This document shows positions 1 through 42,293 of a stretch of DNA of 42,293 nt, one piece after another (position 1 is the stretch's first letter; each line of letters starts with the position of its first letter). This stretch comes from Armatimonadota bacterium. GTDB lineage: Bacteria; Armatimonadota; Fimbriimonadia; Fimbriimonadales; GBS-DC. A program made the position numbers and the translations under genes. The notes beneath the pieces are model-generated. The model worked only from the letters and a program-made list of their open reading frames with translations. It did not search any database and was not told where the DNA came from. The stretch lies in NCBI GenBank assembly GCA_030550775.1, contig JAUQOS010000011.1:1-42293 (forward strand). Direction: 5' to 3'.

Positions 1-91
1 GTGGTGGGGGGTTAGCCCATCACGGTTGCCATGGCGGAAATAGCTGGGCGGGGGCATATGTAGACATTTACAGTAGCGGTTTGGGGCACAA

Positions 92-195
92 GCAAATGAA
101 TTCGCAACCGTACACTCGAGAAACCCCGCCTTCGCGGGGTTCGAGAACCCGCGTAGGCGGGTTTTTCGAGTGTGTGGGTACGCGAATTCATTCGC
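92..195. repeat. Nested palindrome: outer inverted repeat enclosing two GC-rich hairpins
   Basis: Outer arms GCAAATGAATTCGC (92-105) / GCGAATTCATTCGC (182-195), plus ACACTCGA (112-119) / TCGAGTGT (166-173). Inner hairpins ACCCCGC/GCGGGGT (123-140) and AACCCGC/GCGGGTT (146-163). Confidence 0.85.
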
Positions 196-224
196 CAGAG
201 GCTATCTCGGCGTAGGCACAACGG

Positions 225-349
225 TCAACTATTGATTCAAACCCCTTAAGGTCGTTCCTGTGCAAACAAAGCCGATCTGCGTCGGCTATAGCCCGCGGAG
301 GCGGGCTTGGGTTGCACAGGAACGGCCTGAGGTTTGAATCAATGGTTGA
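225..349. repeat. Nested palindrome: long outer inverted repeat enclosing two hairpins
   Basis: Outer arms TCAACTATTGATTCAAACC (225-243) / GGTTTGAATCAATGGTTGA (331-349), and CGTTCCTGTGCAA (253-265) / TTGCACAGGAACG (312-324). Inner hairpins AGCCGA/TCGGCT (270-287) and AGCCCGC-GGAG-GCGGGCT (290-307). Confidence 0.88.
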
Positions 350-363
350 TCAGACGGGCGCTC

Positions 364-457
364 ACCCCCTCCTTCAGGTTCCCCCTCCTGCGTAGGGGGG
401 AACCGAGTGCGTTTTTCGGTTCCCCTCGCTAAGCGAGGGGAACCTTACGGAGGGGGT
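364..457. repeat. GGTTCCCC-type double-hairpin repeat, copy 1
   Basis: Outer ACCCCCTCC (364-372) / GGAGGGGGT (449-457). Hairpin GGTTCCCCC (377-385) / GGGGGAACC (396-404). Hairpin GGTTCCCCTCGCT (418-430) / AGCGAGGGGAACC (432-444). Confidence 0.88.
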
Positions 458-597
458 AAGGGGTTTGAGGAAGCCGAGTTGGTTGTCGGCACAGCCGAGT
501 TGAACCTACGCGTTGTACCCTTATTAGGCCGAAAGGAGGGGGTTAGGCGTTTCTCTGGAAGGTTCTCTATGTGCGAGTGGAGAAACTTGGCGCATGG

Positions 598-603
598 TAT
601 ACT
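598..603 (+). promoter_or_regulatory. -10 element GGTATACT, 8 nt before ATG 612 (leaderless-type)
   Basis: TGGTATACT ends at 603; start codon ATG at 612. Confidence 0.55.
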
Positions 604-611
604 CACCTCCA

Positions 612-1580
612 ATGCAAAGCCCGTTGCGGATTGGCTTGATTGGCGCAGGCGGTATCGGACGCCACTTAGCGTGGCAACTGCGCCCCTTGAGCGAAGCGGT
701 ACTGGTAGGCGTGTACGACGCGAACGCAGAATTAACCCAACGCGCCGCCCAAGAGCTGGAGGTGACCCCCTACGACACAGTGGATGCCTTGCTGCAGGAT
801 GCCCAAGTAGAGGCGGTGATTCTGGCCACGCCTCCCCACACGCACTACGAACTCGGCTTACAAGTGCTGCAGCACGGCAAGCACCTGTTTTGCGAGAAAC
901 CTCTTGCACTCACGGTGGAGCACTGCGATGCGCTGCTGGAGGCGGCACGCGCTGCACAACGAGTCTTGATGGTGGGGCAAGTGTTACGCCTGTTTCCGCT
1001 GTTTTGGCAGTCGAAGCAGTGGCTACAGGAGGGCGTCATCGGCGAGCCGATAGCGGTGAACCTGCAGCGGCGGGGCTACGAGATTAAGCTGTTCCGCGAG
1101 GGCTGGCGCGCAGATCCTGCCCAAAGTGGGGGCGTGCTGCTGGAGATGAACGTGCACGAGCTGGACTACCTGCGCTGGCTGCTGGGCGACTTTGAAGTGG
1201 TGGCTGCCCAAGGGCATCAACCGTTTGCCGAGCCGAACTTCGTGCAGCAGTGGAGCGCGCTCCTGCGCTTCCAAAATGGAGCGACCGCCACCGTGGAAGC
1301 GAGCATCATAGATCCGCTGGGAGGCTACACGGTGCGAATCGTGGGCACTGAAGGCGCGTTGGAACACACAGGCTTTAGCGGCACCATCCGCTACAAGCGC
1401 ACCGACGGACAGGAGATGAGCCTAACCCCCGAGGAAATCGGCACGCCTGAACCATTCCTGTGGGAGTTGCGCTTTTTTGTGCGGGCGGTGCTCTATGGCG
1501 AGACGCCCCCATTTGACGGCTACGACGGACGGATGGCGGTGGCAAACGCCCACGCGGTGCTGAGCAAGATGAGTTTATAA
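612..1580 (+). CDS. Gfo/Idh/MocA family oxidoreductase
   Basis: MQSPLRIGLIGAGGIGRHLA Rossmann motif; EKPLALTVE motif typical of the family. Start moved from 594 to 612. Confidence 0.9.
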   Translation: MQSPLRIGLIGAGGIGRHLAWQLRPLSEAVLVGVYDANAELTQRAAQELEVTPYDTVDALLQDAQVEAVILATPPHTHYELGLQVLQHGKHLFCEKPLALTVEHCDALLEAARAAQRVLMVGQVLRLFPLFWQSKQWLQEGVIGEPIAVNLQRRGYEIKLFREGWRADPAQSGGVLLEMNVHELDYLRWLLGDFEVVAAQGHQPFAEPNFVQQWSALLRFQNGATATVEASIIDPLGGYTVRIVGTEGALEHTGFSGTIRYKRTDGQEMSLTPEEIGTPEPFLWELRFFVRAVLYGETPPFDGYDGRMAVANAHAVLSKMSL

Positions 1581-1648
1581 CGCCTGCGGGGGGCGAATGC
1601 GTCGCCTCAGGTTGCGTTCGTCGGTGGGGACGCCGACGCTACGCTTTA

Positions 1649-1680
1649 GCCTGCGCAGGCGGGCTTGGCTTACAAACGAA
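1649..1680. repeat. Fragment of the AGCCCGC-GNAG-GCGGGCT palindrome family
   Basis: AGCCTGCGCAGGCGGGCTTGGCTTACAAACGAA resembles the segments near 290 and 21480. Confidence 0.6.
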
Positions 1681-1733
1681 CTGCTTCTGCTGTTGATTGC
1701 AGTTGTAAAATCATTTGTGGTATCATGCTGCTA

Positions 1734-2135
1734 ATGCGCCGTTTGGGGTTGCTGGTGTGGGCGTTATGGTTGATGCTGGCGCCGTTGGGGGCGGCGTGGG
1801 CATACACTTGCATCTGCGCAGCGTCGCTCGCTGTCAAGTGCTGCGCGGAAGCCACTCCAGCGGCATGCTGCCAACCTGAAACCTTAGCTTGCGGCGTGGA
1901 GACAAACGTTCCATGCCCCAACTGCCCCGCCTGCACGCTGGAGGAGGCGAAACCTGCGCCAGCGGCGCAGCTCACGCGCTTCCTGCTGGAGTGGGCAGAT
2001 TGGGTGATAGACGCACCCGCCCCCAACCCCGCCCTTGAGGCAGGCACAGCAACCCAACCGCGCGGGCTACCCACTGTTCGGAACCACTCACCCCCACTCG
2101 TGGCGCACACGCCCCGTGCGCCGCCCCTGTGTTGA
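1734..2135 (+). CDS. Small Cys-rich secreted protein, possible metal-binding
   Basis: Signal-peptide-like MRRLGLLVWALWLMLAPLGAAWA, then CICA..CC..CC..C..CPNCPAC. GGTATCAT (1719-1726) lies 7 nt before the ATG. Confidence 0.6.
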   Translation: MRRLGLLVWALWLMLAPLGAAWAYTCICAASLAVKCCAEATPAACCQPETLACGVETNVPCPNCPACTLEEAKPAPAAQLTRFLLEWADWVIDAPAPNPALEAGTATQPRGLPTVRNHSPPLVAHTPRAPPLC

Positions 2136-2275
2136 GCCAATGCACGCGAGTTGCCCACAGCGCTCGCGACTTTCTCCATAGCTGACGCAGCAGCTCGTTG
2201 CTGCCGCGCACAAGCTTCCCAAAAAACCAAGCTGTGAGCAACCTGCTCACACACAGATTTTAGGCTCAACACAGG
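2126..2275 (+). promoter_or_regulatory. Intergenic structured RNA candidate linking upstream stop codon to downstream SD
   Basis: Perfect 13-bp inverted repeat CCTGTGTTGAGCC (2126-2138, contains stop TGA) / GGCTCAACACAGG (2263-2275, contains first AGG of the AGGAGGT SD). Internal hairpins GCAGCA/TGCTGC (2187-2204) and TGTGAGCA/TGCTCACA (2233-2251). Confidence 0.7.
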
Positions 2276-2284
2276 AGGTAAACA

Positions 2285-2968
2285 ATGCAATACGGCAAGG
2301 TTATCGCGAGTTTGGCGATTCTGTTCAGCGGGGTGCTTGTTTATGCGCAAGAAGGCTCGGGTGGTTGCCCCGCCTGCATTGTGATTCAATCGCAGCAGCG
2401 CAGCGATGTAGAGGTGGGCTTCGCTGAGCTAACCGTGCCTAAAGGCAAACTTAGCTGGTTCACCATTGGCTCGCCCACCTCAGAAGAGAACCGCTTCCGC
2501 TCCTTCATCAAGACGGGCATCACTAATCGGTTCGACATCGGTATCGGCTACTCGCAGTTCGGCAACCGCACCACCTTACAGACCACCTATCAGCTGGCGC
2601 GTCAAGACGAGGAGTTGCCGTTTAGCTTGCTGGTGGGCTACGGTTTCTCGTCTACCTATTCGCGCGTGCAGGAAGGCGGCTATCTGATGGGTGTGCGCAC
2701 CGAGGGCAACCTTTCGGTGATGGCAGGCTGGCAGCGACTCCGCAACGGACGCGACATCGGTTTTGTTGCTGCCAACTATCGGCTGGACAGCAACACCTCG
2801 CTGATGTTCTACTCGCATCAGGGCGTGATGCCTGGCGAGCCAACGCTGTACAACCTCGCGCTTGTGCGACGCATTGGCGCGTGGAATGTCGGCGTGTGGT
2901 GGTTCCACCCAACCGCCGAAAGCGATGTGGGCATCTCGCTGTCGCGCAGCTTCACGCTGGGGCGATAG
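2285..2968 (+). CDS. Exported beta-barrel-like outer membrane protein
   Basis: Signal peptide, CPAC motif after cleavage, alternating aromatic beta-strand pattern to the C-terminus; SD AGGAGGT 6 nt before ATG. Confidence 0.6.
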   Translation: MQYGKVIASLAILFSGVLVYAQEGSGGCPACIVIQSQQRSDVEVGFAELTVPKGKLSWFTIGSPTSEENRFRSFIKTGITNRFDIGIGYSQFGNRTTLQTTYQLARQDEELPFSLLVGYGFSSTYSRVQEGGYLMGVRTEGNLSVMAGWQRLRNGRDIGFVAANYRLDSNTSLMFYSHQGVMPGEPTLYNLALVRRIGAWNVGVWWFHPTAESDVGISLSRSFTLGR

Positions 2969-3054
2969 CACCACCTGAGAGGGGGCCGTGCCTTCCACCG
3001 CGCGCCCCTTGTGGTGGATTTTCCCGCCCTGTGCAAGAGGCATTCTGATTCTTT

Positions 3055-3143
3055 CCCCCTCCTGTAGGTTCCACCCGCTTCGCGATGGGAACCGAACTCT
3101 GAAAGGTTCCCCCTACTGTGTAGGGGGAACCTCATGGAGGGGG
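3055..3143. repeat. GGTTCCCC-type double-hairpin repeat, copy 2
   Basis: Outer CCCCCTCC (3055-3062) / GGAGGGGG (3136-3143). Inner hairpins GGTTCC..GGGAACC and GGTTCCCCCTA-ctgtg-TAGGGGGAACC, separated by GAACTCTGAA. Confidence 0.88.
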
Positions 3144-3474
3144 TTCTTCGAGAAAAATCAGGCAATCGCGTCCTTGGTTTGGGCTGGGTCTTGTACCCTT
3201 GCCATAAGGGCGCGTAGCGTCAGCGCTCCCGCCGATGAACCTAAAACCATAGCGGCACCCTCGCCAAACATTCCAAAGTCTCGGTATAATCAGCGGGGGT
3301 GATACCAATGGCAACTCCTGCCATGCTGCCCGACCCACTGGTCGCTTGTGCAAAGTACAGGGTGCAAAAGCACCGTGTTTGCGAGCCTGACGCAGGTAAG
3401 TGTGGAATGCCACCGCGAGAAACGATTGGCGCAAAAACTGCGCGAACTGGGCGTAGACCCGACACCCTCGAGCC

Positions 3475-5019
3475 ATGGTAGACAAACGGCTTCTTTGGGC
3501 AGGCGTAGCACTGGTGGGCGCACTTGTGGGGGGTGTGGTCTTGTTCTGGCGACTGACCCCACGCCCCGAAACCGGTTTTCGCGAGCTGACTGTTAGCAGT
3601 CGTGTGCTTGCGCGGCTCCCTATGAGCGGGGCAGCTGTGTCAATCTTCGGATCGTTCAGCCTTCCTACAGATTTGGATGGCGACGGCATGCCCGAACGGG
3701 TACTGGATGCGGGGCGACCTTTTCCTACGGCAACGACTGTCAGGGGTGGTAGGCTTCCCTACGCCATATCCCTCTGGATTCAGGCTGATGGCACGGTAGA
3801 CACCATCCCGGAAGAAGTTATCTACCCTCTCGATAGCCTCTATGACCCTGGGCTGCCTCCCTTGCGCGAACTAATCGTTCAGAAGCCCAGAAGCACGACC
3901 TACCTGCGCCTGACCCGTCGCAACAACCGCTGGCACACCGAGCTGTTGCGCAGCCCCCAGAACACGACTATCTTTTCCGTCTACTGGGTGGACCGCGATG
4001 GGAACGGTTTTTGCGACGCATTAGCTGTGATCGACGGTCGTAGCACTTATTATCTCGTCCCCAACGCCAAAGGGCAGCTGGAGTGGGTAGCTTTGTCGTA
4101 CTTTCCTGCGTTCAACAGCCTCTTGCTGCCCCAATTTCCAGGAAGCGTCTCGCCTACATTCGCATTTCTCCACCGCGTGTGGCTGGGCGATCTGGATGGC
4201 GATGGTAACCCCGAACAGTTCGATACGCACAGACGCATTGTGCTGCTCTCGCGCGGGCACGCAGTCGCTCTGCCCCACCCAAAGAGCACCGTGGAACAAG
4301 TGTTCGCGGCCGAAATGGACGGGCAAGCGCCGCGCGAGTTGGTATGTGTAGCCGCCGAACCCCACAAAACCACCGTGTATATGTATCATCCTACGGGCAA
4401 GAAACTAACCTTACAGGCCGCTTGGTCGGGCAATCCGCTTGTGGATGTCTACTTGCGCGATTTCGATGGCGACGGACAGGATGAATTGCTAATAGGCACC
4501 GACAACCCCAGCAAAGGCGAATTGCGATTACATCACATTCGCCTTTTTGCGGGAAAGCTGCAGGTTCGACAACGCTCAATCCATGCTCAGCGCAGCAGCT
4601 TGGGAGGCATATCCTTCGACAGATTTCGGTTGCAAACCAAGCTGCCGGCGTTTTCGGTATATGTGCCTCGTCAAAACTTTCTGTTAGCATCTCAGACAAA
4701 CGCCCTTTGCGTGGCGGGTATTCCAAAAGGGGCAACGGATATCCAGCAGTGGCAAGTCGTAACCCTGCGTGGAATGCTGCTGTGGGCAGGCGATTACGAT
4801 GGCGACGGCGCTGAGGAGTTTGTACTGACAGCCGAAGACGCTCGTGGGGGCTGCCAGATTGCGCAGTTTCGGGATGGCGTGTGGTATCTTGCACGGCTCA
4901 AACATCGCGCTCCCGCCACGACTGCTACTGCAGCCCACATTCAAGGCAAGCCCCATCTTGTGATTCTGTATGCGGACGGCACTGTGGAAGCGGTACAACT
5001 GCACCCTACACAACCGTGA
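3475..5019 (+). CDS. Membrane-anchored protein with repeated DxDGDG (VCBS/FG-GAP-like) calcium-binding motifs
   Basis: N-terminal TM helix; DLDGDGMPE, DRDGNGFCD, DLDGDGNPE, DFDGDGQDE, DYDGDGAEE. Confidence 0.75.
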   Translation: MVDKRLLWAGVALVGALVGGVVLFWRLTPRPETGFRELTVSSRVLARLPMSGAAVSIFGSFSLPTDLDGDGMPERVLDAGRPFPTATTVRGGRLPYAISLWIQADGTVDTIPEEVIYPLDSLYDPGLPPLRELIVQKPRSTTYLRLTRRNNRWHTELLRSPQNTTIFSVYWVDRDGNGFCDALAVIDGRSTYYLVPNAKGQLEWVALSYFPAFNSLLLPQFPGSVSPTFAFLHRVWLGDLDGDGNPEQFDTHRRIVLLSRGHAVALPHPKSTVEQVFAAEMDGQAPRELVCVAAEPHKTTVYMYHPTGKKLTLQAAWSGNPLVDVYLRDFDGDGQDELLIGTDNPSKGELRLHHIRLFAGKLQVRQRSIHAQRSSLGGISFDRFRLQTKLPAFSVYVPRQNFLLASQTNALCVAGIPKGATDIQQWQVVTLRGMLLWAGDYDGDGAEEFVLTAEDARGGCQIAQFRDGVWYLARLKHRAPATTATAAHIQGKPHLVILYADGTVEAVQLHPTQP

Positions 5020-7964
5020 AGCCTGAAGTGATCCTAACAACCGTTGCTTTTGAGCAGCCCGAGCGCGCGATGCGCTTGTGGCAACGCTGGCGCGGCAGCG
5101 GTCCCCAAGCGGAGCTGTTCGACCAATTTGCCCCCGCGCTGCAGGATGCCCTCCACCACGCCCCCGACCCCGACCGCCTGCTGCTGAACATCGACCGCTG
5201 GCTGGAATCGCTGGGCGCAACGCTAACTTACTATCGCCTCTTTGCGGAAGCGCCCCTCGTGCTCAAACCCGTGTTGACCTTGCTCGCCGCCTCGCAATAC
5301 ATGGCAGATACGCTGCTGCAAAACCCCGAACTGAGCGAGTTGTTGCTGGATGTGCGCTTGCTGAGCCGCCCACGCCCTCGCGCTGAGCTGCGTCGCGACC
5401 TCAACCGTTTGCTCAAACCCTGCACCACCTATTGGATGAAGCTAGACCGCTTGCGGGCGTTCAAACAGCAAGAGTTTGTGCGCATCACTGCACTGGACTT
5501 GCTGGGCAGGGCGTCGCTGCCCGAAGTCACCCGCGCGCTATCCGACCTTGCAGATGTGTGCGTTGGCGCAGCGCTGGAGGTATGCCACCAGGAACTGAGC
5601 GCACAACTCGGAGTCTCGGGCGAACACGGGCTATGCGTGCTGGGCATGGGCAAATGGGGCGGGCGCGAACTCAACTATAGCTCCGACATCGACCCGATTC
5701 TGATTTGCGCTGATAACCCGCCCCTACAAGGGGCACGCCAGCCCATGAACTACTTGACTAAACTCGCTGAGATGCTGGTCAAAGCGCTTTCCGAGCCGAT
5801 GCGGCGTGGGATTGTGTTCCGCGTGGATTTGCGTCTGCGCCCCGAAGGGCGGTTTGGACCCTTAGTGCGCACGCTGAGTGCCGCCCTGCATTACTACGAG
5901 AACTGGGCAGAGCTGTGGGAGCGTCAGGCGATGATCAAAGCGCGTGCGTGCGCTGGCGATGTGCGCGTGGGCGAGGCGTTTTTGGAGCGGATACGCGCGT
6001 GGGTCTACCGCCCCGCCTTTACCGATGCCGATCTAACCCAAATCGCCGACCAACGCGCACGCCTCGAGGCGCAGGCGCAGGCGCGCGGCACGCTGGAAGC
6101 CGATATCAAAAACGGCTGGGGCGGCATTCGCGATCTTGAATTCGCCACACAAGCGTTGCAGCTAATCCACGGGGGCAAACACCCGCGCCTGCGCACCCCC
6201 AACACGCTGGACGCCCTTCAACGGCTCAAAGCCGCGCGCTTGCTAACCCCTGCCGAAGCCGATGCCTTGCGCGACGCCTACTGCTACCTGCGCACCGTTG
6301 AGCACCGCTTGCAAATGCAGTACGGGCACCAAACGCATACCCTACCTACGAACCCCACTGAGCAGACGCGCTTTGCCAAGCTGATGGGCTTTGACACTTG
6401 GCAGGCGTTTGAGCAAACCCTGAACCACCACCGCACCGTTGCCCGTCGCTATCGTGAGCGCGTGTTGCACCCCGATGCCCACACGCGTGCGTCCTTGCCC
6501 ACCTACCCCGTGCCGTTGCTGGGCACGCCTGAGGGCGAATCGGCATGGCTGCCTTTGCTAGCAGAGTTGGGCTTTTCCGAGCCGCGGCGCGCCTATCAAG
6601 TGCTGGTTGCCAACCTTGTCGGCAACGAATATGGCGCGCCTCTACCCGAAGCGCGGCGCGCGTTTGAAGCCGTTCTGTCCGAGCTGCTAACCGCCTGCGC
6701 TCGCACCCCCGACCCCGACCGCGCCCTCATCGGCTTGGAACGACTTGCAGACGCCTACCCCAACCGCGCCTCGTTATTCGCCACCTACGCCCAGTCGCCC
6801 GAAGTGCTGATTCGCTTGGCGGAGCTGGCGCAGTCGCCCGTGCTCTGGAATCGCCTGCTGGCACACTTGGAGCTGTTGGACATGCTCTTCGGCGAGGAGA
6901 TTGTGGCACAAGGGGCGAAATCGCGCCAACAGCACGCTAGTGCCCTCCGTCAACGCTTACAAGGCTGTCGCACGCCCTCCGCGCGTTTGGCGAACCTTGC
7001 TGCGTACGCGCGCCGCGAACTGTTGCGCATCGGTGCACGCGACCTATGGGGCGAAACTACCCTCGAACAGACCGCCGCTGACCTCACGGCGTTAGCCGAA
7101 GTGCTGCTCACCGAACTGTGGCACATCGTTGCCCCCGATGTGCCGATTCTACTGATCGGTTGGGGCAGTTTGGGCGCAGGCGACCTCAGTTACCGCAGCG
7201 ATTGGGATCTCGCCTTCGCCTGTGCCGATACAGCCGACCTGCCGCGTGTGCAATTGCTCGCCCAAGAGTTCCTACAGCACTGCCAGCGGCTTGCCGAGCA
7301 GGGTGCATTCCGCCCAGTAGACACGCAGCTGCGCCCCGAAGGCAAAGCGGGCGCGTTAGTGCGCACCCTCGCAGGCTGGCAGGAATACTTCGCGCACCAC
7401 GCCGAGCCGTGGGAGCGGTTGGCGGCACTTCGTGCCCGCCCGATAAACCACGAATCGCCCCTTGCAGAGCCGTTTCAGCAGCTACTAAACGCCTTTCGGT
7501 ATGGCGCACTGCCCGAACCGAACGCCCTTGAGGCAATGCGCCACCTTATCCGTCGCGCCATCACCGAGCGTGTGCCACCCGCCCAGCAAAACACCCACCT
7601 CAAACTGGGTACGGCGGGGCAAGCCACGATAGATTTCCTCACCCACTGGCTCGTCGTGCAGCATGCCACCCCTGACAATCACCCAGAGTCGCTGCAGACT
7701 CTTGCGCAGCTGGAGTGGCTGCGGCGTCGGGGCGTGCTGGAGCGCGCCGATTTTGACGCACTGCGCGAGGCGTGGTTGTTGCTGTACCAGCTGCGCAACC
7801 GTCTCGCGCTACTATTTGACCCTGCCCCTGAGGTGCTCCCACAAGGCAACGAGGGCGCGGTTATCGCTCGCAGCCTCAACTGGGACACCCCCGATGCCTT
7901 GCATGCACAGTTGACTGAGCATCAGGCAGCAATCCGCGCCGCTGTCCAACGGTATGGGCTTTAG
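5016..7964 (+). CDS. glnE: Glutamine synthetase adenylyltransferase/deadenylase
   Basis: Two nucleotidyltransferase motifs: GMGKWGGRELNYSSDIDPI and GWGSLGAGDLSYRSDWDLAF, in GlnE layout. GTG start at 5016 overlaps the previous TGA (5017-5019). Confidence 0.88.
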   Translation: MKPEVILTTVAFEQPERAMRLWQRWRGSGPQAELFDQFAPALQDALHHAPDPDRLLLNIDRWLESLGATLTYYRLFAEAPLVLKPVLTLLAASQYMADTLLQNPELSELLLDVRLLSRPRPRAELRRDLNRLLKPCTTYWMKLDRLRAFKQQEFVRITALDLLGRASLPEVTRALSDLADVCVGAALEVCHQELSAQLGVSGEHGLCVLGMGKWGGRELNYSSDIDPILICADNPPLQGARQPMNYLTKLAEMLVKALSEPMRRGIVFRVDLRLRPEGRFGPLVRTLSAALHYYENWAELWERQAMIKARACAGDVRVGEAFLERIRAWVYRPAFTDADLTQIADQRARLEAQAQARGTLEADIKNGWGGIRDLEFATQALQLIHGGKHPRLRTPNTLDALQRLKAARLLTPAEADALRDAYCYLRTVEHRLQMQYGHQTHTLPTNPTEQTRFAKLMGFDTWQAFEQTLNHHRTVARRYRERVLHPDAHTRASLPTYPVPLLGTPEGESAWLPLLAELGFSEPRRAYQVLVANLVGNEYGAPLPEARRAFEAVLSELLTACARTPDPDRALIGLERLADAYPNRASLFATYAQSPEVLIRLAELAQSPVLWNRLLAHLELLDMLFGEEIVAQGAKSRQQHASALRQRLQGCRTPSARLANLAAYARRELLRIGARDLWGETTLEQTAADLTALAEVLLTELWHIVAPDVPILLIGWGSLGAGDLSYRSDWDLAFACADTADLPRVQLLAQEFLQHCQRLAEQGAFRPVDTQLRPEGKAGALVRTLAGWQEYFAHHAEPWERLAALRARPINHESPLAEPFQQLLNAFRYGALPEPNALEAMRHLIRRAITERVPPAQQNTHLKLGTAGQATIDFLTHWLVVQHATPDNHPESLQTLAQLEWLRRRGVLERADFDALREAWLLLYQLRNRLALLFDPAPEVLPQGNEGAVIARSLNWDTPDALHAQLTEHQAAIRAAVQRYGL

Positions 7965-8012
7965 GAGTGAGAGGCTGTTCTGAGCCAAGTGGCTACCTGT
8001 TCGTGTTGAGTA

Positions 8013-8088
8013 GGCGAGATTCCGCGCTACGCTCGGAACGACGGGGTTGTCTTCGCAAAGATTTCTCGCCTGCCGCTCGGAATGACAG
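8013..8088. repeat. TGTCATTCCGAGC-type interspersed repeat (two degenerate inverted units)
   Basis: GCGAGATTCCGCGCTACGCTCGGAACGACG followed by TTTCTCGCCTGCCGCTCGGAATGACAG. Confidence 0.7.
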
Positions 8089-8148
8089 AACCTTTGCTTG
8101 CAAAAACATCATGCTTGGAGGTGATGAGCTGTCATTCGGCTACGCGCC

Positions 8149-8904
8149 TTAGCTTCCTACCTGCCACTTGCGGATGCACTCGGCAATTTGCTTCAGCCCT
8201 TGCACCGAGCGAGGGGTTTCACGCAGCACCCAGTCGGAGTTGAGTTCGTACACTTGGCGGGTGCGCACAGCGGGGATGCGTTGCCAGCGCGGGTTGTTCA
8301 GAACCGCTTCTGGTTTGGGACCTGCCAGCAGAATGATGTCGGGCGCGCTAGCGAGTGCCACCTCCAAACTTACTGCCTTGAAGCCGCTGACGCTTTGGGC
8401 GAGCGTGTTGCGCCCTCCAGCGAGACGCATGAGTTCGTCAGCGAAGGTGTCGCGCCCCGCTGCCCAGAGCGGCTCCACGCTAATCAAAAACAGCATCGCG
8501 GGCTTTTGGCGTGGGGCGTTGCGTTGCACGCGCGCCACCTCCGCTTGCATCGTGCGGATAACACGTTCCGCAGCGCGCTCGGTGGCGGTGACGCGCCCGA
8601 TTGCACGGATGAAGGCGTAGAGCTTATCAAAGCGGTTCGGGTTCGCGCTGAGCACGCGTAGCCCAAGACGCTTCAGTACGGGTATCACGCGCGTATTGAG
8701 CAGGTCGTGCGCCACTACCAAGTCGGGCTTGAGGGCAACCACGCGCTCGGGGCTGATCTGGTAGTCGCCCACCTTGGGCTTTTGCTTGGCTTCGGGTGGG
8801 TAGTCGCACAGCTCCGTCACGCCCACAATCCGGTCGCCCAACCCTAACGCATAGAGGATTTCCGTAATAGACGGCGCGAGCGACACAATGCGCTGGGCTT
8901 GCAT
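8149..8904 (-). CDS. ABC transporter substrate-binding protein, BtuF/cobalamin-type
   Basis: QRIVSLAPSITEILYALGLGDRIVGVTELCDYP..KPKVGDY..SPERVVALKPDLVVA is characteristic. No signal peptide visible. Confidence 0.8.
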   Translation of the reverse strand: MQAQRIVSLAPSITEILYALGLGDRIVGVTELCDYPPEAKQKPKVGDYQISPERVVALKPDLVVAHDLLNTRVIPVLKRLGLRVLSANPNRFDKLYAFIRAIGRVTATERAAERVIRTMQAEVARVQRNAPRQKPAMLFLISVEPLWAAGRDTFADELMRLAGGRNTLAQSVSGFKAVSLEVALASAPDIILLAGPKPEAVLNNPRWQRIPAVRTRQVYELNSDWVLRETPRSVQGLKQIAECIRKWQVGS

Positions 8905-8913
8905 GGCTGAGGC

Positions 8914-9645
8914 TTACTTGTTCAGCACTTGCTCCAACGCTTGAGCTTGGAGCTGGAATATTTGCTGGAGTCCGCCGTGTGCGAGATCAATCAGCCGATT
9001 GAGACGATCGCGCGAGAAAGGCGCGCCTTCTGCTGTGCCTTGCACCTCTACAAACCGCCCCCGATCCGTCATCACGATGTTCATATCCACGGAGGCTTGC
9101 ACATCTTCCTCGTAGCATAAGTCTAACAGTTCCTCATTGCGCACCACGCCGACGCTGACGGCTGCCACGCGCTCTTGGAACGGCAGGCGCGTGATGTAGC
9201 CCTGCTCGACCATCCAGCGGCAGGCTTGGGCAAAAGCTACAAAGCCGCCCGTGATGCACGCGGTGCGAGTGCCGCCGTCAGCCTGAATCACATCGCAGTC
9301 GAGTGTAATGGTGCGTTCGCCCAGCAGTGAGAGGTCTACTACGGCGCGAATGGCTCGCCCAATAAGCCGTTGGATTTCCATCGTGCGTCCTGAAGGGATG
9401 CCGCGCGCGATTTCGCGTTGGCTGCGCTGCTTGCCCGCGCGGGGAATCATGCTGTATTCGGCGGTGACCCAACCGCTGCCTGTGCCTTTGAGAAAAGGCG
9501 GCGTTTTGTCTTCCACGGTGGCGGTGATGACCACACGGGTGTTGCCCATCGTGATTAGGCACGAACCTTCCGCGAACGGATGAAAACCTGGTTCAAACAA
9601 GATTGGGCGCAGCTCGTTGGCAGCTCTGCCGTCCACTCGTCGCAT
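8914..9645 (-). CDS. rph: Ribonuclease PH
   Basis: MRRVDGRAANELRPILFEPGFHPFAEGSCLITMGNTRV and CDVIQADGGTRTACITGGFVA. Confidence 0.95.
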   Translation of the reverse strand: MRRVDGRAANELRPILFEPGFHPFAEGSCLITMGNTRVVITATVEDKTPPFLKGTGSGWVTAEYSMIPRAGKQRSQREIARGIPSGRTMEIQRLIGRAIRAVVDLSLLGERTITLDCDVIQADGGTRTACITGGFVAFAQACRWMVEQGYITRLPFQERVAAVSVGVVRNEELLDLCYEEDVQASVDMNIVMTDRGRFVEVQGTAEGAPFSRDRLNRLIDLAHGGLQQIFQLQAQALEQVLNK

Positions 9646-9684
9646 AGCGTGGTATAGGATACCTCAGTTGCAGGGGGAAGCGCG

Positions 9685-9712
9685 CCTGCAGGGCGCACAC
9701 ACGCCCTACAGG
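9685..9712. terminator. Candidate hairpin between rph promoter region and the 3' end of the M20 gene
   Basis: CCTGCAGGGCG-CACACA-CGCCCTACAGG, one G-U type mismatch; no U-tract. Confidence 0.4.
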
Positions 9713-11073
9713 TTCGCCAATCGCTCTAAGATGCGTGCGTAGCAGCGCACCAACTTTTTGAGGCTTTCTATGCTGATGCGTTCGTCGGCTTTGTGCGCCT
9801 CGCCATCGCCTTCAAAGCCCGCGCCAATAGCCACTAAGTTTGGCATCACGCGGGCATATGTGCCTCCGCCCATCGTGGCGGGCTGGGTTTCGTAGTCGCC
9901 TGTCTCCTCGCGATAGACTTGCAGAATCGCCTGAAGGAAGGGGGTGTCAGGCGGGATGTAGAGCGGTGGCGTGTGGCGCACTTCGGCGAGCCGGAAGCCC
10001 GTCTGCTCCAGCACGGGCTGTAGCCGCTCCTGCAATGCCTCCAGCGACCAAGTGACGGGGTAGCGAACGTTGAACACGCAGCGCACCCGCGCACCGTCGT
10101 AGTCGAAAACGCCCAAGTTGCTGGTGAGTGCGCCGGATGGTTCATCGCTGTGGGCAATCCCAAGGGCAGCGCCGTCTAACGCCTTGCCCCACGCCAACAC
10201 AGTGTGGAGCCACTGCTCGTTGTCGGGCAGGTTCAGCGGCTCAATTGCCTCCAGCAGGCGCACGACGGCATTGACGCCGCTTTCGGGGTGGCTGCCATGG
10301 GCCGATACCCCTTTGGCAACGGCGCGCCAGCCCGCAGGGTCGGCGTGCCATTCCACGCCCTCGACCTGCGTGTGTGGCTGCAGAGGCAAATTCAGCAATG
10401 CTTCGGCGCGATCGGGCACCATGTTGTGGCGTTCGCCCCCACGCGCCCACACCACGCGCACGCCCTCGCCCGTGTTCACCTCCTTCTCCAAGTAAAGGTT
10501 GGCGATACCTTTCTCGCCGTAGATGAAGGGCCAGCCGGCATCGGGGCTAACGCCCCACACAGGTCGCTCTTGCTCGTGCGCTAAGTAATACTGCATACAC
10601 TCCCAGCGGCTCTCCTCGTCGCAGCCGATAATCAGGCGCACACGGCGTTTGAGGGGCACTTCCAGCTCCTTGAGCGCGCGTAGGGCGTAGATACTGGCTA
10701 AGGTTGCGCCCTTGTTGTCGGTGGCGCCCCGCGCGTAGATGTAGCCGTCGTGAATCTCCGCGCCAAACGGCGGGTATGTCCAGTCATTGCCCGCCGGTAC
10801 CACGTCGATGTGGCTGAGTGAAGCGACCATTTCCGCGCCCTCGCCCCAAGTCATATCGCAAGCGTAGCCGTCGAAGTCGCGCGGATTCAGCTCAAATTGC
10901 CTACCAAGTGCCAACACCACATCCAGCGCCTCGCGCACGCCCTTGCCAAAGGGCATTGTGGGGGCGCGCTCCTCATCGTTGCGCACGCTTGGCGCACGCA
11001 ACAGCGACTGGAAATCGCGGATCATCTCGTCAGTGTGGGCATCTATCCACTGGATGAGTTGCTCGCGATTCAT
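9706..11073 (-). CDS. M20 family dipeptidase (PepV-like)
   Basis: SLSHIDVVPAGNDWTYPPFGAEIHDGYIYARGATDNKGATLASIYALRAL; CDEESRWECM. Confidence 0.88.
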   Translation of the reverse strand: MNREQLIQWIDAHTDEMIRDFQSLLRAPSVRNDEERAPTMPFGKGVREALDVVLALGRQFELNPRDFDGYACDMTWGEGAEMVASLSHIDVVPAGNDWTYPPFGAEIHDGYIYARGATDNKGATLASIYALRALKELEVPLKRRVRLIIGCDEESRWECMQYYLAHEQERPVWGVSPDAGWPFIYGEKGIANLYLEKEVNTGEGVRVVWARGGERHNMVPDRAEALLNLPLQPHTQVEGVEWHADPAGWRAVAKGVSAHGSHPESGVNAVVRLLEAIEPLNLPDNEQWLHTVLAWGKALDGAALGIAHSDEPSGALTSNLGVFDYDGARVRCVFNVRYPVTWSLEALQERLQPVLEQTGFRLAEVRHTPPLYIPPDTPFLQAILQVYREETGDYETQPATMGGGTYARVMPNLVAIGAGFEGDGEAHKADERISIESLKKLVRCYARILERLANL

Positions 11074-11169
11074 AGTATGCTAAGTTCGCGGGCCCATGCA
11101 AGGTTCCTGTTGAAGCAACGGTTGAGAGTGGCAGGAGTTCTTGCCCCACCGCCGAAATACCAGCGCACT

Positions 11170-12009
11170 ATGCATGTCGGCTTTCTTACGGCGCCGTTTG
11201 CAAACGAACCGCTGGAGCGCGTGTTTGAGTTTGCGCGGAAGCACGGCTTCAAGACGATTGAGCTGGCCGCAGGCTACGGGCACCCACACTTAGACCTAGC
11301 GAACCCCGACCTGAAAGCCCTTCAACGCTTGCTCGAGCAAACAGGCGTGGGCATTTCGGCAATCGCTTTCTACACCAACAATACTCATCCCGACCCTGCC
11401 GAGCGCCAGCGCAACAACGAAGGCGTGCGCAAAGCTATTGACATCGCCCACGCGCTGGGCGTGGAAGTGGTGTGCACCTTAGCAGGGCATCCTATGCCCG
11501 GCAAGAGCAAAATGCAAACCATCGAGGAAGATTGCGCGGCGGTGTTCCACCCACTGTGCGAATATGCAGGCGAAAGAGGCGTCAATATCGCGCTGGAGAA
11601 CTGGTTCGCCACCAATATCCAAGCGTTAGACCACTGGCAACGCCTGTTTGAGGTGGTGCCCCACCCCAACCTCGGGCTGAATTTTGACCCCTCGCACCTG
11701 CTGTGGCAGCAGATCGACTACATCAACGCGGTGTTTCTGTTTGGTTCGCGGATTTTCCACACGCATGCCAAAGATACGGAGGTGATGCGCACGCGCTTGG
11801 AGTTTGTGGGCAATCAAGGCAGCGGCTGGTGGCGTTATGTGATTCCGGGCTTAGGACAGGTGCGCTGGGGCGAGTATATCGGCGCGCTGCGTCGCGTGGG
11901 CTACAACGGCGTGCTGTCGATTGAACACGAGGACGCAGCGTTGGGGCGCGAAGAAGGCTTTCTGATTGGTAAGCGCTATCTGGAGCAGTACATGGCACCG
12001 GAGGTGTAG
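11170..12009 (+). CDS. Sugar phosphate isomerase/epimerase (AP endonuclease 2-type TIM barrel)
   Basis: MHVGFLTAPFANEPLERVFEFARKHGFKTIEL; FDPSHLLWQQ; FHTHAKDTE; LSIEHEDA. Confidence 0.88.
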   Translation: MHVGFLTAPFANEPLERVFEFARKHGFKTIELAAGYGHPHLDLANPDLKALQRLLEQTGVGISAIAFYTNNTHPDPAERQRNNEGVRKAIDIAHALGVEVVCTLAGHPMPGKSKMQTIEEDCAAVFHPLCEYAGERGVNIALENWFATNIQALDHWQRLFEVVPHPNLGLNFDPSHLLWQQIDYINAVFLFGSRIFHTHAKDTEVMRTRLEFVGNQGSGWWRYVIPGLGQVRWGEYIGALRRVGYNGVLSIEHEDAALGREEGFLIGKRYLEQYMAPEV

Positions 12010-12011
12010 CG

Positions 12012-12596
12012 ATGCCCAGCCTAACCCCACAACAGCTGATGCAACAGTTTGCGCAGAAGGTTGCCCGCACGCGCGCCTACAGCTACACTTGGGAGTTCCA
12101 AGAGCGCGACCCCAAAACAGGCAAACTCGGCGAGAAGCAAATCTACCAGCTGGAGTTTCTCCAGCCTCACTACCGCAAGATGACCATCATTCAGCGTGAT
12201 CTGTTCAGCAACGGCGCGGTGTTGATTTACAACCCCGACATAGACAACAGAGTGCACGCCCGTAAGGGGCTCCTGCGTCGTGTGTACGAACCGAACGACC
12301 CTGAAATCGCCCGCTTTTTCGAGACCGATCTCGCCTCGATTCTAAAGGATTTGGAGCGGCTGTTTCGGGGCGCGAAAGCGGATTCTGTGAAGCGCGAAAA
12401 GCTGGGGCAACGCGAGGGCTACACGCTGCGGTTTGCACCGCCCAAAGATGCGGTGCAGCGGGTTAGCCTCACGCTGGAAGCGCGGGACCTAATGCCCCTG
12501 CGAATTGAGTATGCCGATGCGCAGGGCACGCGCTCGCTGCGCGTGTTCACAGAATACGCCTTTCCGAACCTCAAGCCTGAGGATTTTAAGTTCTAA
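12012..12596 (+). CDS. LolA-like/outer-membrane lipoprotein-sorting-like domain protein
   Basis: Fold-level resemblance: YTWEFQERDPKTGKL..YQLEFLQPHYRKM..LTLEARDLMPLRIEYADAQG. Only 2 nt after the upstream gene. Confidence 0.45.
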   Translation: MPSLTPQQLMQQFAQKVARTRAYSYTWEFQERDPKTGKLGEKQIYQLEFLQPHYRKMTIIQRDLFSNGAVLIYNPDIDNRVHARKGLLRRVYEPNDPEIARFFETDLASILKDLERLFRGAKADSVKREKLGQREGYTLRFAPPKDAVQRVSLTLEARDLMPLRIEYADAQGTRSLRVFTEYAFPNLKPEDFKF

Positions 12597-12738
12597 GTGC
12601 ACGGCAAGGCTCGTACGGTGCTTACCACACGGAAGCGCATCGCGCTTCTGCTGGTGCCCCCCAGAAGGTAGAATCTGCGCTTGCGAACAACTGGCGACCG
12701 CTCTGCGCAGGCAGCGAGCGGTTTCTCAGGAGGCAGCC

Positions 12739-13350
12739 GTGTTCACCAAGCGCGCAAGTGTGCATCCAACGCGGTTGATTGTGGGGTTGGGCAACCCCGG
12801 CGCCGAATACGCCCACACGCGCCACAATGTGGGCTTCTGGACCGTGGACCTACTGGCACAGCGACACGGAATTGCACTCAAAACGCGCCGCCACCAGAGC
12901 AAGCTTGGGGTTGGGCTAATCCGCGCGGTGCCCGTCGTGCTGGCAAAGCCTCAAACTTACATGAACCTCAGCGGCGAGGCCGTGCGTGCGCTGCTTCAGG
13001 CGTACGCGCTGCCTCCTGAACGGCTGTTGGTCGTGTTTGACGATATCTGGTTGCCAGTGGGGGCAGTGCGTGTGCGTGCTAAAGGCTCCGCTGGCGGGCA
13101 CAACGGGATGAAATCTATCCTAGCAGCGCTGGGCACAGAGTCGTTTCCGCGTGTGCGCGTTGGCATCGGGCAACCGCCAGAGGGCATCGACTTAGCAGAC
13201 TATGTGCTTTCGCCACCCACCCCTGAGGAGCGCAGACTGTTGGAAGCCGCCATCCAACGCGCTGCTGACGCTTGTGAAGCATGGCTAACAGAACCGATTG
13301 AGCAGGTGATGAATCTGTTCAATCGCGAGGCTCGCCCAGTCGGCGAGTAA
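12739..13350 (+). CDS. pth: Peptidyl-tRNA hydrolase
   Basis: LIVGLGNPGAEYAHTRHNVGFWTVDLLA; KPQTYMNLSGEAV; GGHNGMKSI. GTG start preceded by CAGGAGGCAGCC. Confidence 0.95.
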   Translation: MFTKRASVHPTRLIVGLGNPGAEYAHTRHNVGFWTVDLLAQRHGIALKTRRHQSKLGVGLIRAVPVVLAKPQTYMNLSGEAVRALLQAYALPPERLLVVFDDIWLPVGAVRVRAKGSAGGHNGMKSILAALGTESFPRVRVGIGQPPEGIDLADYVLSPPTPEERRLLEAAIQRAADACEAWLTEPIEQVMNLFNREARPVGE

Positions 13351-13356
13351 CGCTCC

Positions 13357-14194
13357 CTACTCCTCTGCCTCCTTTGTGGAGAGGTACTGATCAAGGCGAG
13401 TTTCAAACTCCTCAAGGCTCGCCGATTGCAGAGCATCTGGGTACAGCTGCAACAGCAGTTCGGGATCGTGGATTTGGCTTAGTTTCCGCTGAAGAGGCGT
13501 TGGCACGCTTGAATACCGCGCCTCCAAAATGCGCATCAGGCCTTGAACAATTCCTTCCTGCCGACCTTCTTGCCAGCCTGCTCGCCAGCCCTCTTGCTTG
13601 CCTTCCTCGTAGCCCTGCCGGAGCCCTTTGCGGATTGCTTCACGCTCAAACGATGCCAAATCAGGCGCGTTCTCAATGTCCTTCGCCTTGCGAAACGCCA
13701 GCATCAACAGCGCTGCGGGGTTTTTGGAGGCTGCTGCCTGCAGGCGTGCCTCATCATAGTCTAACACTTTGCATGCCGCAAACTCAAATTGGGTACGACA
13801 GCCAGCTAAACCGCGCTCATAGCGCGTGGGACGCCAGTTAGGGTTCTTGTCTACCAAAATCGCGATGCTTACCACATCACGCCGATACTTGAGCCACGCC
13901 AGTGTGTTGTAAATGTATACGCGCCCGGCGAACTCCGCCCGCGCTGCCGACTGTATCTCGATATGGATCAAAATCCACTGCTCGGTGCCATCGCTTAGGT
14001 AGACGCGTGCCAGTTTATCAACCACGCGCTTTTCCGTATCACTTTCAGGGGCGATTTGCAGCATCTCTTGCTCCAGAAACTCGAAACCGCGTTGCCAGTC
14101 AACCAGCGCGTGCAGCTCGGGGTGAAAAAGTAAGCTCAGGAAAAAATACCGTCACAAAGTGTTTCCACTGCTCTTCGTAGCTGTGGCGGCACAC
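13357..14194 (-). pseudogene. Rpn/PD-(D/E)XK nuclease family (transposase_31-like), frameshifted near the 5' end
   Basis: Main ORF from 14064 (LSDGTEQWILIHIEIQ..). The upstream N-terminal segment (GTG 14194: MCRHSYEEQWKHFVTVFFPEL..) is in a different frame, and removing one T from a homopolymer joins them as ..FFPELTFHPELHALVDWQRGFEFLEQE... Confidence 0.7.
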
Positions 14195-14204
14195 TTGAGC
14201 CCCC

Positions 14205-16829
14205 TCAATCCAGCTTGCGCTTGAGTTCATCCAGCTTCATGAGCGCTTCCACGGGGGTGAGGGTAGTGATGTCCAGTTCGCGTAAGGCTTCCAGCACGGG
14301 GTGCTCGGCAGCCTCGAACAGAGTTAGCTGCAACTTTTTGGTGCGCACGGCAGGTGCGTCGCTGCTGGGTGGCTGGATGGCACTCTGCACGCCCCGCTTT
14401 TCAAACTCGCGCAGGATTTGCTCAGCGCGTTGTACCACTTCGGGCGGCACGCCCGCCATGCGCGCCACATGCACGCCATAACTCCTGTCTGTGCCACCTG
14501 GGAGCACCTTGTGCAGCCAAATGATTCGGTCGCCCTGTTCTTTGACTGCCACGCGATAGTTGGCAACGCCCTCCAAACGGTTTGCCAACTCATTGAGATA
14601 GTGGTAGTGGGTGGCGAACAGCGTTTTGCAACCGATGGCATGTAGGTACTCGGCAACCGCCCACGCGATCGCCAAGCCGTCATAGGTGCTGGTGCCGCGT
14701 CCAATCTCATCTAAAATCACCAAGCTGCGCGCCGTGGCGTTGTTGAGGATGTTGGCAGTTTCGGTCATCTCCACCATAAAGGTGGATTGCCCTGTTGCCA
14801 ACTCATCGCGGGCGCCCACGCGCGTGAAAATCCGATCTACCAGTCCAATCTCGGCGCGGTCGGCAGGCACAAAGCTGCCAATGTGCGCCATCAACACAAT
14901 CAGGGCGTTCTGGCGGATGTAGGTGGATTTCCCGCTCATATTCGGCCCCGTCAGGATAATCAATCGCTGGCTGGAGTCCAAGCGACAGTCGTTGGGCACG
15001 AAGGGTTGCTCGCTAAAGCGTTCCACAACGGGGTGTCGCCCGCCGTAGATGTGGATACGGTCTTCCAAGTCTACGACGGGGCGCACATAGCGGTGGCGGA
15101 CGGCGTTTTCGGCGAATGTGCTGAGCACATCCAGTTCGGCGATCGCCTTCGCCAGCGACTGCAGCGCGGGGGTCTGGCGCGCCACTTCGGCGCGGATGCG
15201 ACTAAACAGCTCGAACTCCAGCGCGTTGATGCGCTCTTCCGCGCCCAGCAAGATGGCTTCTTGTTCCTTCAGCTCAGGGGTGATGAACCGCTCGGCGTTT
15301 ACCAGAGTCTGCTTGCGGATGTAGTCGGGGGGTACTTTGCTCAGGTGGGGCTTAGAAACCTCCAAGTAGTAGCCGAACACGGCGTTGTAGCCCACTTTGA
15401 GGCTGGGGATACCTGTGCGTTGGCGCTCTTTGGCTTCCAGCTGGGCAATCCAGTTTTTGCCTTCGGTGCGCACTTGGCGCAGGCGGTCCAGTTCGGGATC
15501 GTAGCCATCGCGGATGATGCCTCCTGATTTGAGGTCGGCAGGCGGGTCGTCTACAAGGGCGTGTTCCAGCAGGGCACAAAGCTCCTGCAGAGGTGCTAAG
15601 CGCGGGGCAAGGGCGCGCAGCAGGGCTGGGGGATGCTCCAGCGCACTCAGCAGCGCGTTCACTTCGGCATACAGCTCAGGAATACGTTGCAGCGTGCCCC
15701 GCAGGGCAACTAAGTCGCGGGCATTGGCTGTGCCCGTGCTGGCGCGGGCAGCCAGACGCTCCAAGTCTGCCAGTGGGCGCAGCAGCTGCCGAAGGGCGTC
15801 GCGGTGTAGGCTCTGGTGAGCAAGCGCTTCCACTGCGTCTAGGCGCGCGTTAATTGCCTCAGGGTCTAGCAGAGGCTCGTCCAGCCAGCGTTTGAGCAAC
15901 CGCGCGCCCATCGGCGTGCACGTACTATCTAAGGTCGCCAGCAGCGTGTAGCGGCGCGTGCCATCCAGCTGGTTGCGCGTGAGTTCCAAGTGGCGCCGCG
16001 CCGTCGTATCCAAATACATAAACCCCTCCACCGAGTAGGTGGCAAGGGTGCGGAGGTGTTGAAGGGCATCAATGTGGTTGTGTTGAAGGTAGCGTAGGAC
16101 GAGCGCGGCAGCGTCCAGCCCGCGCGTGTATTCCTCACAGCCAAAGCCCCGCAGCGATTCCACCCCAAAGTGCTGAAGCAATAGCTGGCGAGCGTCGCGC
16201 CCCACCCACTCGTGCAACGGCACAGGGGTAATCGTGGTGCCAAGCTGCTCGCGCAGGGTCTGCAGCAACTCCTCTTGGTCGTCGGGCACCAACACTTCGG
16301 CAGGCTGGAGCCGAAACAGCTCGTCCAGCAGCTTTTCAAGGCGTCGTTCGCCTGCGATTTCGGTGGTGAGAAACTCGCCGGTGGACACATCCACCACGCC
16401 CAGCCCATGCACAGGGTCGCCCAGCACCGCTGCCACCAGATAGTTGTTGGCGCGCGCATCCAGCATCGAGTCTTCCAGCACGGTGCCGGGGGTCAAAATG
16501 CGGGTGACACGCCGCTTGACCAAGCCTTTGGCAAGCTTCGGGTCCTCAATCTGGTCGCAGATGGCGACGCGATACCCCTTTTGTACCAGTCTGGCGATGT
16601 AGCGTTCATAGGCGTGCACGGGCACGCCCGCCATGGGGATGCGCCCGTTGCTGCCGTCGTCGCGCCCTGTAAGCACGATCTCCAGCTCACGGGCAGCGAT
16701 TTCGGCGTCTTCGCCGTAAAACTCGTAGAAGTCGCCCACTTGCATCGCCAGCAGCACATCAGGGTGCTCGGCTTTGAGCCGAAAGTACTGCTGGAGCATC
16801 GGGGTCTGGGGCTGGAACTTGGGTTGCAT
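14205..16829 (-). CDS. mutS: DNA mismatch repair protein MutS
   Basis: TPMLQQYFRLKAEHPDVLLAMQVGDFYEFYGEDA; TGPNMSGKSTYIRQ; DEIGRGTSTYDGLAIAWAVAEYL. Confidence 0.97.
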   Translation of the reverse strand: MQPKFQPQTPMLQQYFRLKAEHPDVLLAMQVGDFYEFYGEDAEIAARELEIVLTGRDDGSNGRIPMAGVPVHAYERYIARLVQKGYRVAICDQIEDPKLAKGLVKRRVTRILTPGTVLEDSMLDARANNYLVAAVLGDPVHGLGVVDVSTGEFLTTEIAGERRLEKLLDELFRLQPAEVLVPDDQEELLQTLREQLGTTITPVPLHEWVGRDARQLLLQHFGVESLRGFGCEEYTRGLDAAALVLRYLQHNHIDALQHLRTLATYSVEGFMYLDTTARRHLELTRNQLDGTRRYTLLATLDSTCTPMGARLLKRWLDEPLLDPEAINARLDAVEALAHQSLHRDALRQLLRPLADLERLAARASTGTANARDLVALRGTLQRIPELYAEVNALLSALEHPPALLRALAPRLAPLQELCALLEHALVDDPPADLKSGGIIRDGYDPELDRLRQVRTEGKNWIAQLEAKERQRTGIPSLKVGYNAVFGYYLEVSKPHLSKVPPDYIRKQTLVNAERFITPELKEQEAILLGAEERINALEFELFSRIRAEVARQTPALQSLAKAIAELDVLSTFAENAVRHRYVRPVVDLEDRIHIYGGRHPVVERFSEQPFVPNDCRLDSSQRLIILTGPNMSGKSTYIRQNALIVLMAHIGSFVPADRAEIGLVDRIFTRVGARDELATGQSTFMVEMTETANILNNATARSLVILDEIGRGTSTYDGLAIAWAVAEYLHAIGCKTLFATHYHYLNELANRLEGVANYRVAVKEQGDRIIWLHKVLPGGTDRSYGVHVARMAGVPPEVVQRAEQILREFEKRGVQSAIQPPSSDAPAVRTKKLQLTLFEAAEHPVLEALRELDITTLTPVEALMKLDELKRKLD

Positions 16830-16837
16830 CGGGATGG

Positions 16838-16843
16838 ATTATA
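16838..16843 (-). promoter_or_regulatory. -10 element GGTATAAT of mutS, 8 nt before ATG
   Basis: Minus strand AGGTATAATCCATCCCGATG. Confidence 0.6.
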
Positions 16844-17018
16844 CCTGCTTCGTACCGCGCTCAGCCGTTGCAGCGTCGCACGCGAGGTGGTGCTCCGCCG
16901 TGCCTATGTTTTGTATTGCGTAAGCGGTGCGAAATGATTGCGCATGTAATGCAGAACACGCACCCCCACCATGCGTCAAAATGTAAGGTACAATCGCTTT
17001 ACTGCGAGGAACGAGCCT

Positions 17019-18782
17019 ATGCGACGAGTAGCGTTAATCCTTGGGGTTTGTGGGTTAGTTGCGTTCGCGCTGGCAGACCGCACAAGCGTTTCCATTAGCA
17101 ACCTGCAAGCGCATGTGAAATACCTAGCGTCGCCCGAGCTGGAAGGGCGATTTGCGATTGCCCCCGGCGCCCACAAAGCCGCCGATTATATCGCGCGCAT
17201 TTTTGAGCAGTCGGGCTTGGAGCCAAAGGGTACCAACGGCTACTTCCAAGATTGGGAACTGACGCTGGGGTTCAAGCCGGGCGAGGAGAATTACCTTCGC
17301 CTCACGGGCGGCACGGTATGGGAAGCCCCTGCGGATGCAATCCGCCCCACGAACCAAGCGAGCAACACGCGCGTGGAGGGCGAGCTGGTGTTCGTGGGCT
17401 ACGGGATTTCCGTCCCTGAGGCTGGCTACGATGATTACGCAAATGTGGATGTCAGCGGCAAAATCGCGGTGATGTTGCGCGGCGCGCCCACTTGGGAAGG
17501 CGGAAGCGGAGATATCCAGCGGGCAGCCCGCATTCCCACCAAAGTGCGCAATGCCGTTGAGCGCGGCGCGAAAGGCGTGATTTTGGTAAACCTGCCTGAA
17601 AACGATCGGTTGATGCCTGTAGGCATGCGTGGGCGTGCCCCTGCCACTGAAATCGCGGTGTTGAATGTGCGCACCGCAGTGGGTGATAGGCTGCTGCAAC
17701 CGCTGGGGCTAACTGTGGCGGAAGCCGTCAAGCGAATTCAATCGCAAGGGCAGCCGATTAGCGCGCCGCTGGGCATCACCGCCGAAATGGCAACCTCGTT
17801 GGAGCCAAACCGCGGCATTGCGCGGAATGTGATCGGTTTCATCCCAGGCAGCGACCCCACCCTGCGCGATGAGATTATTGTGATTGGCGCGCACTACGAC
17901 CACTTAGGCTACGGCGAGGTTGGCTCGCTGGCACCCGAGCCAGGCGACATCCACTATGGGGCAGACGATAACGCTTCTGGCACCGCCGCGATTATGGAAC
18001 TGGCGCGCCTGCTGGCACAAAACCGCGAGCGGCTCAAACGCAGCGTGCTGGTGATTGCCTTCTCCGCAGAGGAGGAGGGGCTGCTGGGCGCGGAATACTT
18101 CCTACGCAACCCCACGGTACCCCGCGAAAACATCGTCGCGATGTTGAACTTCGACATGGTGGGGCGTATGACCAACAATCGCGTTTTCATCAGCGGGGTG
18201 GGCACAGCCGCCGAATGGGAATCCATCCTGCGCGCAGCCAACACCGACGGCTTGAACCTGCAGTTGAGCCAATCGGCATCGGGCGGAAGCGACCATATGC
18301 CGTTTATGCGCCGCGAGATACCCGTGCTATTCTTCTTCACGGGAATGCACCCCGACTACCATCGCCCATCGGATACCTGGGACAAAATCAACTACGAGGG
18401 GCAGGCAAAGATTGTGGCGTTGGCGGAGCGCGTGGTGTATGAGATTGCCAGCCGCCCCGAGCGCCTGAAGTTCACGCGCCCACAACAAGCCAACACGCAA
18501 CAGCCTGCACGACGGGGTTTTCGCGTGCGTCTGGGGCTGGTGCCGGGCTACTCGGAAGAGCAAAACGGCGTGCTGTTGGAAGGCGTCTCGCCCAACTCGC
18601 CCGCCGAGAAAGCGGGGCTAAAAGCGGGCGACCGCATTATTATGGTGATGGGGCAGCGCGTGCGCAACATCGAAGAACTCACCAGCCTCTACGAGCGGAT
18701 GGAGCCGGGCAAGCCTGTGGAGGTGATCATCATCCGCGAGGGCAAGGAGTTGCGCCTCCAAATCGTGCCCGAAGCGCCGTAG
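17019..18782 (+). CDS. M28 family metallopeptidase with PA and C-terminal PDZ domains
   Basis: Signal peptide; IGAHYDHLGYGE; GADDNASGTAAIMELARLL; FSAEEEGLLGAEYF; PDZ-like GVSPNSPAEKAGLKAGDRIIMVMG. Confidence 0.88.
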   Translation: MRRVALILGVCGLVAFALADRTSVSISNLQAHVKYLASPELEGRFAIAPGAHKAADYIARIFEQSGLEPKGTNGYFQDWELTLGFKPGEENYLRLTGGTVWEAPADAIRPTNQASNTRVEGELVFVGYGISVPEAGYDDYANVDVSGKIAVMLRGAPTWEGGSGDIQRAARIPTKVRNAVERGAKGVILVNLPENDRLMPVGMRGRAPATEIAVLNVRTAVGDRLLQPLGLTVAEAVKRIQSQGQPISAPLGITAEMATSLEPNRGIARNVIGFIPGSDPTLRDEIIVIGAHYDHLGYGEVGSLAPEPGDIHYGADDNASGTAAIMELARLLAQNRERLKRSVLVIAFSAEEEGLLGAEYFLRNPTVPRENIVAMLNFDMVGRMTNNRVFISGVGTAAEWESILRAANTDGLNLQLSQSASGGSDHMPFMRREIPVLFFFTGMHPDYHRPSDTWDKINYEGQAKIVALAERVVYEIASRPERLKFTRPQQANTQQPARRGFRVRLGLVPGYSEEQNGVLLEGVSPNSPAEKAGLKAGDRIIMVMGQRVRNIEELTSLYERMEPGKPVEVIIIREGKELRLQIVPEAP

Positions 18783-18783
18783 C

Positions 18784-19785
18784 TTAGCCCCACATCAGCC
18801 GCAGCAGCAACGGCTCATAGCGACGGCGCAGCGAGGTATTTGCGTAGCCAATCCAGCCAACGGGGGTGCGGATGTCTAAGGGTGCGCGTAGCGGCTCACC
18901 GTGCAAGTCGGTAATCTGCACCCCCAACTCGTGGGCAATCAGCGCGGTACAGATGTCGTAAGGGTGGCAGGTAAGAGGCATTACCGATACGCCCATCCGC
19001 GTAAACGCCCATGGACGCACATCCGCAACCAGCCGGTCGCGCCCGCTCATCAACTCGAACAGCTGCCCCCCTGTGGAAGCGTACTGGTCTTCGAACACTA
19101 ACGGGTTGATGCTTTCGCCCAGCGCTTGTGCCCAGAACTCGGCTTCCAGCTCCACAATCGCGCGCTTCCCTTCGGGAAACGGCTTCACGAAGGTGGCAAA
19201 ACCGTGCTCCAGCGTCTCGGCGCGGCTGGGGGTAAGCACAGTAGGGTGAATCTCGCCGGTAAGCATGTTGTGCACTTCGGCGTGTGCGCCTTGCCCCCGA
19301 ATCGCCCACACATGGTACGCCAAATATTGCCGAGTGGTAGGCAACTCGGTTTGCATAGCGAGGAGTACATGCTCTAAGGTGGTTTCGCGCCCGAAGTTGG
19401 GGGCGATAGCACTCAGCAGCCACGCGCTGCGCTTGTCGTACATCAGGGGGCGTGTGCCGTCTATCGGGTCAACGATAAGCAAGAACTCGGCGTCGCGCAC
19501 CGAAGTGCCCTCGGGCAACGGATACCAGCCATCCTCGCCGATGCCTTCGGCAATCAACACAAACGGCGCCTCGCGCGCCCACTCGCGACAGAGGTCTATC
19601 AGCAAGGTTTCCAAATGCGTGTCAATCGCGTACTGCGTGTCGCCCCCAGCGTCGTGGCTCACTTGGGCTAGCACGGCGGGGTTCTGCATGCGCATATACC
19701 GATACAGATGGTCGCGCAGGCGCAAGTGCAACTGGCGCAAACGGTTCTGATAAAAGCTCAGGTCGCGGCTGAGCAGCAGGCTCAT
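18784..19785 (-). CDS. Inositol monophosphatase-like family protein
   Basis: LLIVDPIDGTRPLMYDKRSAWLLSAIA. Start moved to MSLLLSRDLSFYQ, 9 nt after a GGTACAAT element. Confidence 0.75.
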   Translation of the reverse strand: MSLLLSRDLSFYQNRLRQLHLRLRDHLYRYMRMQNPAVLAQVSHDAGGDTQYAIDTHLETLLIDLCREWAREAPFVLIAEGIGEDGWYPLPEGTSVRDAEFLLIVDPIDGTRPLMYDKRSAWLLSAIAPNFGRETTLEHVLLAMQTELPTTRQYLAYHVWAIRGQGAHAEVHNMLTGEIHPTVLTPSRAETLEHGFATFVKPFPEGKRAIVELEAEFWAQALGESINPLVFEDQYASTGGQLFELMSGRDRLVADVRPWAFTRMGVSVMPLTCHPYDICTALIAHELGVQITDLHGEPLRAPLDIRTPVGWIGYANTSLRRRYEPLLLRLMWG

Positions 19786-19794
19786 AGCGCGGGG

Positions 19795-19818
19795 ATTGTA
19801 CCTGAAAGCGGGTATAAT
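19795..19818. promoter_or_regulatory. Face-to-face divergent -10 elements: minus GGTACAAT (19795-19800) and plus GGTATAAT (19813-19818)
   Basis: ATTGTACCTGAAAGCGGGTATAAT; start codons at 19785 (-) and 19829 (+). Confidence 0.65.
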
Positions 19819-19828
19819 CGGTTCCAAT

Positions 19829-20962
19829 ATGACCATACATCCGAATGTAGGCGACTACATCAAAATCGATGGTTCCTATGGCGAAGGCGGCGGACAAATC
19901 CTCAGGACAGCGTTAGCCCTATCGATGATTACGGGGCAGCCAGTGGAGTTTTATAATCTGCGTGTGAAGCGCCCTAACCCCGGTTTGCAGCCCCAGCATT
20001 TGACCGCGATTCACGCCGCTGCGACCATCAGCAACGCGCGTGTGGAAGGCGCGTACATCGGCTCGACGGAGCTGCGGTTCGAGCCGAGTGAAGTGGTCGG
20101 CGGCGAGTTTTTGTTTGACGTGGAGGATATTTCTGGGCAAGGCTCGGCAGGCGCGGTGATGTTGGTGGCGCAAACCATCCTGCTGCCCCTTGCGCTCAAA
20201 GGGCAGTCGGCAAAGATTACACTGCTGGGCGGCACGCATGTGGGTTGGAGCCCTGGCACGGACTACATCGAGTTTGTGTATTTGCCTGCGCTGCGCCACT
20301 TTGGCGTGGAAGCGCGGATGGAGACGCTGGAGGCGGGCTTTTATCCGCGCGGAGGCGGGCGCGTGGTGCTGCATGTGCAGCCCGCGCAGCTGCCCCTCAA
20401 GCCGATTGAGTGGCGCGAACGCGGGCGCATCAAGCGCGTGCGCCTGGTGTTCACGATGTCGAACCTGCCTGAGAACATTTTGCGTCGGGGCGACCAAGCT
20501 GCCGAAACGCTTATCGGGCTGATGGGGCTGCAGCCTGAGTTTGTGCACCGCGTGTTGCCCTCGCGCGGGTTTGGGTTGTCGGCAACGCTGGCGGTGGAAG
20601 CCGAACACGGCTATGCGGGCTTCATCCGATTGGGGCGACGCGGCGTCGCCATCGAACAAGTGGTGGAAGAGGCGTGGAACGAGTTCACTGCATGGGCGAA
20701 AACGCGCACCGCAGTAGACTACTTTCTAGCCGACCAGCTGGTGTTGCCCGCCCTATTTGCCGACGGCTCCAGCGCATGGAGCACGCATCGCGCCACCAGC
20801 CACCTGCGCACCCTCTTGTGGCTGGTGCCCCAACTGGTGAAAACAGGCGTGGAGCTGACCCAACTGGCGGAAGGGGGCTACCTCGTGCGTATTCTGCCCG
20901 GCGAGGAGAACATCAACATCGCTGCCAACGGCAAGCCTTCACACATCGACGAAGAAGCGTAG
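19829..20962 (+). CDS. rtcA: RNA 3'-terminal phosphate cyclase
   Basis: IKIDGSYGEGGGQILRTALALSMITGQPVEFYNLRVKRPNPGLQPQHLTAI; GGTHVGWSPGTDYIE. Start ATG 19829. Confidence 0.94.
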   Translation: MTIHPNVGDYIKIDGSYGEGGGQILRTALALSMITGQPVEFYNLRVKRPNPGLQPQHLTAIHAAATISNARVEGAYIGSTELRFEPSEVVGGEFLFDVEDISGQGSAGAVMLVAQTILLPLALKGQSAKITLLGGTHVGWSPGTDYIEFVYLPALRHFGVEARMETLEAGFYPRGGGRVVLHVQPAQLPLKPIEWRERGRIKRVRLVFTMSNLPENILRRGDQAAETLIGLMGLQPEFVHRVLPSRGFGLSATLAVEAEHGYAGFIRLGRRGVAIEQVVEEAWNEFTAWAKTRTAVDYFLADQLVLPALFADGSSAWSTHRATSHLRTLLWLVPQLVKTGVELTQLAEGGYLVRILPGEENINIAANGKPSHIDEEA

Positions 20963-21370
20963 CCGCCACACATCGCCGTCACGTTCAATGCGCAGCCCGT
21001 GATAGGTGACCGACTTCACGGGCGCGCCGTCCCACTCAATCTGTTCGGGCAAAATCGGGCGATAATGTGCCACTGCTTGCAGGTGCCACGCGCCCTCGCG
21101 CTCTTTCACAGACACCTCGCTGTAGCGACTAAATAGCCAGTGATGCACCTCAAATCGGTAAAGCAACTCGTTGAGCCAGCGCACCATCAACATCTCGAGA
21201 TCAGGGGCGTGCAGCTCAATCCTCACTTGCTCGGTTGGCGGATAAGCATCAAGGTCCACCATGAGGTAGAACAACCCTCGCGCGGCGGTTTCAAACAACT
21301 CAGGCAAGCTGCTTGCCTCCACCTCCAGCCCCTTATCTGCCGTGTGCTCTAAGATTTCAAACTTGCCCAT
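20939..21370 (-). CDS. Archease family protein
   Basis: MGKFEILEHTADKGLEVEASSLPELFETAARGLFYLMVD, typical archease N-terminus; WLNELLYRFE. 3' end overlaps rtcA by 24 nt. Confidence 0.9.
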   Translation of the reverse strand: MGKFEILEHTADKGLEVEASSLPELFETAARGLFYLMVDLDAYPPTEQVRIELHAPDLEMLMVRWLNELLYRFEVHHWLFSRYSEVSVKEREGAWHLQAVAHYRPILPEQIEWDGAPVKSVTYHGLRIERDGDVWRLRFFVDV

Positions 21371-21406
21371 TGCCCTAAAAAGTATACCGCGTACAGAACT
21401 GTTTGA

Positions 21407-21505
21407 ACAAACGAACGGCTCCAACCGTTTTCGGGTGTGCCGATGTGCGTAGCGTCAGCGAGACGCCGACGCTCCGCTTAGCCCGCGCAGGCGGGCTTCG
21501 TTTGT
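21407..21505. repeat. Nested palindrome, AGCCCGC-GNAG-GCGGGCT family
   Basis: Outer ACAAACGAA (21407-21415) / TTCGTTTGT (21497-21505). Inner GCGTC-AGCGA-GACGC (21452-21466) and AGCCCGC-GCAG-GCGGGCT (21480-21497). Shares ACAGGAACGGC with the element at 225-349. Confidence 0.75.
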
Positions 21506-21641
21506 ACAGGAACGGCTTCTGCCGTATGTGGGTTTAGGCGATAGGTTCACCAGTGCGAAAACTTCAAACAACACTTCACATACACGCTCTGAGCCCCCTC
21601 GCTCTGCTCGGGGTGACGGGCTTCTCGGCTCCAACCAACCC

Positions 21642-21710
21642 TGTCATTCCGAGCCGCAGGCGAGGAATCCCTAAACCCTTTCTGTCATTCCGAGCCGCAG
21701 GCGAGGAATC
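21642..21710. repeat. Two direct copies of TGTCATTCCGAGCCGCAGGCGAGGAATC
   Basis: Identical 28-mers at 21642-21669 and 21683-21710. Confidence 0.9.
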
Positions 21711-21756
21711 TCGCGCCTTCACAGGCGATAGACAGCAACTTAGATACCCTAGCCTC

Positions 21757-23742
21757 TCAGAACGGCAACACCGATACCGACTTAGCGACCAGCGCCAGTG
21801 CGATGCCAAACATTCCGACCAAGCCCATGCCGCAGAAAAAGCCTGCCAGCAACACAGGCGCGTAGCGCATCCAGTTCTCTTCGCCGTAGCGTTTCTTGAA
21901 GTAGCGGTGCCCCAGCCACGCGCCCAACAACTTGGGCAAAGTAAAGTGTGGCAGCTGCCCCACGCCGCTGACTAAGCCATAGAACAGCAAAATCGGCAGC
22001 TTGAGCGTGTTGAACAACCAAAACAGCCCCAGCCCCGACACAAAACCAATAATGATGCGCGGGATGTTCAGCGCGTTCAGCACCACATCGCGAATCTGGC
22101 TCTGCGGCAGGTTGATTTGCTTCCACACCGCCTCCATCTGCGCGTAGTAGGGCCACATCTTTTGCGCAAATGGGAACAGCGGCGAGGGGATTGGGCTGGC
22201 TTTCCAGAAAAACGCCCAGAACAGAAAACTCGCGATAAAGATCACGGGCAGCATCACCAGTTCGGCTTTGAGAATACTGGTAAACTTCGTGCCCGTTAGC
22301 TCCACCTCGCGGAAGCGTTGGGCTGCCCAACCGTGATCATACAGGGGCAGAGGTGCGTACCAGATGTCCACTTTCGGATAGCGACTGCTGATAATCGCTA
22401 CCTCTTTGATGAACGGCACTGATACGCCTTGCCCTGTCAGCCCAATCATGCGCGCGGAAACATAGCTGTTGAGCGGGCTCCACAGCAAGCCGAAGCCCAC
22501 TACAATCCACAGCGGAAAGTCGGGCACGAGGATGCGACACAGCGCGATGTACGAAACCACCGACACTGCCCACACCGCCAGCGGGATCCACAGCGGCGGG
22601 TCGCCGCGCCCGGGCGGGGGCATAAGCCCGCGCACCTGCAACGAGCGATTCAACCGATACTCGCGCAGCGTGCGCACCACCATGCCCACGCCAATCGCCG
22701 CGACGGCTAACTGCAAGCCCACAATGATCGCCAACCAAAAGTCTAGGTCGGCAGCCAGTTTAGTCTGCAGCGCAGGCGAGTTGGGCTGCCAATTGGGGAT
22801 TAGCCCCGCCCGATACAAGATTGGATTACCCACCACATAGGTCAGCACCGAGCTAATCGCGGCGCCCAGCAAAATGTGGTACGGCAACACAAAGCCCACC
22901 AGCACCTCGCCCAAGTTGATAGAGATACCAACAATCGCCGAGGGCAGCGTCGCCTCCACATTCTGCGTCAGATCCAGAAACGGGATGGGGATGAGCTGCA
23001 AAGCGTTGCCAAACAGCGTGCCTGTGAACACTGGAATGCCCACATAAAACAGCCCAAAGCCCATGCCGATCACTGCGCCTGTGGAGAACACGCCCCAGCG
23101 CCACGACTCCTCACGGCTGCCCGCCTCTGCCAGCGCCAGCGCGCCCGACGCCGCCACAGGCGCCAGCGGAAACGGCAACTTCTCCACATCGGAGGTCATC
23201 CGAAACAGCAGGTAGCCCATGCTCATCCAGCTGGCGCGCCCCAAAATCTCCGTGAGCATCAGCAAAAAGAGGGGCACTGCCCACGCGCTATCAAAGAAAG
23301 TGCGCTCGCGTAGCGCGGGCGAATCGGGCGCAGGTACCGCCCAGCGCGGCACCTGGTCGGCTATCGGCGCAGCAGGCGCCGACTGCACAAAAAACTGATC
23401 CCAAATCTTCCACTGCAACGGTCCGCCCGACAACCCATATAAGCCCATCGCAGTCAGCGACGCTGCAATGTAATAAAGCATGTAAATCTCTTGGCGGCGC
23501 AGGGGCTGCAACGAGCGGCGCATTACCTCGGCAAACAGCACAATCGTGACCCATTCCGCAGCCGCGCCCAATCCAACGCCCGCCACCAGCCCCATATAGA
23601 TGCTGCCGGGCAGCATCACAAACGCCACAAACAAAAGCCCCAAGAAGGTGCGAAAAGTGAACCCCTCTTGGAACTTGTGTTCCTCAGCGGCGACTTCCTC
23701 CGCCGTTTGCCGCGCCCGTAAAAGTTCATCTTGAACCGCCAT
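21757..23742 (-). CDS. Polytopic membrane protein, oligopeptide-transporter (OPT)-like
   Basis: Many TM segments over 661 aa; N-terminal soluble segment followed by FTFRTFLGLLFVAFVMLPGSIYMGLVAG; general OPT-like layout. Confidence 0.55.
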   Translation of the reverse strand: MAVQDELLRARQTAEEVAAEEHKFQEGFTFRTFLGLLFVAFVMLPGSIYMGLVAGVGLGAAAEWVTIVLFAEVMRRSLQPLRRQEIYMLYYIAASLTAMGLYGLSGGPLQWKIWDQFFVQSAPAAPIADQVPRWAVPAPDSPALRERTFFDSAWAVPLFLLMLTEILGRASWMSMGYLLFRMTSDVEKLPFPLAPVAASGALALAEAGSREESWRWGVFSTGAVIGMGFGLFYVGIPVFTGTLFGNALQLIPIPFLDLTQNVEATLPSAIVGISINLGEVLVGFVLPYHILLGAAISSVLTYVVGNPILYRAGLIPNWQPNSPALQTKLAADLDFWLAIIVGLQLAVAAIGVGMVVRTLREYRLNRSLQVRGLMPPPGRGDPPLWIPLAVWAVSVVSYIALCRILVPDFPLWIVVGFGLLWSPLNSYVSARMIGLTGQGVSVPFIKEVAIISSRYPKVDIWYAPLPLYDHGWAAQRFREVELTGTKFTSILKAELVMLPVIFIASFLFWAFFWKASPIPSPLFPFAQKMWPYYAQMEAVWKQINLPQSQIRDVVLNALNIPRIIIGFVSGLGLFWLFNTLKLPILLFYGLVSGVGQLPHFTLPKLLGAWLGHRYFKKRYGEENWMRYAPVLLAGFFCGMGLVGMFGIALALVAKSVSVLPF

Positions 23743-23827
23743 CGGCTACCCAACTTCTGCACAGGAGCACAAGTTCCTGCTATGAAGACCACTCGGGAGC
23801 AAACCCCTTGTGAGGAAACGCACCGTT

Positions 23828-24274
23828 TTACGCCGAAGGCGTGAAGCCGCGTGGGAAATGGCGCAGTCGCATTCCGTGCCACGCATCAAACAGCAGCAAA
23901 AACGCACCCTGCACCACAATCGCCCAACCAAAGCCGTTGAGCATACGGTTCTCAGGCACAGCCACAATCAGCCCCACCCCTACCGCGATGTACAAGGCAT
24001 CAAGCGCGACATTAATCCACAGTAGGCGCAAGAGCTGTCGTATCCAGCCCTCTATGGTGGCAGCATCGGCGTTCTGTTGTGCCTTCTTGCGCACGCCCCT
24101 CAGTGCCAACAGCGCAATCAGCGCATTCACTGCCGCCCACGCTGCCGTCATCCCCCCGAACGCGCGCACCCACTCGCGCGTGGAAAGCGTCATCGGCAGC
24201 CCGACACCCAAGCTCAGCCCCGCCCAAAACAACAGCTGATACATCATCCGCCGCTGATAGTTCAAAAAACTCAT
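23828..24274 (-). CDS. Small four-TM membrane protein
   Basis: MSFLNYQRRMMYQLLFWAGLSLGVGLPM..., four hydrophobic segments. Start at 24274 is supported by GGTAAAAT (24282-24287), which rules out the longer ORF start. Confidence 0.65.
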   Translation of the reverse strand: MSFLNYQRRMMYQLLFWAGLSLGVGLPMTLSTREWVRAFGGMTAAWAAVNALIALLALRGVRKKAQQNADAATIEGWIRQLLRLLWINVALDALYIAVGVGLIVAVPENRMLNGFGWAIVVQGAFLLLFDAWHGMRLRHFPRGFTPSA

Positions 24275-24372
24275 CGCCATTATTTTACCTCTGCTTGGTG
24301 ATGGAGGGCGTTGTGCCGTCACGCTGCGGGAATAGCCTCCCCGATTGTGAAAATAGGTACAATTACCGCGCT

Positions 24373-25464
24373 ATGGCAATCACTGTGCGCGAGGTGCTAC
24401 GCTACCTACACGAAATCGCCCCAACTGATTGGGCGTTTCCGAATGACCCTGTGGGGCTGCAAATCGGCGACCCGTCGCAGCGTGTGGAACGCATCTTGGT
24501 GGCGTTAGATCCCGACCCGCGCACCGTGACGAACGCGCGCTATCGCGACTGCCAACTGCTCATCACGCACCACCCGCTGATTTTCCGCCCAATCAGCCAT
24601 GTGCGCTTCGACGACCCCGTGGGGATGGCTGTGCAAGCACTGTGCGAAGCGAAAATCGCGCTGATTGCGGTGCACACCAACTGGGATGTTGCGCCCGGTG
24701 GCATCAACGACACCTTAGCGGAGCTGGTGGGGCTGCAGGAGATCCGCCCCTTTGGCAAGGGACCCTCGCGCCAACACTACAAACTCGTGGTGTTTACGCC
24801 TACCGAGCACACCGACGCGGTGATTGATGCGATGGCGGATGCGGGTGCGGGTATCATCGGGCTATACCGCCGATGCGCGTTCTACGCGTCCGGCACAGGC
24901 ACCTACGAGCCAATGGAAGGTGCGAACCCCTATCAGGGGCAGGTAGGCAAGCGCGAGCATGCCAAGGAACAGCGGATTGAGATGCTTGTACCCAGCGAGC
25001 GGCTGGAAGCGGTGATTCAAGCGATGCTGCGCGTCCACCCGTATGAGGAAGTTGCCTACGATATCTATCCGCTGCAGGTGCGCGGGGAACATATGCTGGG
25101 GCGCGTGGGCGCACTGCCCAAGCCGATGCTCGCCAGTGAGCTGCGCGAATACCTTGCGGAACGGCTGGGCAACCCCTATGTGCGCGTGTATGGCAAGCCG
25201 AACAAGCTCGTGCGCGTGTTGGCGGTGGTGGGCGGCGCCGGTAGCGAATACCTTGCGGATGCGCAACGCGCTCTTGCCGATGCACTGCTCACAGGCGAGG
25301 TGCGCCACCACCACACTTGGGAAGCGTGGACGCGCGATGTGGTGCTGTTTGAGGGCGGACACGCCGAAACCGAAACGCCGGGCGTCATTCGCTTAGCCGA
25401 GCGCCTCCGAACACTGCTGGCGCCCCACAATGTTGAAGTGTTCGCACAAGGAGGGGATTCCTGA
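24373..25464 (+). CDS. Nif3-like dinuclear metal centre hexameric protein (DUF34/YqfO)
   Basis: LQIGDPSQRVERILVALDPD; LLITHHPLIFRP; AVHTNWDVAPGGINDTLAELVGL; GGAGSEYL; GHAETETPGV. Confidence 0.92.
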   Translation: MAITVREVLRYLHEIAPTDWAFPNDPVGLQIGDPSQRVERILVALDPDPRTVTNARYRDCQLLITHHPLIFRPISHVRFDDPVGMAVQALCEAKIALIAVHTNWDVAPGGINDTLAELVGLQEIRPFGKGPSRQHYKLVVFTPTEHTDAVIDAMADAGAGIIGLYRRCAFYASGTGTYEPMEGANPYQGQVGKREHAKEQRIEMLVPSERLEAVIQAMLRVHPYEEVAYDIYPLQVRGEHMLGRVGALPKPMLASELREYLAERLGNPYVRVYGKPNKLVRVLAVVGGAGSEYLADAQRALADALLTGEVRHHHTWEAWTRDVVLFEGGHAETETPGVIRLAERLRTLLAPHNVEVFAQGGDS

Positions 25465-26051
25465 TGGCATATCGCGTGTTGATTGTCGACGACGAGCCTG
25501 TGATACGGCTGGATTTGCGCACGATGCTGGAGGCAATGGGACATACCGTTGTAGGCGAAGCAGACAACGGCGCCGATGCCCTGCGCTTGGCGCGGGCGCT
25601 GCAACCTGACCTTGTGATTGCCGATATCATGATGCCCGAGATGGACGGGATTGAACTGGCACGCCGATTAGCTCGCGAGCGTATTGCCCCCGTGCTGATT
25701 CTGACCGCCTACAGCGAGCCAGAGATGATTCTGGGGGCAGACAGCGCGGGCGTGCTGGGCTACTTAGTCAAACCGTTTCGAGAGGCAGATCTCGCGCCTG
25801 CAATTCAGATTGCCATCAGCCGCTACCGCGAACTGCGCGCGTTGGAAGCGCAAACGCTCAACCTCGCGCAGGAGATTCAGGCGCGGCGGCGCATCGGGCG
25901 TGCCAAGCGCGTGCTGATGCAGCAGCTGGGGCTGTCCGAAGAGGAAGCCTTCCGCCGCCTCCAACAAACTGCTGAACAGACGGGCAAAACGCTTGCCGAG
26001 GTCGCCGACGCGGTGCTGCTGGCATATCAGGTGCAGCCCGAACCAGAGTGA
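25464..26051 (+). CDS. Response regulator with receiver and ANTAR (RNA-binding antiterminator) domains
   Basis: VLIVDDEPVIRLDLRTMLE..DIMMPEMDGIE..LTAY..YLVKPF; ANTAR signature RAKRVLMQQLGLSEEEAFRRLQQTAEQTGKTLAEVADAVL. ATG overlaps the previous TGA. Confidence 0.9.
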   Translation: MAYRVLIVDDEPVIRLDLRTMLEAMGHTVVGEADNGADALRLARALQPDLVIADIMMPEMDGIELARRLARERIAPVLILTAYSEPEMILGADSAGVLGYLVKPFREADLAPAIQIAISRYRELRALEAQTLNLAQEIQARRRIGRAKRVLMQQLGLSEEEAFRRLQQTAEQTGKTLAEVADAVLLAYQVQPEPE

Positions 26052-26053
26052 AC

Positions 26054-26482
26054 TTACATAAAGGGCGCTTTGCGAGCAATTTGATCTAAAGTCAGCTCGC
26101 GCATGGCTTGCTCGGCGTAGTCGCGCAAACTGATCCAGAAAAAGTGGGCCGCACACGGACTCACAGCAGAGCAAATCCGTTTGCGATCAAGCAGGCAGTA
26201 CGGCTTCTCGATTAGCCCCTCCACTGCCGAGACGATATCATAAAAGCTAATCTCCTCAGGCGCACGGCATAGCATGAAACCACGCTTCGCCCCTCGAAAC
26301 GACCGCACAATGCCCGCCTTGGCTAAATCCTCGAAAATGTTGTACAAGAAGTGTTGCGAGATGCCTGTCTCCTCCGCCAGCTCCTTGACGGTGACGATTG
26401 CCCCCTCGCCCCGTTGGGCTAGACGCACCAGGGCTGCGATAGCATACTCCGAACGCGCTCCCAAATCCAGCAACTTTGTCAT
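26054..26482 (-). CDS. Rrf2 family transcriptional regulator, probable Fe-S binding
   Basis: ARSEYAIAALVRLAQ..VKELAEETGISQHFLYNIFEDLAKAGIVRSFRGAKRGF; C-x7-C-x5-C followed by H and W. Confidence 0.92.
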   Translation of the reverse strand: MTKLLDLGARSEYAIAALVRLAQRGEGAIVTVKELAEETGISQHFLYNIFEDLAKAGIVRSFRGAKRGFMLCRAPEEISFYDIVSAVEGLIEKPYCLLDRKRICSAVSPCAAHFFWISLRDYAEQAMRELTLDQIARKAPFM

Positions 26483-26509
26483 ACGTGCATGCCCCTCACA
26501 ACGCAGATT

Positions 26510-26538
26510 ATTATAACCCGTGCAGACAACCCTGTCTA
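26510..26538 (-). promoter_or_regulatory. Promoter of the Rrf2 gene overlapping inverted repeat AGAC-N6-GTCT
   Basis: Minus strand TAGACA-N17-TATAAT; AGACAACCCTGTCT at 26524-26537 covers the -35. Confidence 0.6.
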
Positions 26539-27231
26539 GTGCTTAGGTCGTCTGCCCAGAAACATCCACGCGCCCGAGACAATCACACCCAGCGCACCAA
26601 TTGGAAACAGCCACTCGCTAAATATGCCCAATCGCTCCCAGAAGGTCCACTCTCCACGCGCCCTGCGCAATCCTCGCTCCAACTGCTCTGGCGTGAACTC
26701 TAAACCGAACTCGTAATGGCGGATGGCACCATCTTTGTCCAGAAACACCAGCAAGTTGGGATGGTCTTTCACCTGCTCGGAAACATAGGTAAAGCGGAAG
26801 TCAATTCCATCAAGCAGGGCGAACAACTCGTTGTCGTCGGGCACGAAGGCGACGCGCCAATTCGAGCGGAACAGCTGGTGCGTGCGTTGGAACTCTGCCA
26901 TCTCCGCGCGCCCCTCTTTCGGATCAAAGCTGAAAGTAAGCACCGTGTAACTATCGCTGGGCACGTTCAGCTGCTCCAGGGCTTTTTTGAGGCTGCGGCT
27001 AATTACGATGCACGCGCTGGGGCACCGCGCATAGATAGGGCTGAGAATGAGAGGTTTACCTTTGAGATCATGCAGATGGAAGCTGCGCCCTTGCGTATCT
27101 ACCAAACGCACATTGGGCGGCACGGTGCCCAACACCTTCGGCACATTGGGGGGGACGCCCTGCCCGAAGGCAGAGCATCCCAGCGCGAATGACAGGAGGT
27201 ATCCAGCAAGGCCAGCAAGTCGTCGCATCAT
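26536..27231 (-). CDS. SCO1/SenC-type copper chaperone/thioredoxin-like protein
   Basis: GKPLILSPIYARCPSACIVISRSLKKALEQL (CxxxC), DHPNLLVFLDKDG, C-terminal TM. Confidence 0.88.
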   Translation of the reverse strand: MMRRLAGLAGYLLSFALGCSAFGQGVPPNVPKVLGTVPPNVRLVDTQGRSFHLHDLKGKPLILSPIYARCPSACIVISRSLKKALEQLNVPSDSYTVLTFSFDPKEGRAEMAEFQRTHQLFRSNWRVAFVPDDNELFALLDGIDFRFTYVSEQVKDHPNLLVFLDKDGAIRHYEFGLEFTPEQLERGLRRARGEWTFWERLGIFSEWLFPIGALGVIVSGAWMFLGRRPKH

Positions 27232-28961
27232 TCGGGCAACCTCGTTTGCTGACCTGGTACTTGCATCGGCACCAAGTTATTGCCGATGCTCTGGTAGCCC
27301 GACGCGTTCGCCAACGAGCCTCGAGTTACCGACTCGTACAGCGGATAAGTGTACGAAATCGCAATCAGCAGCAGCGTTGCCGTCACCCACGGACGCAGGT
27401 TGATGACCAGCGGAATCGGCTCCTCGTGGATGGCTTCGGCAATCGGGAAGTCCAGCTCGGGCTGGCGCACGGGCTTGGCAAACAGTGTGCCGAAGAACGA
27501 CACCATGTATGCCACGAAGCCCAGCACAGCGATGGAGCCACCCAACGCGCCCACATGCGACCAGAACAGCCAGTCGGGGCGGTAAAGCAGCTCATTCGTC
27601 GGGTCAAGGTAGCTGATGCCGAGGTTGCTGCGGCGCGGCGCCCCCTGCAAACCCGTAATCGAGAGCGCAATCTCAAAAATCACGAAGCCAAGCATCCATA
27701 AGTACGGTGCAGCCATCGCCAGCGACTTCGCCTTGATGTCCACACCGCGCAGCTTCGACAGCATGTACAACGTCATGCCCAAGAAGCTCAGCGTCACCAA
27801 GCCGCCGACGGTGGTGTGGAAGTGCCCCACAATCCACGCGGTGTTATGCACAATCAGGTTCAGGTTGTACGAGGCGTTCACGATGCCCGTGATGCCACCA
27901 AACAGGAACAGGATAAGCCCTGCCACAAAGTAGGGCACCAGCCACTTGTCGCCCTCTTTGTTCCAGTAGGGTAGTTTCGCCATCCAGCCAAATAGCCCCT
28001 GACCGCCGTTCATGCGCCCACCATGCTCCAGCGAAGCTGCCACCGTAAAGGCAGTGATGAAGCTCGGCAACGCCACCATAAAGGTTAGGAACGCTTGCCA
28101 CAGCTTCCAGCCGCTGCTCAAGCCGCCCTCAGTGTATTGGTGGTGCAAGCCCACAGGTATCGAGAGCAGCAGGAACAGCAGGAACGCAAAGCGCGCTGCC
28201 GTGTCCGAGTAGAGCTTGCCGCCCACCAGTTTCGGCAGCATCACATAGAGCATAATATACGAGGGCAGCAGCCAGAAGTAAACCAATGCGTGCCCGAAGA
28301 ACCAGAATAGGGTGCGCGAGAGCAATACATTGGTCTCCTTCATTAGCCCCAGCGACATCGGAATCATCTGGAACACGACGGTCGCCGCCAAAGGCAAGAA
28401 GATAAGGAACCACAGCGTGAAATTAATCAGGTTGCCCAGCACTGCCAACGGCAGCTTGGCGTTGGGGTTTTCGCGGCGCCATGCGACCGTGTTCGGCAAC
28501 CAGTCGAAGAAGAACGGCACCAGCGAGCCAACTAGCAGCAGTGCCGCGCCCACATAGAAGGTCCAGTGCGCTACCATCGGCAGGTAGAAGGTGTAAAGCA
28601 CCGTGGCGCGCCCTGTGAGCATCGCCCACGCTGCCATCAGCGTGCCGCCTACCATCAAAATCCACGAAATCCACTGCACCCCTTCTTTGAGGGGACGCCG
28701 CAGCTGGTGCAACATAATCGCGTTACCAAACGCCACCGCAAAGAAGGTGGTGAACACAATCGCGTTGATGGTGCCATGCAAGGTTAGCCCCTGATAGTAG
28801 TTGATGCCGAAGATGTCGGGTGTGCGCAGAATACCTGCGCGCGCCAACACTTGATACAGCCCAAGCAACACGCCAAGAATCAGCAAGATAAACGGAATAA
28901 TCAGCTCACTCAAGATAATAAACCGCGTCGCACCTCTCACTTGAATCGCCTGTGCTTGCAT
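27228..28961 (-). CDS. cbaA: Cytochrome c oxidase subunit I, ba3-type
   Basis: LHGTINAIVFTTFFA; HHQYTEGG; IVGHFHTTVGGLVTLSFLGM. Start at MQAQAIQV after GGGGGCGACCACT. Confidence 0.9.
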   Translation of the reverse strand: MQAQAIQVRGATRFIILSELIIPFILLILGVLLGLYQVLARAGILRTPDIFGINYYQGLTLHGTINAIVFTTFFAVAFGNAIMLHQLRRPLKEGVQWISWILMVGGTLMAAWAMLTGRATVLYTFYLPMVAHWTFYVGAALLLVGSLVPFFFDWLPNTVAWRRENPNAKLPLAVLGNLINFTLWFLIFLPLAATVVFQMIPMSLGLMKETNVLLSRTLFWFFGHALVYFWLLPSYIMLYVMLPKLVGGKLYSDTAARFAFLLFLLLSIPVGLHHQYTEGGLSSGWKLWQAFLTFMVALPSFITAFTVAASLEHGGRMNGGQGLFGWMAKLPYWNKEGDKWLVPYFVAGLILFLFGGITGIVNASYNLNLIVHNTAWIVGHFHTTVGGLVTLSFLGMTLYMLSKLRGVDIKAKSLAMAAPYLWMLGFVIFEIALSITGLQGAPRRSNLGISYLDPTNELLYRPDWLFWSHVGALGGSIAVLGFVAYMVSFFGTLFAKPVRQPELDFPIAEAIHEEPIPLVINLRPWVTATLLLIAISYTYPLYESVTRGSLANASGYQSIGNNLVPMQVPGQQTRLPE

Positions 28962-28974
28962 AGTGGTCGCCCCC

Positions 28975-29421
28975 TTACTCCACAATCACTTTGCCCGCCA
29001 TGTTTTGGTGCCCCAGACCGCAATACTCGTGGCACACAATCTGATACTCGCCGGGTCGGTCGAACTTATAGCGGGCGTAGGTCACAGCACCGGGAACAGC
29101 CATCAGGTTCACCACAGTCTTGTCGATGTGGTAACCGTGCATTACATCGCGGCTAGTCACATAAAAGTCCACTACAGCACCGCGGGGAATCCGTAGCTCG
29201 TTGATGGTGCCCATGTTGAAGCCCCACATATACGCCACCACATCCACTTGGTAGCGGTTGGGACCAACTTGAACGATGCGTCCTTGATCAAACAGGCGGG
29301 CGTTCGGCAAGCAGGTAGGCAGATCGGTTTGAAGCCCTTTCGCTGCATAGACGATTAGCCCGAAAAACATTATCAGCAGCGAGAGCGCCAGCGCAATTGC
29401 GCGCTTCTCAAATCGATCCAT
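28975..29421 (-). CDS. cbaB: Cytochrome c oxidase subunit II, ba3-type (CuA)
   Basis: N-terminal TM; DVMHGYHIDKT; CuA ligands CHEYCGLGHQNM. Confidence 0.92.
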   Translation of the reverse strand: MDRFEKRAIALALSLLIMFFGLIVYAAKGLQTDLPTCLPNARLFDQGRIVQVGPNRYQVDVVAYMWGFNMGTINELRIPRGAVVDFYVTSRDVMHGYHIDKTVVNLMAVPGAVTYARYKFDRPGEYQIVCHEYCGLGHQNMAGKVIVE

Positions 29422-29425
29422 AACA

Positions 29426-29545
29426 TCACCTCCACTGGATAAGTACGCCGTAGACCAGCAACCACACTACGGCATAGAACGCAATCATCGCCCCGAAAAA
29501 CGCGATGGCACCAATCGGCACAAACTGCTCGCGCGTCTCCTGCAT
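29426..29545 (-). CDS. cbaD: 39-aa single-TM protein, ba3 oxidase subunit IIa-like; absent from ORF track
   Basis: MQETREQFVPIGAIAFFGAMIAFYAVVWLLVYGVLIQWR; SD GGAGGCGAAACG before ATG; stop TGA lies within the SD region of subunit II. Confidence 0.8.
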   Translation of the reverse strand: MQETREQFVPIGAIAFFGAMIAFYAVVWLLVYGVLIQWR

Positions 29546-29586
29546 CGTTTCGCCTCCTTCCTAGCGCCGCTCCACGCTAGTTAGGT

Positions 29587-29609
29587 CATTAGACCAGAAT
29601 AGTCTAATG
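29587..29609. promoter_or_regulatory. Perfect palindrome CATTAGAC-N7-GTCTAATG at the start of the ba3 operon transcript
   Basis: Arms 29587-29594 and 29602-29609, just downstream of the promoter below. Confidence 0.8.
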
Positions 29610-29618
29610 GGTATAGGT

Positions 29619-29648
29619 AGTATACCACAGTCGTGGAGGGTTTGTCAA
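29619..29648 (-). promoter_or_regulatory. Sigma70-type promoter of the ba3 operon
   Basis: Minus strand TTGACA (29648-29643), 18-bp spacer, TATACT (29624-29619). Confidence 0.75.
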
Positions 29649-29743
29649 GGGGTTGTGCAAGGAAGTTCGGGAAAAAGTTGGAAGCTGCCATAGCCCATGT
29701 TACTGACTGCCGCCCTTGAGCGTCGGGGATTCCCTGCCCCTGC

Positions 29744-29780
29744 GGGTTCTCCCCTACGCAGGAGAGGGAACCTACGGGGG
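29744..29780. repeat. GGTTCCCC-type repeat, partial copy 3 (single imperfect hairpin)
   Basis: GGTTCTCCCCTACGCAGGAGAGGGAACCTACGGGGGGG. Confidence 0.65.
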
Positions 29781-29813
29781 GGTTCAAGAGACTAGCTACC
29801 CCCTAATATGGCA

Positions 29814-29836
29814 GGGGCAGGCGTTCCACCTGCCCC
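29814..29836. terminator. Hairpin 3' of the sortilin/BNR-repeat gene
   Basis: Perfect GGGGCAGG-N7-CCTGCCCC just after the stop of the minus-strand gene; no clear U-tract. Confidence 0.45.
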
Positions 29837-29845
29837 GACCACCTA

Positions 29846-32800
29846 CTACAGCTCACCAATCAGCAAGGTAGGCAAGTTGTTTGCTTTCAGTTGCTCGCTG
29901 AGTTTGGGCGCAGATTGCGTGAGGTAGGTGTGGATTTCGCCGTACACCTGCTCGAACTCCGTTTTCACCTCGTTGAAGTAGGCGACCTGCGCCAGCGTGG
30001 GTCCCGTGTTGCTGCTCATCTGCCCGTACACCGAGTTCAGCCTGCCGCGCAAGCGTGCGCTGCGGGCATACGCCAGCCCCGTGTTCGGGTTGTCCACCTT
30101 CGCCTTCATCTCAGCGATTTGCTTGAGGTGTTCGCCAATCGCCTTGTCTACCTCGTCGGGCAGCTTCACATTCTGCTGGCGGGCGGTCTGGCGTAGGTTG
30201 TTTAGCTGGGTCTCCACGCTGGTGAGCACCTGCATCGCGCGGTTGAGCTGCCGGATCATCGTCAGCGTCTCCAGCGCGAACTGGTAGCCCGCTTTCATGT
30301 TGGTCAGGTACGGCTCCAGCGCAGGCTCCACTTTCACGGTCAGCGGTTGCTCCATCTCAAAGTCGCCTGCGATGAGTTTCACGCGATAGGTGCCAGGCAA
30401 CACTTGGGGTCCCAGCGGTCCCGTGGTGGGTGGTGGTGGGGTATCGTCGTCGGTTTCGACGGCTTCGCCGCGCGTGCGCAAGTCCCAAACCACGCGGTGG
30501 ATGCCGGGCTCTTGGGGCACGCGAGTCAGTTCGCGCAGCAGATTGCCCTGCGAGTCGAGGATCTGGATGCGCACGCGTCCTTGCCTAGGCTTCTCTTTGA
30601 GGTAGAAGGTGATCATCGCGCCGTAAGGCGGGTTGGGCGACACGATGGGGCGGTCACCGCGTCCGTAGCGCGTCATACGGCTGGAGTAGCGCCACGCGAC
30701 AGGTGGCGTGAACAGGTGGGCGGGCTTGCTCAAAATCTGGGGGCTAACCTCCTGTAGGGGCGTGATATCATCCAACACATAGATACTGCGCCCGTGGGTG
30801 CCCAGCAGCAGGTCGTTCATCAGCGGATGCACATGGATATCGTGCACCGGCACAGGTGGCAGATTTGGAAACCGCTGCCAGTTCTGCCCGCCGTCGAACG
30901 ACACATACAGCCCGCGTTCGGTGCCCGCATATAGCAGGTTCTGGTTGCGTGGGTCTTCGCGCACCACAAAAATGTAGGCTTCATCGGGCAGACCGTTGGT
31001 GATAGGCTGCCAAGTTTTGCCCCCGTCGGTGGTTTTGTAAAGGTAGGGCTTGAAGTCGTTGAGCATGTGGCGGTCAAACGCTACGTAAGCCACCTCGGCG
31101 CCGCGCCGCGACGGCTCCACATGCGATACGGGCGAGTTCGGAGGCAAGTTGGGCACATTCTGCGTAAGCTCTATCCAAGTGTTGCCATCATCGGGACTTT
31201 TCCATAAGCGCCCGTCGTCGGTGCCCACCCACAGCAACCCCTTCTGGATAGGCGACTCGGCGAGGCTGATAATCGTGCAGTGGTACTCGGCGGTGGTGTT
31301 TTCCACCCACACAGGGCCGCCTGCGTCTTTTTGCTTTTCGGGGTCGTTGGTGGTCAGATCAGGACTAATCACAACCCAAGTGGTGCCGAAGTCGGTGGAT
31401 TTGAACACCACATTGCCGCCCACATACACCGTGTCGGGGTCATGCGGTGAGGGGATAATCGGCGTGTTCCAGTTGAAGCGGTAGCGCAGTTCGCTTGCGG
31501 GACCGCCGTCCGCTCGTCGCGCTTGGGGGCTGATGTTCTCTTGGATGCCGGTGGCTAAGTTGGTGCGCAAAATGTTGCCCCCTTGCGACTCGCTGATAAC
31601 CAAGTTGGGGTTGCGCTCGTGAATCACGCAGAAAAAGCCGTCACCGAAGCTCACCATGCGCCAGTGTTCGTTGACAATACCGCCCTCTTTGTTGCGTGCC
31701 CAACCGATCCAACTACCATTATCTTGTAGACCACCAGCTACTTGGTAGAACGGCGCCTCCAGGCTGTAATGGATTTGGTAAAACTGCCCCAGCGGGATGT
31801 TGGCAATCACATCCCAAGTTTGCCCACGATCGAGGGAGAACGCCAGCCCGCCGTCGTTGCCATTCCAGATAATGTGAGGGTTCTTGGGGTCTATCCAGAG
31901 CGCATGGTGGTCTACATGCACGGTGCTGGCGATTTGTTGGCTGGTGCGCCCGCCATCAATAGACATCCGCAGCTGCGTGGCAAGGAAGTAGAGGCGGTTC
32001 TCATCGCTCGGGCACACACGCATGTCGGTGTAGTAGAACCCGCGCGACACGATGCGCGTGTCGTCCGAGATGCGCTGGAAGCTTTCGCCGCGATTGTCTG
32101 AGCGGAATAGCGTGCCTTCGTTGGACTCCGCGATCACATAAACCACATTTGGGTTGCTGGGGGCAACCTTCACGCCGACACGCCCCATCAGTTTGGGTAG
32201 CCCATTGGTGAGTTTGCGCCAAGTGCGCCCCCCATCCGTGGACTTGAACACACCGCCCTGCTCACTGCCACTGGTGTGTGTCCACGGCTTGCGCTCAAAA
32301 CGCCACATGCCCGCGTAGAGGATGTTCGGGTTGGAGGGGTCAATATCCAAGTCGGACGCCCCATGATGCTCATCAATGTAAAGCACTTTCTGCCAAGTCT
32401 TACCGCCATCGGTGGTCATAAACACCCCGCGCTCAGGATTCGGTCCAAACGCCGAACCCACCGCCGCCACCCATACGGTGTTGGAGTCGCGCGGGTGGAT
32501 AATGATGCGACTAATCTGGCGGGTTTCGCGCAAGCCAAGATATTGCCAAGTTTTACCGCCGTCGATGGACTTGTAGACCCCACAGCCCACCGAGATGCTG
32601 TTGCGCGTGTTCGCCTCGCCCGTGCCCACCCAGATGATATCGGGGTTTTGGGGGTCTACGGCGATATCGCCAATCGTGGTGGTCTCCTGGTCGTCAAACA
32701 GCGGTGTCCATGTGATGCCCCAGTTGGTGGTTTTCCACAGCCCGCCCGTGGCGGTGCCCACATAAACTGTGCTGGGGTTGCCCGGAATGCCTTCCACATC

Positions 32801-32950
32801 GGTGATGCGCCCGCCCATGTTGGCTGGACCAATGTTGCGCGGGCGCAAGTTTTTGAACAACTCGGCAGAAACAGACGATTGGTCGGTCAACGCGCCTGCA
32901 TAGACAAGGATACTCAGCGCAACGCACAGGAAAATAACTCGCCGCAACAT
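29846..32950 (-). CDS. Exported sortilin/BNR (Asp-box) beta-propeller repeat protein
   Basis: Signal peptide; repeated SxDGGKTW-type boxes (KSIDGGKTWQ, MTTDGGKTWQK, KSTDGGRTWRK, KTTDGGKTWQP, VSFDGGQNWQR). Confidence 0.9.
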   Translation of the reverse strand: MLRRVIFLCVALSILVYAGALTDQSSVSAELFKNLRPRNIGPANMGGRITDVEGIPGNPSTVYVGTATGGLWKTTNWGITWTPLFDDQETTTIGDIAVDPQNPDIIWVGTGEANTRNSISVGCGVYKSIDGGKTWQYLGLRETRQISRIIIHPRDSNTVWVAAVGSAFGPNPERGVFMTTDGGKTWQKVLYIDEHHGASDLDIDPSNPNILYAGMWRFERKPWTHTSGSEQGGVFKSTDGGRTWRKLTNGLPKLMGRVGVKVAPSNPNVVYVIAESNEGTLFRSDNRGESFQRISDDTRIVSRGFYYTDMRVCPSDENRLYFLATQLRMSIDGGRTSQQIASTVHVDHHALWIDPKNPHIIWNGNDGGLAFSLDRGQTWDVIANIPLGQFYQIHYSLEAPFYQVAGGLQDNGSWIGWARNKEGGIVNEHWRMVSFGDGFFCVIHERNPNLVISESQGGNILRTNLATGIQENISPQARRADGGPASELRYRFNWNTPIIPSPHDPDTVYVGGNVVFKSTDFGTTWVVISPDLTTNDPEKQKDAGGPVWVENTTAEYHCTIISLAESPIQKGLLWVGTDDGRLWKSPDDGNTWIELTQNVPNLPPNSPVSHVEPSRRGAEVAYVAFDRHMLNDFKPYLYKTTDGGKTWQPITNGLPDEAYIFVVREDPRNQNLLYAGTERGLYVSFDGGQNWQRFPNLPPVPVHDIHVHPLMNDLLLGTHGRSIYVLDDITPLQEVSPQILSKPAHLFTPPVAWRYSSRMTRYGRGDRPIVSPNPPYGAMITFYLKEKPRQGRVRIQILDSQGNLLRELTRVPQEPGIHRVVWDLRTRGEAVETDDDTPPPPTTGPLGPQVLPGTYRVKLIAGDFEMEQPLTVKVEPALEPYLTNMKAGYQFALETLTMIRQLNRAMQVLTSVETQLNNLRQTARQQNVKLPDEVDKAIGEHLKQIAEMKAKVDNPNTGLAYARSARLRGRLNSVYGQMSSNTGPTLAQVAYFNEVKTEFEQVYGEIHTYLTQSAPKLSEQLKANNLPTLLIGEL

Positions 32951-33073
32951 GGTAAGAGTAGTTCGTCGCGAGCGGCGTGAATCCTGCGGAATGCCAGCAG
33001 GATTTGTCTTTGGTCCGATTTGCTATCCACAACGGGCAGTAGGTCGCCCTCCCCCGCAACGCCCAATCAAGGG

Positions 33074-35230
33074 TTAGTCTTCGCGAATGTCGCGGTACCG
33101 CTGCAGCCGCTGCTGGACTGCCTCTTCCAACTGCTTACGGAAGTTCGCGGGAAGTTCGTTCCAGCGCACCGGCTTATTCACCAGCGGGCGAAATTCGGAT
33201 AGGCGCCACCCCAAAACAGCCCCAACCTCCTCTTCACTTTCTCCTCTGGGCAGCACCAGATACATTGAGTAAACAGTAAGCATACCAAACAGCCCCTGCA
33301 GGCTTTCGTATGCGGGAAGCGCGTTAGGCTCAGAGCGTCGGCTGAGCAACTCAAGGTATTGGTAACCAGCGCGGTAGTTATCAAAGCGGCTGGGAATCAC
33401 TGCGGGAAAGTTTTCCGCACTCCTCACTTGAATGGCGACCTCCAACGGAATCCCGTCAGGAAACAGCATCTGAGGTAAAAACATTTCGTTATTCACACCC
33501 ACTTCCACGCTGCCGTAGTAGATCCACTGATAAAAACTGGCACGTTGGGCAGGTGTCAACTCCAGCTGCCGTATCGGCGTACCCGCGAGCAGCGCGTTCC
33601 GCATCCGCAAGGGCAATTTTCCGAGCCACCGCGCCTCGTGCCCACCAAGTTCGCCGAGATCGAAAGCAATCATCCCCAAGCCATTCCAACGAGCGCACTC
33701 CCCTGCCTCGAATTCCGTTTTCTCGGTCGCGCTTTTCCAAAGGAGTTTGTCATCCAGCGTGGGGTAGCCTTGTTGGGATACTTGCTTCAGCACGCGACTT
33801 ACCCCTTCGCGGTCAAACCGCACGCCCCAGCAATACGAGGGGAAGCGTGGTTTCGCCACGAGCAGGGCATCTTGCTCCTGCCAGTGATAGTGTTCCAATA
33901 CTTGCCGATATTGCCCCAAGCGATGGCGCCCATAGGCTGCAGCACCTGCAATACTGCTTATCTTGGTCAAATCACGCTCGCGTGTAAGAGCAATTAACGA
34001 TTTGCCATGCGCACGCGCGTAAGCACGCAACAAATCGGTGGTGACCATGCTATGAGGCTCGGTTTGAGCAGGATCGCATAGGCGTCGAAGGACTTCATCT
34101 ACCCGAAAAGATACTTCATATGTGAGTTCGCCCCGAGTGTATCCCGCGAACTCCTCGCGCAACGCCTGCATGGAGGTGTTGTATGCCCCCGCCAACAAGC
34201 GTGTCGCTGGACTCCACTCGAACTCGAATCGTTCCCACTCACCCTTAGGCAGCCGCGATTCATTGCCCCGAAATCCCAGCCAGTATGTGGTTCTATAAAC
34301 TCGGTTGTTCTCCACATCATGCAAATAGATAGTTATTGAAAATGCCTCAGCATCCGTTCGCAAAATGCTGACGAACAGGCGCAGCGTATCGGGGTGCAGC
34401 CGCACACCTCTAATCAACTGTCGAGACCGCCAAAACGGACTCAAACGGTAACGACTTTCCCACTGCCGGTTCAAATCGTCTAATCCAATATCTGGGGAAT
34501 GCCATAGCTCGCGGAACAGGTTCGCCTCATAGGCAAACTGGCGCAGGAGCGTCGTTGGGTCGAAGCCGAGTGGCTCAATGTACTTGCCGCGCTCTGTGCT
34601 AAACACCCGCCGCTCCCCTACAGGAATGCGCAACAACTTGGAGATATCCATTCGTTGGAGCAGCAGCGGTGCCCACCGATTGCCGAAATCAAGTGTCCAC
34701 GCACGACTAAACAATTCCTGATGCTCTGGAGTTTCATACAATGTCTCCATGCTCACATCCGATTGCAGCACGGCTTGCATCAACTCGCGTACCTTGAGCA
34801 ACTCTTGCTTTAGGTTTTCAGGGGTCCACTGCCACTGTTTTTCCCCTTGCAGGGCTTTCGGAATCGCTTGCTCCAGCTCAACGCGCAGTTCGGCATCATC
34901 CTGTTGGCGTCGCTCCTGCGCTCGCTTAGGTGGGCGCGAGAGGCGATACGCGCCGTTTGGCTGGGCGAACCACTCCGCATCCAACGCCTCTGCAAGCCCA
35001 TCCATCACCGCTTTCAGGGTCAAGTCGGCAACATGCACGATGACAATTTCTTTATCAAGAGGCGGCGCTGCAAACAGCACGACCCCTGTGCGTTGCGAAA
35101 GCGACTTGCACACTTGCGCCAGCGCTTGTGCTGGCTCTTGAAAAGTGACTTTCTGCTGAAGGCGCGTATCTTCCGAAAACGCGGGCGCTACAAGGCTTAG
35201 CAAAACACTCACCCACACCAGCGATCGCAT
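33074..35230 (-). CDS. Exported protein with N-terminal STN-like domain, function unknown
   Basis: Signal peptide MRSLVWVSVLLSLVAPAFS; VTFQEPAQALAQVCKSLSQRTGVVLFAAPPLDKEIVIVHVADLTLKAVMDGLAEALDAEW resembles STN. Start moved to 35230 after GGAGGAACCG. Confidence 0.7.
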   Translation of the reverse strand: MRSLVWVSVLLSLVAPAFSEDTRLQQKVTFQEPAQALAQVCKSLSQRTGVVLFAAPPLDKEIVIVHVADLTLKAVMDGLAEALDAEWFAQPNGAYRLSRPPKRAQERRQQDDAELRVELEQAIPKALQGEKQWQWTPENLKQELLKVRELMQAVLQSDVSMETLYETPEHQELFSRAWTLDFGNRWAPLLLQRMDISKLLRIPVGERRVFSTERGKYIEPLGFDPTTLLRQFAYEANLFRELWHSPDIGLDDLNRQWESRYRLSPFWRSRQLIRGVRLHPDTLRLFVSILRTDAEAFSITIYLHDVENNRVYRTTYWLGFRGNESRLPKGEWERFEFEWSPATRLLAGAYNTSMQALREEFAGYTRGELTYEVSFRVDEVLRRLCDPAQTEPHSMVTTDLLRAYARAHGKSLIALTRERDLTKISSIAGAAAYGRHRLGQYRQVLEHYHWQEQDALLVAKPRFPSYCWGVRFDREGVSRVLKQVSQQGYPTLDDKLLWKSATEKTEFEAGECARWNGLGMIAFDLGELGGHEARWLGKLPLRMRNALLAGTPIRQLELTPAQRASFYQWIYYGSVEVGVNNEMFLPQMLFPDGIPLEVAIQVRSAENFPAVIPSRFDNYRAGYQYLELLSRRSEPNALPAYESLQGLFGMLTVYSMYLVLPRGESEEEVGAVLGWRLSEFRPLVNKPVRWNELPANFRKQLEEAVQQRLQRYRDIRED

Positions 35231-35329
35231 CGGTTCCTCCTCCACCACCGATGGAGATACGACACCCGATGAAAATTCCTGCTTTGCTTGCCGATAATCG
35301 TGAGGCAGAGCGAGTGACAGGTGAGAGCG

Positions 35330-35737
35330 ATGGGCTTGATTAGTACTCTGCGTGTAAGCGCAAGCGGGCTATCTGCCGAACGACTGCGGATGGATTTGAT
35401 TGCCGACAACTTGGCGAACGCTAACACCACACGCACGCCCGATGGGCAGCCTTATCGGCGCAAGGTGGCAGTGTTCGAGCCGATCATGCCCACTGCGCAT
35501 TTGCCAGGGGGGGTGCGTGTGGTGCAAATCGTGCAGGATCTCACCCCGCCCCGCCTCGTGTACGAACCAGGGCACCCTGACGCCGACCCCAACGGCTATG
35601 TTGCCTATCCGAATGTGGATATCGTGCACGAGATGGTGGATATGATCACGGCTACGCGCGCCTACGAAGCGAACATCCAAGCCTTCAATGCAGCCAAGAT
35701 GATGTTTATGCGCACGCTGGATATCGGGCGCGTCTAA
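35330..35737 (+). CDS. flgC: Flagellar basal-body rod protein FlgC
   Basis: ISTLRVSASGLSAERLRMDLIADNLANANTTRTPDGQPYRRK; YPNVDIVHEMVDMITATRAYEANIQAFNAAKMM. Confidence 0.94.
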   Translation: MGLISTLRVSASGLSAERLRMDLIADNLANANTTRTPDGQPYRRKVAVFEPIMPTAHLPGGVRVVQIVQDLTPPRLVYEPGHPDADPNGYVAYPNVDIVHEMVDMITATRAYEANIQAFNAAKMMFMRTLDIGRV

Positions 35738-35748
35738 GGTGAGCGCGT

Positions 35749-36075
35749 ATGGAGATTCGGGGCATTGTCAAGGAGCTGCCACGCATAGAAATCCGTGAAA
35801 TCCAGCCACCGAAATGGCTGCAGCCACCTACTGCAGCATCGGAACGCGCACCTTACGCCGACTTCGGTACGATGCTGCGAGAAGTGATTGGGCAAGTGAA
35901 CGAGGCGCAGCAGCACTCGGCGGAGCTGGCACAGCGCTTCGCACGCGGCGAACCCGTAGACGAACAGACACTCATCCTTGCGATGGAGCGTGCTAGCCTC
36001 GCCTTTCAACTCACCCTGCAAGTGCGCAATAAAGTCTTAGAGGCATATCAGGAGATTATGCGGTTGCAAGTTTAG
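35749..36075 (+). CDS. fliE: Flagellar hook-basal body complex protein FliE
   Basis: FGTMLREVIGQVNEAQQHSAELAQRFARGE..LILAMERASLAFQLTLQVRNKVLEAYQEIMRLQV. Confidence 0.92.
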   Translation: MEIRGIVKELPRIEIREIQPPKWLQPPTAASERAPYADFGTMLREVIGQVNEAQQHSAELAQRFARGEPVDEQTLILAMERASLAFQLTLQVRNKVLEAYQEIMRLQV

Positions 36076-36161
36076 TACCGCTTTGGCGCGGGTGCATGGT
36101 CGTTCGTATGTTGTGTCGCGCCTTGCCAGAGCTGGCGAACCGAAAAACATAAACGCAAACG

Positions 36162-37865
36162 ATGCAAAACGCGCTGGTTCAGCTTCGAGAACGGTGGAAT
36201 CAGTTGCCGCGCCACGCTCGTGTGGCACTCGTAGGAGGCGTTGTGGGGCTGCTGACCTTGCTGACGGCACTCGCTTTCTGGGCGAGCAGCCCCACCTACA
36301 CCACGCTCTACACGGGGCTCAGCCCTGCCGACTCGGCTGCAGTGGTGCAAGCCCTGAAGGAGCAAAACATTCCCGTGCGCACCCGTGGTAGTGGTAGCGT
36401 AATTGAAGTGCCTGAAGCCTATGCAGAACAAGCACGGTTGGAGTTAGCCGCCAAAGGCTTGCCCAAAACAGGCGCGCCCGGCTATGCCCGCCTCGAACGC
36501 ACACCTTTTGGCATGACGCAGGCGATGGAACAAACCACCCTGCGCATCGCCCTCGAAGAGGAGCTACAAAACACCATCCGGCACTTGGAACCCGTAGAGA
36601 GCGCGCGCGTGCATATCACCCCCGGCAACGACTCGCCATTCGCCGACTCGCGCACCGAGCCGACCGCCAGCGTGGTGGTGGCTCTCAAGCCTAACGCCAC
36701 ACTCACACGCGAGCAGGTGCGTGGCATTGTGCACTTGGTATGCCATAGCGTGGAAGGGCTGAAACCTGAAAATGTCACGGTGGTAGATGCTGAAGCGCGC
36801 CCGCTGTGGCAAGGTGGTGACCAATACGCGGTAGACCACGAACTGTTGCGCACTCGTCGCGAAGCCGAACGCGCCTACGCCGAAGAACTGCGCCGCCAAC
36901 TCCAACAACATCTGGATCGCGTGCTGGGACCGGGCAAATCCAGCATCGTTGTGCAAGCGGAGCTGAACTTGGATAAGGAAGAGATTCAGGCACAGCGCGT
37001 GGAACCTTTAGACCCCAACCGCGCTGCAGTGGTTAGCGAGACCACCGAAACGGAGCGCCTCACCGGCAACCCACCCGTTGCAGGCGGCGCGGCGGGCATC
37101 GCGGGCAACCGCGCCGAGACCCCCCTCTACCCTAACGCACCACTAGGGGGCAGCATAGGCGAATATACCCGCGAAGACCGCATCCGCAACTACGAACTGA
37201 ACAAACAAGTGGAACACATCATCCGCGCGCCAGGGCGTGTGGAACGGCTTAGCGTAGCAGCGCTAGTAGACGAAAGCGTGCCCGATGAGGCACTGAATGC
37301 CGTACGCGCGTGGCTGGAGACCACCGTCGGCGTGATGCCGAATCAGCCCAATCGCGTCGTAACCGTGCAGCGTGTGAAGTTCGACACCTCGCAGGCTGAA
37401 CAAGCTGCGAAGGAGCAAGCCGCACGCGAAGCTACCCGCCGCCAAGAGCTGCTCTGGAAACTGCTGCCCGTCATCGTCCTCCTGATGGTCACGATTTTCT
37501 TGGCGCGCGTGATTGGCAAACAGATTCGTCGCCCCGCCCCCAAGCCGCAACCAGCGGCGGCGCTCCCCAGCGGTGGCGCTGTGGCAATCAGTGCGGCAGG
37601 TACCACCCCTGCCGGTGCCCTCACCGACGGCTCCGAGCGCGCGCTGGATGTCACCATCGACGAGGACGGCATCAGCATCGTCGAGGAAGTTGCCCCCAAC
37701 GGCACAATCATCGTGCGTCGCCAGCGTGCCCCTTCAGTCATTGAGGAAGAGCTGGCTGAACGTATCCGCGAGCGCACGCAACCCGAACTACTGGAAATCC
37801 AGCGCTTTGCCGAAAATAAACCTGAGCATGTGGCTGCACTGCTGCGCAACTGGATAAAGTCGTAG
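36162..37865 (+). CDS. fliF: Flagellar M-ring protein FliF
   Basis: YTTLYTGLSPADSAAVVQALKEQNIPVRTRGSGSVIEVPEAYAEQARLELAAKGLP; SARVHITPG. Confidence 0.95.
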   Translation: MQNALVQLRERWNQLPRHARVALVGGVVGLLTLLTALAFWASSPTYTTLYTGLSPADSAAVVQALKEQNIPVRTRGSGSVIEVPEAYAEQARLELAAKGLPKTGAPGYARLERTPFGMTQAMEQTTLRIALEEELQNTIRHLEPVESARVHITPGNDSPFADSRTEPTASVVVALKPNATLTREQVRGIVHLVCHSVEGLKPENVTVVDAEARPLWQGGDQYAVDHELLRTRREAERAYAEELRRQLQQHLDRVLGPGKSSIVVQAELNLDKEEIQAQRVEPLDPNRAAVVSETTETERLTGNPPVAGGAAGIAGNRAETPLYPNAPLGGSIGEYTREDRIRNYELNKQVEHIIRAPGRVERLSVAALVDESVPDEALNAVRAWLETTVGVMPNQPNRVVTVQRVKFDTSQAEQAAKEQAAREATRRQELLWKLLPVIVLLMVTIFLARVIGKQIRRPAPKPQPAAALPSGGAVAISAAGTTPAGALTDGSERALDVTIDEDGISIVEEVAPNGTIIVRRQRAPSVIEEELAERIRERTQPELLEIQRFAENKPEHVAALLRNWIKS

Positions 37866-37916
37866 CATCGGCAGAAACCCTCGGGGCACCAAAACGCCCT
37901 ACGAGCCAGAGAAAAT

Positions 37917-38933
37917 ATGCTCAAACCAGGCGAGAAGAAGCTCACAGGCAAGCAAAAAGCGGCGATTGTGATTGTTGCGTTGGGCACGGAGATTGCCGCA
38001 AAGGTATTACCCCACCTCAGCGAAACTGAGGTGGAGGAGATCAGTCTCGAAATCGCGCGTTTGGGCAGCGTGCCTGCGGAGGTGCGCCAACAAGTCATTC
38101 AAGAGTTTTATGAAATCTGCCTTGCTCAAAACCTCGCGTTGGAGGGCGGTATTGACCATGCCCGCCAGTTGCTGGAGCGCGCCTACGGAGCCGAGAAAGC
38201 CGCCCAAATCTTGGAAAAGCTGACGCGCGCCCTGCAGTTGCTGCCGTTTGATTCCATCAAGCGTGTCCACCCATCGCAGCTGAGCACCTTCCTGCAAGAT
38301 GAGCATCCACAAACGATTGCTCTCGTGTTGGCATACTTGGAGCCGCAAGCAGCCGCGCAGGTGTTGAGTAGCCTGCCCCCCGAGTTGCGCCCAGAGGTCG
38401 CTGAACGGCTCGCGACAATGGGCAGTACCCCGCCCGATGTGATTCGGCGCGTGGAAAGCGTGCTCCAGCGCAAGCTTTCCAGCATCGCCAGCCAAGAGCT
38501 GACCGCAGCGGGCGGTGTCAAATCGCTCGTGGAAGTGCTGCAGTGGGTCGATCGCAACACCGAACGCGCGATTTTCGATTACCTTACCGACAACAACCCC
38601 GAACTTGCCGAAGAAGTGCGCAAACTGATGTTCACCTTCGAAGATTTGCTGCAACTCGACGACCGCTCCATCCAGCAAATCCTCAAAGAGGTGGAAATGA
38701 AAGAGCTGGCACTGGCACTCAAAGGCGCCAGCGACGCGCTCAAGGAGAAAATCTTCCGCAATATGTCCGAGCGTGCCACAAATATGCTCAAGGAGGAGCT
38801 GGAGTTTATGGGACCTGTGCGCGTGCGCGATGTGGAGGAGGCGCAGCAGCGCATCGTGAGCATCGTGCGACGCATGGAGGAAGCGGGCGAGATTGTTATC
38901 TCGCGCGGCGGCGAGGAGGAGATGCTCATCTAA
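37917..38933 (+). CDS. fliG: Flagellar motor switch protein FliG
   Basis: LTGKQKAAIVIVALGTEIAAKVLPHLSETEVEEIS; HPQTIALVLAYLEPQAAAQVLSSLPPEL; FTFEDLLQLDDRSIQQILKEV. Confidence 0.96.
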   Translation: MLKPGEKKLTGKQKAAIVIVALGTEIAAKVLPHLSETEVEEISLEIARLGSVPAEVRQQVIQEFYEICLAQNLALEGGIDHARQLLERAYGAEKAAQILEKLTRALQLLPFDSIKRVHPSQLSTFLQDEHPQTIALVLAYLEPQAAAQVLSSLPPELRPEVAERLATMGSTPPDVIRRVESVLQRKLSSIASQELTAAGGVKSLVEVLQWVDRNTERAIFDYLTDNNPELAEEVRKLMFTFEDLLQLDDRSIQQILKEVEMKELALALKGASDALKEKIFRNMSERATNMLKEELEFMGPVRVRDVEEAQQRIVSIVRRMEEAGEIVISRGGEEEMLI

Positions 38934-38934
38934 C

Positions 38935-39702
38935 ATGCAAACGCCATTCCCGTTGCTGGAAACACCATCGGGGGCGGAGTCATCCGCCTTTCCTCAGCTC
39001 AACCCATTCCAACCGCGTGAGAGCGTCCCCCCACCCCAAGCGCCTGCGAAGCTTGCTTGCCCATTTCCTGAATATCAACCCCCACCTCAACCCGAAGCCG
39101 TGCCCGATTTAGAGGCAATCCGCGCCGAAGCGGAAGCCATCCGCCTCAAAGCCCTGCAAGAGGCAGAACGGATACGCGAGCAGGCGCGTCGCGAAGGCTA
39201 CCAACAGGGCTATGAGCAAGGCTACTTAGATGGCGAACGCGACGCCCATCAGCAAGCCCACCAAGAACTCCAGCGAACTATTGAACAGCTGCGCGCGCAA
39301 GTCGCTCAAGTCATTGAAGCTGCACAAGCCCGCTGTACAGCCTACCTTAGCGAAGCAGAATCGCAGATGGTGGCGTTGGCACTCGAGGCTGTGCGCAAAG
39401 TCGTCCGCGAGGAAGTGCGCATGCAACCCGAGCATGTGGTGGCAATCGTGCGCGAGGTGTTGCGCCGGCTGCCCCCCTCAGGGCATGTGCGCGTGCGCGT
39501 AAACCCACTGGATTTGGAGACCGTGCGTGCTCAACGCAACACGCTGCTCCAAGTGATAGAGGGCATTGAGGGCATCGAGATTGTGGAAGACCGCCGTGTG
39601 GAGCAAGGAGGCTGCATCGTGGAGACTGAGCACGGCGTGTACGACGCCCGCATCCGCACGCAACTTGCCGAAATCGAGCGCGCCATCAAAGAAGCGGCGT
39701 AA
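38935..39702 (+). CDS. fliH: FliH-like flagellar export stator protein
   Basis: Position after fliG; REGYQQGYEQGYLDGERDAHQQA helix and C-terminal VRVRVNPLDLETVRAQRN..VEDRRVEQGGCIVETEHGVYDARIRTQLAEIERAI. Confidence 0.88.
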   Translation: MQTPFPLLETPSGAESSAFPQLNPFQPRESVPPPQAPAKLACPFPEYQPPPQPEAVPDLEAIRAEAEAIRLKALQEAERIREQARREGYQQGYEQGYLDGERDAHQQAHQELQRTIEQLRAQVAQVIEAAQARCTAYLSEAESQMVALALEAVRKVVREEVRMQPEHVVAIVREVLRRLPPSGHVRVRVNPLDLETVRAQRNTLLQVIEGIEGIEIVEDRRVEQGGCIVETEHGVYDARIRTQLAEIERAIKEAA

Positions 39703-39751
39703 TCGGGGCACGAGCCTTCAAAAAGTCGAATCCCGTTGCTACCGGCTTGCC

Positions 39752-42049
39752 TTAGGCAGCCTGCTGCGAACCATGCCCCGTTTGCTGGCGTGCCCAGTAT
39801 AAAATCTTTTCGCGCAGCATCGCAGGCTCAATGGGCTTGCTCAAGTAGTCATCCATTCCATTCTCGAGACACTTTTCGCGGTCGCCCTCCAAAGCATTAG
39901 CAGTGAGAGCGATAATGGGTATACGCCCACCGTGCTCCGCCTCAAGGGCGCGGATACGCCGGGTGGCTTCATAACCATCCATTTCGGGCATCTGGCAATC
40001 CATCAGCACGAGGTCAAACGAGGCGCGCGAGAGCCGTTCTACCGCCTCCTTGCCGTTGCTAACAAGCTCATATTGAGCACCCCATCGATCCAGAAGGCGC
40101 TGGATTACCTTTTGATTGACAGGGTTATCCTCCGCAACCAGTATGCGTACCCCAGTGATATTCGCGTGTGAAGCTTCGAAAGGGGCCGGAGCCGATTGGG
40201 TTTGGGTAGGCGGGTCGGAAATAGGCAGCTTCAACTCAAGCCAGAACAAAGCTCCTTTGCCAACTTCGCTCTGGACGCCTATGCGACCGCCCATAAGCTC
40301 CACGAACTTCCGCGCGATTGCCAACCCCAGTCCTGTACCTCCATACTTGCGCGTAGTGGAGCCATCTGCCTGTCGAAACGGCTCGAAAATGACCGACTGC
40401 TTCTCAGGAGGGATACCAATACCGGTATCCTGAACTTCAAGGCGCACGTGATGGGCTGTCGTGTCGGTAGAGAGCAGCATCAAGCGTGCGACGACCTCAC
40501 CTTGCTCAGTGAACTTGATAGCGTTGCTCAACAGATTGAGCAGCACCTGACGCAAACGCGTCGGGTCAGTAAGTACATACACTTCCGTATCGGTCGGCAG
40601 CTCTTCGCGCAGTGATAGCCCCTTCAGTTGGGCTTGCGGGCGCACCATCGCACAAGTTTCGCGCAGCAGAGCCTTCAAATCAGTGGGCACCTGCTCGAGT
40701 TGCATTTGCCCAGCCTCAGCTTTGGCGAGGTTTAGGATATCGTTGAGTATCTCTAGCAGATGATGGGCACTGGTTTCGGCGGTGTGGAGTAGGTCGTGCT
40801 GCTCTTCGGTTAGCGGGGTGCTACGAAGCAGGTTTAGCATGCCCAAAACGCCGTTCATCGGGGTGCGGATTTCGTGGCTCATGTTCGCCAGGAACTCGGA
40901 GCGCGCTTGCGCCAGCCGCTCGGCTTCCTGCTTGGCTTGCATTAGTGCGCGGCGCGACTGCTCATTCATCAGCGCAGCGGCAAGCAGCTCGCCCAGCTGC
41001 GTAAGAAACGCTTCTTGCCCCGTGCTAACAGCCATATGCATAGAACGACACGCCTTACAAACAAAAATCGCCATCCCGAATGTGCGCCCCATCCATCGCA
41101 GGGGCACTTGGCAGGCGTGTAACTCTTGATTTAGGCGCAACATCATCGGCTGTGGGTGGGTTGTATCCCACTCTACGGCAACAAGCGTTGCCCAGCTGTT
41201 GCGGAAATAATCCGCCAGAGCGCCACCAGCGTAAATCAGGTGTAGCGTCTCTTCATCGCGCTCCCACACAGCAAGTGTTGCTTCTGCGCCGAAAAACCTA
41301 TATTCTGAGAGCGCGCGACGCACCGCTTCCAACCGCTCTGCAATGGGCAGCTCTCCTTGAAGAACGACTGCTATGCGCGTGAGCAGCTGTTGTCCCTCTG
41401 CCCGTTGGGCATCTGCCTGTTCGCGCAAGACCTGTTCTGTGATGTCGTACTGGATGCTGCAATAGCCGAGTACCTGACCATTTTCCAGAATGGGGGCAAT
41501 TACTGTCTCTGCCCAGTAGTGTGTTTGAGGGCTAAACTCCACCCCGTTGTTCGGGGTTTTCTGTGCAACGCCTTTCTTCCGGTTCAACACGCGCCCACGA
41601 AACTGCTCGCCACGCTTTAGCGCCGCAAACAGCTCGGTGTAGAACGACTCGGGCATCATACCGCTTTTGAGGATGTTGGGGCGTTGCCCAATGGCGTCCT
41701 CGGGCGCATAGTCCGTCAATGCGGTGAAGGCAGGATTGACATACTGGATGCGAAACTCAGCATCGGTAATCAACATGGCGGCAGGCGACGATTCTATCGC
41801 ACGCTGCAGGCGCAAGAGCTGCTCATGCTGGAGTCTGGCTGTCTCGTAGGCACGAGAGTTGATGCGATAAACCAAATAGCCGATGATACCTATCACAATG
41901 AGCGCAATGAGCAGCGACTGCAAGTACAGTGCAGGGGTGAGAGGCAGCCCCATGCCCCAGCGCACCGTTATCAGCTGCAACACAAACACCGCTATGAAGG
42001 GGCGCACCAAGTTGCACAGCGTTCCGAAAAACGGTCTACCGCAGCGCAT
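39752..42049 (-). CDS. Hybrid sensor histidine kinase: TM, PAS, GAF-like, HisKA/HATPase, receiver
   Basis: [91 protein letters not shown]. Confidence 0.93.
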
Positions 42050-42187
42050 CGATTCTTCTCAAGGAAGGTTATTCCACATAACGGTGCCTATGCGATATTG
42101 CTGCAGCGCAGGGAAGGAAGTCCTCATCGATAAGAGGATATCGCTTGAGTTCCGCCAAGCGTTGCTCGCGGTTGATTTTCTAACTCT

Positions 42188-42270
42188 GCCCCCCCTTCTT
42201 TAGGTTCCCCCGTAAGCGGGGGGAACTGAACTCTGAACGGTTTCCCCTACTGGTAGGGGGAACCTAAAGG
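42188..42270. repeat. GGTTCCCC-type double-hairpin repeat, copy 4
   Basis: TTTAGGTTCCCCC..GGGGGGAAC-TGAACTCTGAAC-GGTTTCCCCTAC..GTAGGGGGAACCTAAA. Confidence 0.85.
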
Positions 42271-42293
42271 CTGATAAGGTACAACGCTCTCCC

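Follow-up and report, generated by a model that had tools for sequence, protein, structure and literature searches.

A RAPP-anchored helix over the Shine–Dalgarno sequence of the next gene: a candidate arrest-peptide switch in Fimbriimonadales

The gene 1–gene 2 locus

The window, i.e., the whole 42,293-nt stretch of DNA analysed here, belongs to the draft genome (G000) of a little-studied bacterium of the Fimbriimonadales, Armatimonadota; the closest relatives that bear a name are metagenome bins of this order. The window contains a small Cys-rich ORF, gene 1, followed on the same strand by gene 2, which codes for a predicted outer-membrane protein. The features of both genes and of the region between them are listed in Table 1. 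Relatives conserve ATG 1734, rather than TTG 1665 further upstream, as the start of gene 1. The N-terminus is hydrophobic and ends in AxA, as read from the alignment by inspection rather than by SignalP. Gene 1 carries about 14 Cys, and C26, C28, C36, C45, C46, C64 and C67 are invariant across 12 gene 1 orthologues, as are NHSPP and RAPP; the identity to the window gene 1 is 31–53% among orthologues. No Pfam or NCBIfam family matched gene 1. C64 and C67 lie about 60 residues before R128, so that the spacing of 45 residues between CxxC and RAPP in the copper sensors is not kept. In 11 of the 12 orthologues and in most of the paralogous loci described below, a box resembling a −10 element, usually GGTATAAT or GGTATACT, precedes the start codon by approximately 6–9 nt. 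Because this box stands so close to the start, the gene 1 mRNA, and the leader ORFs of the related loci, are probably leaderless.

Table 1. Features of the gene 1–gene 2 locus, in window coordinates
Feature	Position	Strand	Description and basis
Extended −10 promoter element TGGTATCAT	1718..1726	+	7 nt before the ATG of gene 1
Gene 1	1734..2135	+	133 aa, Cys-rich, signal-peptide-like N-terminus, NHSPP, C-terminal RAPPLC followed by the stop; candidate arrest peptide
RAPP codons CGT GCG CCG CCC	2115..2126	+	Stall predicted while CCG occupies the P site and CCC the A site; RAPP invariant, geometry from PMC10951233
5′ arm (anti-SD)	2123..2138	+	13-bp core at 2126–2138; folding, complementarity, comparison with relatives
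Loop, 124 nt	2139..2262	+	Local hairpins; neither sequence nor length conserved
Loop local hairpin 1	2145..2168	+	MFE
Loop local hairpin 2	2180..2216	+	MFE
Loop local hairpin 3, TGTGAGCA-ACC-TGCTCACA	2233..2251	+	MFE; arms 2233–2240/2244–2251
3′ arm with SD	2263..2279	+	AGGAGG at 2273–2278, A2276 bulged; folding, relatives
Gene 2	2285..2968	+	227 aa, signal peptide, predicted 12-stranded outer-membrane beta-barrel; pLDDT 76.6
CPAC motif of gene 2	2366..2377	+	In-frame UGA in place of the second Cys in 8 genomes from a different genus

An initial annotation of this DNA had pointed to a 13-bp complementarity that links the tail of gene 1 to the Shine–Dalgarno (SD) sequence of gene 2. This complementarity is exact: the arms at 2126–2138 (CCTGTGTTGAGCC) and 2263–2275 (GGCTCAACACAGG) are each 13 nt long, 100% complementary and separated by a spacer of 124 nt. 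On folding, the helix grows to 16 pairs, with 2123–2125 paired to 2277–2279 and A2276 bulged, and thus the AGGAGG SD of gene 2 (2273–2278) is buried inside the helix. The segment 2116–2290 folds with a minimum free energy (MFE) of −71.1 kcal/mol (z = −5.4, reached by 0 of 200 shuffles). Perfect 13-mer inverted pairs at a spacing of 60–350 nt are rare, with one other in the 42 kb window and none in 18 of 20 shuffles. Contiguous stop-to-SD pairing of at least 11 was found in 0 of 168 ordinary same-strand gene pairs, a background which rests on crude gene calling, excludes the gene 1–gene 2 pair and is drawn nearly entirely from a 1.2 Mb same-genus chromosome, with the remainder from the window. 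A general SD context as the source of the pairing was considered and ruled out, as ACACA (in the ACACAGGAGG context) precedes 0 of 227 SDs.

Competition between hairpins inside the loop, which the initial annotation had proposed, is not supported. The hairpin with the ACC loop is present in the MFE structure as described, and a GCAGC/GTTGC-type stem is found there as well. The stem CACAAGCTT/AAGCTGTG, which had been thought to compete with the ACC hairpin, forms only with a bulge (2209–2217/2229–2236), is absent from the MFE structure and has no counterpart in relatives. The hairpins within the loop are unrelated between genomes, and in several relatives unrelated hairpins occupy the place of hairpin 3.

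Conservation and covariation of the helix

Gene 2 orthologues are present in the genus and the family of the window. At 12 loci including the window, i.e., those where the contig is long enough upstream, gene 1 precedes gene 2 and its end is connected with the SD by a helix. The arm sequences change but still pair, as in L007 (TGTGTGTG/CACACACA), L009 (TGTGTCC/GGACACA), L012 (CTGAGTTGAG/CTCGACTCAG) and L008 (GAGTTTCG/CGAAACTC). Homologous loci that lacked both the pairing and compensatory changes had been named in advance as grounds for abandoning the switch proposed in the initial annotation; the homologues examined here show the pairing together with compensatory changes. Ten loci can be aligned without gaps, and here 88.8% of the cells are paired, compared with 29–49% in slid registers; the covariation score of 0.151 (vs. 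0.091) was reached by 1 of 500 shuffles. The cognate arms pair at −28.7 kcal/mol vs. −21.2 kcal/mol for non-cognate arms, a difference matched in 0 of 20,000 permutations; both the permutation and the shuffle controls ignore phylogeny. The intergenic length ranges from 68 to 329 nt in the orthologues and is 49 nt in one paralogue. In the loops of L005, L008 and L012, repeated palindromes of the GCTTGGACAAGAATGTCCAAGC and GCACGGACATTCTTGTCCGTGC types were observed, which look like a dispersed hairpin repeat multiplied within the switch loop.

A more distant genome, G070, from another family of the phylum, has the same gene order, the RAPP ending and a 9-bp helix, the energy of which shows no significance against shuffles (76 of 300). 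The helix starts at the proline codons of RAPP, and it is still there in L007, L009 and L015, where the stop codon comes 3–6 codons later. The codons for R and A, which are not part of the helix, show synonymous variation, and the residues that they encode are constant; therefore, selection acts on the peptide.

Recurrence of the design in paralogous loci

Related gene 1 sequences served as queries against the family, and the paralogues found in this way brought the loci with this design in related genomes to a total of 34, i.e., 13 gene 1–gene 2 loci and 21 paralogous loci of the same family, with four operon types downstream. Because the search expression itself contained RAPP, the frequency of RAPP in the paralogues is not independent evidence, whereas the helix is. 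The SD pairs either with the proline codons themselves or with codons no more than about 9 nt away. For 18 of the 21 paralogous loci, the covariation score of 0.224 (vs. 0.131) was reached by 0 of 500 shuffles. Cys-rich RAPP ORFs with anti-SD helices stand before genes for HMA-domain proteins, which adjoin a P-type ATPase or membrane-fusion gene (L074, L075, L084), and before OEP (TolC-like) and CusB-type HlyD efflux genes (L159, L160, L162–L166). Others precede DUF1559/prepilin-like genes (L079–L082, L085, L089–L091, L180–L182), and one locus of this prepilin-like type, L181 (G000:C40:13525-13893), is carried by G000 itself. One paralogue, L076, has the RAPP ending, but the SD nearest to it has no clear helix. 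L003/L004 and L161 were left out of account, as their contigs end. The candidate RAPP ORFs from a mechanical scan of the 1.2 Mb same-genus stretch include several which are apparently out of frame and were left uncounted.

Comparison with known arrest peptides

RAPP is an experimentally proven arrest motif (PMC12992588, PMC10951233). As in the RAPP-type arrest peptides, gene 1 is a small ORF that has RAPP near its C-terminus and a signal-like segment, and lies upstream of a candidate regulated gene. In ApdP, ApdA and ApcA, which are small secreted or membrane proteins with RAPP/RAPG close to the C-terminus, RAP occupies the P site and Pro (or Gly) the A site (PMC10951233); ApdA and ApcA are ribosome-specific. 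RAPP arrest peptides are known upstream of many genes. However, ApcA, ApdA and ApdP stand before secDF or yidC, and their discoverers reported that none of them has a predicted SD-hiding hairpin (PMC7897499). The SecM–secA pair of E. coli, used as a positive control, shows the arrangement seen here, its predicted helix likewise beginning within the A-site Pro codon of RAGP. SecM thus has in common with gene 1 an exported leader, an arrest motif near the C-terminus and a helix that hides the next SD with its 5′ arm beginning in the A-site Pro codon, whereas it differs in having RAGP with FxxxxWIxxxxG instead of RAPP, in monitoring secretion and controlling secA, and in not being Cys-rich.

Two copper-related systems provide a further comparison. 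In CutF–CutO of Rhodobacter capsulatus, both the Pro-rich tail and the Cu-binding motif of CutF are required to open an SD-hiding stem in a stalling-like process, although the Pro-rich tail alone is not a strong arrest sequence; CutF is needed in cis and belongs to a metal homeostasis operon, and a distance of 45 residues has been argued to suffice in it for reaching past the tunnel and translocon (PMC9973294). Gene 1 resembles it as a small exported Cys-containing protein with a Pro-rich C-terminus and an SD-hiding stem, and a metal-homeostasis operon headed by a RAPP ORF is found among the paralogues (HMA, P-type ATPase, CusB-like). In contrast, CutF falls in DUF2946, while gene 1 has about 14 Cys, an intergenic region of up to 329 nt, probably no untranslated leader and a different downstream gene. 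None of the 12 gene 1 family members matched DUF2946 (PF11162) at E up to 1; gene 1 is therefore a putative new sensor family with CutF-like logic. In CruR–bfrG of Bordetella, RAPP functions in the copper-sensing leader peptide CruR, and, as here, RAPP and a Cys pair occur in a uORF before a metal-related outer-membrane protein. However, CruR acts through Rho termination, is independent of a signal peptide and belongs to DUF2946 (PMC9426467). Taken by analogy, these comparisons suggest that the putative gene 1 switch is most like CutF–CutO, and also like SecM–secA.

Proposed mechanism and alternative explanations

We propose that gene 1 encodes a cis-acting, exported, Cys-rich arrest peptide that would control the translation of gene 2. 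When no ribosome is stalled, the coding end of gene 1 would pair with the gene 2 SD and keep gene 2 off. A ribosome translating gene 1 would stall at RAPP when its P site holds the first Pro codon and its A site the second, and, as the 5′ arm begins at these same proline codons, the stalled ribosome would sit on this arm, so that the helix could not form and the gene 2 SD would be free. A ribosome reaches about 15 nt past the start of the P-site codon. With CCG 2121–2123 in the P site, the ribosome is thus expected to cover the mRNA to approximately 2136–2139, which is the end of the 5′ arm. Modelled SD accessibility rises on opening from 0.17 to 0.24 in the window and, as a mean over 31 loci, from 0.09 to 0.36; the gain in the window is small because other weak pairings form. 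We consider it likely that a RAPP stall in gene 1 uncovers the gene 2 SD in this way, with the stalling, the control of gene 2 and the ligand all deduced from sequence comparison. This reading rests on the conservation and covariation of the helix, the invariance of RAPP, the anchoring of the helix at RAPP and the recurrence of the design before metal operons.

The initial annotation had interpreted the same helix as a coupling device opened by ribosomes that finish gene 1. The helix itself, its conservation and covariation, and gene 1 translation as the likely opener all agree with that description; its anchor, however, is the pair of RAPP proline codons and not the stop codon. Under ordinary translational coupling, any ribosome reaching the gene 1 stop would melt the helix with no programmed arrest, and gene 2 output would simply follow gene 1 translation. 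In the window, the stop codon is inside the 5′ arm, so that a terminating ribosome covers the arm too, and the modelled opening is approximately equal for a ribosome at RAPP and one at the stop. However, coupling does not account for the invariance of RAPP in all orthologues, given that its R and A codons are outside the helix, nor for a helix that remains at RAPP when the stop shifts by 3–6 codons (L007, L009, L015), and from the latter it follows that the likely opener is an arrested ribosome rather than an ordinary terminating one. Moreover, RAPP-like motifs are reportedly excluded from proteomes save in arrest peptides (PMC12992588). We thus regard ordinary coupling as an unlikely explanation.

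Transcription attenuation as proposed for CruR–bfrG, in which the position of the ribosome on gene 1 would decide intergenic termination by Rho or by a hairpin, fits the presence of RAPP, a 162-nt intergenic region and Rho in the CruR system (PMC9426467), next to intergenic lengths of 49–329 nt here. However, the conserved covarying element includes the gene 2 SD, which attenuation does not need, and CACACAGATTTT, 3′ of the 2233–2251 hairpin, is a poor terminator with no counterpart in relatives, making attenuation quite improbable. The initial annotation had also raised a riboswitch, and a metabolite or metal riboswitch made by the loop RNA would be in keeping with the complex loop structure and the strong fold. 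Yet the sequence, length and hairpins of the loop differ among close relatives, and no Rfam family matches here, which leaves a riboswitch with hardly any likelihood.

For the preferred reading, arrest at RAPP, the question of the signal arises. As in CutF–CutO, the state of the exported Cys-rich nascent chain, set by metal or thiol/redox stress, would probably prolong the stall or release it, and the Cys cluster about 60 residues before RAPP would extend past the exit tunnel and the translocon during the stall. A Cys-rich exported sensor combined with HMA/ATPase and CusB-like operons points to extracellular metal or thiol stress as the probable signal, and a metal, if sensed, may be a thiophilic one (Cu/Ag type). 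Beyond this locus, we lean slightly towards a Fimbriimonadales-wide class of leaderless, exported, Cys-rich RAPP arrest peptides, in which the two stall Pro codons are also the anti-SD of the next gene and one stalled ribosome both senses and switches; its targets would be genes for metal efflux, metal chaperones, prepilin-like proteins and CxxC/CxxU barrels, the last forming a beta-barrel selenoprotein family. The stall codons would then themselves be the anti-SD, and covariation links RAPP to an SD-sequestering helix at dozens of loci; searches of the open-access literature returned no title or abstract that states such a use of RAPP codons. This arrangement also offers a finding rule for any genome, i.e., CCN-CCY together with some 10 nt that pair with AGGAGG no more than approximately 330 nt downstream. 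It would bring Armatimonadota into the range of metal-type nascent-chain sensing, through an unrelated and far more Cys-rich sensor family, and tie this sensing to a candidate outer-membrane selenoprotein.

Gene 2 and its candidate selenoprotein homologues

The best PDB match of gene 2 is the KdgM porin 4fqe (E = 1e-6). In all eight genus g92 homologues of gene 2 that were found (L057–L064; family f19), an in-frame TGA replaces the second Cys of the CPAC motif, and the G070 homologue (L065) has the motif GCPL-TGA. SelB scores above the cut-off in all nine of these UGA-bearing genomes (the eight of g92 and G070), and tRNA-Sec is above the curated cut-off, with 72.9 bits in g92 and 66 bits in G070; weak sub-cut-off tRNA-Sec matches occur in nearly all genomes, controls included, and were not counted. 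Neither SelB nor tRNA-Sec was found in the tested genomes of the window genus g1. A SECIS-like element, CCAGCG-CGGGU-CGCUGG, lies about 20 nt past the UGA in the folded g92 members, with a stability no better than that of shuffles. The gene 2 homologues in the nine genomes thus form a candidate selenocysteine outer-membrane beta-barrel family, and searches of the open-access literature returned no title or abstract that describes an outer-membrane selenoprotein of this kind. In genus g92, gene 1 was not seen upstream of the UGA-bearing barrel, the gene for which appears to stand alone. In L009 (G010, 1294-1500), gene 2 has about 55 extra N-terminal residues, an apparent insertion between the start codon and the signal peptide.

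Other observations in the window

A second perfect inverted repeat of at least 13 nt lies at window 231–343, with arms at 231 and 331, upstream of an oxidoreductase gene. No CRISPR array was seen around window 21479–21710, where a single borderline Rfam match to CRISPR-DR28 was found (21479–21502, 35.7 vs. 35 bits). Near this match, a 29-nt direct repeat pair (CTGTCATTCCGAGCCGCAGGCGAGGAATC) is located within 21641–21710.
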